Source of the DNA: Cytophagales bacterium
GTDB taxonomy: Bacteria > Bacteroidota > Bacteroidia > Cytophagales > 172606-1
Direction: 5' to 3'
Length of the DNA stretch: 64,000 nucleotides
NCBI GenBank assembly: GCA_030446715.1
Contig: JAUJMU010000005.1
Location: 391,709 to 455,708, forward strand
The notes beneath the pieces are model-generated. The model was given only the letters and a program-made list of their open reading frames with translations, was not told the DNA's origin and made no database searches. Every line of letters starts with the position of its first letter. Positions within the stretch are counted from its first letter, which is position 1. The translations under genes and the position numbers were made by a program. Positions 1 to 64,000 of the stretch are shown here, piece after piece.

Positions 1-2
1 AT

Positions 3-320
3 ACCCTGATCGAAAAGCGGGCCCGATGGGTCAGCCGGCTGCCCCGCAAAGTCAAGCTGGCCATCCTGCTCTGGTACACCGGCTGCCGCATGGATCTGGT
101 GGAGAGCTACGAAAATGTATTCTCAGGGGACAAGGAGAACGCAAAGGCAAAGCAGCCCTGGCTCACCATGATCAGGCACGTACCCAGTGAAAAATTCGGC
201 CTTATCTCCCAGATCGAAGCCGAACGGGTGCATACCGTACTCTACCACCTCGACGAGATGATGGCCGAGTCCGAAGAGCAGCGCAGGGAAATGGAAGCCC
301 AACGAGTCAATAACCGATAG
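3..320 (+). CDS. Hypothetical protein, 5'-truncated by window edge
   Basis: The reading frame is open from the first bases of the window and ends at a TAG at 318-320, so only the C-terminal ~105 residues are visible. The visible part is charged and mostly helical (a Lys/Arg-rich segment, then an acidic C-terminus rich in Glu, Met and Gln). I recognise no family. The next gene begins 2 bases after the stop and the following genes are equally tight, so this is the tail of an upstream member of the phage-like operon at 1-5 kb. A start at 90 is possible, but the upstream frame is open and reads like protein. Confidence 0.6.
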   Translation, partial: TLIEKRARWVSRLPRKVKLAILLWYTGCRMDLVESYENVFSGDKENAKAKQPWLTMIRHVPSEKFGLISQIEAERVHTVLYHLDEMMAESEEQRREMEAQRVNNR

Positions 321-322
321 AT

Positions 323-919
323 ATGCAAAAACAAATGGATGCCCGGTACCTTTCAGAAGCATCTCTTTTAGAATGCCTGAAACAAAACGACCCGCGGGCC
401 TTTAACTATCTGTACAGCCATTACAAGAACTTTTTTGTAAAGTCTCTGATGTACAGATTTCCAGGCTTCAACAGGCTGGAAATTGAGGATGTATACCATC
501 AGGTGATTGTTCTTTTCAACCGTCAGCTGCAGGAGGAAAAAATCAGGCTGACCTGCAAACTGAGCAGTTACCTGTACTCAATAGGGTACCGTTTATGTGC
601 AGCTTATTATCTGAAATATTACAAGCGGTTTGTGTTTAACGCGGTTGAACGAATGCCCGATTCTCATGCCGAAACACCGGAAGACGGCCCGGATGATCTG
701 CTGTACGCCAGACAGCAGTACGTCCGCAAAGTCATGGACAGCCTGGGTGAAAACGAAATTGCCCTGGTGGCCAGCAATGACTCACTAGCCGATATAGCCC
801 GCAAAACGGGCTATGCCAATGAACATTCGGCCAAAAGCAGAAGGTATAAACTGCTGCAGACGCTGCGCAACAGTGATGAAGCCAGAGCACTCCTGCAAAT
901 GGAAAGAGGTTTCAACTAA
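323..919 (+). CDS. Sigma-70-like (ECF-type) RNA polymerase sigma factor
   Basis: 198 residues with the usual two-domain ECF layout. Residues ~12-100 resemble sigma region 2: an N-terminal helix with NDPRAFNYLYSHY, an acidic IEDVYHQV segment, then a SYLYSIGYRL core-binding-like helix. Residues ~140-185 resemble a region 4 helix-turn-helix (LADIARKTGY followed by SAKSRRYKLL). Such proteins direct RNA polymerase to a dedicated promoter set. The gene starts 2 bases after the upstream stop and is followed by phage-like structural genes in the same orientation, so it may control this module. Weak matches in region 2 leave open a more distant sigma-like regulator. The fold is a family inference; the layout is seen. 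Confidence 0.7.
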   Translation: MQKQMDARYLSEASLLECLKQNDPRAFNYLYSHYKNFFVKSLMYRFPGFNRLEIEDVYHQVIVLFNRQLQEEKIRLTCKLSSYLYSIGYRLCAAYYLKYYKRFVFNAVERMPDSHAETPEDGPDDLLYARQQYVRKVMDSLGENEIALVASNDSLADIARKTGYANEHSAKSRRYKLLQTLRNSDEARALLQMERGFN

Positions 920-950
920 TCATGAAGCCATCCCAAATCTATACTCCCAA

Positions 951-1478
951 ATGCGACACTCAGAGTACACCCGATACTTCCGCAACATAGCCAGCCTCCA
1001 CCCGGCCCTCCGGCACAGCGAAGCAGAAATGCACTTTGCCCGCATCGTGCTGGCACGGGATGAGCTTGGAAACGACAACATCCAGGAGTTTATCTCCTCG
1101 CTCCGGAGCAGGATACACCCGCCCTTCATGCTCCTTGTGGCCTACGATCACGGCGACCAGAACAACGGCGGCGACCAGCGCCGCAAGGTGTATCAGTGCG
1201 CCTTCCTGATTCTGGATAAGGCTCCGGGCGGCGACTTTGACGCTGAAGAAGCCGTCTACGACTCCACCGAAGAAATCGGGGAGCAGATCCTGGCTTACAT
1301 CCTGCACGACTTTGAAGAAGGTACCATGAGCGGCAATGGCCGGCTGGTACTGGAAAATGAAATGGGTGGCGAGAAGATCGGCAAGGTGGAAGGCTTCACC
1401 GGCACCCGCTTCACCCTATCCTTCTGGCAGAACTACAATGGTCCCCTGTACCACAACCCCCAAAACTGGACCATCTGA
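951..1478 (+). CDS. Hypothetical phage-module protein
   Basis: 175 residues from an ATG at 951, 31 bases after the sigma-like gene; the frame is open further upstream, but this start avoids overlapping the previous gene. The sequence is acidic with no signal peptide or membrane segment. A central stretch (residues ~60-110, with LLVAYDHG and YQCAFLILDK) has the alternating hydrophobic pattern of beta strands. The stop TGA overlaps the ATG of the next gene (TGATG at 1476-1480), which implies translational coupling with the SprB-repeat tail protein. I do not recognise a named family; the position suggests a structural or assembly role in the phage-like module. Confidence 0.6.
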   Translation: MRHSEYTRYFRNIASLHPALRHSEAEMHFARIVLARDELGNDNIQEFISSLRSRIHPPFMLLVAYDHGDQNNGGDQRRKVYQCAFLILDKAPGGDFDAEEAVYDSTEEIGEQILAYILHDFEEGTMSGNGRLVLENEMGGEKIGKVEGFTGTRFTLSFWQNYNGPLYHNPQNWTI

Positions 1479-3573
1479 TGGCAAATGTATTACTCACCAG
1501 GCGCCGGTTCGTCCACTCCACCGGGATTCGTATCGTTGAACGGAACTACGATACCGATGACCGTTCCATAAAGGAAACGGAGTTTATCATTCCCCAGTCG
1601 CAGAGTTTCAACTATCCCAACTACTCCAAACCCGCCGGCGAACGGGTGCACGCCTACGTGGGCGACATATTCAACAACGGACCCACCGGCGAGTACGGCT
1701 TCCACGAGGTCTACCACGACGGAAACGGCGGCGTTACGTTCACGGTCAGCCCGCCGGTCAGCGGTGAGCTGACTATTACAAATGCCCTCTGCAAGGGAGC
1801 CGCCACCGGCTCTGTCTTGGTGAGCAACCTTCAGCACGGCAGCGGTCAGTACCGCTTCCTCTGGAATGACTTTGCCACAGGTCAGAACCGCATCAACATC
1901 CCGGCCGGCGACTACTGGTTGGACATCTCCGACGCGGCCGAGCCCCTCAATACCTTCCGCTACCACGCTTCCGTGGCTGAGCCGGCCACGGCCATCACCG
2001 TGGGCGGCACGGTCACAAATACCGTCTGCTTCGGCTCGGCAAACGGCAGCATTTCAGTCACCGTTTCGGGCGGCACCCCCGGCCCGGCCGGAGGGGAATA
2101 TACCTTCCAGTGGAATGACGGAGTCACCACCCGCGACCGGTCAGGCCTCCGGGCCGGTGCCTACCAGCTTACTGTCACCGACGCCAACGGCTGCGTAAGG
2201 AGCCGCAACTTCACCGTATTCGAGAATCCGGAGATCATCGTTACGGCCACCATCGATGAGTCTGACGTTACCCTTCAGGTAACGGGCGGCAAGCCCGGCT
2301 ACTCCTTCCGCTGGTCAGACGGGGCCACCACCCGCGACCGGGCAGGGCTCACCGCCGGCAGCTACCAGGTCACCGTCACCGATTCGGCCGGGTGCAGAAA
2401 GACCGTCAGCGTTTCGGTCAGCAAGTTTCAGTTCTGGTTTTCCCGCAACTTCATTCCCCTGCGCCTTCAGGCAACCGAACCGGAAACCAAACCGAATCTT
2501 TCGTTCCTGTGTGAGGTATGGCTGGAAGAAACATACCGGTCGGGAAATTACCGGATGATCTATGACATGGAACTGCCGGCCGACAGGGAAAACGCAGCCA
2601 CTTTCGATGCGCAACCTATACTTGACGCGTACCTTGCCCCCTTCCTGCCCGAGGGAAGCGAAAACAAGGTGAGCCAGGCCCGGTCCCTGTTCAGGCGCTT
2701 CTACCTCAAGTACAGCGAGAAATCCGGCACACCGCCCCTGCCCGGCCCCTACAGCCAGGCCGACATCAGCACCGTCGTACTGGGAGGCCTGTCTTTTGAG
2801 GAGTATGCCGCCAAAACCTTCTTTTCCTCTTACCTGAAGAATCAGAAACCCTTCCTCACCTGGGAGCCTGCCGGCAAAGAAGTGTTTGCCGATCAGCCGG
2901 AGTACCTGTATTACCTCACTGACGAATTTTCGTCCGGTGCCTTCCGGGCCGTGGTCAACATCCGCTACCAGGACGGCGGCGAAGGGAGCCACGTCTTCCA
3001 CACCCAGTCCGGTGTGAACCTCTTTGAAGTGTACTGCCTCCCGGCCGGATACACGCAGCTGCAACTGGAGCTTTACCAGCCCGGCCGGACGGTTGCCGGA
3101 TGGGAAGTATTCATCAATAACGGTGCCGGGGCCAGGGTGAGCGAAACCCGCACCTACCGCATCAGGACGGATTACGCCCCAACCGGAGGTATTTCCTGTA
3201 CCTGAACAGCCTCGGCGGATACAACACCCTCTGCACCACCGGCAAGGCCCGCTTTGAGCTGGACCCCGAAGTGCAGCAGATCGGGCGGGTGCTGCAACCG
3301 GGTTATAAGATTTCTGACGGGGAAACCATCACTATCAACAAGTTCGGCAAGCCCACCCTGAAGGTGAGCACGGGCTACCTGAGCCGCGAATACATGGCCG
3401 CTTTGCAGGACTTCATCATCAGTGAGTCGGTGCTGCTGTTTGAGCGTGGCCGCTACCTGCCCGGCACCGTTGACCCCAAATCCGTAGTCGTGGAAGATGA
3501 AGACGAAACCCTGACCAAAATGGAATTTGAGTTTTCCCTGCCCAAAATGTACCGCTACACCCCCAGACTGTAA
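1478..3573 (+). pseudogene. Phage tail-like protein with SprB repeats, single frameshift
   Basis: The first frame gives 575 residues from 1478 and stops at 3205; a -1 frame continues as protein from ~3178 to 3573. Joined, they give ~700 residues. The N-terminus (residues 1-90) has no signal peptide. Residues ~90-310 hold three beta modules of the SprB type found in Bacteroidota gliding adhesins, recognisable by YTFQWNDG, YSFRWSDG and YQLTVTDANGC. The C-terminal part carries RYFLYLNSLGG across the shift, which I associate with tail-type proteins of Bacteroidota prophages. One extra C in the C-run at 3177-3180 restores the frame; no canonical slippery heptamer is present. This is either a one-base deletion or a sequencing error. 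The product is likely a tail or receptor-binding protein, by context. Confidence 0.65.
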
Positions 3574-5056
3574 TGATCGCCTTCAAAATACAGGATTTTG
3601 CCAGGGGCATTGACGACTACCTCGAGCTGGCCCCCGACACCTCAGTGGGCATTGAAATCCGTTCCCACTGTTTGAACGGGAAAGCACGCCGGGTACCCTT
3701 ACTTATCCCATCACCATCCCGGCTTCCAGAACCAACCGCAAGCTGCTCGGCTTCCCCGAGAACCTTGCCGGGGAAGTAATGGCGCTGGAGTATCCGGCCT
3801 TCTTCATGATTCAGGGCAATCTCTGGAAGAAGGGCGTGATCCGGTACCTGGGCTACGACGGGCAGAACTATAGGGTGAATTTCAAAACCGACGCCGGCGG
3901 CTTTGCCAGCCTCACAAGGGATACTTCCCTGCGGAACATTCCCTACGGCACGGAAGCACTCAGTTTTCCCGGCAGCGGCATCTTCCCGGAAGCAAATTTT
4001 GCCCTGTTCCCCGTCCGCAACAAGGGCTTTTACGGCGACAAAAACCCGGAATACAAAGGTTATCAGAACTATTACTCGGGTGGATTCCCGGCCGCGCAGA
4101 GCACGGCCCAGTACCCGCTGACCCCGTTTCCGTTCCTCCGTTTCGTGCTGGAGAAGATATTTTCCCGCTACGGCTACAGCCTTCAGGGCGACTGGCTGCA
4201 GGAAGAGTGGGTGCGCCGCCTTGTGCTCTATAATAATACTGAGCTTGCCGGCAACGAGATCGACTTCCGCCGGCACGTGCCCGACGTGAAGGTGAGTGAG
4301 TTACTCCAGGGCATCCGCAACTGGTTTGGTCTGACCTACCTGTTTGACGCCAACCGCCAGGCGCTCACCGTGGCCCGGCTGAAGGACATCATCAATGATC
4401 TGGATTACATTGACTGGACCGGCAAGGCAGATGCCCAGTATCCGAATGATCCGGCAGACAGTAACGGCTACACCCTGAAGCAGACCATCGAATCAGCTGA
4501 CGAACTCAATAAGACTTTGCCGGCCGACTGGGCCGAATACAAGGTAGCCGGCGGCCGGGAGGAAATTGTCACCATGGCCGGCACCCTGCACACGGTGCGG
4601 GAAGTGGACTCAGTGGCTCAGAACCGCAACTGGCTGCTGCCGGCCACTGATCAGAAGGGCAACAGCACCGCTTTCCAGACCGGGGAGAACAAGTGCAGTC
4701 TGCGCCTGCTCCAGTACCAGGGCTTTCAGAAGGACGGCCTTAATCAGGATTACCCGCTTGGCTCAGCCCTGAACGAGAACTGGGCCGGCGCATCGCTGGG
4801 CGGCCGGTCCCTGCGCTACGGCGGGGAAGACGGCATTTATGAACACGCCTGGAAAGACTGGCTCCGGTTTCTGGCCCAGGCCCGCCCGGTTGAACGCACC
4901 CTGCGGCTCGGCATCGGGGACCTGACCACCCTCAACCCGGCCCGGAAGATCATGATCGGCGGGGTAAAGATGTTCTACGAACGCATCTCTCTCTCCGTTT
5001 CCGCCTCTGCCGGCATCGGAAAGGCAAAGATTTCCTTCCTGAAAACCCGCGTTTAA
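3573..5056 (+). pseudogene. Phage baseplate/tail-hub-like protein, single frameshift
   Basis: The ATG at 3573 overlaps the previous stop (TAATG). The first frame reads MIAFKIQDFARGIDDYLELA and loses sense at IEIRS near 3662. The frame one base off continues as PLFERESTPGTLTYPIT and runs into a 425-residue open frame (ATG at 3779) ending at 5056. One added C in the CCC run at 3664-3666 restores a protein of ~494 residues. The large part has a globular mixed composition, with VSELLQGIRNWFGLTYLFDA in the middle, as in hub or late-control proteins of contractile-tail systems. That assignment rests on context and is tentative. No signal peptide or membrane segment. If translation started at 3779, a shortened product would still be made. 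Confidence 0.6.
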
Positions 5057-5067
5057 CCTCTTTCCTG

Positions 5068-5150
5068 CCTGCCGGATGGACCGAACGGAGCGAGCGGACC
5101 ACCGCGCCTGGCGCGGGATCCGCATTTGCTCCGAATGGTCCAATGGCAGG
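5068..5150. repeat. 83-bp nested imperfect palindrome with REP-like core
   Basis: Twelve bases after the tail gene stop lies a long inverted structure. Outer arms CCTGCC (5068-5073) and GGCAGG (5145-5150) enclose GGACCGAACGGAGC (5078-5091) paired with GCTCCGAATGGTCC (5128-5141). The centre is a 30-bp core at 5094-5123 that starts GCGGACCAC and ends GGATCCGC. The same 30-bp core type recurs at 5746-5775 and 16153-16182. It may terminate transcription, but it lacks a T-tract; a small non-autonomous palindromic mobile repeat fits better. Confidence 0.75.
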
Positions 5151-5293
5151 TTTCCCTTTCGATGAACGGGCCTTATCCTTTGATGTGCTTTTTGTTATGT
5201 TACATAACAAAGCGTATCTTTAGTCTGTAATCAAACGGGCACCCGTAGCCTATCTACCTTATCTACGTAATCGGCTACAAAGTATGAGATCCA

Positions 5294-5473
5294 ATGACAC
5301 CTGAAGAAAGAGAGAACCTGGCATTTGAACTGCAGATGCTCATTAAGCTTCTGGAACTTCACAATGAAAACGAAGACAAAATTCAAAGCATGACACCTGA
5401 AGAAAGCCTTGAACACCGGCTCGACATCATGGAAGAGATTGCCAGAATCCAGAAAAGACTAAAAGAGAACTAA
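5294..5473 (+). CDS. Small acidic coiled-coil protein, unknown
   Basis: 59 residues, beginning MTPEERENLAFELQMLIKLL and ending RIQKRLKEN. It is strongly helical, with leucine/isoleucine spacing suggesting a short two-helix coiled coil, and it carries an internal MTPEE repeat (positions 1-5 and ~33-37). No Shine-Dalgarno-like sequence is obvious, which is usual in Bacteroidota. It lies between the phage structural genes and two further small same-strand genes. No family recognised; a small phage accessory or DNA-packaging-type protein is possible. Confidence 0.5.
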   Translation: MTPEERENLAFELQMLIKLLELHNENEDKIQSMTPEESLEHRLDIMEEIARIQKRLKEN

Positions 5474-5564
5474 AACCGGAGGGGGCAACAGCCCAAGGGA
5501 CCGAAGATGGTCCCAAGGTAGCCATCCCTCCCTTTCATACATAGCCTGACTAACAATTATCCTT

Positions 5565-5816
5565 ATGAACATTAAAGAAATCAAAGAATTGGCTCAGCGG
5601 TTGAAAGGCCTTACCACCGAAGCCGATAAGGAAGCATTCTGGGCGGAACAAAGCGAACGCATCCGTAGCCTTGCTCCGGAGCAACGCAAAAAAGAGATTG
5701 AGGCCATTGGCAAGCGGGTAGCCGAAATCGCAACTCAGGTTGATAGCGGACCACGAGCTGAAAGCTCGGATCCGCAAAGCAAAAACAACCACACCGCAGA
5801 CCTTAAAGCACTTTAA
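5565..5816 (+). CDS. Small helical protein whose 3' end is made of a REP-like repeat
   Basis: 83 residues starting MNIKEIKELAQRLKGLTTEA. The body (residues 1-60) is helical and charged, with repeated Glu/Lys-rich turns and no membrane segment. Codons ~61-70 (5746-5775) are formed by the 30-bp REP-like palindrome found elsewhere in the window, so the tail is repeat-derived and probably not under the same constraint. It is followed 11 bases later by a small DNA-binding protein gene. Function not recognised. Confidence 0.55.
   Translation: MNIKEIKELAQRLKGLTTEADKEAFWAEQSERIRSLAPEQRKKEIEAIGKRVAEIATQVDSGPRAESSDPQSKNNHTADLKAL
5746..5775. repeat. 30-bp REP-like palindrome inside a coding sequence
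   Basis: Starts GCGGACCACGAGCT and ends AGCTCGGATCCGC around a short GAA centre. The arms pair with a small bulge (CCA opposite TC). It matches the cores at 5094-5123 and 16153-16182 in length, ends and asymmetric bulge. It encodes the last part of the 83-residue protein. Confidence 0.75.
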
Positions 5817-5827
5817 TCTTCAGCTCT

Positions 5828-6094
5828 ATGAGACAGGAATTAAAAGCACTGCTTGCCGAAACCGATGCCCTCATTGAGGAAGGGAAGCGGTTTCTTGAAA
5901 TGAACGGCATTCAGTATAACCTCAGCAAATGGGTTACCCTGAAGGAGTACACCCGGCGTCACGGTCTGGAGAGTACCAGCGTGGTTTCCAACTGGATCAG
6001 CCGGGGCATTGTACCGCCGGAAAACATTGTCGTGGTTTCTGAACTGAATGACCTGAAACTGATCAAAGATATTCCCTACAAAGAAACTGCATGA
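5828..6094 (+). CDS. Small helix-turn-helix-type DNA-binding protein
   Basis: 88 residues. The N-terminal ~35 residues are helical. From residue ~38, WVTLKEYTRRHGLESTSVVS followed by NWISRGIVPPENIVVV resembles the winged-helix/excisionase-like fold in which a short helix-turn-helix selects a DNA site. The end (LNDLKLIKDIPY) matches the usual closing strand of these small Bacteroidota proteins. It sits 11 bases downstream of the previous small gene and is followed by a terminator, so it closes the operon. It may regulate the phage-like module; the fold is inferred by eye. Confidence 0.6.
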   Translation: MRQELKALLAETDALIEEGKRFLEMNGIQYNLSKWVTLKEYTRRHGLESTSVVSNWISRGIVPPENIVVVSELNDLKLIKDIPYKETA

Positions 6095-6174
6095 CCCTGA
6101 TGTAGATCAATAATCTATATATGTATTGATCTATACCTTCTCCAGCTGGCAGTCAGCTTGTTTGATTACACTGC

Positions 6175-6214
6175 AAAGCCCGTTGCCTTTGGTAGCGGGC
6201 TTTGTCCTTTTTTA
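6175..6214 (+). terminator. Rho-independent terminator
   Basis: AAAGCCCG and CGGGCTTT form a strong stem around a short loop (6175-6203), followed by GTCCTTTTTT. It lies ~80 bases after the small DNA-binding gene and before the morphogenesis remnant. Confidence 0.85.
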
Positions 6215-6242
6215 CCCTTTCCCATGGTGAAATATTCGCACT

Positions 6243-6692
6243 ATGGAAGAACCCAAATCCAATGAGCAGGTAGCCCGCTCCTGGGCTGCCGTCACAATCA
6301 GAAAATTCAGGGCCAACATCGGCAGTATGGGCATCGGAGACACCGGCAACCTCCGCCGCAGTTTCCAGTCGTTCGTGCAGTCCGAAGCCGGCGGCGACCG
6401 GCTGAAGGTCCGGCTCCTGTATGCCTACTATGGAAAGTTTGTAGACATGGGGGTTGGAAAAGGGCAGAAGCTTGGTGCCGGCAACGATGCAATACACCTT
6501 GCATAGAATCCGCGGCCTGTACTGCTTTACCGGGGAAAATTCCGTACCCGCTTCAGTCCGAAAGCCATTGGGATGTACTGTTTTGACGCCATTGAGCAGG
6601 AAACCGTACCCGACTTTAAATCTACTGTAAAAGCGGCCGGGAAGGGAAAGCCATTGCAGATTTCGCTGACCAGAGTGAAGGTACTGCTTTGA
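6243..6692 (+). pseudogene. Phage virion morphogenesis-like protein, frameshifted
   Basis: The first frame (6243-6506, 87 residues) contains GDTGNLRRSFQSFV and YAYYGKFVDMGVGKGQKLGA, the pattern of head-tail joining/morphogenesis proteins in Bacteroidota prophages. It stops prematurely at 6504-6506. Another frame continues as LLYRGKFRTRFSPKAIGMYC and FDAIEQETVPDF until a TGA at 6690, which looks like the natural C-terminus. At least one indel separates the two. A degraded partial duplicate of the last segment follows at ~6690-6735. No longer expected to make a full product. Confidence 0.6.
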
Positions 6693-6829
6693 TGCCATCG
6701 ACGGGCAGGGAAACCTGACAAGTGATTTTGACGTGACTTGTTGCTTATGAACACATAAATAAGCGCGTTGGTGGACTTTAAATCTGGTTTGAGGACTACT
6801 CAATCCTCTCTAGAAAAGCCCGGACGGGG

Positions 6830-7107
6830 GAGGCGGAATGCTATTGACCTTCCACAAGTGTGAAAGTACCGAATATACCTTGAATCTTTTACCGTAAACA
6901 AGCTTACTGAAAAACCAGAAGCAAACTTCCGTTAATCAAATATAGCACTAACCTTTCTGGGTTGAACTTTACACCACCGAAGACAAGGCGTTTATGCGCT
7001 GCCATTCTGAAGCAGGTAGCCAAATGCTAAACAGGAACGTAGTAAGAAAAGCACGATATGGCGAACGTAGGTAAATGAGTAAGTAACACAAGTGAACACG
7101 GACCAAA
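6830..7107 (+). other. Possible 5' RNA part of a degenerate group II intron
   Basis: About 280 bases without usable frames, rich in short A-rich loops and GNRA-like turns. They lie directly upstream of a reading frame that begins like a group II intron-encoded protein (WKEYINWKKVETR at 7109). By position this would hold remains of domains I-IV. I did not fold it and cannot assign EBS or domain boundaries. It is shorter than a full domain I-III region, so it would be truncated. Kept separate from the protein evidence, which is stronger. Confidence 0.4.
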
Positions 7108-8264
7108 AACATGGAAGGAATACATCAACTGGAAGAAAGTTGAAACCCGCCCCTACCGCTTCGACGCCAAGCTCAAATCCTGTTCGGGAAGTTTAACATC
7201 AATGGCCAGCAAGAAAAGGAATTGAGGCGATTGACGCTCACATTCTTTATCAGATAAAGCTAAACCCCTGAGAAGGGTTTGGTGGCCTGGCGCATATTCT
7301 CTCCGATGGTAAAATTATTCTGAACATGGGCCGGATTTCGAGAACTGGGCCGAGGTCTTCTTTGTTTTGGATGAGAAAGACTGCGCTAATCCGCGATTCT
7401 TTTCCAACTTTCACGGCTGATTAACCAGTGGTTCGGTAGAACAAACATTTACCTGCCTGATCGATTTCCCCCTGTTCTATGAAGACCTAAAAAGAAGTTT
7501 CGCTGGCACGACGTTGTCATTACGGCTACTGCCGATTTTCTGGTGCTGCATGAAAAAGAAGAGATTGTTAGCGGAACTTGGTTTGCAGATGAAAGAAAGC
7601 AAAACAAGCATCATTACATTGCAGCGTAAAGTTGGTTTCGACTTCATGCCTACGACAGATTGAAAAAAACCAAACCGGACATCTGAAGGGAAACGGAAAA
7701 CCCTGATTGCTAAGAAGTCAATAAAGAAACATTCATTGACTCTACAGGGGATCATTCCATAACCGTAGTATCAGTCAGAAAAGACTGATTGAGCAATTGA
7801 ACGTTATAACGGCAATTACTTTTCTACGGTAGTAGCGAAAGATACCTTCAATTCAATGGATAATCTTCTGTTTATCAAACTAAGACGATGGGCGTTTCAT
7901 ACACGGAAAACCAGAACTTGGATAGCACACAAATACTGGCCGCGGAGAATAATTGGACTTTTGGACTAAATAAAGGCTATCATCTGAGATTTCACAAAGA
8001 AACTAAGATAAAACGCCATATTAAGGTCCAAAACGACAAATCCCTCACGATGGCAATTGGACTTATTGGAGCAGCAGGTTAGGCAGATACCCCACTTTGC
8101 GGAGCTTTTCTTCTGCGAAAACAAATGGGTAAATGTGCACTTTGTGGGCTCTCCTTTCCAGTGACTTGTTGGAATTAGACCATATTACTCCACCTCCAAA
8201 CAGGAAAGGATAATAAGGAAAATTGGCAACTCTTACACCGTCATTGCCACGATACTAAAAGTGG
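7108..8264 (+). pseudogene. Group II intron reverse transcriptase-maturase-HNH, mosaic remnant
   Basis: Pieces of an intron-encoded protein are readable in several frames. 7108-7173 gives an intron-ORF-like N-terminus (INWKKVETRPYRF). 7537-7640 gives FLVLHEKEE, LLAELGLQMKESKTS and VGFDFMP, the end of the reverse transcriptase fingers/palm. 7690-7870 gives TLIAKKSIKKH and VVAKDTFNSMDNLLFIKL RRWAF, the maturase X domain. 7960-8264 gives LRFHKETKIKRHIKVQ, then GKCALCGLSF, ELDHI and LLHRHCHDTK, a classic HNH endonuclease. The reverse-transcriptase core between ~7174 and 7536 is replaced by a phage-gene segment. Many stops and shifts; not functional. Confidence 0.75.
7174..7536 (+). pseudogene. 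Phage-like gene, decayed copy 1 (inside the intron ORF)
   Basis: Nucleotide similarity to 8345-8600 is plain despite indels: GKFNINGQQ against GNFNVNGQR, then AWRIFS, NMGR, NWAEVFF-type and DVVITATA segments appear in both in the same order. Reading frames are broken several times. It occupies the place of the reverse-transcriptase core, and the right junction falls in a short similar stretch near 7536 where DVVITATA runs into the DFLVLHE motif. Function of the parent gene is unknown; it belongs to the phage-like module. Confidence 0.65.
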
Positions 8265-8288
8265 ATAACCCTTCCAAATGGATATCCT

Positions 8289-8322
8289 TGACGTATGCTT
8301 AGAAATAAGCACGTACGGTTTT
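8289..8322 (+). ncRNA. Group II intron domain V, slightly degenerate
   Basis: GACGTATGCTTA, a GAAA tetraloop, then TAAGCACGTACGGTT form the 34-nt domain V hairpin. GTATGC pairs imperfectly with GCACGTAC, and the closing GTACGGTT matches the family. The 5' strand lacks a C compared with the usual GAGCCGTATG, so the catalytic AGC triad is disrupted. It lies 25 bases after the HNH remnant, as expected. No convincing domain VI follows. Confidence 0.75.
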
Positions 8323-8324
8323 TG

Positions 8325-8811
8325 ACCAGTCATCAGGGCGACCTTTTGGCTGAGTTCATCGGTAACTTCAACGTCAACGGGCAGCGGCTTGGCGACGCGC
8401 TTGCCTTCCAGCCCGTGGCGTGGCGCATCTTCTCGGATGATATTCTCAGCATGGGCCGCAAGAACTGGGCTGAGGTTTTCTTCGTGGATGAAAAAGACTG
8501 CCTGTCGGCCATTCTGTTTCGGCTATTCGGTAGACAACATTTACCCTGATTGAACCGCTGTTTTACGAAGACCTTTCCCTACTGACGTGGTGATAACGGC
8601 TACGGCGGAACGGAAGGAAAACACCAAAAATCACGCCAGAAGGGGAGTATACCATTGCTTCGTTCTCCTACCGGATTGCAGACAAAGCGAAGACGGAAGA
8701 GTTGAGGCTTTTGTCAGGGACCATTCGGTTTACCGCCGGGAAACGCTGACGGATACCTGCGAAATACGGGTGGCCGGCGGCTTTTACAATCCTTTTGCAA
8801 GTGCGGAGTAA
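8325..8811 (+). pseudogene. Phage-like gene, decayed copy 2 (intron 3' exon)
   Basis: Frame fragments read GDLLAEFIGNFNVNGQRLGD, WRIFSDDILSMGRKNWAEVF, FVDEKDCLSAILF, then DVVITATAERKENTK and ETLTDTCEIRVAGGFYNPFA before a TAA at 8809. At least three frame changes separate them. The homologous copy 1 lies at 7174-7536. The coding strand starts right after the intron domain V, so this is probably the 3' exon of the gene the intron entered. Parent function unknown; composition suggests a beta-rich structural protein. Confidence 0.6.
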
Positions 8812-8849
8812 CCTGCTGACCCAGGCAGTAGCCGGTTGACGCTGGCTCA

Positions 8850-8879
8850 GGGGCCGGAATGTTTGCCCGTTCCGGCCCC
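8850..8879. terminator. Strong GC hairpin, terminator-like
   Basis: Perfect 10-bp stem GGGGCCGGAA / TTCCGGCCCC with a 10-base loop, 40 bases after the phage-like gene stop. Only a weak T-rich tail (GTTATTCACTCC) follows, so termination is plausible rather than certain. Confidence 0.65.
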
Positions 8880-8927
8880 GTTATTCACTCCTGTTTGTAC
8901 TCCTGTTCTGTTCTGATCTTGACATAT

Positions 8928-9153
8928 ATGAAGTGCTGGCCAGATACCTTCCTCATTGAAAAGCAGGTAGACCCCGAAACGGTTTTCGTCCTGGAAGTAG
9001 CAGGGCATTACGTGCCCTTCGGGGTAATACGGGAGTTCGTCGAACATCTGCGAAACCCTGCAAGTGCAGGTAAAGGATAAGCTGATCCGGATTGATTTTC
9101 TGAACGGCGACGTGCTGCACTTCTTCCGCCACCTGGCCTTTGAGTCACCCTAA
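8928..9153 (+). pseudogene. Small hypothetical protein, frameshifted
   Basis: ATG at 8928 gives MKCWPDTFLIEKQVDPETVF and continues to about HYVPFG, then another frame carries on as ICETLQVQVKDKLIRIDFLN and GDVLHFFRHLAFESP to a TAA at 9151. The joined product would be ~75 residues. No family recognised. It lies between the phage-like remnants and the RecE-like nuclease remnant. Low confidence that it was ever a separate gene. Confidence 0.4.
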
Positions 9154-9172
9154 CCTGATCCCACGGGGTAAA

Positions 9173-9739
9173 ATGAACTTATTGCCTTAAACGATTTATC
9201 TCCAACTCAGACCTTTCTGCTTTCAAGCGGAAGCTGCTTGGGAATTGCACAGCCTGCTTATCCCAAAGCATTGGGCCATTGCCTGCATACCCTGCTTCTG
9301 GAACCCGAATTGCTGGGAGAAGTACCACCAGACGTGGACGGGAAGCTGCTCTACCGTTTGCATCAGTCGGTACTGGCCGAAAGCGTTGCCTAGGTTCTCC
9401 CGTAAGGAGAAAGTGCAGCTTTTTACCGACACGGACACGGGCTTAGATTGCAAAAGCAAGTTGGATGTACTGTACCGGCGGCATACCATTCTTGACTTCA
9501 CCTCGACACGCAGTCTCCCGGAGTTCGTTGCGAAGTGTTACGAGTACGATTACGACCGGCAGGCCGCTTTCTACCTGGACGCGGCAGGTGGCAAGCGGTT
9601 CATCTTCGTCGGCATTCAGAAGGTAAAGCCGCACGCCCTTTTTCATTTTGAAGCCACGGCCGCGGATGGTTTTGTCGGATACGGCCGCAGGAAATACAAA
9701 GCCCTGCTGAGGAAATGGAAGGAGGTGCACGGTGCTTAA
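9173..9739 (+). pseudogene. RecE/PDDEXK-type phage exonuclease, frameshifted
   Basis: Fragments in different frames give RFISNSDLSAFKRKL, then GHCLHTLLLEPELLGEV and LLYRLHQSVLAESVA, then KSKLDVLYRRHTILDFTSTR, CYEYDYDRQAAFYLD and KRFIFVGIQKVKPHALFHFE. This is the layout of phage PD-(D/E)XK exonucleases related to RecE, which resect DNA ends for recombination. The catalytic D-x-K motif (usually DLKTT or DFKTT) reads DFTST here, so the lysine is lost. With two or more frame breaks upstream this is a pseudogene. The end overlaps the GTG start of the next gene. Confidence 0.65.
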
Positions 9740-9941
9740 CGTGTTGAAAATCCGGCTCGTCACCCTGAGGGAATACTACGAACAGTACGAAAAAGCCGAG
9801 GACAATCCGCAATTGCAGAATATGATTCTCTGCTCCATGCGCGCTGAATGCGACAGGCTCAACCTTTCGGTGCTCGACTACATCCTCGGGATGCGGGATG
9901 AAAAAGCAGAAAGCACTCCGGAAGCAGCCGGCTGCTTTTGA
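9732..9941 (+). CDS. Hypothetical protein, 69 residues
   Basis: GTG start at 9732, overlapping the end of the nuclease remnant by 8 bases. The sequence (RLVTLREYYEQYEKAEDNPQ, then MRAECDRLNLSVLDYILGM) is soluble and helical. Such overlaps are typical of phage recombination/replication operons. Its 3' end overlaps the zinc-finger gene by 44 bases in another frame. No family recognised. Confidence 0.5.
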   Translation: MLNVLKIRLVTLREYYEQYEKAEDNPQLQNMILCSMRAECDRLNLSVLDYILGMRDEKAESTPEAAGCF

Positions 9942-10188
9942 TAAAGCAACCGGGCAACCAGTAACAGCGGATATACAACAGACTCCGGGAAACGGTTTGC
10001 TTTCCCCTGCTCCTGCTCCTTTCACCGGTACGCCTGCCATTGGTAACGGGGCACCGGCAGAAGCATTTCCCTGCCAGCTTTGCGGGAAAACGTTTGCTAC
10101 CCAGAAAGCTTTATCCGGTCATCAGAAGGGCCACCGCAAGGAAGCCTCAGCAAAGGATCCAATTACGGCAGACGCTCAGGCGGGGTAA
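9898..10188 (+). CDS. Single C2H2 zinc-finger protein
   Basis: 96 residues. Residues 1-55 are low-complexity, Pro/Ala-rich and basic at the start. Residues ~57-80 hold one classical finger: FPCQLCGKTFATQKALSGH followed by QKGH, i.e. C-x2-C-x12-H-x3-H with the conserved Phe and Leu. The ALSGH helix resembles the QALGGH helix of plant single-finger factors more than the Ros/MucR type of proteobacteria. It presumably binds DNA. It is located just upstream of the mobilization genes, so it may regulate transfer. The start is the first ATG of the frame. Confidence 0.75.
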   Translation: MKKQKALRKQPAAFDKATGQPVTADIQQTPGNGLLSPAPAPFTGTPAIGNGAPAEAFPCQLCGKTFATQKALSGHQKGHRKEASAKDPITADAQAG

Positions 10189-10525
10189 CGGGCGTTCCAT
10201 CCCTACACAGGGAGGGTGCCATTTTATTTGCGGTCCCGGTACCATGTACCCACTTCCCGATACCCGATGCCAGCCAGATAGCAGACAGGAAACAGCTTCC
10301 GGAGATTACCCATGATCAGTTTTACCACTGCCCTTCTTGGGAAGCGGGGCGAAAGGGCCGGGGCCGAAGGTCCGGTAACAGGCGCAGAATCGTCGGCAGT
10401 GGGTAGCAAGAAGGAATCGCATTGATAAGGTTAATGCTCTCTTTATCAGCAACATAGTTGCTGGATGTTAATTAACTTTCTGTAAGTGCCTGATCTGCAG
10501 CACCCTTTATAATTAACCCGCTTTT
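10189..10525. other. Intergenic region before mob genes (candidate transfer origin)
   Basis: 337 bases. It holds one small open frame (10312-10425, listed separately), then an A/T-richer stretch (10425-10525) with TGTTAATTAACTTTCTG. In mobilizable Bacteroidota elements oriT usually lies just upstream of the accessory/relaxase pair, so this is where it would be expected. I see no clear inverted repeat that proves it. Confidence 0.3.
10312..10425 (+). CDS. Possible 37-residue peptide upstream of mob genes
   Basis: ATG preceded by a GGAG motif at a reasonable distance, reading MISFTTALLGKRGERAGAEG to a TGA at 10423. Gly/Ala/Ser-rich, no family. It could be the trimmed end of an older gene. Reported because the stretch otherwise lacks genes. 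Confidence 0.3.
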   Translation: MISFTTALLGKRGERAGAEGPVTGAESSAVGSKKESH

Positions 10526-11071
10526 ATGGCTACTGATTCTATTCAAACGAAGACTACCACACCTGCCGCCCGGGCTGATTCATCTGCCCTCACCACCATC
10601 AGCCTGAGTCCTTCCGTTCGTAAGCGGGCAAAGGAGCAGGCTGACGCCTTAAAGGTGCCATTGAAAGAATTCGCGGAGGGCGCCCTGCTGTACTTTATCA
10701 GATACAGGCTGCACCCGGGCCAGATGGAAGCACGGGAAGATGTACCCAAAGAGGTGCACAAACTGCGGAATCAGGTGTTTTCCTTCCTGCAAAAACAGGA
10801 GTCACTTCATCTTTTGCCCGTCGTAAAGGCCGTGTATGCTTTGCAGGGGGAGGTGGAAAAACTACACCAGCAGCAGGAGGCGATCTACCTGCTGCTGTTC
10901 AAAATCAAAACCATTCAGGACATCAGCTTAAGCACGCTTTACCAGCTTTCCGGGGAGGATGAAGAAACCCTTACCGGGATCATTAATCAAAATAAGCAGC
11001 GGTTCCTCGCTGAACTGGAGCAGTTCCGCCAGAAGCTGAAGACGCCGGAGGAAACCGGCTCCCGGCCGTAG
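10526..11071 (+). CDS. Mobilization accessory protein (ribbon-helix-helix-like N-terminus)
   Basis: 181 residues. After a low-complexity head, residues ~25-60 (LTTISLSPSVRKRAKEQADA, then LKEFAEGALLYFI) resemble a ribbon-helix-helix or MobC-type DNA-binding fold: a beta strand followed by two helices. Residues ~75-180 are long helices with coiled-coil character. It is immediately followed (26 bases) by the relaxase gene. In such pairs the small protein binds oriT and positions the relaxase. Assignment rests on gene order and the N-terminal pattern. Confidence 0.65.
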   Translation: MATDSIQTKTTTPAARADSSALTTISLSPSVRKRAKEQADALKVPLKEFAEGALLYFIRYRLHPGQMEAREDVPKEVHKLRNQVFSFLQKQESLHLLPVVKAVYALQGEVEKLHQQQEAIYLLLFKIKTIQDISLSTLYQLSGEDEETLTGIINQNKQRFLAELEQFRQKLKTPEETGSRP

Positions 11072-11097
11072 CAACATCTACCTTCACTAGTAACGGA

Positions 11098-12213
11098 ATG
11101 ATTACGAAGATATCCAGGCCGTCCGGAAGCGGAAAAATCGTGTATGATAACAAGGGCAGCGCCCAACGGCTGGTGAATTACCTGGCCCATGAGGCAAAAC
11201 CGCAGGGAAAGGAGGTAATCTATTTCAACCAGACCCGGAGCAACATTACGGCTCAGGAAGTGGCAGAGCGTATAGACGGTAACCGGAAAGGGCTACGCAG
11301 GGAGGATGCAAAGTTTTACTCCTTAATCATCAGTCCTTCCGCTGAGGAGTTAGGACACATCGGCAATGACCCGGAAAAGTTAAAAGCCTACACCCGGCAG
11401 GTGATGGAGAATTATGCCCGGAATTTTAAACTCAGGGATGGCCGGGAGCTGAAGAGTGAAGACCTGGTCTGGTACGCTACCTTTCATCAGGGGCGGGAAT
11501 ACAACGGCTTTGACAAGGCAGTACGGGAAGGCGGAGTGAAAGCTGGAGCCGCCAAGCCCGGTTTGCAGACGCATATCCACGTAGTGGTTTCCCGCCGGGA
11601 TGTGAGCCAGAAAATCAGCCTTACCCCTACCGGGCGGAAGGAACGCTTTTCCATCCAGGACTGGCAAAAGCAGAATGCAGAAAGCTTCAGGCTCATGTTC
11701 GGCTACGAAAAGCAGACTTACTTCGACAAATCGGTAGCAAAGGAGCAGAACTTGCGGAATCGACTGGAGAAGCTATCCGAAGCCAATGGGTTGATTCCTG
11801 CTTACTTTGATACCGGGCGGATTGTAAAGCTGGCCAGGGAGCAGGAGTTCAGCTGGAAGTTCTACCGCAATTTACGGGAGGTTGAATACACTTTAAAGCA
11901 GGGTGTCCGGCCGCCCGACCCGTACGGGCGGCTCTTTTCGCAATCAGCGGAACCAAGTCCCAAAAGGAAATCCCTCGGGCAAGAAACTCCCTCCGTTAAC
12001 CGGGCTGCGGCAAAAGCACAGTCTGTAGAGCAAAGCCAATCCATAAGCGACAAGAAAGCCGGAAAACAGACCCAAGGATTGGATGCGAAAGCAGAAAAGC
12101 AGCCGCCTGAGCATCAGGTCCAGAGGAGCGGGCTGTTTCAGTTCTTCAGCAAGATGGCCCATGCAGCTACCATTTCCGGGCGTGAAGAGTCCTGGGGGTA
12201 TCCGTTACTTTGA
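11098..12213 (+). CDS. Conjugative relaxase, HUH type (Bacteroidota family)
   Basis: 371 residues. The N-terminal ~240 residues form the relaxase domain: KIVYDNKGSAQRLVNYLAHE near residue 15 supplies the candidate tyrosine region, and QTHIHVVVSRRD (His159, His161) is the HxH metal motif. The enzyme nicks oriT, stays covalently bound to the DNA 5' end and pilots the strand into the recipient. It belongs to the short relaxases next to small accessory proteins in mobilizable Bacteroidota elements (DUF5712-like, from memory). The C-terminal ~100 residues are low-complexity, and the last ~20 (after FFSKMAHAA) look like a changed frame, so the tail may be altered. No coupling protein follows. Confidence 0.8.
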   Translation: MITKISRPSGSGKIVYDNKGSAQRLVNYLAHEAKPQGKEVIYFNQTRSNITAQEVAERIDGNRKGLRREDAKFYSLIISPSAEELGHIGNDPEKLKAYTRQVMENYARNFKLRDGRELKSEDLVWYATFHQGREYNGFDKAVREGGVKAGAAKPGLQTHIHVVVSRRDVSQKISLTPTGRKERFSIQDWQKQNAESFRLMFGYEKQTYFDKSVAKEQNLRNRLEKLSEANGLIPAYFDTGRIVKLAREQEFSWKFYRNLREVEYTLKQGVRPPDPYGRLFSQSAEPSPKRKSLGQETPSVNRAAAKAQSVEQSQSISDKKAGKQTQGLDAKAEKQPPEHQVQRSGLFQFFSKMAHAATISGREESWGYPLL

Positions 12214-12379
12214 CTTGTATAACGAGTTTTTGATACTGCTGGCCAACACAGGATGCAAAAACGTAGAGAGCAGGAGAAGGGGCACATAAAACGGTCCATT
12301 CCTGCATTACCTTTCCGGGAGGCAGGACCTTTTACAAGCTTCAATATAAAGTCTCCAGGTAGTCCGAGGAGAGAAGTCA

Positions 12380-12810
12380 CTACGAGGTTGGTCCAATCAC
12401 CTTTAACAACTTCTCAGCCGTCAAGGGCTTGTCAAGATACGCCTTCACCTGCCCGTACGCACTGGCCCGCTGTTTGTCCTAGGCATGAGAAGAGGTAGTC
12501 AGCATTACAATAAGGGTAGCTGAAGCCGCATGGCAAGCCGTGTTGACGTAGTGTCCAGAAACTCAAAGCCATACATGCCAGTCATGTTGATACCGGGCAG
12601 AATCAGGTCAGGGCAGTTTTCCTCATCCCCCTGCCCGTTGATGCATTTTACTTTGAGAAAGTTCAGACCTTCACCGGCGCTTTGCACAGGGTTAATCTCC
12701 TGCGCTATCTGCATATCTTCCAAGGTCATACGGGCTAAGAAGAGGCTGGCGGGGTCGTCATCAATGATGAGGATCTGCCGGTACTGGTGTGTCCTTTGAA
12801 TCATAAACAA
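12380..12810 (-). pseudogene. Single-domain response regulator, degenerate
   Basis: The minus-strand frame from 12810 reads QILIIDDDPASLFLARMTLE and ends in a wrong frame after FEFLD. A second frame resumes as VKAYLDKPLTAEKLLKVIGP to a stop at 12380. The phospho-acceptor block, PDLILLDINMPGMDGF in the intact paralog at 26258-26671, reads PDLILPGINMTGMYGF here: the receiver Asp is Gly and the following Pro and Asp are also lost. It cannot be phosphorylated in the normal way and is frameshifted as well. Its upstream DNA resembles that of the 26 kb paralog, including CCAAAAGGTTTAAAAA, so the two arose by segmental duplication. Confidence 0.8.
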
Positions 12811-13113
12811 ATAACCGGGCGCTGGTCTGCCTCCGGATAATTCCCGTACGGCCCTTTCGCCAAAAGGTTTAAAAACATGCCATTTTACGCGTTACCGCCC
12901 CAGGCGCCGGTGGATCCGCTACACCCGCATGGCCGGGAACTGATTCCCGCGTGAGATACGGAAACCAGGCTGGTTGAGGGTGCCGGCAATGGTCAGCCAG
13001 GTAAGTCCACGCTGCCGGTAAAATCCTGTCCCTTATTCTGCCTAACTTGGGTACTTGTTGCGCCCGATGCCGGTTTTCGTCCCTTTCATTACGCAAAGAC
13101 CTTATTTTACCTG
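12811..13113. other. Divergent intergenic region
   Basis: 303 bases between the broken response regulator (minus) and the first large kinase (plus). The part next to the regulator is shared with the region upstream of the 26 kb paralog. No terminator or gene seen. Confidence 0.5.
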
Positions 13114-15828
13114 ATGCCATTACGTAATCCCGTTGCCCCGGAAGTACTCCGTGCCTTTGAAACCGTTCCGGATCTGTATCTGATCCTTTCAGCGGACCTG
13201 ATTATCCTTACTGCCAGTGATGCCTACCTGAAAGCTACCCTCACGGAACGGGAAGCCATTGTTGGAAAACCCCTTTTTGAGGCCTTTCCCGATAACCCGC
13301 AAACCCCTCAGGCCGATGGTACGAGCAATCTGAATGCCTCCCTTGAGCAGGCACTCTCCACCCGGACCCCCCACCGGATGGCCCTGCAGCGCTACGATGT
13401 ACCCCGGCCGGCATCTTCAGGCGGTGGCTTTGAGGAGAAATACTGGTCTCCGCTCAATACCCCCGTACTGAACGGGGAGGGGGAAGTGGCTTACCTGATT
13501 CACCGGGTAGAGGATGTAACCGAAAGCGTAAAAGCGCAGGCTCATCTCAAAACCCTCCGTGAGCAGCAGACCCTGGATCAGGAACAGATTGCCGGTCAGC
13601 GTAACCTGCTGGAAGCCCTCATCGAGCAGGCCCCGGTGGGCATTGGTTTTTTTGAGGGCCCCCGCCAGTTGGTAAGCCGGGCCAATCCCCTCATATGCGC
13701 CATGTGGGGACATGCCCCGGAAGCGGTACTGAACCGTCCCTTGCTGGAGGGAGTGCCGGAGCTGGAAGGGCAGGGGTTTGATGTACTGATCGGGGAGGTA
13801 TTTACGACCGGAGTGCCCTGGGTGGGCAGGGAAACCCCGGCAAGGCTCCTGCGCAACGGTAAACCGGAAACCTCCTATTACAATTTTGTCTTCCAGCCCG
13901 TCTATGACGGGCAGGGCAGAATCACGGGGGTACTCGATGTGGTTACCGAGGTCACTGACCTTGTCACGGCCCGCCGGCAGGTACAGCAACTCAACGGAGA
14001 ACTGGTCGCGGCCAACGGGGAGCTGCAGGCCGCGAATGAAGAGATCCTTGCTACCAATGAGGAACTGACCGCGACCAATGAAGAACTGAAAGCCACCATT
14101 GAAGAACTCCATCTGGCAAAGGAGGCTCTGGAGGAAATAAATACTGACCTGGAAGCCCGCGTCCGGGAGAGAACCCGGCAGGTGGAAGCGGCCATTGCCG
14201 AAGCCCGGGCGCAGCGGGCCGAACTGCAGCGCATATTTGAGCAGGCGCCGGTGGCTATTGCCACCTACCGGGGGCCGCACCTTATCATTGAGTCAGCTAA
14301 CCAGGCCATCGGCAGGCTGTGGGGCCGGCCGGTGGCCCCGCTCCTGGGCCGTCCCCTGTTCGAGGCGCTGCCCGATGCGCGGGGGCAGGGCTTCGAGGAG
14401 CTGTTCGCCGACCTCTTCAGCAGCGGCGTGGCCCGCTCGTTTCTGGAAACACCCGTGACTATGGTCCAAAAGCCGGGCGGGGAGCCAACCCCGGGCTACT
14501 ACAACTTCACCTACCAGCCCCTGCCGGAGACACCCGGCCAGCCGGCGGGTCTTATCGCCGTGGGCATCGACGTGACCGGGCAGGTACTCGCCCGACAGGA
14601 GGCTGAGGCCCTGCAGGCGGAACTGCTGGCCGCTGCCCGGCGCCAGAGTCAGGAGCGGGAGGCCTTCCACCAGATATTTGAGCAGACCCCCGCCCTGATT
14701 GCCCTGCTGCGGAATCCCGGCCACCGCTTCCAGTACGTTAACCCCGCTTACCAGCGCCTGTTTGCGGGCCGCCGGCTCGTGGGGCTGGATATGGCGGAGG
14801 CAGTGCCTGAAGTACGCGAACAGGGCTTCGTGGCGCTGCTGGACCAGGTCTACCGGACCGGCGAAACGTACTTCGGGAATGAGCACCGGTTTGTGGTGCC
14901 CGCCCACCAGGGTCACCCTTCCCGCGAAGCCTACTTTGATTTCACTTACCAGGCCTACCGGGAAAACGGACAGACGGCAGGCATCTCCATTTTTGCCTAC
15001 GAAGTGACCGAGCAGGTGCTGGCCCGCCAGAAAGTGCAGCAACTCAACGGGGAACTGGCCGCAATCAATGAAGAACTGGCCGCTGCCAACGAGGAAATAC
15101 AGGCCTCCAATGAGGAATTAGCCGGATCCAACGGGCAACTCCTGCGCACGAATGCGGACCTTGACAACTTTATTTACACGGCCTCCCATGACCTGAAAGC
15201 GCCCATCTCCAACATTGAGGGGCTGCTGCAGGCATTGCTGCGTAGTCTTTCACCCCAGAGTCTGGCCTCGGAGCGGGTGCAGGCCATTACGGGGATGATG
15301 CAGGCCTCAGTGGAACGCTTCAGGAAAACCATTGCCAGTCTGACGGAAATAGTCAGGCTGCAGAAGGAAAACAGTCAGCCGGCAACCGAGGTGAACCTTC
15401 CGGAAGTAATCCGGGAAGTGCTGCTGGATTTAGAGCCGGTGATCGGAACTACGGGAGCCCGGGTGGATACGGACGTAACAAGTTGTCCGGCTGTCCGCTT
15501 TTCGGAGAAGAACCTGCGCAGTGTGATCTACAACCTTGTCTCCAACGCGGTCAAGTACCGTTCCCCGGAGCGGCCGCCACGGGTGCGGATTGATTGCCGG
15601 ACTACGCCCGACTGCCACGTGCTGACCGTCACAGACAACGGACTGGGCCTGACAGCCGGCCAGCTGGAAAAGCTCTTTACCATTTTCAAACGTTTTCATG
15701 CCCACGTGGAAGGCTCGGGCATAGGCCTGTACATGATCAGAAAGATGGTCGAAAATGCCGGCGGCAGGATTCAGGTGGAAAGCAGGGTGGATGAGGGCAC
15801 TGTCTTTAGCGTCTTCTTTCCCCGCTGA
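13114..15828 (+). CDS. Hybrid-free sensor histidine kinase with four PAS domains
   Basis: 904 residues, cytoplasmic (no membrane segment). Four PAS_4-type domains at about residues 14-135, 165-290, 370-500 and 515-645, the last three sharing the FEQxPxxI and YNFxYQP signatures. Asn-Glu-Glu-rich coiled coils (AANEEL, ATNEEL repeats) link PAS2 to PAS3 and lead into the kinase. HisKA has His692 in TASHDLKAPISNIEG. The ATPase domain has N-box NLVSNAVKYRS, G1 DNGLGL and G2 GSGIGLYMI. It autophosphorylates and passes phosphate to a receiver; no receiver is fused, but a response regulator gene (now broken) follows 55 bases downstream. Ligands unknown. Start ATG at 13114 follows an A/T-rich stretch. 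Confidence 0.9.
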   Translation: MPLRNPVAPEVLRAFETVPDLYLILSADLIILTASDAYLKATLTEREAIVGKPLFEAFPDNPQTPQADGTSNLNASLEQALSTRTPHRMALQRYDVPRPASSGGGFEEKYWSPLNTPVLNGEGEVAYLIHRVEDVTESVKAQAHLKTLREQQTLDQEQIAGQRNLLEALIEQAPVGIGFFEGPRQLVSRANPLICAMWGHAPEAVLNRPLLEGVPELEGQGFDVLIGEVFTTGVPWVGRETPARLLRNGKPETSYYNFVFQPVYDGQGRITGVLDVVTEVTDLVTARRQVQQLNGELVAANGELQAANEEILATNEELTATNEELKATIEELHLAKEALEEINTDLEARVRERTRQVEAAIAEARAQRAELQRIFEQAPVAIATYRGPHLIIESANQAIGRLWGRPVAPLLGRPLFEALPDARGQGFEELFADLFSSGVARSFLETPVTMVQKPGGEPTPGYYNFTYQPLPETPGQPAGLIAVGIDVTGQVLARQEAEALQAELLAAARRQSQEREAFHQIFEQTPALIALLRNPGHRFQYVNPAYQRLFAGRRLVGLDMAEAVPEVREQGFVALLDQVYRTGETYFGNEHRFVVPAHQGHPSREAYFDFTYQAYRENGQTAGISIFAYEVTEQVLARQKVQQLNGELAAINEELAAANEEIQASNEELAGSNGQLLRTNADLDNFIYTASHDLKAPISNIEGLLQALLRSLSPQSLASERVQAITGMMQASVERFRKTIASLTEIVRLQKENSQPATEVNLPEVIREVLLDLEPVIGTTGARVDTDVTSCPAVRFSEKNLRSVIYNLVSNAVKYRSPERPPRVRIDCRTTPDCHVLTVTDNGLGLTAGQLEKLFTIFKRFHAHVEGSGIGLYMIRKMVENAGGRIQVESRVDEGTVFSVFFPR

Positions 15829-15883
15829 GTTGACCGTAAAATGGCCCCTTGTCTGTATCTTTCAAATACAATTCCTGCCCGCA

Positions 15884-16326
15884 ATGGAAAAAATCAAGTG
15901 CACCCTTCTGGTCGATGATGATCAGACTACCAACTTTGTGAATCAGATGCTCCTGGAGGACCTCCAGGTAAGCGAAGAAGTGCTCACGGCGCATAAGGGT
16001 AAGGAAGCCTTGGAACTCATTAACCGGCAATGTGAGAATGGGTGCTGTACGGAACTGATTCTGCTCGATATCAATATACCGGTGATGAATGGGTTTGAGT
16101 GTCTTAAGGCGTTTTAAAATTTGGAATTTGCTCATAACCAATCGGTCGCGACACGAACCACGGGCTTCAGGCCCGGATCCGTCTGATGCTGACTACTTCG
16201 ATGAATCCGGGAGATATGACCCGGCTGGGGGAGTTTCATACGCAAGGATTATTGAACAGATCCCTAACCCCGGAAATGGTGCAGCTGCTGCTCAGGCAGC
16301 ACTTCAACCGGGAACTGCCGGGTTAG
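15884..16326 (+). pseudogene. Single-domain response regulator interrupted by REP-like insert
   Basis: MEKIKCTLLVDDDQTTNFVN through ELILLDINIPVMNGFECLKA is the N-terminal receiver half, with the acidic triad and the acceptor Asp present. A TAA at 16115 follows, then in the same frame NLEFAHNQSV. About 38 bases that include a 30-bp REP-like palindrome (16153-16182) come next. The frame then resumes as MLTTSMNPGDMTRLGEF and LTPEMVQLLLRQHF to a TAG at 16324. The conserved lysine region reads LNRSLTPE instead of LNKPLTPE. So the gene has a nonsense codon, an insertion and loss of the signalling lysine. It lies 55 bases after the four-PAS kinase and was probably its partner. Confidence 0.85.
16153..16182. 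repeat. 30-bp REP-like palindrome inserted in a response regulator
   Basis: Starts ACGAACCACGGGCTT and ends CAGGCCCGGATCCGT. Same length, same GGATCC end and same bulged pairing as the copies at 5094 and 5746. Flanking receiver codons are separated by only ~38 bases, so the element arrived as a small discrete insert. Confidence 0.75.
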
Positions 16327-16610
16327 CTTCCATCCAAAGCAGTAAGGAGCGACCAATCAATCCGTTAATCCATCGTAAAATACTTTTACAACGTCCCCTC
16401 AACAACTATTATGAGGCTAATATAGACTTTGTCCCGAGAATAGATGCTGTTTTAGGGAGATACCTATGTAAAAGTGGATAACGTAAAACAGGTTACTGAT
16501 CAATGGCTCCCGGCAGATTAAATGGGGTTAATAGAACATTTATCTGTTTGCAATATCTAATTTTAAAATCGATCTTTAAGGATGAGTATTTTTAAATCTG
16601 AAGGGTGGTA
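16327..16610. other. Gene-free interval before the recombinase remnant
   Basis: 284 bases, increasingly A/T-rich toward 16550. No open frame, repeat or terminator I can support. Confidence 0.5.
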
Positions 16611-16790
16611 ATCGGTTACGCGCTGGTTTCCGTAGACGAGCAAAACGAACCCCTTCAGCTAGACGCCCTGAGGCAATATGGTTGTGAGTGAATTTTCGAA
16701 GAAAGAGTGCCTGGTACGTCTAAACAGTGCCCGCAATTTGAGCAACTCATGCTTAGTCTGGGGAGGGACGTTCCATCTGCCAGATCATGA
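16611..16790 (+). pseudogene. Serine recombinase (resolvase/invertase) N-terminal remnant
   Basis: One frame reads IGYALVSVDEQNEPLQLDAL, then RQYGCE, a stop, IFEERVPGTSK and FEQLMLSLGRD. This matches the resolvase N-terminus (IGYARVSTDEQNLxLQxDAL) and keeps the catalytic-serine position in LVSVDEQ, but the conserved Arg before VS is Leu. It has an internal stop and no recognisable continuation after ~60 codons. It lies 150 bases upstream of kaiC, so it may mark an old integration edge of the Kai cluster. Confidence 0.65.
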
Positions 16791-16939
16791 AAGCCTTTCA
16801 GATTCTTTCCACCGCTACGGTTTACAAGATCCTCACCCCCTTTCAGGTTCCCATCACGCCATACCATAAATCCACATTGCCCCAGGAGCAATAGCGGCCC
16901 AGGCTGGTCTGCTATTTTTTAAATTCTTGATTCTTATCC

Positions 16940-18670
16940 ATGCAAACCAACCACCCCCCGATTCCTATCCCTTTGCGCAAGACTCCCACCGGCATCGAAG
17001 GACTCGACGAGATTACTGATGGTGGCTTGCCCCAGGGGCGGCCTACGTTGGTGTGCGGCAGTGCCGGCTGCGGCAAAACCCTGCTGGCCATCGAATTTCT
17101 GGTGCGGGGCATCCAGCAGTACGACGAGCCGGGCGTACTCATGGCTTTTGAAGAAACCGCCGAGGAGCTCTCGGCAAACGTTACTTCTCTGGGATTTGAT
17201 CTGCCCGCTTTGCAGAAAGCAGGCAAGCTCAGGCTGGACCACGTGCACGTGGATCGTTCCGAAATTGAGGAGACCGGCGAGTACGATTTAGAAGGCTTGT
17301 TTATTCGCCTGGGTCATGCCATCGACTCCATCGGGGCCAGGCGCGTGGTGCTCGATACGGTGGAAGCCCTTTTCTCGGGTTTCCCCAACCAGGCCGTGCT
17401 CCGATCGGAGATCCGGCGTCTGTTCCGCTGGCTCAAAGACAAGGGGGTCACGGCCGTTATTACCGCCGAACGGGGCGAGGGTTCACTCACCCGGCAGGGT
17501 TTGGAGGAGTACGTCTCCGACTGCGTGATCCTGCTTGATAACCGGATACAAGACCAGATCACTACCCGTCGTCTGCGGATTGTCAAGTACCGGGGCTCCA
17601 CCCACGGCACCAACGAGTACCCGTACCTGATCGGCGAGGAGGGCCTGTCCGTCCTGCCAGTCACCTCCCTTAAACTCGGTCACGATGTCTCCGACCGGAT
17701 CGTTTCTTCCGGCATTCCCGCCCTGGACGGGATGTTCGGACTCAAAGGCTTTTACGAAGGGAGCAGCATCCTGATCGGCGGCACGGCCGGCACGGCTAAA
17801 ACCACGCTGGCGGCTGCTTTCGCCCGGGAAGTCTGCCTTAACAAAGGGCGCTGCCTGTTTTTTGCTTTTGAGGAATCCCCCCGGCAACTCCTGCGCAACA
17901 TGCGTTCGGTGGGCATTGACCTGGAGCCCTGCCTTGAGAAAGACCTGCTGCGGATTGAGGCCTCCCGTCCCACGCTCAACGGCCTGGAGCGGCACCTGGT
18001 CACCCTGCACCAACTGGTCAGGGACTTTAAACCCCAGGCCGTGGTGATTGACCCCATCAGCAACCTGGTCAGTGTGGGCAACCTCCAGGAAGTGCGCAGC
18101 ATGCTGACACGGTTGATCGATTTTCTGAAAGTCAACGGCATCACGGCCCTGTTCACGGCATTAATCAACCCAAGGACCGGACAAGTGGAGATGATTGAGG
18201 ACGCCGTATCCTCCCTGATGGATACCTGGATTATGTTAAGGGACTTGGAGGGCATCGGGGAGCGAAACCGGGGCATGAGCATTCTCAAATCCCGGGGCAT
18301 GAGCCACTCCAACCAGGTGCGGGAGTTCATTGTCACCGGTAATGGCATCGAACTGCTGGATGTGATTATTGGTCCCACCGGCATTGTAACCGGTTCGGCC
18401 CGGCTGGCCCAGCGGCTGCAGGAGCAGGCCCAGGCCGATGCCCATCAACATGAACTCGACCGCAAAGACCGCGAACTGGAGCGCAAAAGACGGGTGCTGG
18501 AAGCAACCATTGCCAACCTGCGCACCGAATTCGAGTCGGTGGAGGACGAGCTCCGCCGGATCAATCAGGAAGAACAAACCCGGCAGCCGACGCTTCCGGA
18601 AGGTAAGAAGACTCTTCCATCCGGCCCCGCCAGCGGGGCCGGGAAAACAACCCGCAGGAAAGGCAGGTAA
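16940..18670 (+). CDS. kaiC: KaiC-like two-domain ATPase/autokinase
   Basis: 576 residues with two RecA-like KaiC domains. CI: residues ~15-250, Walker A GSAGCGKT (40-47), catalytic pair in FEET. CII: residues ~255-490, Walker [10 protein letters not shown] (Lys287), FEES. At the position of the cyanobacterial phospho-pair Ser431/Thr432 the sequence is VSSLMDTW, i.e. Ser424-Ser425. Beyond the KaiC core the C-terminus adds ~75 residues, strongly charged and coiled-coil-like from ~residue 490 ([14 protein letters not shown]), instead of the short KaiA-binding tail. No kaiA is present. CI ATP hydrolysis and CII phosphorylation state are expected to control KaiB binding. It heads an operon with two kaiB genes and a PAS kinase. 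Start ATG at 16940; 40 bases to kaiB. Confidence 0.92.
18621..18642. promoter_or_regulatory. GC-rich hairpin in the 3' end of kaiC
   Basis: CCGGCCCCG, loop CCAG, CGGGGCCGG: a perfect 9-bp stem within the last 50 bases of kaiC, 90 bases before kaiB. It has no T-tract, so it is more likely to affect mRNA stability or the kaiC:kaiB ratio than to terminate. It may simply be chance in coding DNA. Confidence 0.5.
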
Positions 18671-18710
18671 ACGCAGAGCAGCCAATCAATTCAACAAACC
18701 AAACCCGGTC

Positions 18711-19001
18711 ATGGAAGAAGAAACCTGGGAACTGCGGCTCTACGTAGCCGGACAGACACCCAAATCAGTAATGGCCCTGGCCAACCTGAAGAAGTATTGT
18801 GAGCAGTTCCTCAAGGGCCGCTACCAGCTGGAAGTGATCGATCTGCTCCAGAACCCGCAACTGGCCGAAGGTGACCAGATCCTGGCCATTCCCACCCTGG
18901 TGCGGAAAGTGCCCGAACCCATCCGCAAAATCATCGGGGACCTCTCCAATCAGGAGCGTGTGCTGGTGGGCCTGGATATTCGTCCGCTGGAAAATAAATA
19001 A
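18711..19001 (+). CDS. kaiB: KaiB-like fold-switch protein 1
   Basis: 96 residues covering the whole KaiB domain: [18 protein letters not shown] at the start, [20 protein letters not shown] in the middle, then [15 protein letters not shown] and [17 protein letters not shown]. The order and length match cyanobacterial KaiB (~100 residues), minus its acidic C-terminal tail. In the known clock KaiB switches to a thioredoxin-like fold and binds the KaiC CI ring. It starts 40 bases after kaiC and its stop is 4 bases before the second kaiB. The pair is probably translated together. Confidence 0.93.
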
Positions 19002-19005
19002 AGGG

Positions 19006-19371
19006 ATGAAAAGGGAAGTACCAACCAGTCTGGCTGGAACCGGCAAGATAGTGCCTGCCCAACCCGTATCCGCTGCGCAAACACCCTCCAATGAGCTGGT
19101 GCATTATGTACTTCATTTATACATCACTGGCGTGACGCCCAATTCTACCCGCGCAGTGATCAACTTGAAGGAGATCTGTGAGCACTACCTGAAAGACCGT
19201 TACGAACTGCTCATCATCGACCTCTACCAGCAACCCGAACTGGCCAGCCGCGATCAGATCATTGCCGCGCCTACCTTGGTCAGGAAGCACCCCCAGCCCC
19301 TGCGCCGTCTGGTGGGGGATCTCTCCGACCGGGAGCGGGTACTGGCCAGTCTGGGGATTGCCAGCGCCTAA
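19006..19371 (+). CDS. kaiB: KaiB-like protein 2 with N-terminal extension
   Basis: 121 residues. Residues 1-32 are an added low-complexity arm (TSLAGTGKIVPAQPVSAAQT). Residues ~33-120 are a second KaiB domain: YVLHLYITGVTPNSTRAVIN, LKEICEHYLKDRYELLIIDL, then QIIAAPTLVRKHPQP and LVGDLSDRERVLASLGI. It is related to but clearly different from KaiB1, so this is an old duplication rather than a recent copy. It starts 4 bases after the kaiB1 stop. The two copies may bind KaiC in different states, or one may contact the downstream kinase. That is inference. Confidence 0.92.
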   Translation: MKREVPTSLAGTGKIVPAQPVSAAQTPSNELVHYVLHLYITGVTPNSTRAVINLKEICEHYLKDRYELLIIDLYQQPELASRDQIIAAPTLVRKHPQPLRRLVGDLSDRERVLASLGIASA

Positions 19372-19390
19372 TTCATTATTTTTCTCCCGT

Positions 19391-21511
19391 ATGAGTCAGT
19401 CCCCCTCCCTTAACCCCACCGAGCTTTTACGCGAAAACCAGCAGTTGCGCCTGCGCCTGCAGGAGGCCGAAGAGTTACTTTCTGCCATTCGCTCGGGGGA
19501 GGTGGATGCGCTGGCCGTGCAGGGCAGCGAAGGAACGCGCATATTCACCCTCCAGGGCGCCGACCAGGCGTACCGCACCCTGATTGAAGGCATGAACGAG
19601 GGGGCCTTGCTGCTGGACGGGAAAGCGACCATCCTGTACGCCAACTCTTGCCTTGCGGCACTCCTCGAATGCGAGCTGCCGGCACTCATCGGCACGTACC
19701 TGTGGGAATGGATCCATGTTGACTACCGGGCGTATTTGGGGCAATTGTTAACGGGCGGTTGGCAAGGCAGGAGCAAAGGCGAGCTGGCGCTGCGCACCCA
19801 GTCGGGCCGGTTACAGGCGTTCTCGCTGTCAATGAGCACCCTCTCATTCGATGAGACACCCGTACTGGGCGTGATTCTGACTGATTTGTCGGCCCAGCGG
19901 GAGATCCGCACCGTCCAGGCGCAGGTCCAGGCGCAGAACCAGCTCCTTGAGCGCCAGGATGCCAAGATCAAACGTCAGCAGGTTGCTCACGCGGAAGCCC
20001 AGCGGCTCAACACCTTGCTGGCGCAAGCCCCGGTGGCCATGGCCATCTTCCGGGGGCCTGCCTACGTGATCGAACTGGCCAATGAGGCCCACCTGGCCAT
20101 TTGGGGACGAACCCCGGAGCAGGTGCTGGGCAAGCCCTTTTTTGAGGCCCTGCCCGAGGCCCGGGAACAAGGCTACGACAGGGTGTTAGACGGGGTATTA
20201 AGCAGCGGAGAGCCCTTCTTTGCCAATGAGTTGCCCGCTTTGCTGGAACGCAGCGGACGCCTGGAGCAAGTGCATCTTAACTTTGTCTACCAGCCCTTGC
20301 GCGAGGCGGACGGCACCATCACGGGCGTGATGGCGGTCGCCCACGACATTACCGATCAAGTAACCGCCCGCCGGCGCGTGGAAGCAGGCGAAAAGCGGTT
20401 CCGCACGCTGCTGGAGTCCATTCCGCAAATGACCTGGACGAATTTACCCACCGGGGAGGTGAGTTTTTTCAACCGTCGCTGGTACGATTACACCGGTTTG
20501 ACCCATGAACAAACCAAGGATTGGGGATGGCAAGTAGTGATACATCCCGAGGACCTGATGGCCACGGTGCAAGCTTACCGTGATGCCCTGGAGACGGGCC
20601 AGGTCTTCACGGTGGAACACCGGTATTTACGGGGCTGGGACGGCGCGTACCGCTGGCACCTGAGCCGGGCGGTAGCCCTGCGGGATGAGGCGGGAGCAGT
20701 CAGTCTGTGGGTTGGTACGGCCACCGATATCCACGAGCAGAAACAGCTGGCCGAATCCTTGCAGCGCACCAGTGAGGAACTGACCGCCTCTAATCACGAT
20801 CTCCAGGCGGCCAATCAGCAGTTGATCCACATCAATGTAGACCTGGATAATTTCATTTACACGGCTTCCCATGATCTGAAGGCGCCTATTGCCAACATTG
20901 AAGGCCTGCTGCTCGTCCTCAAGCGCCATCTCTCTCCCGAAACCATGCAACAGGAACGGGTACGGGGGATTACCGATATGATCGCCAGTTCGGTAGAACG
21001 CTTCAAAAAAACCATTGCCAACCTCACTGACATTACCCGGCTCCAAAAGGAGAACGGACAGGCGCCCTCCTGGGTAGAACTGCCTGAGATGATCGGGGAA
21101 ATTATGCTCGACCTGGCCCCGTTGATTGGGGAGACAAAGGCGCAAGTCCAGGTGGACGTAGCCGGGTGTCCGGTCATTTCCTTTCAGGAGAAAAACCTGC
21201 GCAGCATCCTGTACAACCTCTTGTCGAATGCCTTGAAATACCGTTCCCCGGAGCGGGAGCCCCGGGTAGAGGTTGGCTGTCAGTCAGTGCCGGGGTACTT
21301 ACTGGTCTGGGTATCTGATAATGGGTTGGGTATCGATTTGTCCAAAGAGCAGAAGTTGTTTGCCATGTTCGGGCGTCTACACACCCACGTGGAGGGCTCG
21401 GGCGTGGGCCTTTATATGGTTAAGAAGATCCTTGATAATGCCGGCGGAAAGATCGAAGTGGAAAGCCAGGTAGGCGTTGGTTCAACGTTTAGAGTCTACT
21501 TCAAACAGTAA
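19391..21511 (+). CDS. PAS histidine kinase of the Kai operon
   Basis: 706 residues, no membrane segment. The N-terminus has a coiled coil (ELLRENQQLRLRLQEAEELL) and a GEVDALAV segment, then PAS1 (~55-170), a second coil, PAS2 of the FEALPEARE type (~215-330), PAS3 of the S-box/PAC type (~335-465, with YRWHLSRAV) and a coil. HisKA has His494 in TASHDLKAPIANIEG. The ATPase domain has NLLSNALKYRS, DNGLGI and GSGVGLYMV. It begins 19 bases after kaiB2 and completes the kaiC-kaiB-kaiB-kinase operon, so it is the likely output or input kinase of the Kai system. The C-terminal 45 residues are nearly identical to those of the 36 kb kinase. Confidence 0.9.
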   Translation: MSQSPSLNPTELLRENQQLRLRLQEAEELLSAIRSGEVDALAVQGSEGTRIFTLQGADQAYRTLIEGMNEGALLLDGKATILYANSCLAALLECELPALIGTYLWEWIHVDYRAYLGQLLTGGWQGRSKGELALRTQSGRLQAFSLSMSTLSFDETPVLGVILTDLSAQREIRTVQAQVQAQNQLLERQDAKIKRQQVAHAEAQRLNTLLAQAPVAMAIFRGPAYVIELANEAHLAIWGRTPEQVLGKPFFEALPEAREQGYDRVLDGVLSSGEPFFANELPALLERSGRLEQVHLNFVYQPLREADGTITGVMAVAHDITDQVTARRRVEAGEKRFRTLLESIPQMTWTNLPTGEVSFFNRRWYDYTGLTHEQTKDWGWQVVIHPEDLMATVQAYRDALETGQVFTVEHRYLRGWDGAYRWHLSRAVALRDEAGAVSLWVGTATDIHEQKQLAESLQRTSEELTASNHDLQAANQQLIHINVDLDNFIYTASHDLKAPIANIEGLLLVLKRHLSPETMQQERVRGITDMIASSVERFKKTIANLTDITRLQKENGQAPSWVELPEMIGEIMLDLAPLIGETKAQVQVDVAGCPVISFQEKNLRSILYNLLSNALKYRSPEREPRVEVGCQSVPGYLLVWVSDNGLGIDLSKEQKLFAMFGRLHTHVEGSGVGLYMVKKILDNAGGKIEVESQVGVGSTFRVYFKQ

Positions 21512-21552
21512 CAGGCTATGAAAGGCGTCATAAATAAACCTCCCATTAGTGA

Positions 21553-21576
21553 GAGGGCAGGAGAAGTCCTGCCCTC
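21553..21576. terminator. Hairpin between convergent kinase genes
   Basis: GAGGGCAGGA, loop GAAG, TCCTGCCCTC: a perfect 10-bp stem 40 bases after the Kai-operon kinase and 50 bases beyond the stop of the convergent kinase. No long T-tract, but the position suits a shared terminator. Confidence 0.65.
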
Positions 21577-21627
21577 GCCCTCGCTATGTTTACGGCAGGG
21601 ATGCGTTACCCAAAAGAGTGATTTGGT

Positions 21628-22866
21628 TTAAAACATTAACCAACATAAGGCTCTCTCCAGGTGGGGTCTTCTAGCGGTGGGCGGCAAGCGGATACTGATG
21701 AGCGTACCCTCGCCTGGGGTAGCATCGATCTCTAGTTTGCCTTCCAGCAGGGCTACCCGGTCGCGAATGGTGCTCAGGCCAATGCCCTTGCCCGGTTCCG
21801 GGCGAGTCGTATCTATAACCTGGTCGCCAGCCATGCCTTTGCCGTTGTCCTGGGCTTCAATATACAGATAGTCTCTATCCCGGTACACTTCCAGCCGGCC
21901 TCTGGCAGCGTCCGAATGCTTGACCATGTTATTGACCAGCTCCTGACAGATGCGGTAAATAGCCATCTCTAAAGTAGAAGATATCCGTTCCTGGAAGCAG
22001 TGACATTGCAACTGGATGCCCGTTCCGGCAAAGCGACTACAGAACTCTTCGATGGCTTTGGCTAAACCGAAGTCTTTCAGCAGAAGGGGTACTAGCTCGT
22101 GGGATACGCGACTGGTTTCGACAATGGCCTCGGTAAGTAGCTGCCGGGTTTTTTCCAGGGCTTGGTGTACTTCCGATTGCTGCCCGGGAAGGGCTGTCGC
22201 CTCGACCCGGGCCAGATGAAGCTTGGTCGCAAACAGGATCTGTCCCATGCCATTGTGCAGGGACTCGGCGATGCGTCTTCGTTCTTCTTCCTGGGCCCCC
22301 AGTACCGTCTTCAGTACGGCTTGCTGCTGCTGCAAGCGGTGGTGGTCCTGCCGAAGGACCTTCTCCCGGTTCTTGCGGGGGGTGATATCTTCCAGAATGG
22401 TGTAGCCCAGGGTATCCTCACCATCGGCAAATAAAAAGGAAATAACCCTGCACCAGATGAGCGCGCCCTCTTTGGTCACCAGCACCGTTTCAATCCCAAA
22501 ACTGGGAATCCGTTTGGTCCATAAATTCTCCTGCAGTTCCCGCCAGTGATCCACGTAGCCGAGATGGCTATACTCAGTGATCCGGGTACCTTCCAGCTCG
22601 GCTTTGCCGTAGCCGAGCATGGTTACCAGGGCTTGGTTCACTTTGAGGATGCACAAGTCAGGGGCAATGATCTTATTGCCCAGCTTAGACTGCTCAAAGA
22701 TGGTTTGAAACCGTTGCTGGCTTTCCTGATTGGCTTTTTCCCCTGCCAGGCGCGCCTGAAGGGTTTCCGTGGCCGATTGCTGGGCCGAACGCAAACTTGC
22801 GATCTCCCCTTGTAAAGCCTTATTTTCCGCCGCTAGTTGCCTGACTTGCTCATTTGAATCTTGCAT
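21628..22866 (-). CDS. PAS histidine kinase, NarL-type (HisKA_3)
   Basis: 412 residues. Residues 1-45 form a coiled coil (AAENKALQGEIASLRSAQQ). A PAS domain with PAC follows (~48-170, FEQSKLGNKII through YTILEDITPRK). The dimerisation/phospho-acceptor helix is of the HisKA_3 kind: QEEERRRIAESLHNGMGQIL with His204. The ATPase domain has ELVNNMVKHSDA, DNGKGM and GIGLSTIRDRV. Kinases of this class usually phosphorylate LuxR/NarL-type regulators, and none is encoded in this window. Transcribed toward the Kai operon. The C-terminus ends ERALCWLMF, an unusual hydrophobic tail. Differs from its neighbours, which are HisKA class. Confidence 0.88.
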   Translation of the reverse strand: MQDSNEQVRQLAAENKALQGEIASLRSAQQSATETLQARLAGEKANQESQQRFQTIFEQSKLGNKIIAPDLCILKVNQALVTMLGYGKAELEGTRITEYSHLGYVDHWRELQENLWTKRIPSFGIETVLVTKEGALIWCRVISFLFADGEDTLGYTILEDITPRKNREKVLRQDHHRLQQQQAVLKTVLGAQEEERRRIAESLHNGMGQILFATKLHLARVEATALPGQQSEVHQALEKTRQLLTEAIVETSRVSHELVPLLLKDFGLAKAIEEFCSRFAGTGIQLQCHCFQERISSTLEMAIYRICQELVNNMVKHSDAARGRLEVYRDRDYLYIEAQDNGKGMAGDQVIDTTRPEPGKGIGLSTIRDRVALLEGKLEIDATPGEGTLISIRLPPTARRPHLERALCWLMF

Positions 22867-23349
22867 GTTATCTCCTTAACTATTCCTGTCACCTTGACTA
22901 TCCATACCGTATTGTATACTGCCAGGCCGGTTATCCGGGTTAGCCGGTTATACTGCCAGTGACAGTGCCCGAGTTGAAAAAAAGGGAAAGGCTATTGCCG
23001 GCTCAGCCCTTCACTGGCTCTAGTAAACGGGTAAAAGCGGGTAAGGATGGGAAAGGTTCGTGCTAAAAGGCACTAGGGCAAAGAAACCGTATTTATTGCC
23101 CGGAAAAGAGGAGCGGATACGGACGGCTCCCAGATAAAGTAAGTATATCTTTCTTGTTACCTGGCGGACGGAAAGAAGCGGCACTCGTAGCAATACGCCG
23201 TTAGTAATACGGGTTTTTCCATAAACTCACTCTTTACTGGCTCAAACTCCGTATCTTACCCCTATCAACTAGCGTTTGCTGCTTTCGCTTCGGGAAAGAC
23301 TTTTGGTTCGAGTAGGATAAATTTGCTGGTTTGCTTAATCCTACTTGAG
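22867..23349. other. Divergent intergenic region between two kinases
   Basis: 483 bases. It includes a local repeat of CCGGTTAT near 22930-22950 and G-rich stretches, with no usable open frame. Promoters for both flanking kinases must lie here; I cannot place them. Confidence 0.5.
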
Positions 23350-24447
23350 ATGAGTCTTTCTGGTATCCTCCCCGAGGGCGAGTTGCTGCGGCAGATTGCC
23401 GAGCGTTCCCTCTCCGTCTTCTTTCTCTATAACCTGCATACTAATCGTTTCGAGTACGTAAGCCCGGCCTTCGAGGAGATCTGGGAACGGGAAGAAGAGG
23501 GCATCAATGAGCGGCTGGACTGGCTGCTCTCGACGGTACACCCCCAGGACCTGCCCCGCTTAGAGTCCACTTTCGGGCAGCTGCAAACCACCTCCTTGCG
23601 CCAGTTCCTGGAGTTCCGCCTCCAACTAGCCAAAAGGGAGAAATGGATTCATCTGACGGCTTATTGTATGCTAGAAGGCGGCAAGCGAAAAGCCATTGCC
23701 GGCTTTGCCGAAGACATCTCTCATTTCAAACAGAATGAGATAGTGGCCAACCTGTTCAGTGTCCAAAAGAACGGCGTGCTCGAAATGCTGGCCCACGACT
23801 TGAATGGCCCCTTAGGGCTGGCCCAGAAGCTGTCCGAACAGCTGGCCAGTAAGGCCCAAAAGCTCAGTCAACCAGACCTGGAAGCAGACGCTCACCTGAT
23901 CCACAAGACGGTTAGTCACGGTATTCACCTGATCCATGAATTGCTCGAAAAGGAGTTTTTAGAGTCCTCCCAAACGGCGCTTAAACTTCAGCGGATTGAC
24001 CTGGTGGAGCAGATCCAGTCCATGCTGGAGGGCTTTGAACGCATGGACGGGGACGATCACAAGCATTTTGAACTCCAATCTTCCGCTGCGCAAGTCTTTG
24101 TCCGGGTGGATCAGACCAAGTTCATGCAGGCCCTTGTTAATCTGGTGTCCAACGCCAATAAGTTTACCCGTCGGAACGGCCATATCCGGGTTGCAGTGCA
24201 AGCAAATCAAGGATATATCACCGTATCGGTAAGTGACGATGGCATCGGCATTCCCAAAGAGCTGCAGCCGGTTCTCTTCGAGCGGTTCACCAAGGCCAGA
24301 CGGCCCGGCTTAAAAGGAGAGGAGACTACCGGCCTGGGTCTTTCTATTGTCAAACGTATTGTGGAGTTGCACGGGGGCAAGATCCGGGTAGAAAGCGAGG
24401 AAAATAAAGGTTCGACTTTCTTTATTGAACTGCCAGGCAATGGCTAA
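23350..24447 (+). CDS. PAS histidine kinase, short soluble
   Basis: 365 residues from ATG at 23350 (an upstream TTG at 23323 is in frame but less likely). PAS_3-type fold at ~15-130 (NRFEYVSPAFEEIW through IAGFAEDISHFK). HisKA-like helix with His149 in LEMLAHDLNGPLGLAQKL. The ATPase domain has NLVSNANKFT, DDGIGI and TGLGLSIVKRIVELHGGKI. It is the intact member of a subfamily whose other members here are broken (33340-34426, 27093-27528). No receiver and no membrane segment. It probably signals to one of the orphan single-domain regulators in the island. Confidence 0.88.
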   Translation: MSLSGILPEGELLRQIAERSLSVFFLYNLHTNRFEYVSPAFEEIWEREEEGINERLDWLLSTVHPQDLPRLESTFGQLQTTSLRQFLEFRLQLAKREKWIHLTAYCMLEGGKRKAIAGFAEDISHFKQNEIVANLFSVQKNGVLEMLAHDLNGPLGLAQKLSEQLASKAQKLSQPDLEADAHLIHKTVSHGIHLIHELLEKEFLESSQTALKLQRIDLVEQIQSMLEGFERMDGDDHKHFELQSSAAQVFVRVDQTKFMQALVNLVSNANKFTRRNGHIRVAVQANQGYITVSVSDDGIGIPKELQPVLFERFTKARRPGLKGEETTGLGLSIVKRIVELHGGKIRVESEENKGSTFFIELPGNG

Positions 24448-24749
24448 GCCGGGTGTGCACAATAAACTGTATCCAGGGCAATTGGAGTAGCATCATGGCT
24501 TCTTGAGCGCAAGCAGAAGCGCTGAACAGCGGTCTGTCGGTGCAATCCCACCTTGCGGTTCACTTTTTGCCCTAAAAAGCAGGTTTGACAATGGTAATTA
24601 GTTACCCAGTTGCACCTGGTTGCCTACTGGTGCTTGACTCCTTATTTGTTCCCCGCTAAGTAGTCATTGCAGCCCCACAAGTAACCTCCTCTATCGTAAC
24701 CTCCTCCTTTATTTACAGTAAAAGGTATAATGAGGTAAAGCAAGATAGT
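24448..24749. other. Intergenic region
   Basis: 302 bases before the next kinase. Contains no open frame or hairpin I can support. The last ~50 bases (GGTATAATGAGG) are A/T-richer and may hold a promoter. Confidence 0.45.
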
Positions 24750-25874
24750 ATGGACCCCCTTCGTTCCCCGGAAAGCATTCGTTCCTATTTTATTGAGCAG
24801 ATCAAGGATTACGCCATTTTTGCTACCGATACCAAAGGCTTGATTGCCACCTGGAACACAGGTTGTGAGCGCATCAAAGGCTACCCGGAAGCAGAAATCA
24901 TCGGACAGTTTTATGGAATACTGCACCCGGACGAGTATCAGCAAGCTGGTTTGCCCCAGCGGGAATTGGAACTGGCCCTCAAGAACGGCTCCTACGAAAG
25001 TGAAGACTGGCGCAAACGCAAAGACGACTCCCTATTCTGGGCTTCAGTTACCTTAACGCCCATCTTTTCGGCTGGGGGTGAGCACATCGGTTATACTAAA
25101 ATCACCGGTAATATCACCAAACAAAAAGAACTGCAGGACCAACTGGCCCAGCGGCAAGAAGAGGCACTCGAACAAAAAAATAACGAGTTGCAAATCACCA
25201 ACCGGGACCTGGAGAACTTTATCTATTCGGCCTCCCATGACCTGAAGTCACCGATCCTGAATATTGAAGGGCTACCCAAAGCGTTGGAACGGCAGCTCAA
25301 TGGTACTGTCAGCCAGCCCGAGACCATTGGGAAGATCTACGAAATGCTCTACAACTCGGTGAATCGGTTTAAGTCAACGATCGGAGACTTTACTCAGGTG
25401 GCCCGAATCAGCAAGGAAAGCACCGAAGATGTGGCTTATATTCCGGTTGCGGAAGTACTCAGGGAAGTGCTCTCCGACCTGCACCCCCAGCTGGAGGAAG
25501 CAGGCGCACAGATCGCAGTAAAGCTGGACAGGGAGAGCGTGCAGTTTTCCAGAAAGAACCTCAAAAGCATTCTCTACAACCTGCTTTCCAACGCCGTCAA
25601 GTACCGCTCCCCCGACCGGCAGTTATGCGTAAAAATCGATTCTCAGGTGCAGGAAGACTACCGTGAACTCGTAGTAGAAGATAACGGGCTGGGGATAGAC
25701 ATGCTCCAGGAAGAGTAAATTTTTGCCCTTTTCAAACGCCTGCATGCCCACGTGGAAGGCTCGGGCATTGGTCTGTACATGATCAGAAAGATGGTGGAAA
25801 ATGCCGGCGGAAAGATTGAAGCAGAGAGTCAGTCAGGGGTAGGGTCAACCTTCCATGTGTACTTTCCCCGCTGA
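24750..25874 (+). pseudogene. PAS histidine kinase truncated by a single nonsense codon
   Basis: One PAS domain (~15-125, KDYAIFATDTKGLIATWN through YTKITGNITKQKEL), a coil, HisKA with His163 in SASHDLKSPILNIEG, and an ATPase domain with NLLSNAVKYRS and DNGLGI. A TAA at 25716 stops the frame after LQEE. The same frame then continues perfectly as IFALFKRLHAHVEGSGIGLY to a TGA at 25872. The 36 kb paralog has EEKIFALFKRLHAHVEG at this place, so one Lys codon became TAA. The stop removes the G2/glycine-rich lid of the ATP site, so the 322-residue product should be inactive. No frameshift is involved. Confidence 0.88.
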
Positions 25875-26030
25875 GGCTTTCCCTGCCATTTTACTGCCTT
25901 CAGGATCCGGCACCTTACCGGCCTGATACTTTACTAACCGGATACCCTGATGAAAAAAACTCTCCTGCGTATTACCGGTTGATGATGAGGATACGGCCGG
26001 TTACCTGAACCAAAGTATGCCGCCGTAAAA
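25875..26030 (+). other. Short stretch with a possible receiver start
   Basis: An ATG near 25950 gives MKKTLLRIT, and after a one-base shift VDDEDTAGYLNQ, like a receiver N-terminus, then stops. Too short to be certain. It may be debris of another response regulator. Confidence 0.3.
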
Positions 26031-26216
26031 TCAGCAGAGCTGTTGAAGGCAGTTGTCAGGCTGAAAGCAGCAGCGATACGGGGCATTGAATCCCTCAGGA
26101 CGTTGCTTTTCAGCGATGAGTTGCATTACCTTTTCCCCGGTAAGAGGCCTGACAACGAAGCCCCTTACCCCGCAGGATTGCATTTTGTCCTTATCCCCCG
26201 GATTGTCGGATGCGGT
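26031..26216 (-). pseudogene. C-terminal half of a response regulator receiver
   Basis: The minus frame reads TASDNPGDKDKMQSCGVRGF, VVRPLTGEKVMQLIAEKQRP and ends at a stop at 26031. This is the end of a receiver domain (S/T switch, then the K-P loop), with the conserved Lys replaced by Arg (VVRPL against VVKPL). No N-terminal half is attached. It lies just downstream of the intact regulator at 26258-26671 on the same strand. Confidence 0.6.
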
Positions 26217-26257
26217 AAACCGGTAACTTGTTTCCAGATTGACGGTTATACAGACGG

Positions 26258-26671
26258 TTACCTGACCAGCTGCCGTATATCTTCTTCTATGAGGGGCTTT
26301 ACCATGAAATGCCGCACGCCGTAGGTCTGCATCCGCACCCGGTCCTTTGCCGCATCGGAGGATGTCAGGGCTACCACAACCCGGCTGATCAGGTCCTGCT
26401 GACCCAAAGCTTTGAGGCAGTCGAGGAAATCAAAGCCGTCCATACCCGGCATGTTGATGTCGAGCAGGATCAGATCGGGACAGTTTTCGCTCTCCCCCTG
26501 TCCGTTGATGCAGTTCGTTCTGAGGAAGCTGAGTCCTTCACCGGCGCTTTTCACAGGTTTAATCTCCTGCGCTATCTGCATTTCCTCCAGAGTCATACGG
26601 GCTAAAAAGAGGCTGGAGGGGTCGTCATCGATGATGAGGACCTGCTGAAATGCGTATGCTTTTAGTACCAT
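26258..26671 (-). CDS. Single-domain response regulator
   Basis: 137 residues, one receiver domain and nothing else. Acidic pocket Asp15-Asp16-Asp17 (LIIDDDPSSLF), phospho-acceptor Asp71 in LILLDINMPGMDGF, switch Thr in VVALTSSDAAKD, conserved Lys in FMVKPL. It should accept phosphate from one or more neighbouring kinases and signal by protein contact or act as a relay. It is the intact paralog of the broken copy at 12380-12810. The long loop after helix 2 (CINGQGESENCPD) is shared by regulators of this family in the window. Confidence 0.93.
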   Translation of the reverse strand: MVLKAYAFQQVLIIDDDPSSLFLARMTLEEMQIAQEIKPVKSAGEGLSFLRTNCINGQGESENCPDLILLDINMPGMDGFDFLDCLKALGQQDLISRVVVALTSSDAAKDRVRMQTYGVRHFMVKPLIEEDIRQLVR

Positions 26672-27092
26672 AAAAAATAACCGGGTGCTGATCTGCCCCT
26701 GAACTGTTCCGGTACGTCACTTTCACCAAAAGGTTTAAAAAAGCAGCCGGGCAAGGAACTGCCAGCCCTAAAACAAAAATTCAGGAAGTACAATCCGGGC
26801 GTTCAGCAGACTCCGGATTCAGGTTTGCAGTCCAACGGGAATATTCACCTGTAAATCTCCCTTAAGTGAAACCGAAGAGTTCGGTCTGACTGATCCGATT
26901 GTTCATTTTGTTCTTTTCACCCGTCACAATAATTCGGGGTGGAAACCAGGTATAAAAGGCAAACAGGGTCAGAAGGAGCCATGCAATCCATGCCAATACG
27001 GCGGATCGGTTCCTGGCAGCGAATCGCATATCTGTATCCGGTTAAAGAATCCTTGTACCTGTATGGCCTGAAAGGTTTTACCAGATGCCGGA
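26672..27092. other. Intergenic region with duplicated regulator promoter
   Basis: 421 bases. The first ~75 bases match the DNA upstream of the 12.8 kb regulator (AATAACCGGG, then CCAAAAGGTTTAAAAA), so the shared block probably includes the promoter. The rest shows no gene or hairpin. Confidence 0.55.
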
Positions 27093-27528
27093 TCATTCCA
27101 TGGGAAGTTCAATATGAAAAGTAGTGCCTTTATTCTCCTTACTTTCAAACCATATCTTTCCGCCGTGCCATTCCACAATGGTTTTGATGATGGACATGCC
27201 AAGCCCCACCGAGGGTTCTCCTTTCAGGCCGGGACGGCGGGCTTTGGTGAACTTTTCAAAGAGTCCTTCCTGCAAATGCTCCGGTATGCCTACTCCGGTG
27301 TCGGAGACAGAGATCTGCACCGTTTCTTTTTCGGGCTTGATCCGGACCGTGATGACACCTCCGTCAGGGGTAAACTTGATGGCATTGGAAATAAGGTTGT
27401 TGATGACCTGAATGAATTTGTATTCATCGATCGGAACATAGATCTTTTCTTCACCCGTCTTCAACTCGAAGCGCTTGGCAAGGTTTATCTCCGAGCCCTT
27501 GTACTGATCGACTACTGGACTTCACCCA
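27093..27528 (-). pseudogene. Histidine kinase fragment, ATPase domain only
   Basis: The minus frame opens at ~27528 (SPVVDQYKGSEINLAKRFEL) and runs to a stop at 27093. It contains the full ATPase domain: NNLISNAIKFTPDGG, DTGVGI, TKARRPGLKGE, GLGMSIIKTIVEWHGGKIW. PAS and HisKA parts are absent, and the DNA upstream (27541-27865) holds no kinase sequence. It belongs to the subfamily of 23350-24447 and 33340-34426. A product starting at a TTG at 27464 is possible but would lack the phosphorylatable His. Confidence 0.8.
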
Positions 27529-27540
27529 AAAAAATGGTCA

Positions 27541-27865
27541 CTTAGAAAAGAACCGTTTCCAACTTGGGAAAGACTTTACAAACGTAAAGTTTAACGTTCG
27601 AAGCGTGAGACCCTGTCAAGCTGAGTTGGCCTTATGCTATCTCGTCTGGAAAGCGTTTCAGAGAAGGGTGGATTCAGATTATTCAAATCATAATCTGGAA
27701 GGTTCGTGCGACGATCAAACCCAATAAGTGTTATGCCAGCCTATTAGCAGGTTAATACCCGGAGGAGTTTGGTTATTAAATTGTTAATTATGGCATTTAC
27801 AGGCAGTTGGAATAAGTATTATCGAACAAATATGGCCGGCTCTACGTGAGAAAGGGAAAAATTCA
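27541..27865. other. Intergenic region
   Basis: About 325 bases. No supported gene. The last ~90 bases are A/T-rich (GGTTATTAAATTGTTAATTA) and precede the hydrolase gene, so they probably contain its promoter. Confidence 0.5.
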
Positions 27866-29001
27866 ATGCATCCTCCAACTGCTCACGGTGGCCTTGCCAA
27901 CCTGATTGTGCTGGCCCTGCTGGCAACCGACGTGTATTTATTTCGGGAATGGTACCACTACAGGGATTCTCTGCTCCAGGAGCAGTACGCCCGGCGATGT
28001 CTGATTTTTGCCCTCCTGATTGTAGCCTTCTTTGTGGCCGACCGGCTTGTTTTCAGGTTTATCCTGGGAAAAAAGGCGAGGATGAACCCGACAGGAGCCG
28101 CAGCAGCGAAACTATGTATTTGGAAAGACCGGAAGGACACAGCCTGTTTGTTGAGTTTTACGGTCCAAAGGAAGCCCCGCCGATCATTTTGATTCACGGT
28201 TGGGGCAGCAACAGCACTCAGTGGTATTACCTGAAAAAGCACTTATCCACCTCCTGCCGGCTGATCCTGATGGATCTGCCGGGACTGGGCAGATCAGGTA
28301 AACCGAAGAATAAAGACTATTCACTGGTTAAGTTTGCCCGTGACCTGGAGGCAGTCGTTGCGTTATGTGGGGATAAAAAGCCCCTTCTGGCCGGCCATAG
28401 CATCGGGGGAATGACAATTTTAACCTATTGCCGATTGTTTAACCAGGCGTTGCCGGCCAGGATAGCCGGCCTTATCCTCATTAATACTACCTACACCAAT
28501 CCGGTCCGTACTTCTATCCTCAGTGGCTTGCTCACCGCTTTGCAAAAACCCGTCCTTACCCCTTTGCTGCGTGCCATGATTGCCCTGGCCCCACTGGTGC
28601 AATTGCTCAACTGGATCAGGTACTGCAACGGTTCTATGCACTTAAACAACCATATGATCGGATTTGGGGGCAGTGAAACCAGGGGACAATTAGAGCTGGC
28701 CACGTATTTAACCACTGCTTCCCCGGTAGGGGTAATTGCCAGGGGAATGTTAGCCATGTTTGACTACGAAGCTACCCCGGTGCTGGCCTCGGTTTCCATT
28801 CCGGTGCTCATCATTGCTGCCGATAAAGACATATTGACCAAACCCGAGGCCAGTGCGTTCATGGCCCGTAGCATTCCCGGAGCGGAATTAATCGTCTTAA
28901 CGCCTTGCGGGCACATGGGACCCCTGGAAGGAAACGATCAGATGATTGACGCCATCAAACGGTTTGGGGAAAGGGTTTTTGTGGCAGTGCCCTTTGTGTA
29001 G
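27866..29001 (+). CDS. Membrane-anchored alpha/beta hydrolase, -1 frameshift at A-run
   Basis: The first frame from ATG 27866 encodes two hydrophobic helices (LANLIVLALLATDVYLF and CLIFALLIVAFFVADRLVF), then goes out of sense after FILGKK. The -1 frame continues as GEDEPDRSRSSETMYLERPE and a full hydrolase domain: HGWGSNSTQW (oxyanion), AGHSIGGM (nucleophile Ser), ADKD and PCGHMGPLE (acid and His of the triad). Joined length ~378 residues, typical of membrane-anchored Bacteroidota hydrolases. The switch falls on A AAA AAG at 28069-28075 in the correct phase, a known -1 ribosomal slippage site. Either programmed frameshifting or loss of one A. The substrate is unknown. Not obviously linked to the kinases around it. 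Confidence 0.75.
28069..28075 (+). promoter_or_regulatory. Slippery heptamer A AAA AAG, candidate -1 frameshift site
   Basis: Zero-frame codons are GGA AAA AAG; a -1 slip gives AAA AAA GGC, which opens the hydrolase frame. The heptamer is identical to the E. coli dnaX site. I see no convincing stimulatory stem just downstream, so a simple deletion of one A is as likely. Confidence 0.45.
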
Positions 29002-29291
29002 GGAGTAAGCAGTTTACCCCTATCGGTAGCGTTCTGCTTATAGAACGGTTAGCAGCAGGAGAATGGTTTTTTTAAAGCTGCAACAAACTACCGGATTTGA
29101 AGAATCCGTCTTTGGAAGGTGTTGGGGAAATATTTGCTCTCCCGGCGATAGACCACGGGCCTTGCCCTTAACCCCGGAGGCAGAGTCACCGGGCATCAAA
29201 AATCCTTCTGTGGGAAGGGATGATGGTATAGAAGATCGGCCACCCGGGGTTACCAGGAATATACCACTACTAAAACGAATTATAAGGCCAC
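29002..29291. other. Intergenic region
   Basis: 290 bases between convergent genes. CGTTCT/AGAACG at 29029-29046 could form a short hairpin, with a T7 run ~20 bases later. Otherwise empty. Confidence 0.4.
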
Positions 29292-29729
29292 TCAACCAAC
29301 CTCCTTTATCTCGCACTCATCCCGCCTGGCTGACCCGATAAGTTGTCCGAGCGCCGCCTCGTGCAGGGGCTTGGTAAAATACCCGCTGACCGGGTACTGC
29401 TTTATTTTTTCCTCAACCTGGGGTTGAAAGGCAACCGATAGCAGGAATACGCACACCTTGCTGCCCCCGATGCCAGGAATCTTCCGGAGTTGTTCGAATA
29501 CTTCCAGACCGTCGTAGCCCGGCATATTCAGATCCAGCAGCAGTAAATCGGGTAAATGCGCTTGCTGTTCATTCTCCTCAGCCAGCGGCTTGAAAGAGGC
29601 AAGCAGGTCCTCAAATTGGGTAAAGCTTAAAATCTGGTGCCCGATCCGGGCTTCCCGGAGGTCATCTTCAAGCAGAAAAAGAGCTGCCGGATCATCGTCC
29701 AGCAAAAAAACAGTGCGGTAGTAAGACAT
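29292..29729 (-). CDS. Single-domain response regulator
   Basis: 145 residues from the ATG at 29729. Receiver domain only: Asp11-13 (VFLLDDDPAALF), acceptor Asp66 in LLLLDLNMPGYDGL, Lys in YFTKPLHEAAL. The switch region reads VFLLSVAFQPQ, with Ser in place of the usual Thr, which is allowed. It is the most divergent of the intact regulators and has no DNA-binding output. The IS701-type element is inserted ~175 bases upstream, so its promoter could have been altered. Confidence 0.9.
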   Translation of the reverse strand: MSYYRTVFLLDDDPAALFLLEDDLREARIGHQILSFTQFEDLLASFKPLAEENEQQAHLPDLLLLDLNMPGYDGLEVFEQLRKIPGIGGSKVCVFLLSVAFQPQVEEKIKQYPVSGYFTKPLHEAALGQLIGSARRDECEIKEVG

Positions 29730-29897
29730 CAATACAAAGAATAGAGGTTGCACGCAAACAGGTAATAAAATTACTGAACCGGCTCTCCTTCTACAACCTT
29801 TTGAAAGAGTTTTCGTAAAAAGCCGGCTTTTAACAGATACTTGTATTCCTGAGAGGCGTAAAGTACGAAGTGGCAATAGTTTAAGTGCTAAAACTAT

Positions 29898-30934
29898 CTA
29901 AATAGGAGTTACGCAAAGTCTCTAATGAATTGACGTTGTGCCTGCAGAAAGAGGGTTTTCCTGAGGGCATAGAGAGAATCAATAAAGTGGTTGAGGGTAA
30001 AAGCAGCCAGTCTCTGGAAAGCTCTCATTACACAGAACAAGTGGGTTTTGATGGCACTGGTCTTACGAACCAGGAACTTCTCAGCCTGGCAGCACTGCTT
30101 GATGCAGCGAAAGAAGGATTCTACCCGCCAGTGCACCAGGCGGAAGGCTTCAAATTCCTGCCTAGAAAAAAGTACCGGAAAGGCCGGATCTTCTTGTGGC
30201 TGGTACAAAGCGTAGTGTCTCACGTCTCCTTCCTGAGAGACAGTCCGGAACACTTCCACAAAGCCGAATCCTTTCAAATGCGTGTAGAGGCCATCTTGGG
30301 GGATGGATACTTCCTGTAGTTGCTGGTAAAGGGCGGGTTGAGTGGAAACAATACGGTTTTTCTCCAGCCCCACCAGAAAATTCACTTCCAGGTTTTTCAG
30401 GAATTTCAAATTCTCCAGTGAACTATACCAACTATCGGCCGTAACCCACTTTGGTCTCAAACCCCACTGCCACACCTCTTTGAGCATGGCCTGAAAATAG
30501 TCGTTCTTAGTTTTGCCCTCACTGGCCCGGTACACCCGAAAGTTAACCGGTATACTGTAGCCACTACAGGTGGTATAGAGCAGTACAATCAGATTAATTC
30601 CCTTTACGGTTCTGTGATGCTTACCTGACCAGAAAAAACCTGCTAACCCGGTACTGCTCAACTCACTATAAGGCTTATCCAACACCGTGTCATCTACTGT
30701 CAGGGTGCCTCCTGCCAACTCAATACTGTCTTTGACTGCCTGGAACAAATCACTGCCCTGGTAACTGCCTGAAAGCAGAAACCGGTTCACTTCATCATGA
30801 GACACTTCCAGTACCTCACCGGCTTGCACACAACTGCTCTTGGCAGGACTACTCAGTAAGTAGGCGATATATTCCTCAGCTTGCATGTCGGCTGTTTTTA
30901 GCTAATTTAACCCTTCTGCGTAACTCCTACTAAA
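29898..30934. mobile_element. IS701/IS4-type insertion sequence with 5-bp target duplication
   Basis: Element 29903-30929 (1,027 bp). Terminal inverted repeats start TAGGAGTTACGCA at the left end and, reverse-complemented, at the right end, with 1-2 mismatches after that. CTAAA flanks it on both sides (29898-29902 and 30930-30934), a clean target-site duplication. One intact transposase gene occupies nearly the whole element. The perfect duplication and open gene suggest a recent and possibly active insertion. Confidence 0.88.
29909..30886 (-). CDS. IS701-family DDE transposase
   Basis: 325 residues. RNase H-like catalytic core: first Asp in LTVDDTVLDKPY, second Asp in WVTADSWYSS, Glu in VHWRVESFFRCIKQ (Y/H-x-R-x-E type of the IS4/IS701 group). 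An N-terminal helical region (residues 1-50) likely binds the ends. The stop lies within the left terminal repeat, as is usual. Cuts and pastes its own element. Length is a little short of typical IS701 members (~400), but no truncation is evident; the start ATG at 30886 is 40 bases from the right end. Confidence 0.88.
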   Translation of the reverse strand: MQAEEYIAYLLSSPAKSSCVQAGEVLEVSHDEVNRFLLSGSYQGSDLFQAVKDSIELAGGTLTVDDTVLDKPYSELSSTGLAGFFWSGKHHRTVKGINLIVLLYTTCSGYSIPVNFRVYRASEGKTKNDYFQAMLKEVWQWGLRPKWVTADSWYSSLENLKFLKNLEVNFLVGLEKNRIVSTQPALYQQLQEVSIPQDGLYTHLKGFGFVEVFRTVSQEGDVRHYALYQPQEDPAFPVLFSRQEFEAFRLVHWRVESFFRCIKQCCQAEKFLVRKTSAIKTHLFCVMRAFQRLAAFTLNHFIDSLYALRKTLFLQAQRQFIRDFA

Positions 30935-31166
30935 GAAAGGAGTGTTGGGTACAAGCTTTGCGCCAGGCCGGCACGGACGGTGTAAGTACCAGGCAGATAA
31001 GTTTTTCGATTTTTTCCATTGACCTTTCGCAAAATATTGATGGGGGACGATGGCAGCAGTACACAGGCGGACGGATGGCCGGGCAGTTCGGTGGGAAGAG
31101 TGCCCCCGATTGCGGCAAACTCTTTACGAACAGATACGTAGAGAATGTATTAATTATTTTTTGAGT

Positions 31167-31400
31167 ATGTCCGCTGCAATTGCTTACCCTCTCTTTAATA
31201 ACCAAACATTCTTCGGGCGTGTTAATCAGGCTACCAGCCGGCAAGAAGACCTGCAATTGCTGCGGGAGCTAGAGCAGCAGTGTGCCAGTCTGGGGCCAGA
31301 AATGTGCCGGTCCTTTTCCGAAGAAGCAGCTTCCCATTTAAGCCATCGGTTTACCCGGGACCTTAGGTTGGATGCGGGCTCATGCGATGTCAACGGTTGA
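31167..31400 (+). CDS. Hypothetical protein, 77 residues
   Basis: ATG at 31167 after an A/T-rich stretch, reading MSAAIAYPLFNNQTFFGRVN, then helical QEDLQLLRELEQQCASLGPE. No signal peptide, no recognised family. It lies between two insertion sequences, in a part of the island with kinase debris. It could be a chance frame. Confidence 0.35.
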   Translation: MSAAIAYPLFNNQTFFGRVNQATSRQEDLQLLRELEQQCASLGPEMCRSFSEEAASHLSHRFTRDLRLDAGSCDVNG

Positions 31401-31597
31401 GCATCCGGAGCCCACATTGAAGTGTCCCTTTTGAGGAAAAAGCAAAACGAGGTGCTACGCAGGGTTGATAGCCAGGGTAATCTTTTCAGATGCTGTAGAA
31501 GTACCCTCCCCGAAAACCCGATAACAGGCGTATCACGAAACTTGTCCGGACTGCCTCCATCGCAGCCGCGGGGTAAATTTAAAATACACGGTAGCGG

Positions 31598-31692
31598 CTA
31601 CACGTTGGCCGTAGAGATGGGTTTTAAGGAAATCTCCACAAAAAGGGAAGTGCCTTTCTGCTGTCCGCTCTCAAACCAGATTTTAACGAATA
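31598..31692 (-). pseudogene. Histidine kinase C-terminal remnant
   Basis: The minus frame reads KIWFESGQQKGTSLFVEISL, matching the closing strand of the ATPase domain in neighbours (KIWFESKENKGTTFHIELPM), then a stop at 31598. The rest of the kinase is missing. It shows that a further copy of the 23 kb-type kinase once lay here. Confidence 0.6.
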
Positions 31693-31789
31693 GCCTGCGT
31701 TTTCAAACTAGAAAAACCAGCACCTTTTCAGCAGGTTAACGTACTGTATTTTTCACCCGCAACCAGCAAGATTACCGGTAGACTTGCCA

Positions 31790-31993
31790 ATGAGCCCTTT
31801 CATCATCGTTTTTACGGCCGATTTGCTTCCGCACCCCGGGCTCACCTCCCAGGTGCAAGCCCTATCGAGCAAATGGGAGGAAACAGGTGAGCAGGTGCGC
31901 TTCAAGGTAGCACCGGGCAAACTCATGCCATTGATTCGCCTGCTAAACCTTCGGCACATTTCTTATAAAGTTGAGTTTCCGGCCAAGTCCTGA
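31790..31993 (+). CDS. Hypothetical protein, 67 residues
   Basis: MSPFIIVFTADLLPHPGLTS with a beta-strand-like start, then a helix (QVQALSSKWEETGE) and a basic strand (QVRFKVAPGKLMPL). The strand-helix-strand pattern and length suggest a small alpha/beta domain. No family recognised. It ends 38 bases before the IS630-type element. Confidence 0.45.
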   Translation: MSPFIIVFTADLLPHPGLTSQVQALSSKWEETGEQVRFKVAPGKLMPLIRLLNLRHISYKVEFPAKS

Positions 31994-32030
31994 CCAAATA
32001 ATGCCCGTATCTGATGAACACTCTATGGTA

Positions 32031-33201
32031 TACACTTCTTAAAGTGGTTTTGGGGATTTTACAGGCATACAGAAGGGCCCTCTTTCAAGTAGAATCGGAG
32101 AGGGGAGAATGTAGGATTTGAAACTTGAGGGTCAGTAGTCGTTTGAGTTCATACCCGTAGTCGTCTAAATGCTCAAAGAAGTGGAGTATGTTGTCTTTAA
32201 AGGACTGGCAGGTGGAATGGAATGAAAGACCGATGGCCTGCTTTTTCATGAAGCGCCACAGCCTTTCGATGAGGTTGAGGTTAGGCGGGTAAGTGGGCAG
32301 GAACCACTGCTTGATCAAGGGCTGCCCTTCCAGCCACTGCTGCAGGAGCTGACTGCGGTAGTAGCGGGCATTATCACAAATGAGTACCAGCTTTTTGCCT
32401 GGATTGCTTGCCAGCAATTTCTCATAGAGGGTAATGGTACTTTGGGCATTGATTGTCTGGGCTTCCACCACCTGATCTACGTCATCGGCTACTGCCTCAC
32501 AAGGATCAAGTGCATTGACGGCCCCATTGAGATTGAGTCTTTTCCTGCCTGAGTTGGCCGGAATATGCTTTTGCTGCCCTCTTTTGATTCGGGCTTTATT
32601 GGTTTGAGTATTGTGGGCAGGATGGGTAGCGTCGGTGAAGCAGACCACCGTGTCCTGGGGTAAATCCTCAATGAACTGCTCAAACCGGGCCACAAACCCG
32701 GGTTGCTTTTGCTCATCAGCTTTGGCTGGCACGGGTGTTAGTTGCTTGTGGACAAAGCCGGGTTTGGTTAGAATTGCCCTTACTGCCGGGTCTGAGTAGT
32801 CTGCCTTAAATTCTCCATATATCCAGTCTCCCACCTCTCTTGCCGTTGGATACAAGCCTTCCTGCACTTGCTGGTCCAACGCCTGGAGTTGCTCCAAACT
32901 GAGTGCTCCCCGGTAAGCCACGTAATTGTCCTTCAGGTACGCCTGGAGTCCTTGCTGAAGATACTTTCGCTTGTAATTGCCCACTGTATCTGAATCAGTT
33001 CCCTGACTTACTGCGATCACTTCATAAGTATACCCCTCGTCGAGCATGATCAGTACCGACAAACGAACATGCTGCTTCTTGTCCCGCGTTTGCCGCCGTA
33101 GCTGCTCAATCTCTGCCCGTTCTTCTTTGCCCGGTCGCATACCCAACTTATACCCTTTTTGCCTATCTTGAGTTTAACCCAAAACCACTTTCATTCCAGT
33201 A
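32031..33201. mobile_element. IS630-type insertion sequence at a TA target
   Basis: Inverted ends share AAAGTGGTTTTGGG (32041-32054 at the left and, reverse-complemented, 33178-33191 at the right). Outside these the ends diverge but both begin TACxxx and abut TA dinucleotides, as expected for IS630/Tc1 elements that duplicate TA. The single transposase gene is intact. About 1.17 kb. Confidence 0.82.
32085..33146 (-). CDS. IS630-family transposase
   Basis: 353 residues. The N-terminal ~110 residues hold a helix-turn-helix (TYEVIAVSQGTDSDTVGNYK) and a linker. The DDE core has Asp in VVCFTDATHPAHN, Asp in LVLICDNARYYRS, and Glu in PPNLNLIERLWRFMKK, the classic IS630 pattern. It acts on the surrounding element and inserts at TA. 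Frame intact from ATG 33146, 55 bases inside the right end. Confidence 0.9.
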   Translation of the reverse strand: MGMRPGKEERAEIEQLRRQTRDKKQHVRLSVLIMLDEGYTYEVIAVSQGTDSDTVGNYKRKYLQQGLQAYLKDNYVAYRGALSLEQLQALDQQVQEGLYPTAREVGDWIYGEFKADYSDPAVRAILTKPGFVHKQLTPVPAKADEQKQPGFVARFEQFIEDLPQDTVVCFTDATHPAHNTQTNKARIKRGQQKHIPANSGRKRLNLNGAVNALDPCEAVADDVDQVVEAQTINAQSTITLYEKLLASNPGKKLVLICDNARYYRSQLLQQWLEGQPLIKQWFLPTYPPNLNLIERLWRFMKKQAIGLSFHSTCQSFKDNILHFFEHLDDYGYELKRLLTLKFQILHSPLSDST

Positions 33202-33339
33202 TATAAGGGGTAGGTAATGAGGACGGTCTCTATCCGCTATTTATTGCTATAATTCTTATTTAGTGCAGTTCCAGAACTTATCTCTGGTGTTACGCGTCTC
33301 AGGAGCGGCCCAAGGGATATCAACGTTTCTCTTTCAGGC

Positions 33340-34426
33340 ATGCAACCTAACGCTTCCCCGCGCGCTTTTCTGGGCGCCCTCACTGAAACCATTGACCAGG
33401 TAGTTTTCGCTTACGGAGTAGATGCCGCTCAGTTTATCTACCTCAATCCAGCTTTTGAAACGGTTTTCGGACAAAATCGGGAAACGCTTGATCCCCGTGC
33501 CTTGCTGGCAAGCGTACACGCCGAAGACCAGGAGTACATAAGCGAGGCTTACCAGGACCTGCTCGGGGGCAAACCCGCCAGCCGCTGGAGTTTCGCGTGC
33601 TGCTGCCCGACGGCCCGGAACGGTGGCTGCGGGTAAAACCCCTGCTGGTCGAGGAAAACGGCACGAGAGCCATTGCCGGGCTGGCCGAAGATATTACCGA
33701 CTTCAAGCACTACTCGGATGTGGAACTCAAGTTTTCCCACAAGAAAAACGGCATCATCCAGGTGCTCTCCCACGACCTGGCCGGTCCGCTGGGCACGATC
33801 CAGTCGCTTTCTTCCCTGGTAGCCACCCGCGTAAGGGAGTACAAGGACGAAGCCCTTAACAACGTAGTGAACTTGATCACCCAGACCAGCAAGGGCAGCC
33901 TGCGCCTGATCCGGGATTTTTAGAACAGGAGTTTCTGGAATCCGTCGAAACTGCCCTTATCAAAGGCCGGGTGAATCTGGTGGAGCGGTTTACCCAAATC
34001 GTCGAACAGTACCAGATTACAGAGCAAAACAATGCCAAACAGTTCATCCTGTATTCCTCTGACCCTTCGGTGTACGCCCAGGTAGATGACGTGAAGTTCT
34101 TTCAGGCCATCACCAACCTTATATCCAATGCCATCAAGTTTACCCCTGATGACGGAATAATCACCATCCGGGTGGAAGATCAGGAAGAGGCGGGTACCGT
34201 ACTGATCACCATTCAGGACAACGGCATAGGCATTCCCGGAAAGTACCACGCCGGCCTGTTCGATAAGTTTACCAAAGCCCGCCGGCCGGGGTTGCACCAG
34301 GAACCCACCACCGGCCTTGGCATGTCCATCGTCAAAACCATCATCGAGTGGCACAAGGGCAGAGTCTGGTTTGAAAGCGAAGAAAACCGAGGCACTACTT
34401 TCTTTGTGGAAGTGCCCAAAGAATAG
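33340..34426 (+). pseudogene. PAS histidine kinase with two frameshifts
   Basis: Three frames join into one kinase of ~362 residues. 33340-33580 gives the PAS part (QFIYLNPAFETVFGQNRETL). 33580-33920 gives LEFRVLLPDGPERWLRVKPL, then HisKA with the His at 33771 in QVLSHDLAGPLGTIQSLSSL. 33920-34426 gives the ATPase domain (NLISNAIKFTPDDG, DNGIGIPG, TGLGMSIVKTIIEWHKGRVW). One added C near 33585 and one added T in the T-run at 33918-33922 would restore the gene. Same architecture as the intact kinase at 23350-24447. As read, no active kinase is made. Confidence 0.85.
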
Positions 34427-34684
34427 CTATCTCCCCTTCTTTGGCTGAGTGGGCGAAAAAATACGTATGCTCACGTTTTTAAAGACTGCTTAACTGTACT
34501 TTTTACGCATGAAGAATCCGTAAAATCAGGTATTGCCGGGAGAGATACATCCGGGTAAATTTATATTTTTGTTACGCAGCCCTATTTTCCTGGTCCACAC
34601 TGTTTACCCTTTCTCGCTGAGGGGGGCAACTGTTTAACACGGGAAGCTTCTGGTGGGTAGGGTATTTTTCTTTTTTCGACTATT
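34427..34684. other. Intergenic region
   Basis: 258 bases, A/T-rich in the middle (ATTTATATTTTTGTTACG). Probably carries the promoter of the receiver-like gene. No gene seen. Confidence 0.4.
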
Positions 34685-35101
34685 ATGAATTGGCAGTCAC
34701 CCGACCAGGCAGCAATCGTTATTTTCACTCCGGCGGTCATCATTGGGCAGGGGCTCAAACGGCAGTTTGAAAAATGGGGCTTTGCTCATACCAGGCTGGT
34801 AACCACGCCCGCACAACTACTGGAAGCCGCTCACGCCACTCTTCCCGCTTTGGTGCTGCTGGATGCCGATCCGGAAGGGGAAATGAATTCCTTTGTGCTG
34901 GCCCGGCAGTTGCAGGGGGAAGACAGGCAAATCCCCGCATTATTTATCACTAAGGCTCTACACCAGCCAATTGCTTTCCAGTCCAGTCAATTTACCACCT
35001 ACCCGCACGGATGGCTGCCCAAGCCCTGCCACGCAGAAGACCTCTGGGGGCAAGTTCGCCTGCTACTGCCCGGGTTGAAGCAGGAACAGCAGCAGGGGTA
35101 A
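34685..35101 (+). CDS. Receiver-like protein lacking the acidic pocket
   Basis: 138 residues with receiver-like strand and helix order. The first strand reads AAIVIFTPAVIIGQG, where true receivers have an acidic DD pair. The candidate acceptor is in LVLLDADPEGEMNSF, the switch strand is PALFITKAL, and KPC follows in WLPKPCHAED. Without the acidic pair Mg2+ binding and phosphorylation are unlikely, so it may act as a pseudo-receiver in protein contacts. Its stop is adjacent to that of the convergent regulator (0 bases between them), so no terminator separates the two. Confidence 0.65.
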   Translation: MNWQSPDQAAIVIFTPAVIIGQGLKRQFEKWGFAHTRLVTTPAQLLEAAHATLPALVLLDADPEGEMNSFVLARQLQGEDRQIPALFITKALHQPIAFQSSQFTTYPHGWLPKPCHAEDLWGQVRLLLPGLKQEQQQG

Positions 35102-35530
35102 TTACACGATAGGCGGCTGATCGGCACTGACAAGCAAAGTTCTTACTTTTTCTTCCGTGAGGGGTTTAACAATATATCCTTTTACGCCGTAGCGTCTGGT
35201 CTTTTCGACATCCTGGCTGTAGCTGGAAGAAGTAAGGACGACTACCCGGCTTTGGATAATATGACTGGCGTTTAGCTTATCGAGTTGCTCAAGCAGTTCA
35301 ATGCCGTCCATGACCGGCATATTCAGATCCAGCAGCACCGGGTCCGGACAATCCACCCGGGCCGCATGCTCATCTATACAGGAACTCTTAAGATGCTCCA
35401 GGGCTCCTTTCCCGTGCTCATACGTAGTGAGGGCTTCAGCCACCTGCATATCTTCCAGAACCGCCTCGCATAAAAACCGGCTGGCCCGGTCATCGTCTAC
35501 CACGAGTACTTTGCGGAAAAGTTTTTTCAT
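35102..35530 (-). CDS. Single-domain response regulator
   Basis: 142 residues. Acidic triad Asp12-14 (VLVVDDDRASRFL), acceptor Asp68 in PVLLDLNMPVMDGI, switch Thr in VVVLTSSSYSQD, Lys in YIVKPLTEEKV. No output domain. Same subfamily as the 26 kb regulator, including the extended loop before strand 3 (CIDEHAARVDCPD). Convergent with the receiver-like gene. A plausible phosphate acceptor for the kinases at 33-43 kb. Confidence 0.92.
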   Translation of the reverse strand: MKKLFRKVLVVDDDRASRFLCEAVLEDMQVAEALTTYEHGKGALEHLKSSCIDEHAARVDCPDPVLLDLNMPVMDGIELLEQLDKLNASHIIQSRVVVLTSSSYSQDVEKTRRYGVKGYIVKPLTEEKVRTLLVSADQPPIV

Positions 35531-35595
35531 AGGGCAACCTGCAACTGGATACGTAGCAGTAGTTTAACTGCCAACAATCCTGTTAGGTTGCTCAG

Positions 35596-35946
35596 GTGAA
35601 TGTAAAAGAAACCGTTCGCTTCCTTGTGCGCAGTAAAATCTACACGTACGGTCAAGCCGGAAGCAATGGCATGATTCTGAGAATTTCCAAAACCGGGAAG
35701 GCGCGGGGTATCCTTTGGGCATTCACAATTAGTGAGGGAGGGATGGTGAACGGGGAGTTTGTAGCATTCATCAAGGTAAATGCGGATGACAGCTCCGGAC
35801 TTATGGCTTCCAAAAGCCAGTATATTGGTTGCGCCTCCCGCCTGGTGCCTGCGATTATGAGAGGCAGGGACGACCGGCGCCGGGAGCTGCTCAATGACCT
35901 AAGCTTTCTGAAAGATCAGACTGAGGCGTGCAAGGCGTTGGAATGA
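35596..35946 (+). CDS. Uncertain open reading frame
   Basis: GTG start, 116 residues (VRFLVRSKIYTYGQAGSNGM, later LMASKSQYIGCASRLVPAIM). Base composition is like its neighbours, but no family, signal or membrane pattern is visible and start evidence is weak. Listed because the interval otherwise holds nothing. Confidence 0.3.
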   Translation: MNVKETVRFLVRSKIYTYGQAGSNGMILRISKTGKARGILWAFTISEGGMVNGEFVAFIKVNADDSSGLMASKSQYIGCASRLVPAIMRGRDDRRRELLNDLSFLKDQTEACKALE

Positions 35947-36297
35947 CAGCCGCATTACTGTTATGGCAAAATGAATCATCCGGGAGAATGTGCAAGCAAA
36001 ACACAAAAGGTTTTATCATTACCAGCAGCAACGACAAAAGCAGAAGCTTGATTTTTCAAATCCCGGCCCGAATACCACCAGGAAGCTCTGCCTCTTGCCG
36101 ATGGATGGTTAAGCCGCTATAGGCTGGCAGATGGTCTAATCCTGCCCATTCGTATACACAAGCCGAAAGAGAGGTAAAAAACCATTGTTTGGGATCAAGT
36201 ACACCTTTCTCCATCCGTTACGTTGAAGACACTACTATCCCTGAGTAGTTGTCACAAAGACTCCTTACCCCAGACCATATCACTACTATCACTACGA
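35947..36297. other. Intergenic region with gene debris
   Basis: 351 bases. A frame at 35971-36178 (MNHPGECASK, one stop, then PLADGWLSRYRLADGLILP) could be an old small gene. No recognisable feature otherwise. Confidence 0.35.
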
Positions 36298-39200
36298 ATG
36301 CCTGTCTCTACTGCCACGCTGGCTGCTGATCTGTTTCCCACTGATGACCTGCTGGAAACCTTGCTCGATATATCGCTTACTGGTATCAATCTGCTCGGCC
36401 CACTCTACAACTCCTCGGGCGAGCTGGAGGATTTTGCCCTCCAGTACCTTAACCCCGCCGCCCAACACATGACGGGACTGCCCGAGCGACCCGGCGGCAC
36501 CCTCTGCACGCACTTTCCCCACGCGCGTACAGACGGCATCCTGGACTTCTACCGGCGCGTGTACGAAACCGGTGAGACCGGCCACCATGACTTCAGAAAC
36601 CGGGCCGGGGGATTGGATAACTACTTCCGCTCAGCAGCCCGGCGTAAAGGCCAGCGGCTCGTGGTCAGCTTCACCGACACCAGCGACCAGGACCGCCGCC
36701 CCCTGGAAGGGGCCCTGCGCGAAAGCGAGGCCGCCGGAAAAGCCGCCCGCGCGGAGGCGGAACGCCAGCGCGGGCGCTTCCACGAGGTGTTTGAACAAAC
36801 CCCGGCCAGCATCGTACTGCTGCGCGGGCCCGGGCACCGGGTCGAGTATCACAACGAAGCCTACCAGCAGTTGTTCCCCGGGCGGCAGATGCGGGGACGT
36901 ACCATCGCCGAAATCCAGCCCGACACTACCAAAAATGGCTTCGTAGCCTCTCTCGACGGCGTGTACCATACGGGCGAAACGTACTTCGGCCGGGAAGTGC
37001 AGCTGAACATCGACCAGCCGGACGGCACGCACAGGGAGATCTATTTTAATTTCACCTACCAGGCCTGCCGCGAAAATGACCAGATTACCGGCGTCTCCGT
37101 GTTTGGTTACGACGTGACCGAGCAGGTACTGGCCCGCCGGTTGACCGAAGCCTTGCAGGCTGAGGTGTTGGCCGCGGCCCGGCGCCAGATGGAAGAGCGG
37201 GCCACCTCCTACCAGGTGTTTGCCCAAACGCCGGCCGCCCTCTGCATTCAGCGCGGGCCCGAGCACCGCTATGAGTACGTCAACCCGGCGTATCAGGCAT
37301 TGTTTCCGGACCGCCGGTTTGTGGGCCGCACTGTGGTAGAGGCCCTGCCTGAAACTCTCGACGGCGGAATTGTGCCCCTGCTGGACCGGGTATACGGGAC
37401 GGGAGAGCCGTTTTTTGGCTTTGAGGTACCCCTTACCCTTCAGCCCACCGCGGCGGGAGAAATAGCCCGGACGGAGTACTACACGTTTACTTACCAAGCC
37501 TACCGCGAGAACGGGCAGATTGTGGGCATCTCCACCTTTGCCTACAACGTGACCCAGCAGGCCATGGCCCGCCAGGAGCGCGAGGCGCAGCAGCGAAATC
37601 TCCACGCCCTCTTTGAGCAGGCACCCAACGGAATTTGCATCTTCGTGGGTTCCGACCTGGTCTACGAGTTCCACAACCCCAGCTACCAGGCGCTGCTGCC
37701 CGGGCGCAAACTGCCGGGCCGGCCGCTGCTGGAAGTCATGCCCGAACTTAAGGGCACGGACGCGGAAAGACTGCTCCGGCGCGTGTACGAGACGGGGGAG
37801 ACCCAGCAGGAGCATGAATTGCCCGTTCCCCTGGCCCGGGCCGATGGCCAGGAGCTGGAGGAGCGCTACTTCCACATTGTCTACCAGGCCCGGCGCGACG
37901 AGCAGGGACAAGTCAACGGGATTCTGAGCTTTGTCGTGGAAGTTACCGGGCAGGCTCGGGCCAGAAAAGCCATTGAGGAAAGTGAAGCCCGTTTCAGATC
38001 GCTGGCCGAAAACTCTCCTGATGTGATCACCCGGCACGGAAAAGACTACCGGTATCTGTACGCCAGTCCCCGGATTGAAGAAGTAACAGGGCTGAAGGCC
38101 GAAGAGTTTACCGGCAAATCCTACCGGGAACTGGGGTTGCCGGAAACATTCTGCACGTTACTGGATGAGCACCTTGCCTATGTTTTTGCGCACCAGACCC
38201 TGCATACGCCGGAATATTGGGTGCCGGGGGGAAAAGGCTATTTTCTCCTGCGCATGGTACCCGAATGCAACCAGGCCGCAGAGGTGGTATCCGTGCTGGT
38301 GCTGTCCACCGATATAACGGAGCGAAAACGGGCGGAGGCTGCCTTGCGGGAATCAGAAGCACGTTTCCGCCTGATGGCCGATGCGGTGCCCCAGATTGTC
38401 TGGATTACCGATCCGGACGGACACACTGAGTTCTTCAACAAGCAGTGGACTCTCTATACCGGAGCACCTTTTGAGCCGATTACTGCTGCTGAGGTAGCCG
38501 CCAGCTTTGTGCATCCACAGGATGCAGCGCTAACCATGGAAAGGTTTGATAGTGCCCGGCAAGCGGGCAGCGCTTTTTCGGTTGAGTACCGCATCCGCTC
38601 CCTGACGGGCGAGTACCGGTGGTTTCTATTGAAGGCGGAGCCGTATCGCGACCAGGAAACCGGACAGATCAGCCGATGGTTCGGTGCTTCCATTGATATT
38701 GATGACCGCAAACGGGCAGAAGCTGCTTTACGCGACAGTGAGGAGCGCTTGCAAAAGGCCCTTTCCATTGAGACGGTTGGTGTAATTTTCTTTGATCTGG
38801 AAGGCAGAATCAACGATGCCAATGCCGCCTTTGAGAGCATGAGCGGCTACGCAAAGGCTGATCTTGAAAGTGGTAAGGTGCGCTGGGATGAGTTAACCCC
38901 ACCCGAGTTTATGGAAGCCACCCTGAAGTCCCGCAAAGAACTGCTAACCAAGGGTAAGAACACGCCCTACCAGAAGCAATACATGCGTCCGGATGGCTCC
39001 CGCTGGTGGGGTCTTTTCTCGGGCAAGCGGCTTAGTGAAACTGAATGCGTGGAATTTGTCCTCGATATTACTGAGGGCAAAGGAGCAGAAGAGGCCTTGC
39101 AGCAGTTATATCGGCAACTGGCCGGGGTAAATGCTGATCTTTCGGAGGCCAATCAACTGCTCACCTACATCAACCAGGATCTGGATAACTTTGTCTACAC

Positions 39201-39849
39201 AGCCTCTCATGATTTAAAATCCCCAATCCTCAACATTGAAGGATTGCTCAAAGCCCTGCAGCGGCAACTAAGCCAAAAGAATCCGGATCAGCAGGAAATC
39301 GGGAGTATCTTTGGCTTTCTGAATGAATCAGTAAGCCGCTTTAAGGCAACCATTGCCGATTTAACCGAGGTAGCCCGCATCAGCAAAGAGAGTACCGAAG
39401 ACATTGCTCCCATTGATTTGAAGGAGATGCTTGAGCAAGTGCAATTGGATCTGGCCCCCCAAATTGCCGAAGCCATAGCTCAATTGGATGTAAAGCTGGA
39501 TTGTCCCTCCATCCATTTCTCCCGTAAGAACCTGAAAAGTATCCTCTACAATCTGCTTTCCAATGCCGTCAAGTACCGCTCCCCGGATCGAACTCCTTTG
39601 ATTCACATCACCTGCCAGCCGCACGGGGAGTACTACTGCCTTACCGTGGAAGACAACGGACTGGGCATGGATATGCGCCAGGAAGAGAAGATATTCGCGC
39701 TGTTCAAGCGCCTGCACGCCCACGTGGAAGGTACGGGCATCGGCCTTTATATTGTCAGGAAAATTATTGACAATGCCGGCGGGAAGATTGAAGTGGAAAG
39801 TCAGGTAGGCGTTGGTTCTACCTTTAGGGTGTATTTCAAGCTCTCCTAA
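36298..39849 (+). CDS. Large soluble histidine kinase with seven PAS domains
   Basis: 1,183 residues from ATG 36298; no membrane segment. PAS1 (~10-130, ending in a PAC-like strand), PAS2 (~160-285), PAS3 (~300-430) and PAS4 (~440-560) are the PAS_4 type with FEQTPASI, FAQTPAAL and FEQAPNGI starts. PAS5 (~565-685) and PAS6 (~690-805, NKQWTLYTGAPF) are S-box types. PAS7 is at ~810-930 (SIETVGVIFFDLEG). A coil, then HisKA with His971 in TASHDLKSPILNIEG, and an ATPase domain with NLLSNAVKYRS, DNGLGM, GTGIGLYIV. It can integrate several cofactor or ligand inputs. The intact regulator at 35102-35530 is the nearest receiver. Confidence 0.9.
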   Translation: MPVSTATLAADLFPTDDLLETLLDISLTGINLLGPLYNSSGELEDFALQYLNPAAQHMTGLPERPGGTLCTHFPHARTDGILDFYRRVYETGETGHHDFRNRAGGLDNYFRSAARRKGQRLVVSFTDTSDQDRRPLEGALRESEAAGKAARAEAERQRGRFHEVFEQTPASIVLLRGPGHRVEYHNEAYQQLFPGRQMRGRTIAEIQPDTTKNGFVASLDGVYHTGETYFGREVQLNIDQPDGTHREIYFNFTYQACRENDQITGVSVFGYDVTEQVLARRLTEALQAEVLAAARRQMEERATSYQVFAQTPAALCIQRGPEHRYEYVNPAYQALFPDRRFVGRTVVEALPETLDGGIVPLLDRVYGTGEPFFGFEVPLTLQPTAAGEIARTEYYTFTYQAYRENGQIVGISTFAYNVTQQAMARQEREAQQRNLHALFEQAPNGICIFVGSDLVYEFHNPSYQALLPGRKLPGRPLLEVMPELKGTDAERLLRRVYETGETQQEHELPVPLARADGQELEERYFHIVYQARRDEQGQVNGILSFVVEVTGQARARKAIEESEARFRSLAENSPDVITRHGKDYRYLYASPRIEEVTGLKAEEFTGKSYRELGLPETFCTLLDEHLAYVFAHQTLHTPEYWVPGGKGYFLLRMVPECNQAAEVVSVLVLSTDITERKRAEAALRESEARFRLMADAVPQIVWITDPDGHTEFFNKQWTLYTGAPFEPITAAEVAASFVHPQDAALTMERFDSARQAGSAFSVEYRIRSLTGEYRWFLLKAEPYRDQETGQISRWFGASIDIDDRKRAEAALRDSEERLQKALSIETVGVIFFDLEGRINDANAAFESMSGYAKADLESGKVRWDELTPPEFMEATLKSRKELLTKGKNTPYQKQYMRPDGSRWWGLFSGKRLSETECVEFVLDITEGKGAEEALQQLYRQLAGVNADLSEANQLLTYINQDLDNFVYTASHDLKSPILNIEGLLKALQRQLSQKNPDQQEIGSIFGFLNESVSRFKATIADLTEVARISKESTEDIAPIDLKEMLEQVQLDLAPQIAEAIAQLDVKLDCPSIHFSRKNLKSILYNLLSNAVKYRSPDRTPLIHITCQPHGEYYCLTVEDNGLGMDMRQEEKIFALFKRLHAHVEGTGIGLYIVRKIIDNAGGKIEVESQVGVGSTFRVYFKLS

Positions 39850-40379
39850 CGCTAGGAAACCTATTTAGGGCAAGTGGGTGTCTAAGCTCCCTGCGAAGGA
39901 AATGCAGGAGGCAATACCGGTAGAAAACAAATGGGAGAACATTGCCGTGAGAGATTCAAGTGGTCGCCAAAGGTTAGTGAAGTCAATCCAACACTCAATG
40001 TCTTACCCGACTGGAAGAATACTTCAGGTCCGGATAGGCTTCATTCAAGATGTCCGCCTTATATAACTTGTGGTGCCATTCCCCCTTTTCCGTCTTTACT
40101 CGGACTACTCGGCAGTTTGACTACCTCAAGGAGTCTTTCTTTGTGACAGGGTAGCAAAAGACAGTACCCCCTAATACCACCCCGCTTTATTGAGCTAGCA
40201 ATACGACACAGTACCCCCAGCTGGAAAACAAAGGGGTAGCATGAGTCGTAGTAATACTTTTCAAGGAAATAAACTGACGGTTATGAATCTGCCGGGTTCC
40301 TGTTAACGGACACGAGGCTGGTATCCCATCATTTGATGCCAGTAATTTTGTATACTAAGTTTAGTACATTTACTAATCA
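39850..40379. other. Intergenic region
   Basis: 530 bases between two kinase genes. No frame with protein-like composition. TTTTGTATACTAAGTTTAG just before the next ATG might contain a promoter, but spacing to a TAnnTTTG box is not clear. Confidence 0.45.
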
Positions 40380-41588
40380 ATGGCTGTTTATCACAAACCC
40401 GTCTCCATTATTCCGACAAATGACCAGGATCGGCTCAGGAAACTGCACGGTTATAGCATTCTGGATACCCCTCCGGAAGAAGCATTCGACAAGGTAGCCC
40501 GCCTGGCGGCTCAGATATTTGATACCCCCAGTGCCTTTGTCACTTTTGTGGATAAGGACCGGGTCTTTTTTAAAGCCAACCTGAGCCCTTTGGAAGGCAA
40601 TCAGGTGCAAAGGACAGACAGCCTTTGCTCACTGGCCATTCTGGAGGAGACCGTAACCGTTTTTGACGATACCTACCAAGTACCCGACCTGCTGGAAAGC
40701 CCGCACGTAAGCTGCCAGGGTGGCATCCGCTTCTACGCAGGGGCACCCTTGAAAACCAGGGAAGGGTACCGGTTGGGCACCTTATGCGTTGTGGACTCCG
40801 TGCCCCGCCAGGCCACCCCCAGGCAGTTGCAGATGCTGGAAACGCTTTCTTCCATTATAATGGATGAACTCGAACAACGGCTGGCCGCTCAGCGGGCCAT
40901 CAGCGCCCAGACTGACCTGGTGAATATGGCCGTGCACGACTTAAAGAATCCGGCCCTCAACATTGCTGCACTCAGCGAACTGCTGTTCAAGCGAATTACC
41001 GATGCCGGCATGGTGCAGGAACTGGCCGGCCTGATCAAGGGGTGCAGCGAGGAAATCAGCGGCAAACTGGACGGACTGCTCAAATTGTCCCGCATGGAAG
41101 ACGAATCCTTTCAGCTGCACCTGGAGGAGGTTGATTTGCCCACCCTGCTGGACCAGGTGAGCAGTACCTTTGGGTTAATGGCAGCCCAGAAGGGACAGCG
41201 CATCAGTCAACAGGCCGGTGAATCCATCACAGTAAAAGCCGACCGGACCCGCCTGCAGGAGGTGTTAGAGAACCTGCTTTCCAACGCCATCAAGTACTCT
41301 TACCACGACACCACCATCACCATTACAGTCAACCGGTCAGGTAAACAGGCAGTGGTTTCCTTTGAGGACCAGGGACAGGGGCTCAGTGAAGGGGACATGC
41401 AGAAGCTTTTCACAAAATTTGCCCGTCTTAGCTCGGCTCCAACGGGCAAGGAGCGTTCCAACGGGCTGGGTTTGTCCATTGTCAAGACGCTCATTGAATT
41501 ACAAGGAGGAGAGGTATGGGCTACAAGTGCCGGTAAGGACAAGGGGGCTACCTTCTTTGTCTCCCTTCCCCTTTATTCCGGTGAGTAG
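40380..41588 (+). CDS. GAF-domain histidine kinase
   Basis: 402 residues. GAF domain at ~15-170 of the type paired with two-component kinases: RLRKLHGYSILDTPPEEAFD at the start, TFVDKDRVFFKANL and the cysteine-containing SLCSLAILEETVTVFDDTY, then FYAGAPLKTREGYRLGTLCV. HisKA has His186 in VNMAVHDLKNPALNIAALSE. The ATPase domain has NLLSNAIKYSYHDT, DQGQGL and GLGLSIVKTLIELQGGEVW. No PAS, no membrane segment. It is the only kinase here with a GAF sensor. Starts right after an A/T-rich leader. Confidence 0.9.
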   Translation: MAVYHKPVSIIPTNDQDRLRKLHGYSILDTPPEEAFDKVARLAAQIFDTPSAFVTFVDKDRVFFKANLSPLEGNQVQRTDSLCSLAILEETVTVFDDTYQVPDLLESPHVSCQGGIRFYAGAPLKTREGYRLGTLCVVDSVPRQATPRQLQMLETLSSIIMDELEQRLAAQRAISAQTDLVNMAVHDLKNPALNIAALSELLFKRITDAGMVQELAGLIKGCSEEISGKLDGLLKLSRMEDESFQLHLEEVDLPTLLDQVSSTFGLMAAQKGQRISQQAGESITVKADRTRLQEVLENLLSNAIKYSYHDTTITITVNRSGKQAVVSFEDQGQGLSEGDMQKLFTKFARLSSAPTGKERSNGLGLSIVKTLIELQGGEVWATSAGKDKGATFFVSLPLYSGE

Positions 41589-41977
41589 CTGAAAGGGATT
41601 ACGCATCTGCGCCTGGAGAACTCTTTTTTGTAACTCCCGCTTGTCATGTTCAATCAGTTTCTATAAATGGGCCAGGTCCGGGTGCTACGCTTTATGCTGG
41701 TTCCGGAGGCAAAGCTTTACTGGCGCGGGTACTTGCGAACCGATACGCTCCGGTCTGATCTTAATTGCATGACCACCAGCCTGGCCTGTAACCGAATGCG
41801 TTCGGGTAAGAAAGGCTCTGCCAAACTGCTGAACTAACCGGATACTGGCAAAGCCGGCGGTAAAAGGGTTAGTAAAGAAATTACGTATTTTGCCTTCCTG
41901 CATATCATTTTTCTAAGGGGACTTACGCCCCTTTGTGGCTTGGCTACCATTCCTTTCATTCCTAAACTTCATCTGGC
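41589..41977. other. Intergenic region
   Basis: 389 bases. Short frames on both strands at 41685-41903 do not resemble known proteins. No hairpin with a T-tract found. Confidence 0.4.
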
Positions 41978-43579
41978 GTGTCGGAGCATACAGTAGATTT
42001 TCAGCTTGCTTTTGAAGCCTTGCCCGGCAGTTTTCTCTTGCTGGCCCCTGATGCGCCGCACTACACCATTCTGGGCATCAGTGATGAAATGCTGCGCCGG
42101 AGCGGCCGCCGGCGGCAAGATATAGTGGGCGAAGGGGTCTTTGAAGTCTTTCCGGAAAACCCGGCTGCCCCCTCGGCTAACGGCCCGGCCAGCCTGAGAA
42201 GCTCCCTCGGGGAGGCAATTTTTACCAGACAACCGAGTCAAATGCCCCTGGTGCGCTACGACATACCCGATGGGCAGGGAAACTTCCGGGTCCGCTACTG
42301 GTTGTCCAACAACAAGCCCGTACTGAGTCCGTCCGGGGAGGTGCTGTTTCTGCTTCATTCGACTGAGGAAGTAACCGAAGCCGTGGTAGCCCGGCAGAAG
42401 ATGCAGGAAAGTGAAGAACGATTCCGGACGCTGGTGGAGCAGGCTCCCGTGGCCATTGCCCTGACCCGTGGCTCTGAGCTTATTATGGAAACTATCAATG
42501 CCCCTATGCTGCCCATTATTGGCAGGGAGCACGCCGGCGGGGTGGTGGGTAAAAGCCTCGTTGAGGTACTACCCGAGCTCCAGGACCAGCCGGTGCTGGA
42601 CCTGATCCGGCGGGTGTACCGGACGGGGGAACCCTATCAGGGACTGGAAATACCCGCATCGCTGCGGATGGGAGGCCAACTCCGGCAGGGGTACTACAAC
42701 CTTTCTTACACCCCACTACGGGAAAACGGGCATATCACCGGCGTGATCCACCTGGCCGTGGAAGCCACCGGTCAGGTGCTGGCCCGTAAGCAGACTGAGC
42801 AAAGTGAACGACAGGCTCAGTTTCTGGCTCAGGAACTGGCCGCGGCCAACGAGGAACTGCGGGCCGCTAACGAGGAGATCCAGTCTACTAACGAGGAACT
42901 CACGCGTACCAACCAGGAACTAGACCAGTACGTCTACAAAGTTTCCCACGACATCCGTTCCCCGGTGGCCTCCATCTTAGGGCTGCTCGGGTTAATCGGA
43001 CAGGAAAATGTTTCCTCTCAGGTAAGAGCCTACCTGGATCTAATTGAAAACCGGATCAGTAAACTCGACGAGTTCATCACCTCTGTACTGGCCCATTCGC
43101 GCAGTGTCAACACGGAGATCACCGCGGCGCCCATTGACTTTGATCGTATTCTGGATCAGTGCCTGGATGAACTGCAACATTACCCGGACCGGGACCGCCT
43201 GCGGGTAGATCGGCAGTTGCCTGGGCCGGACGTCTTCTGGGGAGATGGGCTCCGGTTGCAGATCCTGCTGAAGAACCTGCTTTCCAATGCCATCAAGTAC
43301 CGAAACCCGGAGCGGGACAGTTTTCTTTCCGTCCGGGCGGTAGTCACCCCCGCCAAAGCCGTGCTGGTGCTGGAAGACAATGGGCAGGGCATTTCCGCCC
43401 CTTACGTGGACAAGGTATTCGGCATGTTCTTTCGGGCTACTGAGCAATCGGACGGCTCCGGGCTTGGGCTTTATATTGTCAAACAGGCCGCAGAGAAGAT
43501 GGGCGGCTCGGTCAGCCTCACCAGCCAGGCAGGCAGGGGCACTATTTTTACCATTACCTTACCGAACCAAAAGCCCTGA
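41978..43579 (+). CDS. Histidine kinase with two PAS domains
   Basis: 533 residues, GTG start at 41978. PAS1 (~5-130) matches the first PAS of the 13 kb kinase (FPENPAAPSANGPAS, then PLVRYDIPDG). PAS2 (~145-265) has VEQAPVAIALTRGSEL. An Asn-Glu-Glu coil (AAANEEL, AANEEI, STNEEL) leads into HisKA with His324 in YKVSHDIRSPVASILGL, and the ATPase domain has NLLSNAIKYRN, DNGQGI and GSGLGLYIV. The helix after His (DIRSPVASILGLLGLI) differs from that of its neighbours, so it may have another partner. Last kinase of the island. Confidence 0.88.
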   Translation: MSEHTVDFQLAFEALPGSFLLLAPDAPHYTILGISDEMLRRSGRRRQDIVGEGVFEVFPENPAAPSANGPASLRSSLGEAIFTRQPSQMPLVRYDIPDGQGNFRVRYWLSNNKPVLSPSGEVLFLLHSTEEVTEAVVARQKMQESEERFRTLVEQAPVAIALTRGSELIMETINAPMLPIIGREHAGGVVGKSLVEVLPELQDQPVLDLIRRVYRTGEPYQGLEIPASLRMGGQLRQGYYNLSYTPLRENGHITGVIHLAVEATGQVLARKQTEQSERQAQFLAQELAAANEELRAANEEIQSTNEELTRTNQELDQYVYKVSHDIRSPVASILGLLGLIGQENVSSQVRAYLDLIENRISKLDEFITSVLAHSRSVNTEITAAPIDFDRILDQCLDELQHYPDRDRLRVDRQLPGPDVFWGDGLRLQILLKNLLSNAIKYRNPERDSFLSVRAVVTPAKAVLVLEDNGQGISAPYVDKVFGMFFRATEQSDGSGLGLYIVKQAAEKMGGSVSLTSQAGRGTIFTITLPNQKP

Positions 43580-43835
43580 AGGCCAATTCTAAACCGGAGT
43601 TCTAACCTGAAAATGAAGGGCGGGAAAAGAGCAGATTTCGATCACCAAAATCGTCACTCAGAACGTTGATTTCTTGAAATCAAAAGGGCATATCTGTCTG
43701 ATTTCTTTCCTTCAAGGTCTCCTTCGATGCTAAGTGGATTAAAGCGTATAATTTCAGAGGCGTCTACAACCTTCCTTCTGCATTTATGAGCGGAAGCTCC
43801 CAAGCTACAACACTTATTATTCATGATTTATGACA
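43580..43835. other. Boundary between signalling island and conjugation region
   Basis: 256 bases, A/T-richer than either side. No gene, inverted repeat or attachment site recognised. Confidence 0.4.
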
Positions 43836-44345
43836 TTAGACGGAAATGTCCTGTTTGGTTGCCCGTAGTACAGATTCTGCTTTCAATGAAAAAATCAGTT
43901 CATTTACAGCAGTGTAAATGGCATACGGCAGCATGAATGTACCAATAAAGACACTCATCCCGAGCCTCAGCACCAGATATATTCCGTGCCATTCGGGACT
44001 GAACCAAACAATCCTTGACCTATTGTCCTGTTTCGATTTTAAGTACCTCCACCCGGCAATTGTGCCCGGCCGAAATAGCTCCCATGAGCATGAAATAAAC
44101 AACTCTTCCTTTTTCTACCTGAGCATAGGGATTGCCATGCGTAAAAAGCATCCGCCCAGGAAGAAGGCAAGCGTAAGGCTGATGAGCACTCCAATTGCCT
44201 GTTGTTTTTGCCGCGAAAACCGCCAAGAGCACAAGGTGTGCATAGAGAGATTCCACGTATTTGCACAAGGTTGACACAAGCCCTTGCCGCAATCATTGCA
44301 CGATTGAACAGCGGGTTGGACATTGGGATGATTGGCGCACCTCAT
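43836..44345 (-). pseudogene. B-box-type zinc-binding membrane protein, broken
   Basis: Minus frame from ATG 44345: MRCANHPNVQPAVQSCNDCG, KGLCQPCANTW, a cysteine/histidine ladder like a B-box zinc finger. A second C-x2-C (LCTPCAL) appears in a neighbouring frame, then a hydrophobic helix (VLISLTLAFFLGGCFL) and an in-frame TAG near 44115. The same frame goes on to a second membrane-like segment (MSVFIGTFMLPYAIYTAVNE). So the parent was probably a short zinc-binding protein with two membrane helices. At least two lesions; a partial product may be made. Confidence 0.55.
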
Positions 44346-44364
44346 AACAGTTGTTAAAGTGGTA

Positions 44365-44953
44365 TCAGATGAATTTGTGTATTGATGGATAAGGGTTGTA
44401 CGGGAGAGGACATTGTACCTGCTCATTCACCCGACTACCAATCCGGACATCGAATTTACCTTCACTTACCCCGATAGTACCCCTGCCAGCCCCGTCCGTG
44501 AATGTACCGGAGAAGGTGCCTGTATAATGGCCGTTTTCTACTCTGGTAAAGGTGAACGTAACAGGACCTCTGCCCAGAAAAGTAATCCGGTTCGTAGCAG
44601 GGTCAGTTCTTTCCATCATTGGCGTTTTTTCGGCGGCCGGATTCTGATTGATCAAACACGTAGGTACCGGGTGCGGTAACATCATAGAGATAAAAGTGCA
44701 GGGTCGTCTGACCAAGGTCACGCCGGGATTGAACCATTACGTGGGCATCATCGGTGGAACCGGCGGGCCGTTGCTGCACCAGAAACCCGGTAGCTTCCCA
44801 CGGATCTCCGTTCAGTTTCGCCGACAGCGTCATCCTGTTATCAGACGCCGGATCAGGGTCGTCTTTCTGACGATTACAGCAACTGCTCAGCCAAAAGCTA
44901 TTTATCACTGAAAGTAACAGGAATAAACCGGTAATTTTTGGCGACTTTTTCAT
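44365..44953 (-). pseudogene. Lipoprotein, frameshifted
   Basis: From ATG 44953: basic start, hydrophobic core, lipobox LSSC (ITGLFLLLSVINSFWLSSCC), then MTLSAKLNGDPWEATGF as in small Bacteroidota lipoproteins whose domain opens with a strand and a conserved Trp. The frame is lost near 44640 after YVFDQSES. A +1 frame continues as AAEKTPMMERTDPATNRITF and GHYTGTFSGTFTDGAG to a stop at 44365. Joined length ~190 residues. Its start overlaps the stop of the upstream gene (ATGA at 44950-44953). Surface or periplasmic location expected if intact. Confidence 0.6.
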
Positions 44954-45848
44954 AGTGGTTCCTTTAGCAGCTTTAATTTGCCAAAAAATATAAAGTAACC
45001 CAAGATAAAGTAGTATTCAGTACAGTGTCGTTTCTGCCATTGCTTTACGGTTGGAGTGTAGTTCTGCCGGGCCTGGTCAATCTGCTCCACCAAGCCCGTT
45101 TTCTGCGCCGCTTCTTTCATCAACCCATCAGCCTTTTGCTTCATCTCCAGCGCCTGCAGCATATAGTCATTGGCCATCTTCTGGGCTTTGATGCGTTCGC
45201 CGGTTGTCAGGCGCTGTTTTCCCTCAGTGGTCACCTGCGCGGAGAGGTCTTCGGCAAGTCTGGTATACTCCTCCCCATCCGCTGATAAGTCATAGCGGCT
45301 GCCATTTTGCGCTTCTGCGTGGCAAGATGAAGGGCGTAGGTTTTGGCCTGCTGCTCTTTTGACGCCCTGAGGTACCCGTCAAAGGTGCCGGAAGCTTCGG
45401 GCTGGTAAGCACTCGTGCCGGCAAAAAAGATAGTCATATACCTCCCGGGCGCTTGCGATACCGGGCGGCTTGCCGGTAAGGCTACCGTATTCCTCATGAA
45501 GGGAAGGTCCGTTCCGTAGTCAACTGTGGTACCGATGCCGTACACGTTTTCAAGGATTGCGCTCAAATCGCTGATGCGGAGCTTCCGGAAGTCCGCCACG
45601 CTGTACTTTAGCTGCTCAATCTGCATTTTTAGGGCGAGCAGTGCGGTAATCTTCTCCTGGGTAGTGGTGTTTTCTCCCAGTATTTTCTGCAGATTCACTT
45701 CCTGCCCCGTCTGTTTGGCGTAATCCTGCACCCACTTTACAATTTGCTGAACCAGTTGTTTGTTGGAGAGTCCGTCAATCACGGGAATCTGGGCCGCTGC
45801 CAGAAATGGAGTAAAGCCGACAAGGCACAGGAAAAATATCTTTTTCAT
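44950..45848 (-). pseudogene. Secreted VirB5/TrbJ-like conjugation protein, frameshifted
   Basis: Signal peptide MKKIFFLCLVGFTPFLAAAQ followed by a long helical protein (NKQLVQQIVKWVQDYAKQTG; KITALLALKMQIEQLKYSVA). At 45245-45300 the frame shifts. TYQRMG is followed in the next frame by EEYTRLAEDLSAQVTTEGKQ, RLTTGERIKAQKMANDYMLQ and a hydrophobic tail (YYFILGYFIFFG). One added G in the GGGG run near 45285 joins them, giving ~295 residues. Helical secreted proteins with an LTTGER-like stretch are typical of TrbJ/VirB5-type pilus-tip components. It sits in the tra operon. A related pair lies just upstream at 45888-47054. Confidence 0.6.
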
Positions 45849-45887
45849 AATCAGTGATTTGTGGAGGGTAAAGAACGGGGTTCTGAA

Positions 45888-46169
45888 TCAATAAAGTGCT
45901 TTCTGCACCATGCTTTCCCGCATCAGGGCATTCTGGTAGCAGGCATCTGTCCGCCGCCGGAGGAGAGATTTATGCGTAGCGTTGAGGATAATCTGATCCG
46001 CTTCCAGCTCCATGTCGAGCGACTTTTTCAGGTTGTCCAGGGCAGCGCCCTGAACTTCGATCCGCTCCCCGGTGGAGAGGCCCATCCCTTCTTTTCGGAT
46101 ACTGGTTTCGTAGGCTGGCACTGGGAAGATGCTGCCTATTCCGCCGAAGAGTGAGCCGAACAGGCTCAA
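45888..46169 (-). CDS. TrbJ-like C-terminal domain protein
   Basis: Residues ~30-93 (GLSTGERIEVQGAALDNLKK; SLDMELEADQIILNATHKSL) repeat the helical pattern of the LTTGERIKAQKMANDYML segment in the neighbouring secreted protein. The start is uncertain: a TTG at 46169 gives MSLFGSLFGGIGSIF, a Gly-rich hydrophobic head. It may be the separated C-terminus of the gene at 46395-47054, cut by frame changes in 46166-46394. Conjugation-related by context. Confidence 0.45.
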   Translation of the reverse strand: MSLFGSLFGGIGSIFPVPAYETSIRKEGMGLSTGERIEVQGAALDNLKKSLDMELEADQIILNATHKSLLRRRTDACYQNALMRESMVQKALY

Positions 46170-46394
46170 AAGTCAAATCCGCTAACCTTTTCACCCACAA
46201 GCCGGTCAATCTCTTCCTCCTTGTCAGTAGCTGAATTGCCAAACAGGGAACCGATGGCGTTCCCGATGCCGGATAACGATTCCCGGATCTCTTTGGCCCA
46301 GCCCCCAGTAGTTGCTCCAGCCCGCCGGTGATCAGCCCCGGTCCTGCGCCTCCCAGTCCGTCCGGGAGGTCCGGAAAGATGTCACCGGTGCCGG
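46166..46394 (-). pseudogene. Small Gly-rich conjugation protein, frameshifted
   Basis: Minus-strand fragments read TGTGDIFPDLPDGLGGAGPG, LITGGLEQLLG and then, one frame off, WAKEIRESLSGIGNAIGSLF, ATDKEEEIDRLVGEKVSGFD to a stop at 46166. A Gly-rich segment followed by an acidic helix; no family recognised. It directly continues from the gene at 46395-47054 and may be the remainder of that protein. Confidence 0.4.
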
Positions 46395-47054
46395 TCAGTT
46401 CCCAGCGGCCTTCTTGTTTACCTGCTCATTGAGGTCGGCGGCTTGTTCCAGCAAATCCCCGGAGAGGGACTTCAGGGCAAGTGCGGTATGCAGGGAACGT
46501 CTGGTTACGTCCACTTCCAGTGCGTACTGCCGGAAAGCCTGCTCCCGGAGCAACTGCCCGTTTTCCGCGTAGCTACCCGGAAGGTTACCGGTAAGTTCGG
46601 AGTAGACCGAAGTACCCCCGTGGAAATAGTCGTAGAGATGGCTGCTGCTTTCTGTTCCCGGTAAACTCTCCCTGAGCACCTGGTATTCTTCCAGAATGGG
46701 TAGATCCCGGGCATAGAGTTTTCCCGTTACGGACAGTACTTTGTCGGCAACCGAAAGAATTTCATTAAGCTTCAGGTGCCCAACCTCCCGGACCAGGCGC
46801 AATTCCTTTTTCCAGATCATCTTCAATTGCCAGCACATCCGTATGACGGCCCGGATGTTTTTGGCTTTCTTGAGGACTTCCAGCAAATGCAGGAGCTTCT
46901 GCTGTTGTACCTCCCGGTCTGCTCCATGAGCACCCGATCGGTGATGTATTCCATGATAAGCCGGGGAATATCCGTGACCGGAAAACCCCGTACCAAACGA
47001 CCGGAAGGAAAGGAGCAGCAGGCAGATATAAGGCAGAATCTTTTTCATAAACAT
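46395..47054 (-). pseudogene. Secreted helical TrbJ-like conjugation protein
   Basis: ATG at 47054 or 47048 (MKKILPYICLLLLSFRSFGT) gives a signal peptide. The next ~25 codons make more sense in the adjacent frame (FPVTDIPRLIMEYITDRVLM), after which the first frame is protein-like again (QQQKLLHLLEVLKKAKNIRA; KLNEILSVADKVLSVTGKLY; DVTRRSLHTALALKSLSGDL). Two compensating indels would explain this. The long helices and a C-terminal region rich in QAADLNEQVN fit VirB5/TrbJ relatives. It is paralogous in layout to 44950-45848. It follows traM and precedes the Gly-rich fragment. Confidence 0.5.
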
Positions 47055-47081
47055 TCTGATAAGTGGAAAAGAGATAAGGGT

Positions 47082-47771
47082 TTATTTGGGCGGCTGTAGC
47101 TCCAGAAAGACTCTGTAGCCGTCGGAGAGATAGACAAAGGCCTCCCGTTTTCCGGCCAGCTTCCCGCAGGGTCCCGCGGGCGATGTTTCCCGAAACTCTT
47201 GCCAGTGCACTATGGGGAATGGCACTACTCAGGGCACTGGCCGCATCGGCTAGGGCACCCGAGGCATTCCGGCGCACTTCGGTTTCGATACTGCCTTGGT
47301 CCCCGTAAGAAATGCCCGCCATCATATCGGAATCATAGCAGTTAAAGGGAAGCGCAATGCTGCTCCCGTCCAGTCTGGCCCGAAGCCGGTGAACGTGATC
47401 CGTCCGTTGGACAGCTGGGCAAGGCCGGTGATGAGGGTGTTTACGGGTAGATGCAGTCCCTCCAGTATCACGCTTTCCAGAGTGCGGAAGGTAACTTTAG
47501 CGCCGTTCTGCACCTTATAATCTCCGTGCACTACCGCCGGGACTATTGTTTTACCTGCCGGGTTGTCCGTGTGGCCAAAGCCGGCCTCCCCCGAGAAATG
47601 CCCGGCGGCAGAACAGCTTTCCTTCCCCAATCTTTGCCCCCTGCCTGAGCATTACTGGCCGCCGGGAGGCCTATAGCCCGGCCGGTATTGAAAGGGTCTG
47701 TATCTCTTTTTTCATCAGCATAGGGCTTAACTTCCCCGGTCCGGTGCCGAAGGCCGGAAGCGGCAGCCGGC
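47082..47771 (-). pseudogene. traM: traM, C-terminal part (downstream of IS982)
   Basis: Fragments in different frames form the TraM C-terminus: NTGRAIGLPAASNAQ, then TIVPAVVHGDYKVQNGAKVT, FRTLESVILEGLHLPVNTLI, SSIALPFNCYDSDMMAGISY, and at the end REAFVYLSDGYRVFLELQPP with a stop at 47082. Conjugative-transposon TraM carries these elements in this order, with the NGAKVTFRTLESVILEG barrel and the final VFLEL strand. TraM is a VirB10-like scaffold linking inner and outer membrane. It is separated from its N-terminus by the IS982-type insertion and has at least two further frame breaks. Confidence 0.75.
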
Positions 47772-48821
47772 TTAACATAACGTGAACTATGGATTAAAAA
47801 AGGGAATAGTTAAGCGGCCCTGTTATGGTTGGCTTGGTGATTAGGGATGAAAATAGCGGGTTTATGCTCAAGGAACTGGTAAGCAATTAAAGCACCGGCA
47901 ATATGAGCAAAGGCGTTCTCTGGTTTACGGTGGCGGGTGTGTTCCAGATCACATACGGATACAAGCAAGTCATTGACCGATTCGATCAAAGCTCTCTTTT
48001 TGAGATAGTGCTGATGGTCAATCAGGCTAAGGCAGTCTTGCTTGATGTTTCGCTTTGGTTTAACTACCAGGTGGAGTTTGTGCTGATAGAACCACTCGAA
48101 AAGGGAGCTGTAGTAGCCTTTGTCAGCCAGACAAATACCGCTCAATCCTGAGAGCAGCTTTTGTAAGAGGGCCTTATTGTTATCGGCCACATTGCCCGCA
48201 GTGATGGTCCAGTTAACAATTTCTCCTCGGTCATTGATGACTAAGTGTACTTTGAAGCCATAAAACCAGCCTGTAGAAGTCTTACCTTTGCGGGCAGAGC
48301 CCCAAAAAACCCGGTGCGAATGCTCCCTTTTAAGATGGCACACTTCCAATCGTTTGGAGTCAATGATATACAAACCGGTCCTTGAGGCTTTTCAAGCAAC
48401 AATGCAAAGACCACAGCCACATGAGCTTGTAAGACCGGCTCACCAGCACTAGGAACCGCTCGTAGCTGGGGGCTTTGGGAAAATAACTCAAGTAGCTCTT
48501 TTGGATCACTTCCCGGTAGTAGTATTCAAAGCACTTATAGCCCGATAGATGGTAAGCCGCTAGAATCGTACACACCTCCGATTCACTCAACTCCGGTACC
48601 CGAGTGGGTTGGCGGGGCTGGCCCACCTGCCGCGACTGCTGATACGCTTTGAAGCTTTTGAGCAGATCATCTACATCAATGAATAGCTCGATGAGTTTAA
48701 TTTCACTAAATTGGATATGCATAAAGGGACAGGGTGAGGGTTTTGTGTTTTGGTCGATACAAAACTACTTCATCTGAAGCCCTTTATGTCTTTTTTAATC
48801 CATAGTTCACGTTAACATAAC
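47772..48821. mobile_element. IS982-type insertion sequence inside traM
   Basis: Element 47781-48812. Perfect inverted ends begin CGTGAACTATGGATTAAAAA (left) and its reverse complement at the right. TTAACATAA flanks both sides (47772-47780 and 48813-48821), a perfect 9-bp target duplication. Joining the flanks restores the traM frame (NHPNGSYV into KPAAASGL). The transposase is frameshifted. Confidence 0.9.
47810..48722 (-). pseudogene. IS982-family transposase, frameshifted
   Basis: First frame 48722-48360 (MHIQFSEIKLIELFIDVDDL; LSESEVCTILAAYHLSGYKC; LKSLKDRFVYH) is the N-terminal domain. Second frame 48373-47810 holds the DDE core: YIIDSKRLEVCHLKREHSHR (first Asp), GNVADN, ICLADKGYYSSLF (second Asp), and KKRALIESVNDLL (Glu). 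The frames differ by +1 around 48365. IS982 transposases are usually one ~290-residue protein, so this copy is likely inactive unless the shift is translationally programmed. Confidence 0.8.
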
Positions 48822-49382
48822 TACCATTCGGGTGATTGCCCCTTTCGGAAAAGCCGAGCCACGGCCGGACAAATCTGTCTGGATGGCGCTACCAGACGAC
48901 AGGTGGCTTCTGCGCAAAGAACCGGCCTGCCGCAGAGAATCAGCAAACAGGCTATGAAGCATGCCCGATGAAACACTGTCAGAGCCTGCCATTTCATCCT
49001 GCGCCCTGCGGCTCTCCTTTTTGCGTACGTCGTACAGGTTTTCCCAGTCCATGACGATATAGTCCAGGGCTTTATTCTCCTCCAGCCGGGTAAGCGAGTC
49101 CCGGTGCCGGTTCTTCTCCTCCAGCTCATACAGGCGGGTAATGGTCGTTTCCCTGCCCCTGGTGGTGTCGAGTCTTTCCGCCCGGCCAGGCGGGGCAATA
49201 CCCTGTATATCCCTCCGGTAGAGGAGGTTGAACTGCCGGACAAAGTATCCGGCTACTACCAGAAGCAGGATGGCTCCAAGCCCCCAGGCCAGTCGCCTGC
49301 GTTTCTTCCCATCCCGGGCAGTGGCTCTGGTTTTCTGCACCAGATCTTCCATAACCGTTTTTTTACTTGCTGTCTCTGACAT
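48822..49382 (-). pseudogene. traM: traM, N-terminal part (upstream of IS982)
   Basis: MSETASKKTVMEDLVQKTRA with a basic cytoplasmic head, one membrane helix (LAWGLGAILLLVVAGYFV), then a charged periplasmic linker (EEKNRHRDSLTRLEENKALD; DWENLYDVRKKESRRAQDEM), the usual start of conjugative-transposon TraM. The coding sequence runs into the IS982-type element at 48821. A truncated product would lack the conserved barrel. Its start overlaps the traN stop by 20 bases, so traN lies upstream of traM here, unlike the J-K-L-M-N order of CTnDOT. Confidence 0.75.
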
Positions 49383-50274
49383 GGCTGGTCGGTTTAGAAG
49401 AGTAGTGCGGGAGGTATAATGCTCTGGCGATCCGGGTAGCCGGCAAGAGGCCCTTCAGGATCCGGTTGCCGTTTTCCTCCCGGATGATGATTTCAAGGTG
49501 CCCTTTCCGGGTGGAGGCAAAAGAGGGCAGCACGTACGCCATTTGTTCCAACTGCTGAGGCCGGATTATGCTGACTGCCTCCGAATGCAGCGGATGCACC
49601 TCCCGGTGCTCCGGGTGAATTCGCCGGCGGGACTTTTTCGGGCGGGCTTCCCGGTAGGCAAAGCTCACGTACTGCAGCCGGTAGGGGATAGAGCTGCGGT
49701 TATGCACGTTCAGGAGCAGATACACCGCTCCGCTGTCCACTGCCACTGCGGTTACCCCGAACCTGATCCGGCTCCAGGACCGGGAAAAAACCTTTCCGCT
49801 CTTCTGTTTTCTGAGCAGGTCTGTCTGGTGGGCGAAGTAAGCCCGGGTAGCCTGAGGCACTTCCTCCGTTTCTGCAGCCGGGTTGCCGGAAGCGGAATCG
49901 GCAGCAGCAGTGCGGTAATCCCGCAGCAGTTGCCGGGGAAACTGACGGTAAGCGACGTACTGTAAATAAATGGTGCCGTCAGTGGTCTGGACCAGAAGCG
50001 TTGAAAGCGGCGTATTGGCTTTGAGGGGTTTCACGTAAAGCATATTGCCGCTCTCAATCTTTGCCGCGTAGCTTTTTGAACCAAGGTCCCAGACGGAAAC
50101 CGGCCGGGGAAAGATCAGGTAGGCCGTCATCTGGGTGGACACGTAAAGGGTATCACAGCAGCCGGTGGTTTTGCCGGCGGAAGCCGGGGCTGGCTGCTCC
50201 TGGCCCCGGGTTGCAACGCTGCCGAGCAGGAGCCCGGTGACAGCGGAAGCGGCTTTCAATAATTGCATGTTCAT
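49363..50274 (-). CDS. traN: TraN-like conjugative transposon protein
   Basis: 303 residues with a signal-like start (LLKAASAVTGLLLGSVATRG). The domain opens with YVSTQMTAYLIFPRPVSVWD and LGSKSYAAKIESGNMLYVKP, as in TraN of Bacteroidota conjugative elements, which resembles VirB9 and forms part of the outer-membrane core. Later strands (RFGVTAVAVDSGAVYLLLNV; YRLQYVSFAYREARPKKSRR) fit the C-terminal VirB9 domain. Frame intact. Lies between traK and traM in the minus-strand operon. Confidence 0.8.
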   Translation of the reverse strand: MNMQLLKAASAVTGLLLGSVATRGQEQPAPASAGKTTGCCDTLYVSTQMTAYLIFPRPVSVWDLGSKSYAAKIESGNMLYVKPLKANTPLSTLLVQTTDGTIYLQYVAYRQFPRQLLRDYRTAAADSASGNPAAETEEVPQATRAYFAHQTDLLRKQKSGKVFSRSWSRIRFGVTAVAVDSGAVYLLLNVHNRSSIPYRLQYVSFAYREARPKKSRRRIHPEHREVHPLHSEAVSIIRPQQLEQMAYVLPSFASTRKGHLEIIIREENGNRILKGLLPATRIARALYLPHYSSKPTSHVRDSK

Positions 50275-50310
50275 GTACAGCGGGTATTGTATTGAATTAA
50301 AATGGGAAGG

Positions 50311-50952
50311 CTACTGTGACGCGGGACGGTAGGCCTTGTAATCAAATGCGGTAATAAGCAGGCCGAAAGGATTAGCGTCCGAACGGTGCGTCCGGACCAT
50401 CTCAAAGTCCGCCGCAACCGGAATAATCTGCTGTTCCTTGTCGTAGAGGTAGCGCTGCCGGCAGTATATAGCCCCTTTGTAGGGTTCTGCACTCATGTCG
50501 ATGACCACCGAGTCAATCTGGACTTCGGTGCTGCTGTTGAAACGGGTGTAGTGCTCCAGGATGCCGCCTTTCTTCATGCGGTTATACAAACGGGCACCTA
50601 CCTTCTTATCGATCAGTTTCAGGGCCGAGTTGATCCGCTCTGAGTACGTACCTGCATCGTGGGCATGCATGAGCGTCATGAACGTACGGGCGTGGTTTTT
50701 TGCCTCGTAGACAGTCGGGCGGTAGTTGCCGTGCAGCGCCGCGGCCACCGTACCCTGATCGTGCACGACGTACACCCTTTCCTCGCCGGCCCCGCGGGCG
50801 GCAAAGTAACACCAGGCCCACACGAAATTGGAGAATACCAGCAGGACTGCTGACGCAGTGGCAATCCGGCTGGTAGTCCGGAAAGCTTTGTCGAAGTTCG
50901 GGGCGGTGAGGCCCGGTGTCCCGCTGGCAGAGGCAGAAGCTGAATGGTTCAT
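50311..50952 (-). CDS. traK: TraK-like conjugative transposon protein (VirB8-like)
   Basis: 213 residues: a short cytoplasmic tail, one membrane helix (ATASAVLLVFSNFVWAWCYF), then a periplasmic domain with VYEAKNHARTFMTLMHAHDA and GAIYCRQRYLYDKEQQIIPV. This is TraK of Bacteroidota elements, equivalent to VirB8, an inner-membrane assembly factor for the transfer channel. It lies 26 bases after traJ in the operon. Frame intact. Confidence 0.82.
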   Translation of the reverse strand: MNHSASASASGTPGLTAPNFDKAFRTTSRIATASAVLLVFSNFVWAWCYFAARGAGEERVYVVHDQGTVAAALHGNYRPTVYEAKNHARTFMTLMHAHDAGTYSERINSALKLIDKKVGARLYNRMKKGGILEHYTRFNSSTEVQIDSVVIDMSAEPYKGAIYCRQRYLYDKEQQIIPVAADFEMVRTHRSDANPFGLLITAFDYKAYRPASQ

Positions 50953-50978
50953 AATGGAATGTGAGATGCGAAAGGAGG

Positions 50979-52145
50979 TTATACAATCTGGTATTCATCA
51001 AAACGGGGTGCCCCGACCGGCACTGTCCGGGGCTGCGGGGCGGGTGGCAATTGCCGGACGGGAATGGCAGCCGCACTGCTTCCCGACAGGGGCGGCAATG
51101 GCCCTCCTCCGGGCGGCACAATAACCGGTGAGCTCCCCCCGGGCAGGTGATTGCCGCCCGAACCGATGGCCAGCGGAGAAGGTGGGCCCGGTGGCAGCAA
51201 GCCGCCACCGCCTCCTCCGTTACCCCCGCCACTGAAGCCGGTGTAAGCGGGGACACCGGCAGCGGAACCCGCACCACTGCCTGCTTTGCCGGTGCTGATT
51301 TTCCCGGCGGCAAGCAGGCCCGTGGATACAATGCCGGCCAGTTTGCCGAAGAAGCCACCCGTAGCGGCGTAGCCCACAAAGTAGCTCGTCAGGCTGGGCA
51401 CCATAAAATACATCAGCATGCACACTACGTTGATCACCAGCGCATCCATCAGGGAAAGGGGGCTGCCACCCACCGTATCAAAGACGGCGGCGTTATAATT
51501 GTGAATGATGGAATCAAGCAGCCGGAGCGTCACCGACCACATGTGGATCATGAACCAGCCCCGGAACCAGTGCCCGGCGATCTTTTCCATTCCCGGAAAT
51601 ACGGACAGGGTCAGCGACAGGGGACCCGCCACCGTCAGGAAGGCCAGGAGCATTGCCCGCAGCTTTTCGTATACCAGCCGCATGCCCATCGTAAATCCCC
51701 GTTCCACGGCGTCCATCAGCCAGTAGATAATGCCGGTCTGAAAGCCGGTTGCCCCCTGAACGTAGTTCATGATCCTGTCCGCGGGTGAAGCATCCGGATC
51801 AGGCGCAGGCTGCCCGGGCGTGATGGTGGACTGGGCAAACTCATTGAGACTCTCCATGATGCCGGTCGGCTCGGGAATGAGCCGGGCAAAACCTTCCACC
51901 GCTCCCGTCACGATGTCTAGGAGTTCGAGGTAGTTGAAGAGAACGAACCAGACGGCCACGCCGCGCAGCAGAAAGCCCGTATCCATCACCATTTCCCCGC
52001 CCGTGAATACCGCCCTGACCATTGCCACGGCTAGCCCGGCCAGCATAAAAGCCGGCACCAGAAAAAGGCAGTTGTGCAGCACGGCGTTGGTGAGCAGCTG
52101 CACCATCTGCAGAAATGAATCAGTAACGTAGCCCCAGTTGTTCAT
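50979..52145 (-). CDS. traJ: TraJ-like inner-membrane channel protein (VirB6-like)
   Basis: 388 residues with at least five membrane helices (NCLFLVPAFMLAGLAVAMV; LLRGVAVWFVLFNYLELLDI; LLAFLTVAGPLSLTLSVF; LVINVVCMLMYFMVPSLTSY; FFGKLAGIVSTGLLAAGKI) and a long Gly/Pro-rich C-terminus (~residues 300-388). Matches TraJ, the polytopic VirB6-like component. The Gly/Pro-rich tail is unusually long. Frame intact; the gene begins 94 bases after the traG stop. Confidence 0.82.
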   Translation of the reverse strand: MNNWGYVTDSFLQMVQLLTNAVLHNCLFLVPAFMLAGLAVAMVRAVFTGGEMVMDTGFLLRGVAVWFVLFNYLELLDIVTGAVEGFARLIPEPTGIMESLNEFAQSTITPGQPAPDPDASPADRIMNYVQGATGFQTGIIYWLMDAVERGFTMGMRLVYEKLRAMLLAFLTVAGPLSLTLSVFPGMEKIAGHWFRGWFMIHMWSVTLRLLDSIIHNYNAAVFDTVGGSPLSLMDALVINVVCMLMYFMVPSLTSYFVGYAATGGFFGKLAGIVSTGLLAAGKISTGKAGSGAGSAAGVPAYTGFSGGGNGGGGGGLLPPGPPSPLAIGSGGNHLPGGSSPVIVPPGGGPLPPLSGSSAAAIPVRQLPPAPQPRTVPVGAPRFDEYQIV

Positions 52146-52238
52146 GTGTAGCGGTCAGCTTGTGGCTGGTTGGCAGTTGGTTTGGTTAAGCAGGAAAGGA
52201 TCAGCAGCAGTAAGTTTCATCCACGCTGCCTGAGGCCT

Positions 52239-54694
52239 TCAGACAGGTGATCCTTCCGTCTGCTGACTTTGCTGCTGAGCGGATTTTCTGGCTTTTTTTG
52301 TCTCGACGTACTGGTTCACGGCAGCGTAGATGTTGCCGTACTTTTTCTGGAGTGACCGCAGGTAATCGCGTTCTTCGGGCTTGGATGTGAGTACCGCATC
52401 CATCACCGGCGAAACCTCCATCAGGTATACTTTGGCGTAGTCGCCCTGCTTGATGAACAGCTCCCGGTAACCATCCGCGTCCCGCACCCGGATGGAGCGG
52501 ATGAGCTGTACTTCGTGATCGGTGAAACCCAGATGCCCGGCCAGCTTCGCAATTTCCGTCACGTCCGTGTGGTTGAGGATGATCTGCGTAGCCGCGTTGG
52601 CAAGGATGGCCGGGCCGATTCTCGAATCGACTACTTCCCGGATGCCCTGCGTGATGATGCACATGGCCCCGTTGTTCTTGCGCACCGTCCGGTACATGCC
52701 TTCCACAAATTCGCCCATCGAGTCCGAGAGCATGCTCCAGGCTTCATCCATGTAGAAGTACTTCCGCCGGGTGGGGTGCCTGCGGATCACGTCAAGGGCC
52801 AGTTCCGAAATCAGCAGGGAGATGACCGGGTAGAGCATCGGGTTCTTCTTGATCCTGGCCATGTCAAAGCAGATCAGCTTTTCGGCGCTCACCTCCTCGT
52901 GGTGCTCCGAGTTCAGCACGTCCCGGTACTTGCCCACCGCGTAGGGTTCAAGCACGATGGTAAACTCATTGAAATCAAAATTCCGCGACAGCCGTTCGTA
53001 CTCCTTGCTTTCCTGCTGCTCGAACAGCGACAGCCATTCGTAAAAGCCCGTAAGGGAGGGAGGCGGCATTTGCCCTTTCCCTTCCTGAACCAGTTTGTTA
53101 TAGTGGGAGAAGTAGTGGGGCAGGAGCTTGGTGAACACGGCCCGTTCCACCGGGGAGATCTCCCCCCTGGCACCCTTCCAGATAATCGAGAGCAGGGAAG
53201 TCAGGAAGTTGATTTTGTCCCCGTCCAGTACGTACAAACCCTCCTCATTTCTGTCGACCAGGAAGGGGTTCAGGTGCAAAGGCCGGTCCGGGTCGTACTC
53301 AAAGTAGCGGCCACCCAGCGCCGTCACCAGACTCAGGTACGTACCGCCCACGTCGATGATGATCTGGGTGTGCCCCATCTCGTAGCGCTGGAGCACGAAG
53401 TTGCCGATGGTGAAGCTCTTTCCCGAGCCGGAAGGTCCGATGGTGACCGAGTTCTGGTTGTTGAGATCCGTATTGAAAAGCTTAACCCGCAGCGGATTTC
53501 GGAACCGGTCGCAGAGCAGTTCATCCCCGCCGGTTACCTGGAGGTAGTTGGTGACGTAGTTCTGGTACACGGACGCGTTGTCACCCGTCATGAGCAGCGT
53601 GCGGTAATTATGGTAACTGTTGCCGGGGGCATTAGCCACAAAAAGATTGGCCGTATCCAGCGTTTCGACGGTGCATATGGTCGCGTTCATCTGCGAGAAG
53701 GCCCGGCGCACCTGATCGGCGTATCCCTGCTGCCCGTCTTCCTGCTCCTCCCAGACGATTACTGATACATTCACCCTGAGCGTATTCTTGTTCCAGGTTC
53801 TCACTTCGTGGGTGAACTCGGTGATCTCTTCGGCCTTCTTGTGGTTGTCCTGGGTAGAAAGAAAGTCCAGCATCCGGTTGCGCTTGTTTTCGGCATCCAG
53901 GTCCCTGAGCGTCTTTTCAGTATCGGGCACCGTGCAGGAAACCGAAAGCACGTGCGGGATCTGCAGGTAGTGCGTGAGCGGGTAGATGAACGGCGAGGCC
54001 ACTCCCGTCTCGTTCAGCACGGCCGGCTCAATGATTCCGCCCTGGTTGAGCATGGACAGCACGTGCAGCTTCTTTTCCCCGAGCACGGCGTAGTTGCCCC
54101 CAGCGTGAAAGGGACGGTGAAACGAATCGGGCGGCTGAAATCAAGGTTGAAGTACATCCGGTAGAGGTCAGACAGACCATTTTCGTCCAGCGGAGTAGTC
54201 CCGATGCCGGCCGCGGCCAGCATGGACGTGAACTCCCGGCCCAGGCGGCGAAGCTTCAGCATTCTTTCCTCAATGCCGGTGAAGGGGTTGCTCACCAGAA
54301 AGGCCTTTCCCCACGCAAAAAGCGTATTGACGGGGTTGGGTGCCGGCTGTTTTTCGTTGCCAACCGAAATAAACAGGAAGCTCCGGTGACGCAGCACCAG
54401 CCGGTTGTAGAAGTGGTTGATCATGCTGCGCTCAATGAAGGACTTATCGGTGTAGCCCACCCGGAAGGGATCAAAGTAGTAGCAGTCAAGCTTCTGCACG
54501 GTGGCTCCTACGGGCAGGATTTTGGTGGCACCGGTCAGCACTTCGTTCAGGTGCCCGTATGCTCCGGCCGGGGCCTTTTCCATTTCCAGCGGCTGCACCT
54601 GGTAGCCGACCGCTACCCGGCCGTCTTTGAACAGCAACTGCCCGTTTTCGATGGCGAAAACGGGCAAGAGATCGTTGATGGTTCTTTTTCTCAT
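52239..54694 (-). pseudogene. traG: TraG conjugation ATPase (VirB4-like), one frameshift
   Basis: Frame 1 (54694 to ~54110): MRKRTINDLLPVFAIENGQL through FSRPIRFTVPF. Frame 2 (to 52239): HAGGNYAVLGEKKLHVLSML, then Walker A GPSGSGKSFTIGNF, Walker B-like YFYMDEAWSML, and the Q/R motif region IITQGIREVVDS. Joined length ~815 residues, the size of TraG, which powers pilus assembly and transfer. The shift near 54105-54115 lies beside TTT and GGGGG runs; one added base restores the frame. Without TraG the transfer system would not work. Part of the traE-F-G-J-K-N-M operon. Confidence 0.85.
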
Positions 54695-54756
54695 GAAAAG
54701 TCAGATATAGGGGAGGGAAGATGGTCCGTACCGGAAAGCGGATACGGACCACTCCG

Positions 54757-55083
54757 TCAGGAGGAAGATTTGCGGACCTTTTGCCGGTTCGGGATTGTGG
54801 GTGAGGCCACCGGTTCGTAGCACTTGCCGCGTTGCAGGAGCCGGTAGCTGAAGTTGGACGACAAGTAGGTGGGATGCTTTCTGGAGGCAGCGTAGCGCAG
54901 AAGCAGGTAGCTGCCCGTGACAAGGACCACCGTAAGGTGATTGAACCAGCGGGCACCGTCCAGCAGTTTGGCTACCGTACTCAGCAGAATCATACCGACC
55001 ATCATGCCTACCAATAGGCCCACGTGCGTCATGGGGAGTCCGAGTACCGTTGACTCTTTCTCCATGTAACGTCGGGTGATCAT
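54757..55083 (-). CDS. traF: TraF-like conjugative transposon protein (VirB3-like)
   Basis: 108 residues from the ATG at 55083 (MITRRYMEKESTVLGLPMTH); the frame is open further upstream, but this start leaves 22 bases after traE and matches family length. Two membrane helices follow (VGLLVGMMVGMILLSTVAKL; LTVVLVTGSYLLLRY), with a conserved basic C-terminus (QRGKCYEP). TraF in Bacteroidota elements corresponds to VirB3. Frame intact. Confidence 0.8.
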   Translation of the reverse strand: MITRRYMEKESTVLGLPMTHVGLLVGMMVGMILLSTVAKLLDGARWFNHLTVVLVTGSYLLLRYAASRKHPTYLSSNFSYRLLQRGKCYEPVASPTIPNRQKVRKSSS

Positions 55084-55105
55084 AGCGAGTAGCGTTGAAG
55101 TCTCC

Positions 55106-55591
55106 TTATCCGCCGAACGTATCCGCGCCGGCACCACCGAGGGAGCTGGCAATGTCATCCACGAAGTAGTTGAAGCCGAACCAGAACAGGGCGATGATCA
55201 GCGTGAAGAGCACGTTGCGCATGGCGGTGGGACTACCCCCGGCGAAAGCAATCACCGTCCGCACGGCCGACCAGATGATGGCCCCGATAAAGATGACGTT
55301 GGCGATGAGCTTGATCTGGTCCACCAGGTTCTGCAGCCCCCCGGCCACCTGCTGGGCGTGGGCGAGGGACGATACGCCCAGCAGCAGTAGCAGCAAACCT
55401 GCTTTGCGGATGCTTTTACTGCATCCGGCCAGCGCGGACAGGCGGCGTCTGAAGAAGGAACGGAGTTCGCGGGTCACTCCTGCCGGGAGGGCCGGTTTGC
55501 CATTGTCAGCACGGAGACTTTTGGGATAGGGGGCGGAAAGCCGGAAAGGGAATGACGACAGGCGGAGCGCCGGCAGTTTTACACTTTTCAT
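55106..55591 (-). CDS. traE: TraE-like pilin protein (VirB2-like)
   Basis: 161 residues. Long basic N-terminus, then a hydrophobic signal (AGLLLLLLGVSSLAHAQQ), and two membrane helices (LIANVIFIGAIIWSAVRTVI; NVLFTLIIALFWFGFNYFV) around AFAGGSP, ending DDIASSLGG. This is the TraE/VirB2 pilin layout. The extended head (residues ~1-60) suggests that the true start is further in, but no other strong ATG is obvious. It is the first gene of the tra operon seen here. Frame intact. Confidence 0.8.
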   Translation of the reverse strand: MKSVKLPALRLSSFPFRLSAPYPKSLRADNGKPALPAGVTRELRSFFRRRLSALAGCSKSIRKAGLLLLLLGVSSLAHAQQVAGGLQNLVDQIKLIANVIFIGAIIWSAVRTVIAFAGGSPTAMRNVLFTLIIALFWFGFNYFVDDIASSLGGAGADTFGG

Positions 55592-55943
55592 GAGAGAAGG
55601 GTTGTAAGGGGTTTGGTGAATGGGAATGCTGCAAACATATCCCGCCCTTCTCCGCGCTAAAAATCAATATGTTGTGATTGTTTACGCCATATCCATTGTG
55701 CGTAGTTCGGGTAAGCATTTACATAAATCCGTAGGTGTTTGAAAAATATAAGTAGTACTTTTTATAGATGCTACTTAAAAATATAATTGTATTATAAAGT
55801 ATTTGCTTACTAAGCTAACAGTTTGACCCAAAGCATATTAATGCAGCGAGCTTACTACAGAGGAAGCTTTATTACATCAGGTGCTGCCAGGAAAAGTGAG
55901 AGAACAGGGGAGAATGATCAAATTGTGATTCGCGGTGCAAGGG
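55592..55943. other. A/T-rich region between tra operon and integrase
   Basis: 352 bases. Much lower GC than the surroundings at 55720-55830 (AAAAATATAATTGTATTATA). It probably contains the tra operon promoter, reading leftward. No gene seen. Confidence 0.5.
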
Positions 55944-56684
55944 TCAGGCAAACAGGAAAGCATCCCGCACTTTGGATAGTTTGTAGTTCAATTCCAGTCC
56001 TGCGATGTTCTGCAACTCCTCAGCCGTCAGAAATATCTTCTCCGGCTCGATGTACGCGGCCCTCAGTTTCAGGTAGTCAGGATGCAGGGTAATTCCTTTT
56101 TCTTCCCGGCAGAATTTGAAAAAGACCTTCAGGTTCTTGACCATGCTGGCGATGGTATTGGGATGAAAATCGTAACCTTCCGACAGGAACACCAGAAAGG
56201 AATTATGGACCTGCAGCGTGTAGGCCTCGATGTCCACCGGCTCCCGCTCCTTATGGTATTCCCGGAAATGATTCAGGGTACTGTTGTATTTTTTGAGCGT
56301 ATTGGGCTTGTAGCCGCGCTGCCTGAGCAGCACTACAAACTCCTCCAGCAGTTCGAGAAAGTTCTTCCTGGGGGCAGTGGTCTGAGGTGATTCGGGCAGC
56401 AGCTCCGATTTCAACATGGCCGGCGCAGGCACTATTCCCTTCTGCATGTAGTCCCGGTACGCCTTCACCGTTTTTTCGGCGAGTGTCTCCAGAAACGTCT
56501 GGGCATCCTGATAGCCTGGCAGTGAGCGGCGAAACTTTCCCTTGTCTGCATCCCAGTGCCTGGGCTCACACTTTTCCCCGGTGAAATACTTGAACTGATA
56601 ATTCTTGTAGTAGAAGTACAGGAATACGGGTGCCTTTCCTGAACGGTCTGTCTTCTCAATCAGCTGTTTGAATTGAACTTTCAT
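55944..56684 (-). pseudogene. Tyrosine recombinase (integrase), truncated before the catalytic domain
   Basis: 246 residues. Arm-binding domain at residues ~1-85 (FYYKNYQFKYFTGEKCEPRH), core-binding SAM-like domain at ~105-215 (FLELLEEFVVLLRQRGYKPN; SMVKNLKVFFKFCREEKGIT), then the linker EPEKIFLTAEELQNIAGLEL and KVRDAFLFA, where a TGA ends the frame. Intact relatives continue with CYTGLR-type sequence carrying the first catalytic Arg, then HxxR and Tyr. All catalytic residues are therefore missing. The element that used it cannot excise with this enzyme. The divergently controlled repressor lies just upstream. Confidence 0.82.
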
Positions 56685-56786
56685 GGTACTAACTGTTTGG
56701 GTAGGGTTGTGAAAAACTTGGGTAGGTCATTGGGCAGGTAATTCCGTTAGCAAATCCGGGTGAATCAGGAGGGGGACAGAAACGAA

Positions 56787-56828
56787 AAAGCCCTCAGAAA
56801 ACACTATTTCAGTGATTCTGAGGGCTTT
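56787..56828 (-). terminator. Strong bidirectional terminator hairpin
   Basis: AAAGCCCTCAGAA (56787-56799) pairs perfectly with TTCTGAGGGCTTT (56816-56828) across a 16-base loop, with T-tracts on the minus-strand side. It lies ~120 bases beyond the repressor stop and ~100 bases before the integrase start, so it ends repressor transcription. Confidence 0.85.
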
Positions 56829-56946
56829 ATACCTGAATGTTAGTACTACTTCGTTGTCCGACTAGAACTAACCGATGCCTCTCAGAATCAGCTGTTTATC
56901 TTATACCTTTTTCATTTGGGTCGGTCATTGGGGTGGTGTTTTACGA

Positions 56947-57645
56947 TCAATCTACCGGCGCTTCCACTACCCTTACTACCTTCCAGATTCCCCGGATGTC
57001 CTTTGCCGGCACGGGCATACTGCCCGCCTCCGGATTGTCCGAGTGCAGCGTGAGCATATTCCTGGTGAGCAGGTCATTGTCCTTGATCCGCCGGATCACA
57101 AAGTAGTCGCGGTACATCACCGCGTAGATGCCACTCGACTGGTAGCACCAGTCATCCCTGTCAATGCAGACCGCCAGCACTTTTGCCCCGTGCACGAGCC
57201 TTGGGCTCATGCTGTTTCCCTCTACTTCCATTACCGCGGCACCGGGATAATCAGTTCCCTCAGTTGAGTAGACCTGGTATATATCCAGGTCTCCGTAGCC
57301 ACAATCACCGGCGTACCCTTTTACAAAGGACGCCTGTCCACGGAGTGACACGAAAGGATACGGGGTAAAGGGCAGTAACGCGCCTCCGGTTGCGGTATCT
57401 TCTCCAGATTCTTCTTTAAACATCCCTCCTGCCCCGCTCACCAGCCAGTTGAGATTGATCTGGGGATACTTTTCCAGCAGACCCTCCAGCGTGTCGTAAC
57501 TCGGCCTTGCCTTGCCATTCAGGATGTTGTAGATCTTGGTTGGTTTGTCACCTGCCTCCTTGGCCAGTTGATAAGGCGTGATCCCCAGCTCCCGGAGCAC
57601 TACTGCGAATCTTTCCCGAATGGTCTGGGTGGCCACCTCTTCCAT
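56947..57645 (-). CDS. CI/LexA-like repressor (HTH plus S24 peptidase-type domain)
   Basis: 232 residues. Cro/CI-type helix-turn-helix at ~5-65 (ITPYQLAKEAGDKPTKIYNI; LNGKARPSYDTLEGLL). The C-terminal S24 dimerisation/self-cleavage domain at ~120-225 has the nucleophile Ser145 in EVEGNSMSPRLVHGA. The expected general-base lysine position reads VIRRI (Arg185-Arg186), so self-cleavage may be lost or slow. In phages such proteins hold the lytic genes off and are inactivated after DNA damage. Transcribed away from the rep-like genes, with an inverted-repeat operator between. Ends at the strong terminator. Confidence 0.88.
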   Translation of the reverse strand: MEEVATQTIRERFAVVLRELGITPYQLAKEAGDKPTKIYNILNGKARPSYDTLEGLLEKYPQINLNWLVSGAGGMFKEESGEDTATGGALLPFTPYPFVSLRGQASFVKGYAGDCGYGDLDIYQVYSTEGTDYPGAAVMEVEGNSMSPRLVHGAKVLAVCIDRDDWCYQSSGIYAVMYRDYFVIRRIKDNDLLTRNMLTLHSDNPEAGSMPVPAKDIRGIWKVVRVVEAPVD

Positions 57646-57681
57646 TTGCTTAAAAGGATAAAATGGTTATCTTGCTCATTA

Positions 57682-57722
57682 TACAATAAGTATTTTACAA
57701 ATAAGCAATAATAATTGTAAAA
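57682..57722. promoter_or_regulatory. Inverted-repeat operator in the divergent repressor/replication promoter
   Basis: Within the 99-base divergent spacer (57646-57744), TTTTACAA (57693-57700) and TTGTAAAA (57715-57722) form perfect arms 14 bases apart. An outer pair TACAAT (57682-57687) and ATTGTA (57714-57719) overlaps them. This A/T-rich dyad is the natural site for the adjacent CI-like repressor. Confidence 0.65.
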
Positions 57723-57744
57723 ACAGGTAAAGTATAGTAAAGAG

Positions 57745-58026
57745 ATGGCAAAAGTAACACAAAACACTTTAAAAGCAAGGGTGAAAGAACTCATTAATCT
57801 TTTACCAGGGCGCTACGGATATGCAACAAAGGTTGTGGAGAGATTAGCGCGGAAAGGGGTGGCCGTAAAGCTTAGTACGGTCTATCAGGTGGCAGCCGGC
57901 AATATGCAGGACGAGGATATCCTGGGTGAACTGATCCTGCTGGTGGATGACTATAAGCGGAAGCAGCAGGAACTGGAAAGTAAAATGGAGGAAACACTTA
58001 ACCAGCACAAGGTATGCAGCGCGTAG
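57745..58026 (+). CDS. Small helical regulator-like protein
   Basis: 93 residues (MAKVTQNTLKARVKELINLL; RYGYATKVVERLARKGVAVK; LSTVYQVAAGNMQDEDILGE). The central part could be a helix-turn-helix with a TVYQVAAG recognition-like helix, as in Cro-like partners of CI repressors. First gene rightward of the operator. It overlaps the next gene by 13 bases. The regulator role is inference from context. Confidence 0.6.
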   Translation: MAKVTQNTLKARVKELINLLPGRYGYATKVVERLARKGVAVKLSTVYQVAAGNMQDEDILGELILLVDDYKRKQQELESKMEETLNQHKVCSA

Positions 58027-58286
58027 TCATCATTCCCGAAACGGAATTTTCCAGTCTGGTAGCCCGGCTGGAAAAACTGGAAGCCCAGGTGCAGGCAAGT
58101 ACCGCTCCCAAAGAGGACCAGGTTTACACGGTACGGGAGGCAGCGGACCTGCTCAACATGACCACCGAAGGCGTACGGGTGGCCCGCCGGCACAAGCGGC
58201 TGCGGGGCTTCAAAATCAACGAAAAGTGCTGGGGCTTCCACCAGTCGGAAATCGACCGGTACAAAAACCGCTACAAGCGCTTATGA
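58014..58286 (+). CDS. MerR/excisionase-like helix-turn-helix protein
   Basis: 90 residues. A short coiled-coil head (FSSLVARLEKLEAQVQA), then YTVREAADLLNMTTEGVRVA, RRHKRLRGFKINEKCWGFHQ and SEIDRYKNRYK: the HTH_17/excisionase winged fold used by phage excisionases and small regulators. Overlaps its neighbours by 13 bases upstream and 4 bases downstream (ATGA), so it is translationally coupled to the initiator gene. Confidence 0.75.
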   Translation: MQRVVIIPETEFSSLVARLEKLEAQVQASTAPKEDQVYTVREAADLLNMTTEGVRVARRHKRLRGFKINEKCWGFHQSEIDRYKNRYKRL

Positions 58287-59260
58287 ACAGGCAGGCCCAG
58301 TCCGTCAATTACATCCGGCACCTGTCAGCAGTTCTGGACAAATTGGCTGCCGACGGCCGGTGTACCCCGCAGCACATCAGCCTGTACATCATGCTGTTCC
58401 ACCAGTGGAACGGGCAGCACTTCCGGGGACGGCTGAAGATCTTCCGGGCCGAGCTGATGGAGGAGAGTAAAATCGGAAACAAGAACACCTACACCAACTG
58501 CCTGAAGAACCTGCACGAATGGGGCTACCTGCAGTACTTTCCGACGGGGAGTAAATACCGGGCCAGCGAAGTGACGATTACGGATTTCACCGGTAGCGAA
58601 GCTGGTAATGGTACTGATAACGGTAGCGGTACCTGTCATAGCGCCACCGTTATCATATCCGGTAATGGTGCTGATAACGGTAATGATAAGGGTAGCGATA
58701 ACGGTGCTGATAATGGTAGTGGTACCACTTTTATAAATGTTACTAAACCTGTTCAAACAAATCCAAACGTTTCAAACGGGTTATATACCCCCACCGAAAA
58801 AGTTGAAGAAGGTTTTCCCGGAAAGGATTACCCGGCAACAGGCAATAGAAATTCTTCAGATGCCGGGGAGCCGGCCGCAGCAAAAAAGAAAAAAGTTGCG
58901 CCAAAAAAGAAAGAAGCCAGCCCTGACCTGCTCTTTGCGGAATCCCCCTACGCAGACAAGACGCTGTTCAGGCATGCCTTTACCGGAACAGAATACGAAA
59001 CGGCAAATCTGGATTACTACCACGAAGTCATCAGCAACTGGAGCCGGAGCAAGGCAGCCCGCAAGAAAGACTGGATTGCAATGGCCAAAAACTGGATGCT
59101 CAACGATTTCCGCGAAGGCAAACTACTGACAACCGAATCCGCCACCGGCTATGGAAAAACAGGCTCAGATTACCGGAAAACCGAAAGAGGAGGCGTTGAC
59201 CTTAACGCTCTCTTCGCCCTCATTGATTACGCTCATTCTCCAAAGCAGTCAGAATCCTGA
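58283..59260 (+). CDS. Replication-initiator-like protein with origin-like repeats inside the gene
   Basis: 325 residues from ATG 58283 (ATGA overlap with the previous stop). Residues ~1-105 look like a winged helix-turn-helix (HISLYIMLFHQWNGQHFRGR; TNCLKNLHEWGYLQYFP). Residues ~107-150 are low-complexity Asn/Gly/Asp/Ser, encoded by iteron-like DNA repeats. Residues ~150-205 are a linker encoded by A/T-rich DNA, then Lys-rich (AAAKKKKVAPKKKE). Residues ~210-300 form a C-terminal domain (YYHEVISNWSRSKAARKKDW; IAMAKNWMLNDFREGKLL) resembling replication modules of Bacteroidota prophages. This mirrors phage lambda O, whose gene contains the origin. Function inferred. Confidence 0.7.
   Translation: MNRQAQSVNYIRHLSAVLDKLAADGRCTPQHISLYIMLFHQWNGQHFRGRLKIFRAELMEESKIGNKNTYTNCLKNLHEWGYLQYFPTGSKYRASEVTITDFTGSEAGNGTDNGSGTCHSATVIISGNGADNGNDKGSDNGADNGSGTTFINVTKPVQTNPNVSNGLYTPTEKVEEGFPGKDYPATGNRNSSDAGEPAAAKKKKVAPKKKEASPDLLFAESPYADKTLFRHAFTGTEYETANLDYYHEVISNWSRSKAARKKDWIAMAKNWMLNDFREGKLLTTESATGYGKTGSDYRKTERGGVDLNALFALIDYAHSPKQSES
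58604..58800 (+). repeat. Iteron-like repeats and A/T-rich segment, possible origin
   Basis: From 58604 to 58733 the unit GATAACGGT or near variants (GATAAGGGT, GATAATGGT) occurs at least five times, with one inverted copy (ACCGTTATC near 58647). Larger blocks GGTAATGGT...GGTACC repeat as well. An A/T-rich stretch follows (58733-58800, with TTTTATAAATGTTACTAAAC). Iterons next to an A/T-rich unwinding region inside an initiator gene is the lambda-type origin layout. Confidence 0.55.
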
Positions 59261-59927
59261 GCTTGCTCTGGAGTTGATTGAACGTCAATCCCTGATGACG
59301 ACTGCCGTGGCCCTGGCCACCGGGGAGCAGCTTTCCCTGCTGGCAAAAGCAGACAAAAAGGCGCTGCTCAAGGCCCTTTCTGCGCTGATTACGCAGCTGC
59401 GCCAGTCGCTGAATGTAGGCAAGAATCTGGATACGCTGCAGGTATACGAATGCGCCTCCCTGCTGGCCGAAAAGTACTGGTACCTCCGGCTGGAGGAATT
59501 TTTATACGTGTTCAAACAGGCCAAACTCGGTAAGTACGGCAAAATCTATGACCGGCTGGACGTGCAGGTGATTTCCGGGTGGCTGCACGCCTACGACACC
59601 GGCGAACGGCTGGTAGAACTCCAGCGGCAGCGGCAGGCTCAGCCGCCGGAAGCGGATGGGAAACTGCCGCTGGAGGAAGTGCACCGGTGCTACCAAAGGC
59701 TGCTGGCGGGGGAAAGGTCTGATACATCGGCTACTTCGAGTGAGTATTACCAACCGGCGGAAACCCGGCAGGAACGGGAGGCTGAGTACTATAAATTCAG
59801 GCTGGATTACTGCAGGAGACGCCGCGCTGAAAAGGAAACTACAGATCCAGCAGGTGCCGCCGAAGGTTCCCTCCCAAAACCCGACAGAGATGATCTGGAA
59901 AATCATGATAAAATGCCTGAGAATTAG
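59151..59927 (+). CDS. Bacteroidota phage-type protein, likely replication accessory
   Basis: 258 residues, overlapping the initiator gene by 110 bases in another frame. The N-terminus is helical (LIERQSLMTTAVALATGEQL). The core VYECASLLAEKYWYLRLEEF, LYVFKQAKLGKYGKIYDRLD and VISGWLHAYDTGERLVELQR is a conserved pattern I associate with a DUF6633-like family beside phage replication genes. The C-terminus is charged and low-complexity. Function unknown; a helicase-loading or initiator-accessory role is possible. Confidence 0.65.
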   Translation: MEKQAQITGKPKEEALTLTLSSPSLITLILQSSQNPELALELIERQSLMTTAVALATGEQLSLLAKADKKALLKALSALITQLRQSLNVGKNLDTLQVYECASLLAEKYWYLRLEEFLYVFKQAKLGKYGKIYDRLDVQVISGWLHAYDTGERLVELQRQRQAQPPEADGKLPLEEVHRCYQRLLAGERSDTSATSSEYYQPAETRQEREAEYYKFRLDYCRRRRAEKETTDPAGAAEGSLPKPDRDDLENHDKMPEN

Positions 59928-60089
59928 TGTGAAAGAATTGCCGTGTAGCTGACTACCGGCGCTGCCCGCTTTTTTCCCGCACCAGATTCCGTAACAGATG
60001 CCTTTACATTCAGCGGTGTAGAAACCGGCTGAATGTACTTATGTAAAACTCCTCCGGATTGCATCCTTATTGCAGATCATTGCATAAAC

Positions 60090-60776
60090 ATGAGAGAAGT
60101 AAAAAGAGGGAATGTTCAAGGAAAACCATTTATCCCTTCCGGCATACTCAGTTTAGTGCTGCTGCCGCTCCTGAGCCTTGGCTACTTCTACTCCCACAAG
60201 GGTTTTAAACAATACCGGATTCTGGAGTTCCATACTCTGGGGCAAAAGGCGCTGGGGAGAATGTCGCCTGAGTTTCGTCCGGTGCTGCCGCAGCGGGAGT
60301 ATCAGCTGGTGGAATTAACTGGAAATCCACAGGCAGATAAGGCAAAGCTGGACTACGTGCAGGTGTATGTACGGCAGATGAAAGTCCGCAATGATACGAT
60401 CCACGGTATCCGGGTAGCGCTGAAAGATCAGGCTAAATACGGCAGCATGGTAAGGTTGATTGATTTGCCCGATGTGGAAAATCTGAAATACTCATGGACT
60501 GATGGAAAGGCTTTCTGGTTTTTCTCATTGCCGGATACTCCGGCAGATGGGTTTGTATGTGGGCTCCTTAATTGTATTATCGGGGAAGAGACTCTTTCTC
60601 CGCCGTGGTATGGAAGCTACCGGGAGCGACTGGCCGTTTTGCTTCAGGTGCCTTACCTGTTACTTCTGTTCAGTGTTCTGCTGGTAGTCAGTGTTATTCA
60701 ACTCTTCAGTTACATTAAGCCAGACAAACCGGTCAGAAGCAGCCCCCTTGCTTATCATTACTATAAATCTAACTGA
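60090..60776 (+). CDS. Membrane protein of unknown function
   Basis: 228 residues from ATG 60090 (an in-frame ATG at 60033 would add 19 residues). One N-terminal membrane helix (GILSLVLLPLLSLGYFYS), a soluble domain of ~150 residues (EFRPVLPQREYQLVELTGNP; VRNDTIHGIRVALKDQAKYG), and a C-terminal helix (VPYLLLLFSVLLVVSVIQLF). The domain would face the periplasm. No family recognised. Separated from the phage-like genes by ~160 bases and followed by the ISKra4-type insertion. Confidence 0.65.
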   Translation: MREVKRGNVQGKPFIPSGILSLVLLPLLSLGYFYSHKGFKQYRILEFHTLGQKALGRMSPEFRPVLPQREYQLVELTGNPQADKAKLDYVQVYVRQMKVRNDTIHGIRVALKDQAKYGSMVRLIDLPDVENLKYSWTDGKAFWFFSLPDTPADGFVCGLLNCIIGEETLSPPWYGSYRERLAVLLQVPYLLLLFSVLLVVSVIQLFSYIKPDKPVRSSPLAYHYYKSN

Positions 60777-60959
60777 TAAGGGGTGAAACCGATAATCCTG
60801 TCCGGCTTTGTGGATGTTGCTTCACCAGCTGTCCGTCTGAAAAATCATTTCTTCCGGATGGATATTCAAATAGGGTGCGTTTCAAAACTTCGCTTCGTGA
60901 TCCTGCTATGCCAGAATGAGGGGAGAATAGGGTAAATTGGGAGTAAAAACAACACAAAG

Positions 60960-62146
60960 ATGAGCAAAGAGGAATATTTAGCGCTAGCGGCAGAACGATA
61001 TGAGGCACTGGAAGGGCTGAAAAAGCATGAGGATTTTTACAGCTACGAAGCCGAATTTGACAAGATATGGACCGCTCTGGGACGGCAGATACTGGAAAAT
61101 ACGGTGAGTCAGGTACCTAAAAATCATCGAAAAAAAACATCATCCGGACCCGGTACGGAAAGATAGCCGTGGCTAAAACGCATGGTTTCAGTCTTCCGGT
61201 GCTGGGCTCAAGGACCAGTCCATATCTGCAAAGCAAACTGGTATTATTGGGTTGTGAGCAGGTGTTTGGTCAGGTACCGGCAATGGTCGAGTCCCTGTTA
61301 GGTATCAAGGTGAGTCAAAGTCAGGTTTACCGGACTTGTCAAATAGCTGCTTTTGTAACGGATGAAGCAGTCGTGGATGCTCCATCTGTTGAGCTTGGCC
61401 GGCAGTTAACTGCTGCCGGGCAGACCGTATATGGAATGGTGGATGGGAGTATGCTCCTGACTCAGGAAGGATGGCAGGAAACCAAAGTAGGCCGGGTGTT
61501 TGCGGCTCAGGCTGTTACTGTTGATGAGCCGCAGCCACCAGCATGGGAGTTAAGTCCGTCCGAGTACGTAGCACACCGGGGACATTACCGGGAATTCACC
61601 CGAAAGTTTGAGCAATTATTTCCCCCGGCTTCCGCCTGCCGGAAAGTATTGGTGAGTGATGGAGCGGCCTGGATTGGCAACTGGCTCCGGGAAACCTACC
61701 CGGATGCAGTACATATTTTAGACTACTACCATTTAAAAGAGAAATTGTCTGCTGCTGCCCAAAGTGTCTCTGATTCCGGGCACTGGCTCCGGGAGCAGGA
61801 AGAGAGCCTGTTTGAAGGCCGGCAGCAGGCAGTAGAGAAAGCCGTACAGGATTTGCCACACCTGGATGCTGCCAGCAAACAGCAATTGCTTGAATACCTG
61901 AAAAACAACCGCTACCGTACCCGTTATGACCTCTACCACAAAGAAGGACTCATGATTGGCAGTGGTCCCGTTGAAGCAGCCCATCGAACTGTATTACAGG
62001 TGAGAATGAAAAGAAGCGGACAGCGTTGGTCTGAGCCTGGCTGTGACAAGATGATTTTGCTGCGGACTGCTTACCGGAGTGGAAAATTTGACCTCATCAC
62101 TGACATCTTCCGACAGGATGAAGCCTTCCGCCAGATGGCTGCGTAA
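60960..62146 (+). CDS. ISKra4-family transposase, likely made by -1 frameshifting
   Basis: First frame 60960-61166 (68 residues: EEYLALAAERYEALEGLKKH; EAEFDKIWTALGRQIL) is the helical N-terminal domain. The -1 frame enters at 61130-61136 and reads KNIIRTRYGKIAVAKTHGFS, then the catalytic part to 62146: QTVYGMVDGSMLLTQEGWQE (first Asp), RKVLVSDGAAWIGNWLRETY (second Asp), DYYHLKEKLS, and SGPVEAAHRTVLQVRMK (Glu). Joined length ~395 residues. The site A AAA AAA in phase is a standard IS frameshift signal. A GTG at 61169 could also start a short form. The 3' part is intact. Confidence 0.85.
61130..61136 (+). promoter_or_regulatory. Slippery heptamer A AAA AAA for -1 frameshifting
   Basis: Zero-frame codons CGA AAA AAA ACA; a -1 slip gives AAA AAA AAC and opens the transposase frame, while the zero frame ends 30 bases later. 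A short TCCG/CGGA stem lies 8 bases downstream. Such sites control transposase levels in many two-frame IS elements. Confidence 0.65.
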
Positions 62147-62215
62147 TTTTGAAAGGCACCCTTCAAATATCGCATCAAAAGCGTTCCGGAGGTGGGCAGT
62201 AAGCCCACCAAAAAT

Positions 62216-64000
62216 TTACTTACTGACCGTTTTAAAGACTCTTCTGGTAATTATCCCATACCGGGTTTGCAGTCTGATTATAAAAATTCCAGCTTGTTGA
62301 TTGGAAAGATCTAATTCTGCTTTGTTCTGCGTCGGGACCGGGTTGATTTTTTTTACCAGAACAGAACGGCCCACCGCATCAGAAACAGAAATAGTTATGT
62401 CAGATCCAAGGTCAGGCGGAAGTATTAAGGTTATTTTTCCGGTGGTAGGATTGGGATAGAAATTAATCAAAGCAGCAATTGCAGGTTCCGTACCGGTCAG
62501 GACATATGCAAAAGCAGGTGCCGGTTCAGATATACATGCTGTCTGACTTTTTACCCTTACTGTATATGTTCCAGCCTGGTGAACCCGAATCATCTGTGTC
62601 TGCTCGCCAAGCAGGCTACCGTTCAGGTACCATTCATAGGCCTGGCTGGCCTGACTGCAAAACAGGCTATCGGCACCTGTCTGTGTTATCATAGGGGTGG
62701 CAGGCTTCTTGAGGCGGGTGATGGTAATACGAGCCTTCAAAGAATCACTTCCGCAACTGTTAGAAGGTATGCTCCATTCAAAGACGTTCTCTCCGTAGCC
62801 AAGCCGGGTAAGCAGGGTAGTAGGCGTTGTAGCTTCCTGGATAAAGCCGGCTCCGCTGATTATTTTCCACCGCCCACTGTTAAACTGAGGAGCCTTTGCC
62901 TGCAGGCGTACTGAATCCTGTTCACAAAGCAGGCGATTTGTTCCTGCTTCAATGCTTGTATTGGTCGTAAGACAGGGAAGCTTATAATTATAAGTCTCCG
63001 ACAGGTCGGAGGTGCAGCCCGAAATACCTGCTACCCGTACCTGATAAAGTCCCGCCTGTGTAACCTGAACGGTCCGGGTCTGCCAATCTAACTTGCTGCC
63101 CTCCAAAAACCACTCATAGCTGCTGCCAGCAGTGCTGCACATCAGTTCATTATCTCCCAGAGGGGCAATGGAAGGGATAGCAGGTTTGCTCAGGCGCGTT
63201 ACGGTTACCCTTGCCCGGAGGGAATCGCTGCCGCAATCATTGGCGGGAATACTCCATTCAAACACGTTCTCTCCTTCAGCCAGTCCGGTAACGGTAGCTG
63301 TGGGACTTGCTGCATTTTGGATTACGCCTGTTCCGCTGATGCGTCTCCACCTACCGGTTCCATGCCCGGGCTGAACCGCTTGCAGCCCTGCCGAGTCTTT
63401 TCCGCACAATAACAGATTAGTCCCCGCGTCTGCTTCAATATTGGTTGTAGTACAGACAACACTTTGACTCAGTCTTACGGCCTCTTCAATTACGGGTGGA
63501 ATATCGTAAATGGTGTTAAGAGTGGTATTGGTCCGGATCGGTTCATTGTAATCAAAATAGATATCGGCAAAGTTTTCAATCCTGATCCTGACCGGCAGAT
63601 TATCTTTGGGTCTGACATTAAACTGAATAAAACCATTACTGCCTGCCTTGTCTTTGGTGCTGTCGGGCAGGTTGATGTTGTTGAAGGTAAACGTTAGCAC
63701 AGGTCTGCCTTTGCCTGTTACACTCATCCGGTAGGGATGTGAAGAGGCTCCCATCTGAAGACTGGCAATATCTATGTGTTCAGAAAGCGTATCTGTCACT
63801 ATTACTTTGTAAGCCACGTCCGTGCCGGTATTTTGAAAACGAATCAGGTAATCCAGTGGCTGATTGCCGGGAGTGTATCTGTCAGGGGTAATACCTCCCG
63901 GGGAAACTGCTTTGTCATTAGGGTCATAGGAGTCAACAATGGGCAGGCATTCTATAGCTACTTCCGGCTCAATATCATCCTGAGGAAACAGGCTGACAAA
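62216..64000 (-). CDS. T9SS type A sorting-domain surface protein, 5' end outside window
   Basis: About 594 visible residues; the frame is open to the window edge. Near the edge, YDPNDKAVSPGGITPDRYTP and PLDYLIRFQNTGTDVAYKVI belong to the conserved repeat region of large Bacteroidota surface proteins. Two homologous modules follow (~63440-63000 and ~62990-62490): TNIEADAGTNLLLCGKDSAG against TNTSIEAGTNRLLCEQDSVR, each with a GRWRRISG/GRWKIISG strand and an EGENVFEWSIPANDCGSDSL-type segment. The C-terminus (NFYPNPTTGKITLILPP; FIIRLQTRYGIITRRVFK) is the type A sorting signal read by the type IX secretion system. Extracellular, possibly adhesive. The ISKra4 element sits ~50 bases beyond its stop. 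Confidence 0.9.
   Translation of the reverse strand, partial: FVSLFPQDDIEPEVAIECLPIVDSYDPNDKAVSPGGITPDRYTPGNQPLDYLIRFQNTGTDVAYKVIVTDTLSEHIDIASLQMGASSHPYRMSVTGKGRPVLTFTFNNINLPDSTKDKAGSNGFIQFNVRPKDNLPVRIRIENFADIYFDYNEPIRTNTTLNTIYDIPPVIEEAVRLSQSVVCTTTNIEADAGTNLLLCGKDSAGLQAVQPGHGTGRWRRISGTGVIQNAASPTATVTGLAEGENVFEWSIPANDCGSDSLRARVTVTRLSKPAIPSIAPLGDNELMCSTAGSSYEWFLEGSKLDWQTRTVQVTQAGLYQVRVAGISGCTSDLSETYNYKLPCLTTNTSIEAGTNRLLCEQDSVRLQAKAPQFNSGRWKIISGAGFIQEATTPTTLLTRLGYGENVFEWSIPSNSCGSDSLKARITITRLKKPATPMITQTGADSLFCSQASQAYEWYLNGSLLGEQTQMIRVHQAGTYTVRVKSQTACISEPAPAFAYVLTGTEPAIAALINFYPNPTTGKITLILPPDLGSDITISVSDAVGRSVLVKKINPVPTQNKAELDLSNQQAGIFIIRLQTRYGIITRRVFKTVSK

Follow-up and report, generated by a model that had tools for sequence, protein, structure and literature searches.

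The locus and the protein it encodes

The window (here, the entire 64-kb stretch of DNA that was analysed) contains a compact block in which a CI-like repressor gene and a short series of genes diverge from an A/T-rich intergenic region (Table 1). The repressor matches PHROG 4, a family of transcriptional repressors (E 2.8e-22). The intergenic region, which may act as an operator, contains the 50 bp of lowest stability between 56.9 and 60 kb, starting at 57675. Two small genes, one encoding 93 amino acids and one encoding an HTH_17-like protein, separate this divergent promoter region from the gene that is the subject here, whose ATG overlaps the stop codon of the HTH_17 gene. In related loci, an HTH_17-type gene adjoins the initiator (L062) or lies near it (L072); CI-like genes are near the initiator in both.

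Table 1. Positions of the features discussed, numbered within the window; functions are predictions
Feature	Position	Strand	Basis or detail
Tyrosine integrase, arm-binding and SAM-like domains, without catalytic domain	55944-56684	-	
CI-like repressor (helix-turn-helix and S24 peptidase-type domain)	56947-57645	-	Pfam HTH_3, Peptidase_S24
A/T-rich divergent intergenic region, candidate operator, 99 bp	57646-57744		Inverted repeat 57693-57703/57712-57722
93-aa ORF, no family	57745-58026	+	
HTH_17/excisionase-like small DNA-binding protein	58014-58286	+	PF12728, E 6.6e-7
Probable replisome organiser (lambda-O-like initiator), 325 aa	58283-59260	+	Homologs, fold, gene context
N-terminal winged-helix domain, about residues 4-105, DNA binding predicted	58292-58597	+	AlphaFold2, VIA-align
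Predicted disordered linker, encoded by putative origin DNA	58598-58897	+	pLDDT <50 at residues 106-193
Putative iteron array	58604-58724		GATAANGGT units at 58616, 58646 (inverted), 58673, 58685, 58697, 58709
A/T-rich putative unwinding tract	58728-58800		AAAC at 58745, 58755, 58765, 58774; position kept in homologs
C-terminal domain, about residues 210-287	58910-59143	+	Folded in AlphaFold2 model
DUF6633-like protein in helicase-loader slot, overlapping the initiator	59151-59927	+	DUF6633, E 1.2e-4

The sequence-only reading had described the block as a lambda-type immunity and replication module. The CI-like S24 gene agrees with this description, which is otherwise only partly borne out. 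TraN/K/J/G-like genes lie beside the module, and these tra genes and a truncated integrase are all that was identified next to it, so that the element may be something other than a phage. The integrase is called truncated because it has no catalytic domain and lies only about 350 bp from the next ORF of the tra region. This implies that the element may be decayed and that the copy in the window may no longer be mobile.

Two further ORFs in the surroundings deserve mention. A TraG/VirB4-like conjugation ATPase (52239-54694, minus strand) is split into overlapping frames at 52239-54086 and 54014-54694, both matching TIGR03783; the split reflects a frameshift, either genuine or introduced by the assembly. 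Downstream of the module, on the plus strand (61169-62146), lies an ORF related to UPF0236/ISL3-like transposases, with scores below the Pfam cutoffs.

The protein itself was modelled with AlphaFold2 from an alignment of 23 sequences. Its N-terminal domain has pLDDT values mostly above 90, its C-terminal domain is also folded in the model (at about residues 210-285), and the intervening linker, predicted to be disordered, coincides with the repeats and the A/T-rich tract in the DNA. This bears out what had been expected from the sequence: an N-terminal winged helix, a separate C-terminal domain and, between them, a low-complexity linker encoded by the repeats.

No Pfam family covers the window protein or any of 29 aligned homologs, and these same proteins match neither the lambda O model nor the RepA_N domain in Pfam. 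A weak match connects the window protein to PHROG 186, a DnaD-like loader family (E 0.0039). A sequence search of the PDB returned no relatives, and Foldseek against the PDB gave no match with E below 0.001. VIA-align was then used as a second look at the fold, with a query that effectively comprised residues 9-113 only. Here, the N-terminal domain resembles those of RepA_N-type proteins (4pql, likewise a plasmid RepA, Z 9.5; 4pt7, 9.0; 5kbj, 8.1; 4ro3, 8.1) and of the Geobacillus primosomal DnaB (5wtn, Z 8.0); the RepA_N-type matches, at Z 8 to 9.5 over 86-95 residues, are tied with those to TFIIE, PerR/Fur and other winged helices. The entries 4PT7 and 5KBJ are staphylococcal plasmid RepA proteins, and 4RO3 is the RepA of PLE (PMC7145576).

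Repeats and an unstable tract within the gene

The middle of the gene carries six GATAANGGT units (with one variable base), of which one is inverted and the last four follow one another at intervals of exactly 12 nt. A related motif, GGTARYGGT, occurs at 58604, 58622, 58661 and 58715. The exact sequence GATAACGGT is found four times in the 64-kb window, always within 58616-58705 and once inverted (58646), where shuffles lead one to expect 0.18 copies; none of 100 shuffles reached four. The double unit GATAANGGTNNNGATAANGGT has no second place in the 6.4-Mb genome. Further, the gene holds 128 direct-repeat pairs, against 43.6 +/- 12.4 when synonymous codons are shuffled, and not one of 60 such shuffles was as high. 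Repeats of this kind may be tolerated in a coding sequence because the peptide that they encode is only a linker, predicted to be disordered. The inverted unit encodes T-V-I-I.

Behind the repeats, the DNA becomes easy to melt. Within the gene, stability is lowest over the 50 bp that start at 58709, which rank among the least stable 0.6% of the window. The A/T-rich tract is 66% A+T, against 44-48% in the parts that encode the domains, and its AAAC motifs are spaced 10, 10 and 9 nt apart in three codon phases. Thus, iteron-like repeats followed by an A/T-rich tract in mid-gene, as first noticed from the sequence alone, hold up under calculation.

Homologs, their arrays and their partners

Searching with the single protein gave no matches in either genome contigs or viral contigs. 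The broad alignment (A1) was too divergent for scanning; narrower alignments succeeded. Across the order, 72 of 390 genomes have a match, in some cases to the N-domain or the C-domain only. Relatives with names, found by profile search, are mostly from Hymenobacter. On viral contigs, searching with the C-domain brought up at least 554 stretches that encode relatives. Homologs match PHROG families of unknown function; three of these (15768, 28809 and 23776) match the C-domain part.

In nearly all full-length homologs an array stands just behind the N-domain, with a unit whose sequence differs from homolog to homolog: Hymenobacter has inverted pairs of the TGCCCCCGGT type, L010 has ACAAGTASTG, L026 has TGTACA spaced at 12 nt, and the Polaribacter phage Freya_1 has GATAATAGTAGT. 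In the Hymenobacter arrays (for example, the linkers of L091 and L041), half-sites alternate in orientation with spacings of 14 and 20-22 nt; the period of about 34-35 nt makes these evenly spaced dyads.

To separate DNA from peptide, the linkers of homologs were compared with shuffles of their synonymous codons, with genes from the same loci as controls. At p<=0.01, repeats exceed the shuffles in 79% of the linkers from genomes and 81% of those from viral contigs, against 2% and 5% of the control genes. The median z of the repeats is 8.2 in genomes and 4.6 in viral contigs, against about 0.4 in the controls, no member of which exceeds 5. Copies fall into two or more classes of reading frame and orientation in 42 of 44 dereplicated homologs. 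The peptides therefore differ while the signal sits in the DNA, and the repeats are conserved as DNA. In ten of the 44, copy number misses p<0.05 and an array is not demonstrable; L015, L011, L020, L037, the gene of a Marivirga plasmid and the same-genus L005 are among these. Conservation of the repeats had been set beforehand as one test that could overturn the original reading, and most homologs have both an array and an unstable tract at the same position.

The sequence of the array follows the N-domain. Array similarity correlates with N-domain distance (rho 0.57), and a partial rho of 0.35 is left when C-domain distance is held constant, where the best of 500 permutations gave 0.15; shared ancestry and close linkage may inflate these values.

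The unstable tract is conserved in position. In 40 of the 44 homologs, against 13 expected, the 50-bp stretch of lowest stability in the gene comes after the repeats, 60-330 nt from the start of the linker. In the bacterial set, 60 nt of the tract hold on average 3.59 AAAC on the coding strand, where shuffling of synonymous codons leaves 2.41; for control genes the figures are 1.73 against 1.57, and the reverse word, GTTT, stands at 1.23. The AAAC clusters cover at least two codon phases in 38 of the 44. In Freya_1 (L075), the repeats are followed at 37149-37193 by six AAAC motifs at intervals of exactly 8 nt, which places them in all three codon phases; in Hymenobacter rubidus the spacings are 10, 10, 10 and then 18 nt. 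Such spacing hints at a phased single-strand element. In the viral set, which is more distant, the enrichment is hardly seen (2.33 against 2.07), and the motif is therefore no rule for the whole C-domain family.

Freya_1, an isolated phage, merits closer attention. Its gp55, annotated as a "transcriptional regulator", has an N-domain 39% identical to that of the window protein and, in the same place, 12-nt repeats and an AAAC tract. Its C-domain, however, is unrelated to that of the window; it matches PHROGs 391 and 277, which are O-like and replisome-organiser families, and provides the sole sequence tie to lambda-O-like families. A DnaC-like helicase loader is encoded next. The converse arrangement is seen in L002, L025 and L034, where the C-domain of the window accompanies a different or barely matching N-domain and an array of its own. 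Together, these cases show that one module, the N-domain with its putative origin, and another, the C-domain with its loader, can be exchanged. A comparable exchange is known from a chimera of pPR9 and pSK41 (PMC5703833).

A homolog is also encoded on a circular 25-kb Marivirga plasmid, where no recognised initiator was found among ten other of its larger predicted proteins. GC skew had been proposed as a check. In Freya_1 and in this plasmid, detrended minima are seen some 0.8-1 kb away from the gene, in a weak signal that gene strand confounds.

What follows the initiator goes with the type of its C-domain. Among the relatives found by profile, 21 of the 23 that share the C-domain type of the window have a DUF6633-like gene next, while bacterial relatives with the L010-type C-domain have a DnaC-like gene in this slot. 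Two viral relatives with the L010-type C-domain and a DUF6633-like neighbour are exceptions (L124, by profile; L114, by a shared PHROG). From this covariation it may be that the C-domain touches the helicase-loader partner. In viral relatives the slot is occupied by IstB/DnaC-type ATPases, a G39P-type loader (in one relative), DnaB helicases or a primase-helicase. Thus, a helicase loader or a helicase adjoins the initiator in relatives, and the DUF6633-like protein that holds the slot in the window is predicted from its position to load or recruit a helicase. Its match to DUF6633 misses the Pfam cutoff, its gene is listed with the first ATG as start codon (translation may begin further downstream), and its AlphaFold2 model, with a mean pLDDT of 49, was too poor for a fold search.

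A probable origin within its own initiator gene

These observations make it highly likely that the gene encodes a replisome organiser and carries its own replication origin, as known systems do: the middle of the gene very probably holds the repeats and the easily melted tract where the encoded protein starts replication. The same design seems to recur in hundreds of related phages and elements.

The mechanism proposed is as follows. When repression by the divergent CI-like gene is lifted, a short operon would be transcribed. The N-terminal winged-helix domain of the initiator would bind the iterons within its own gene; such binding is suggested by the conserved place of the repeats and by the way their sequence follows the N-domain. 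The loaded nucleoprotein complex would then open the A/T-rich tract, whose position and low stability are matters of observation, and the AAAC motifs may mark contacts with the single strand. The C-domain, together with the partner from the overlapping next gene, would recruit the DnaB helicase of the host, and the excised element would enter theta replication. This step is proposed because the next gene in relatives encodes either DnaB itself or a loader of the DnaC-like or G39P type.

The repeats might, of course, have nothing to do with replication. Disordered low-complexity linkers often grow by slippage, and a D-N-G linker enlarged by tandem duplication would leave DNA repeats as a by-product. 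The linker is indeed of low complexity and predicted to be disordered, and the last four units, spaced at 12 nt, share one reading frame. However, in-frame slippage does not explain why the same DNA word is kept across differing peptides. The repeats exceed those in synonymous shuffles while control genes do not, one unit is inverted and reads T-V-I-I, 42 of 44 homologs use several frames or orientations, and the array keeps a fixed position between two domains. On the shuffles, the control genes and the frame and orientation classes, this neutral, protein-level explanation was rejected; we hold it to be very unlikely.

It is highly improbable, for other reasons, that the protein binds the repeats solely for autoregulation or copy control, with an origin elsewhere in the element. 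Many iteron initiators do autoregulate as well. In the phage SPP1, a second origin is located outside gene 38 (PMC6316719). Yet the repeats here are inside the gene and away from the promoter, the least stable DNA of the gene follows them at a fixed place, loader or helicase genes come next, and the genome has no second array. That several DNA-binding proteins are encoded next door raises the further thought that the array serves another protein of the element, for instance the CI-like repressor, the product of the HTH_17 gene, or a protein of partition or integration. Against this, the array follows the N-domain of the very gene in which it lies, and Freya_1, the plasmid and viral contigs keep an array without the same neighbours, so that such an assignment is extremely improbable.

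An origin inside its initiator gene is not, of course, without precedent. Ori-lambda lies inside gene O; lambda O has, as is predicted for the window protein, an N-terminal DNA-binding domain, a flexible linker region and a C-terminal domain that binds a partner, the repeats within the gene are followed by A/T-rich DNA, and the next gene delivers the helicase (PMC6022878). The family described here differs in its iterons, in a next gene that is DUF6633-like or DnaC-like, and in its Bacteroidota hosts. In pSK41, the Rep boxes occupy the centre of rep, where they encode the linker, and Rep with an internal deletion in the linker is still active in trans (PMC5703833). RepA_N initiators (Rep of pSK41 and pTZ2162, RepA of the V. 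cholerae PLE) may resemble the window protein in the fold of the N-domain, which other winged helices match equally well, and pSK41 resembles it in its in-gene boxes; they differ in that the window protein has no RepA_N match in Pfam and belongs to a repressor-linked operon with a partner gene. Last, oriL of SPP1 lies inside gene 38, with direct repeats and an A/T-rich DUE within the gene of the origin-binding protein (PMC6316719). The loader and the helicase of SPP1 are gp39 and gp40, and one viral relative of the family has a G39P-type loader after its initiator. SPP1 itself is lytic, infects Bacillus and has a second origin; the likeness to gp38 is one of anatomy rather than of demonstrated sequence relation.

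The label "lambda-O-like" thus survives in part. The anatomy is that of lambda O, and the view that the window protein works like lambda O is supported by this analogy; the Pfam model of lambda O does not match, the N-domain by its fold recalls RepA_N initiators and primosomal DnaB among other winged helices, and the sequence links to lambda-O-like families run only through the C-domain of Freya_1. With repeats and an A/T tract between two folded domains, the gene has the layout of intragenic-origin replisome organisers. As its sequence matches neither the lambda O nor the RepA_N family, the initiator is filed under this functional kind and under neither family; its kind is known, its own family undescribed. 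A literature search, with subscription journals outside its coverage, found nothing on such origins in Bacteroidota.

Few origins have been characterised in the phages and integrative elements of Bacteroidota. The family predicts where the origin lies in many of them, suggests a function for PHROGs 15768, 28809 and 23776, and offers in the DUF6633-like protein a candidate for a new helicase loader. Its short, self-contained pieces are candidate replication modules for Bacteroidota, and its natural series of initiator and iteron pairs could help to reveal how a winged-helix domain selects its site. A more general rule can be offered tentatively, as a possibility that we consider rather doubtful. 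Here, an exchangeable winged-helix domain would recognise the iterons, and the unwinding tract behind them, with AAAC at intervals of about 8-10 nt (in Hymenobacter as long as about 15 nt), would act as a ladder for single-strand loading. In one branch, the DUF6633-like protein would be a helicase loader with no relation to those of the DnaC, lambda P and G39P types.

Two minor observations concern relatives of other build. In L059, L060 and L067, the initiator and a DnaC-like loader have an integrase or mobilisation-type protein as neighbour, and efflux-like genes lie close by; with gene names assigned by eye, these may be compact integrative elements that replicate by the initiator module. 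In L003, L004 and L102-L104, which come from several genomes, stand-alone winged-helix proteins of about 95-115 amino acids are related to the N-domain and have neither linker nor C-domain.
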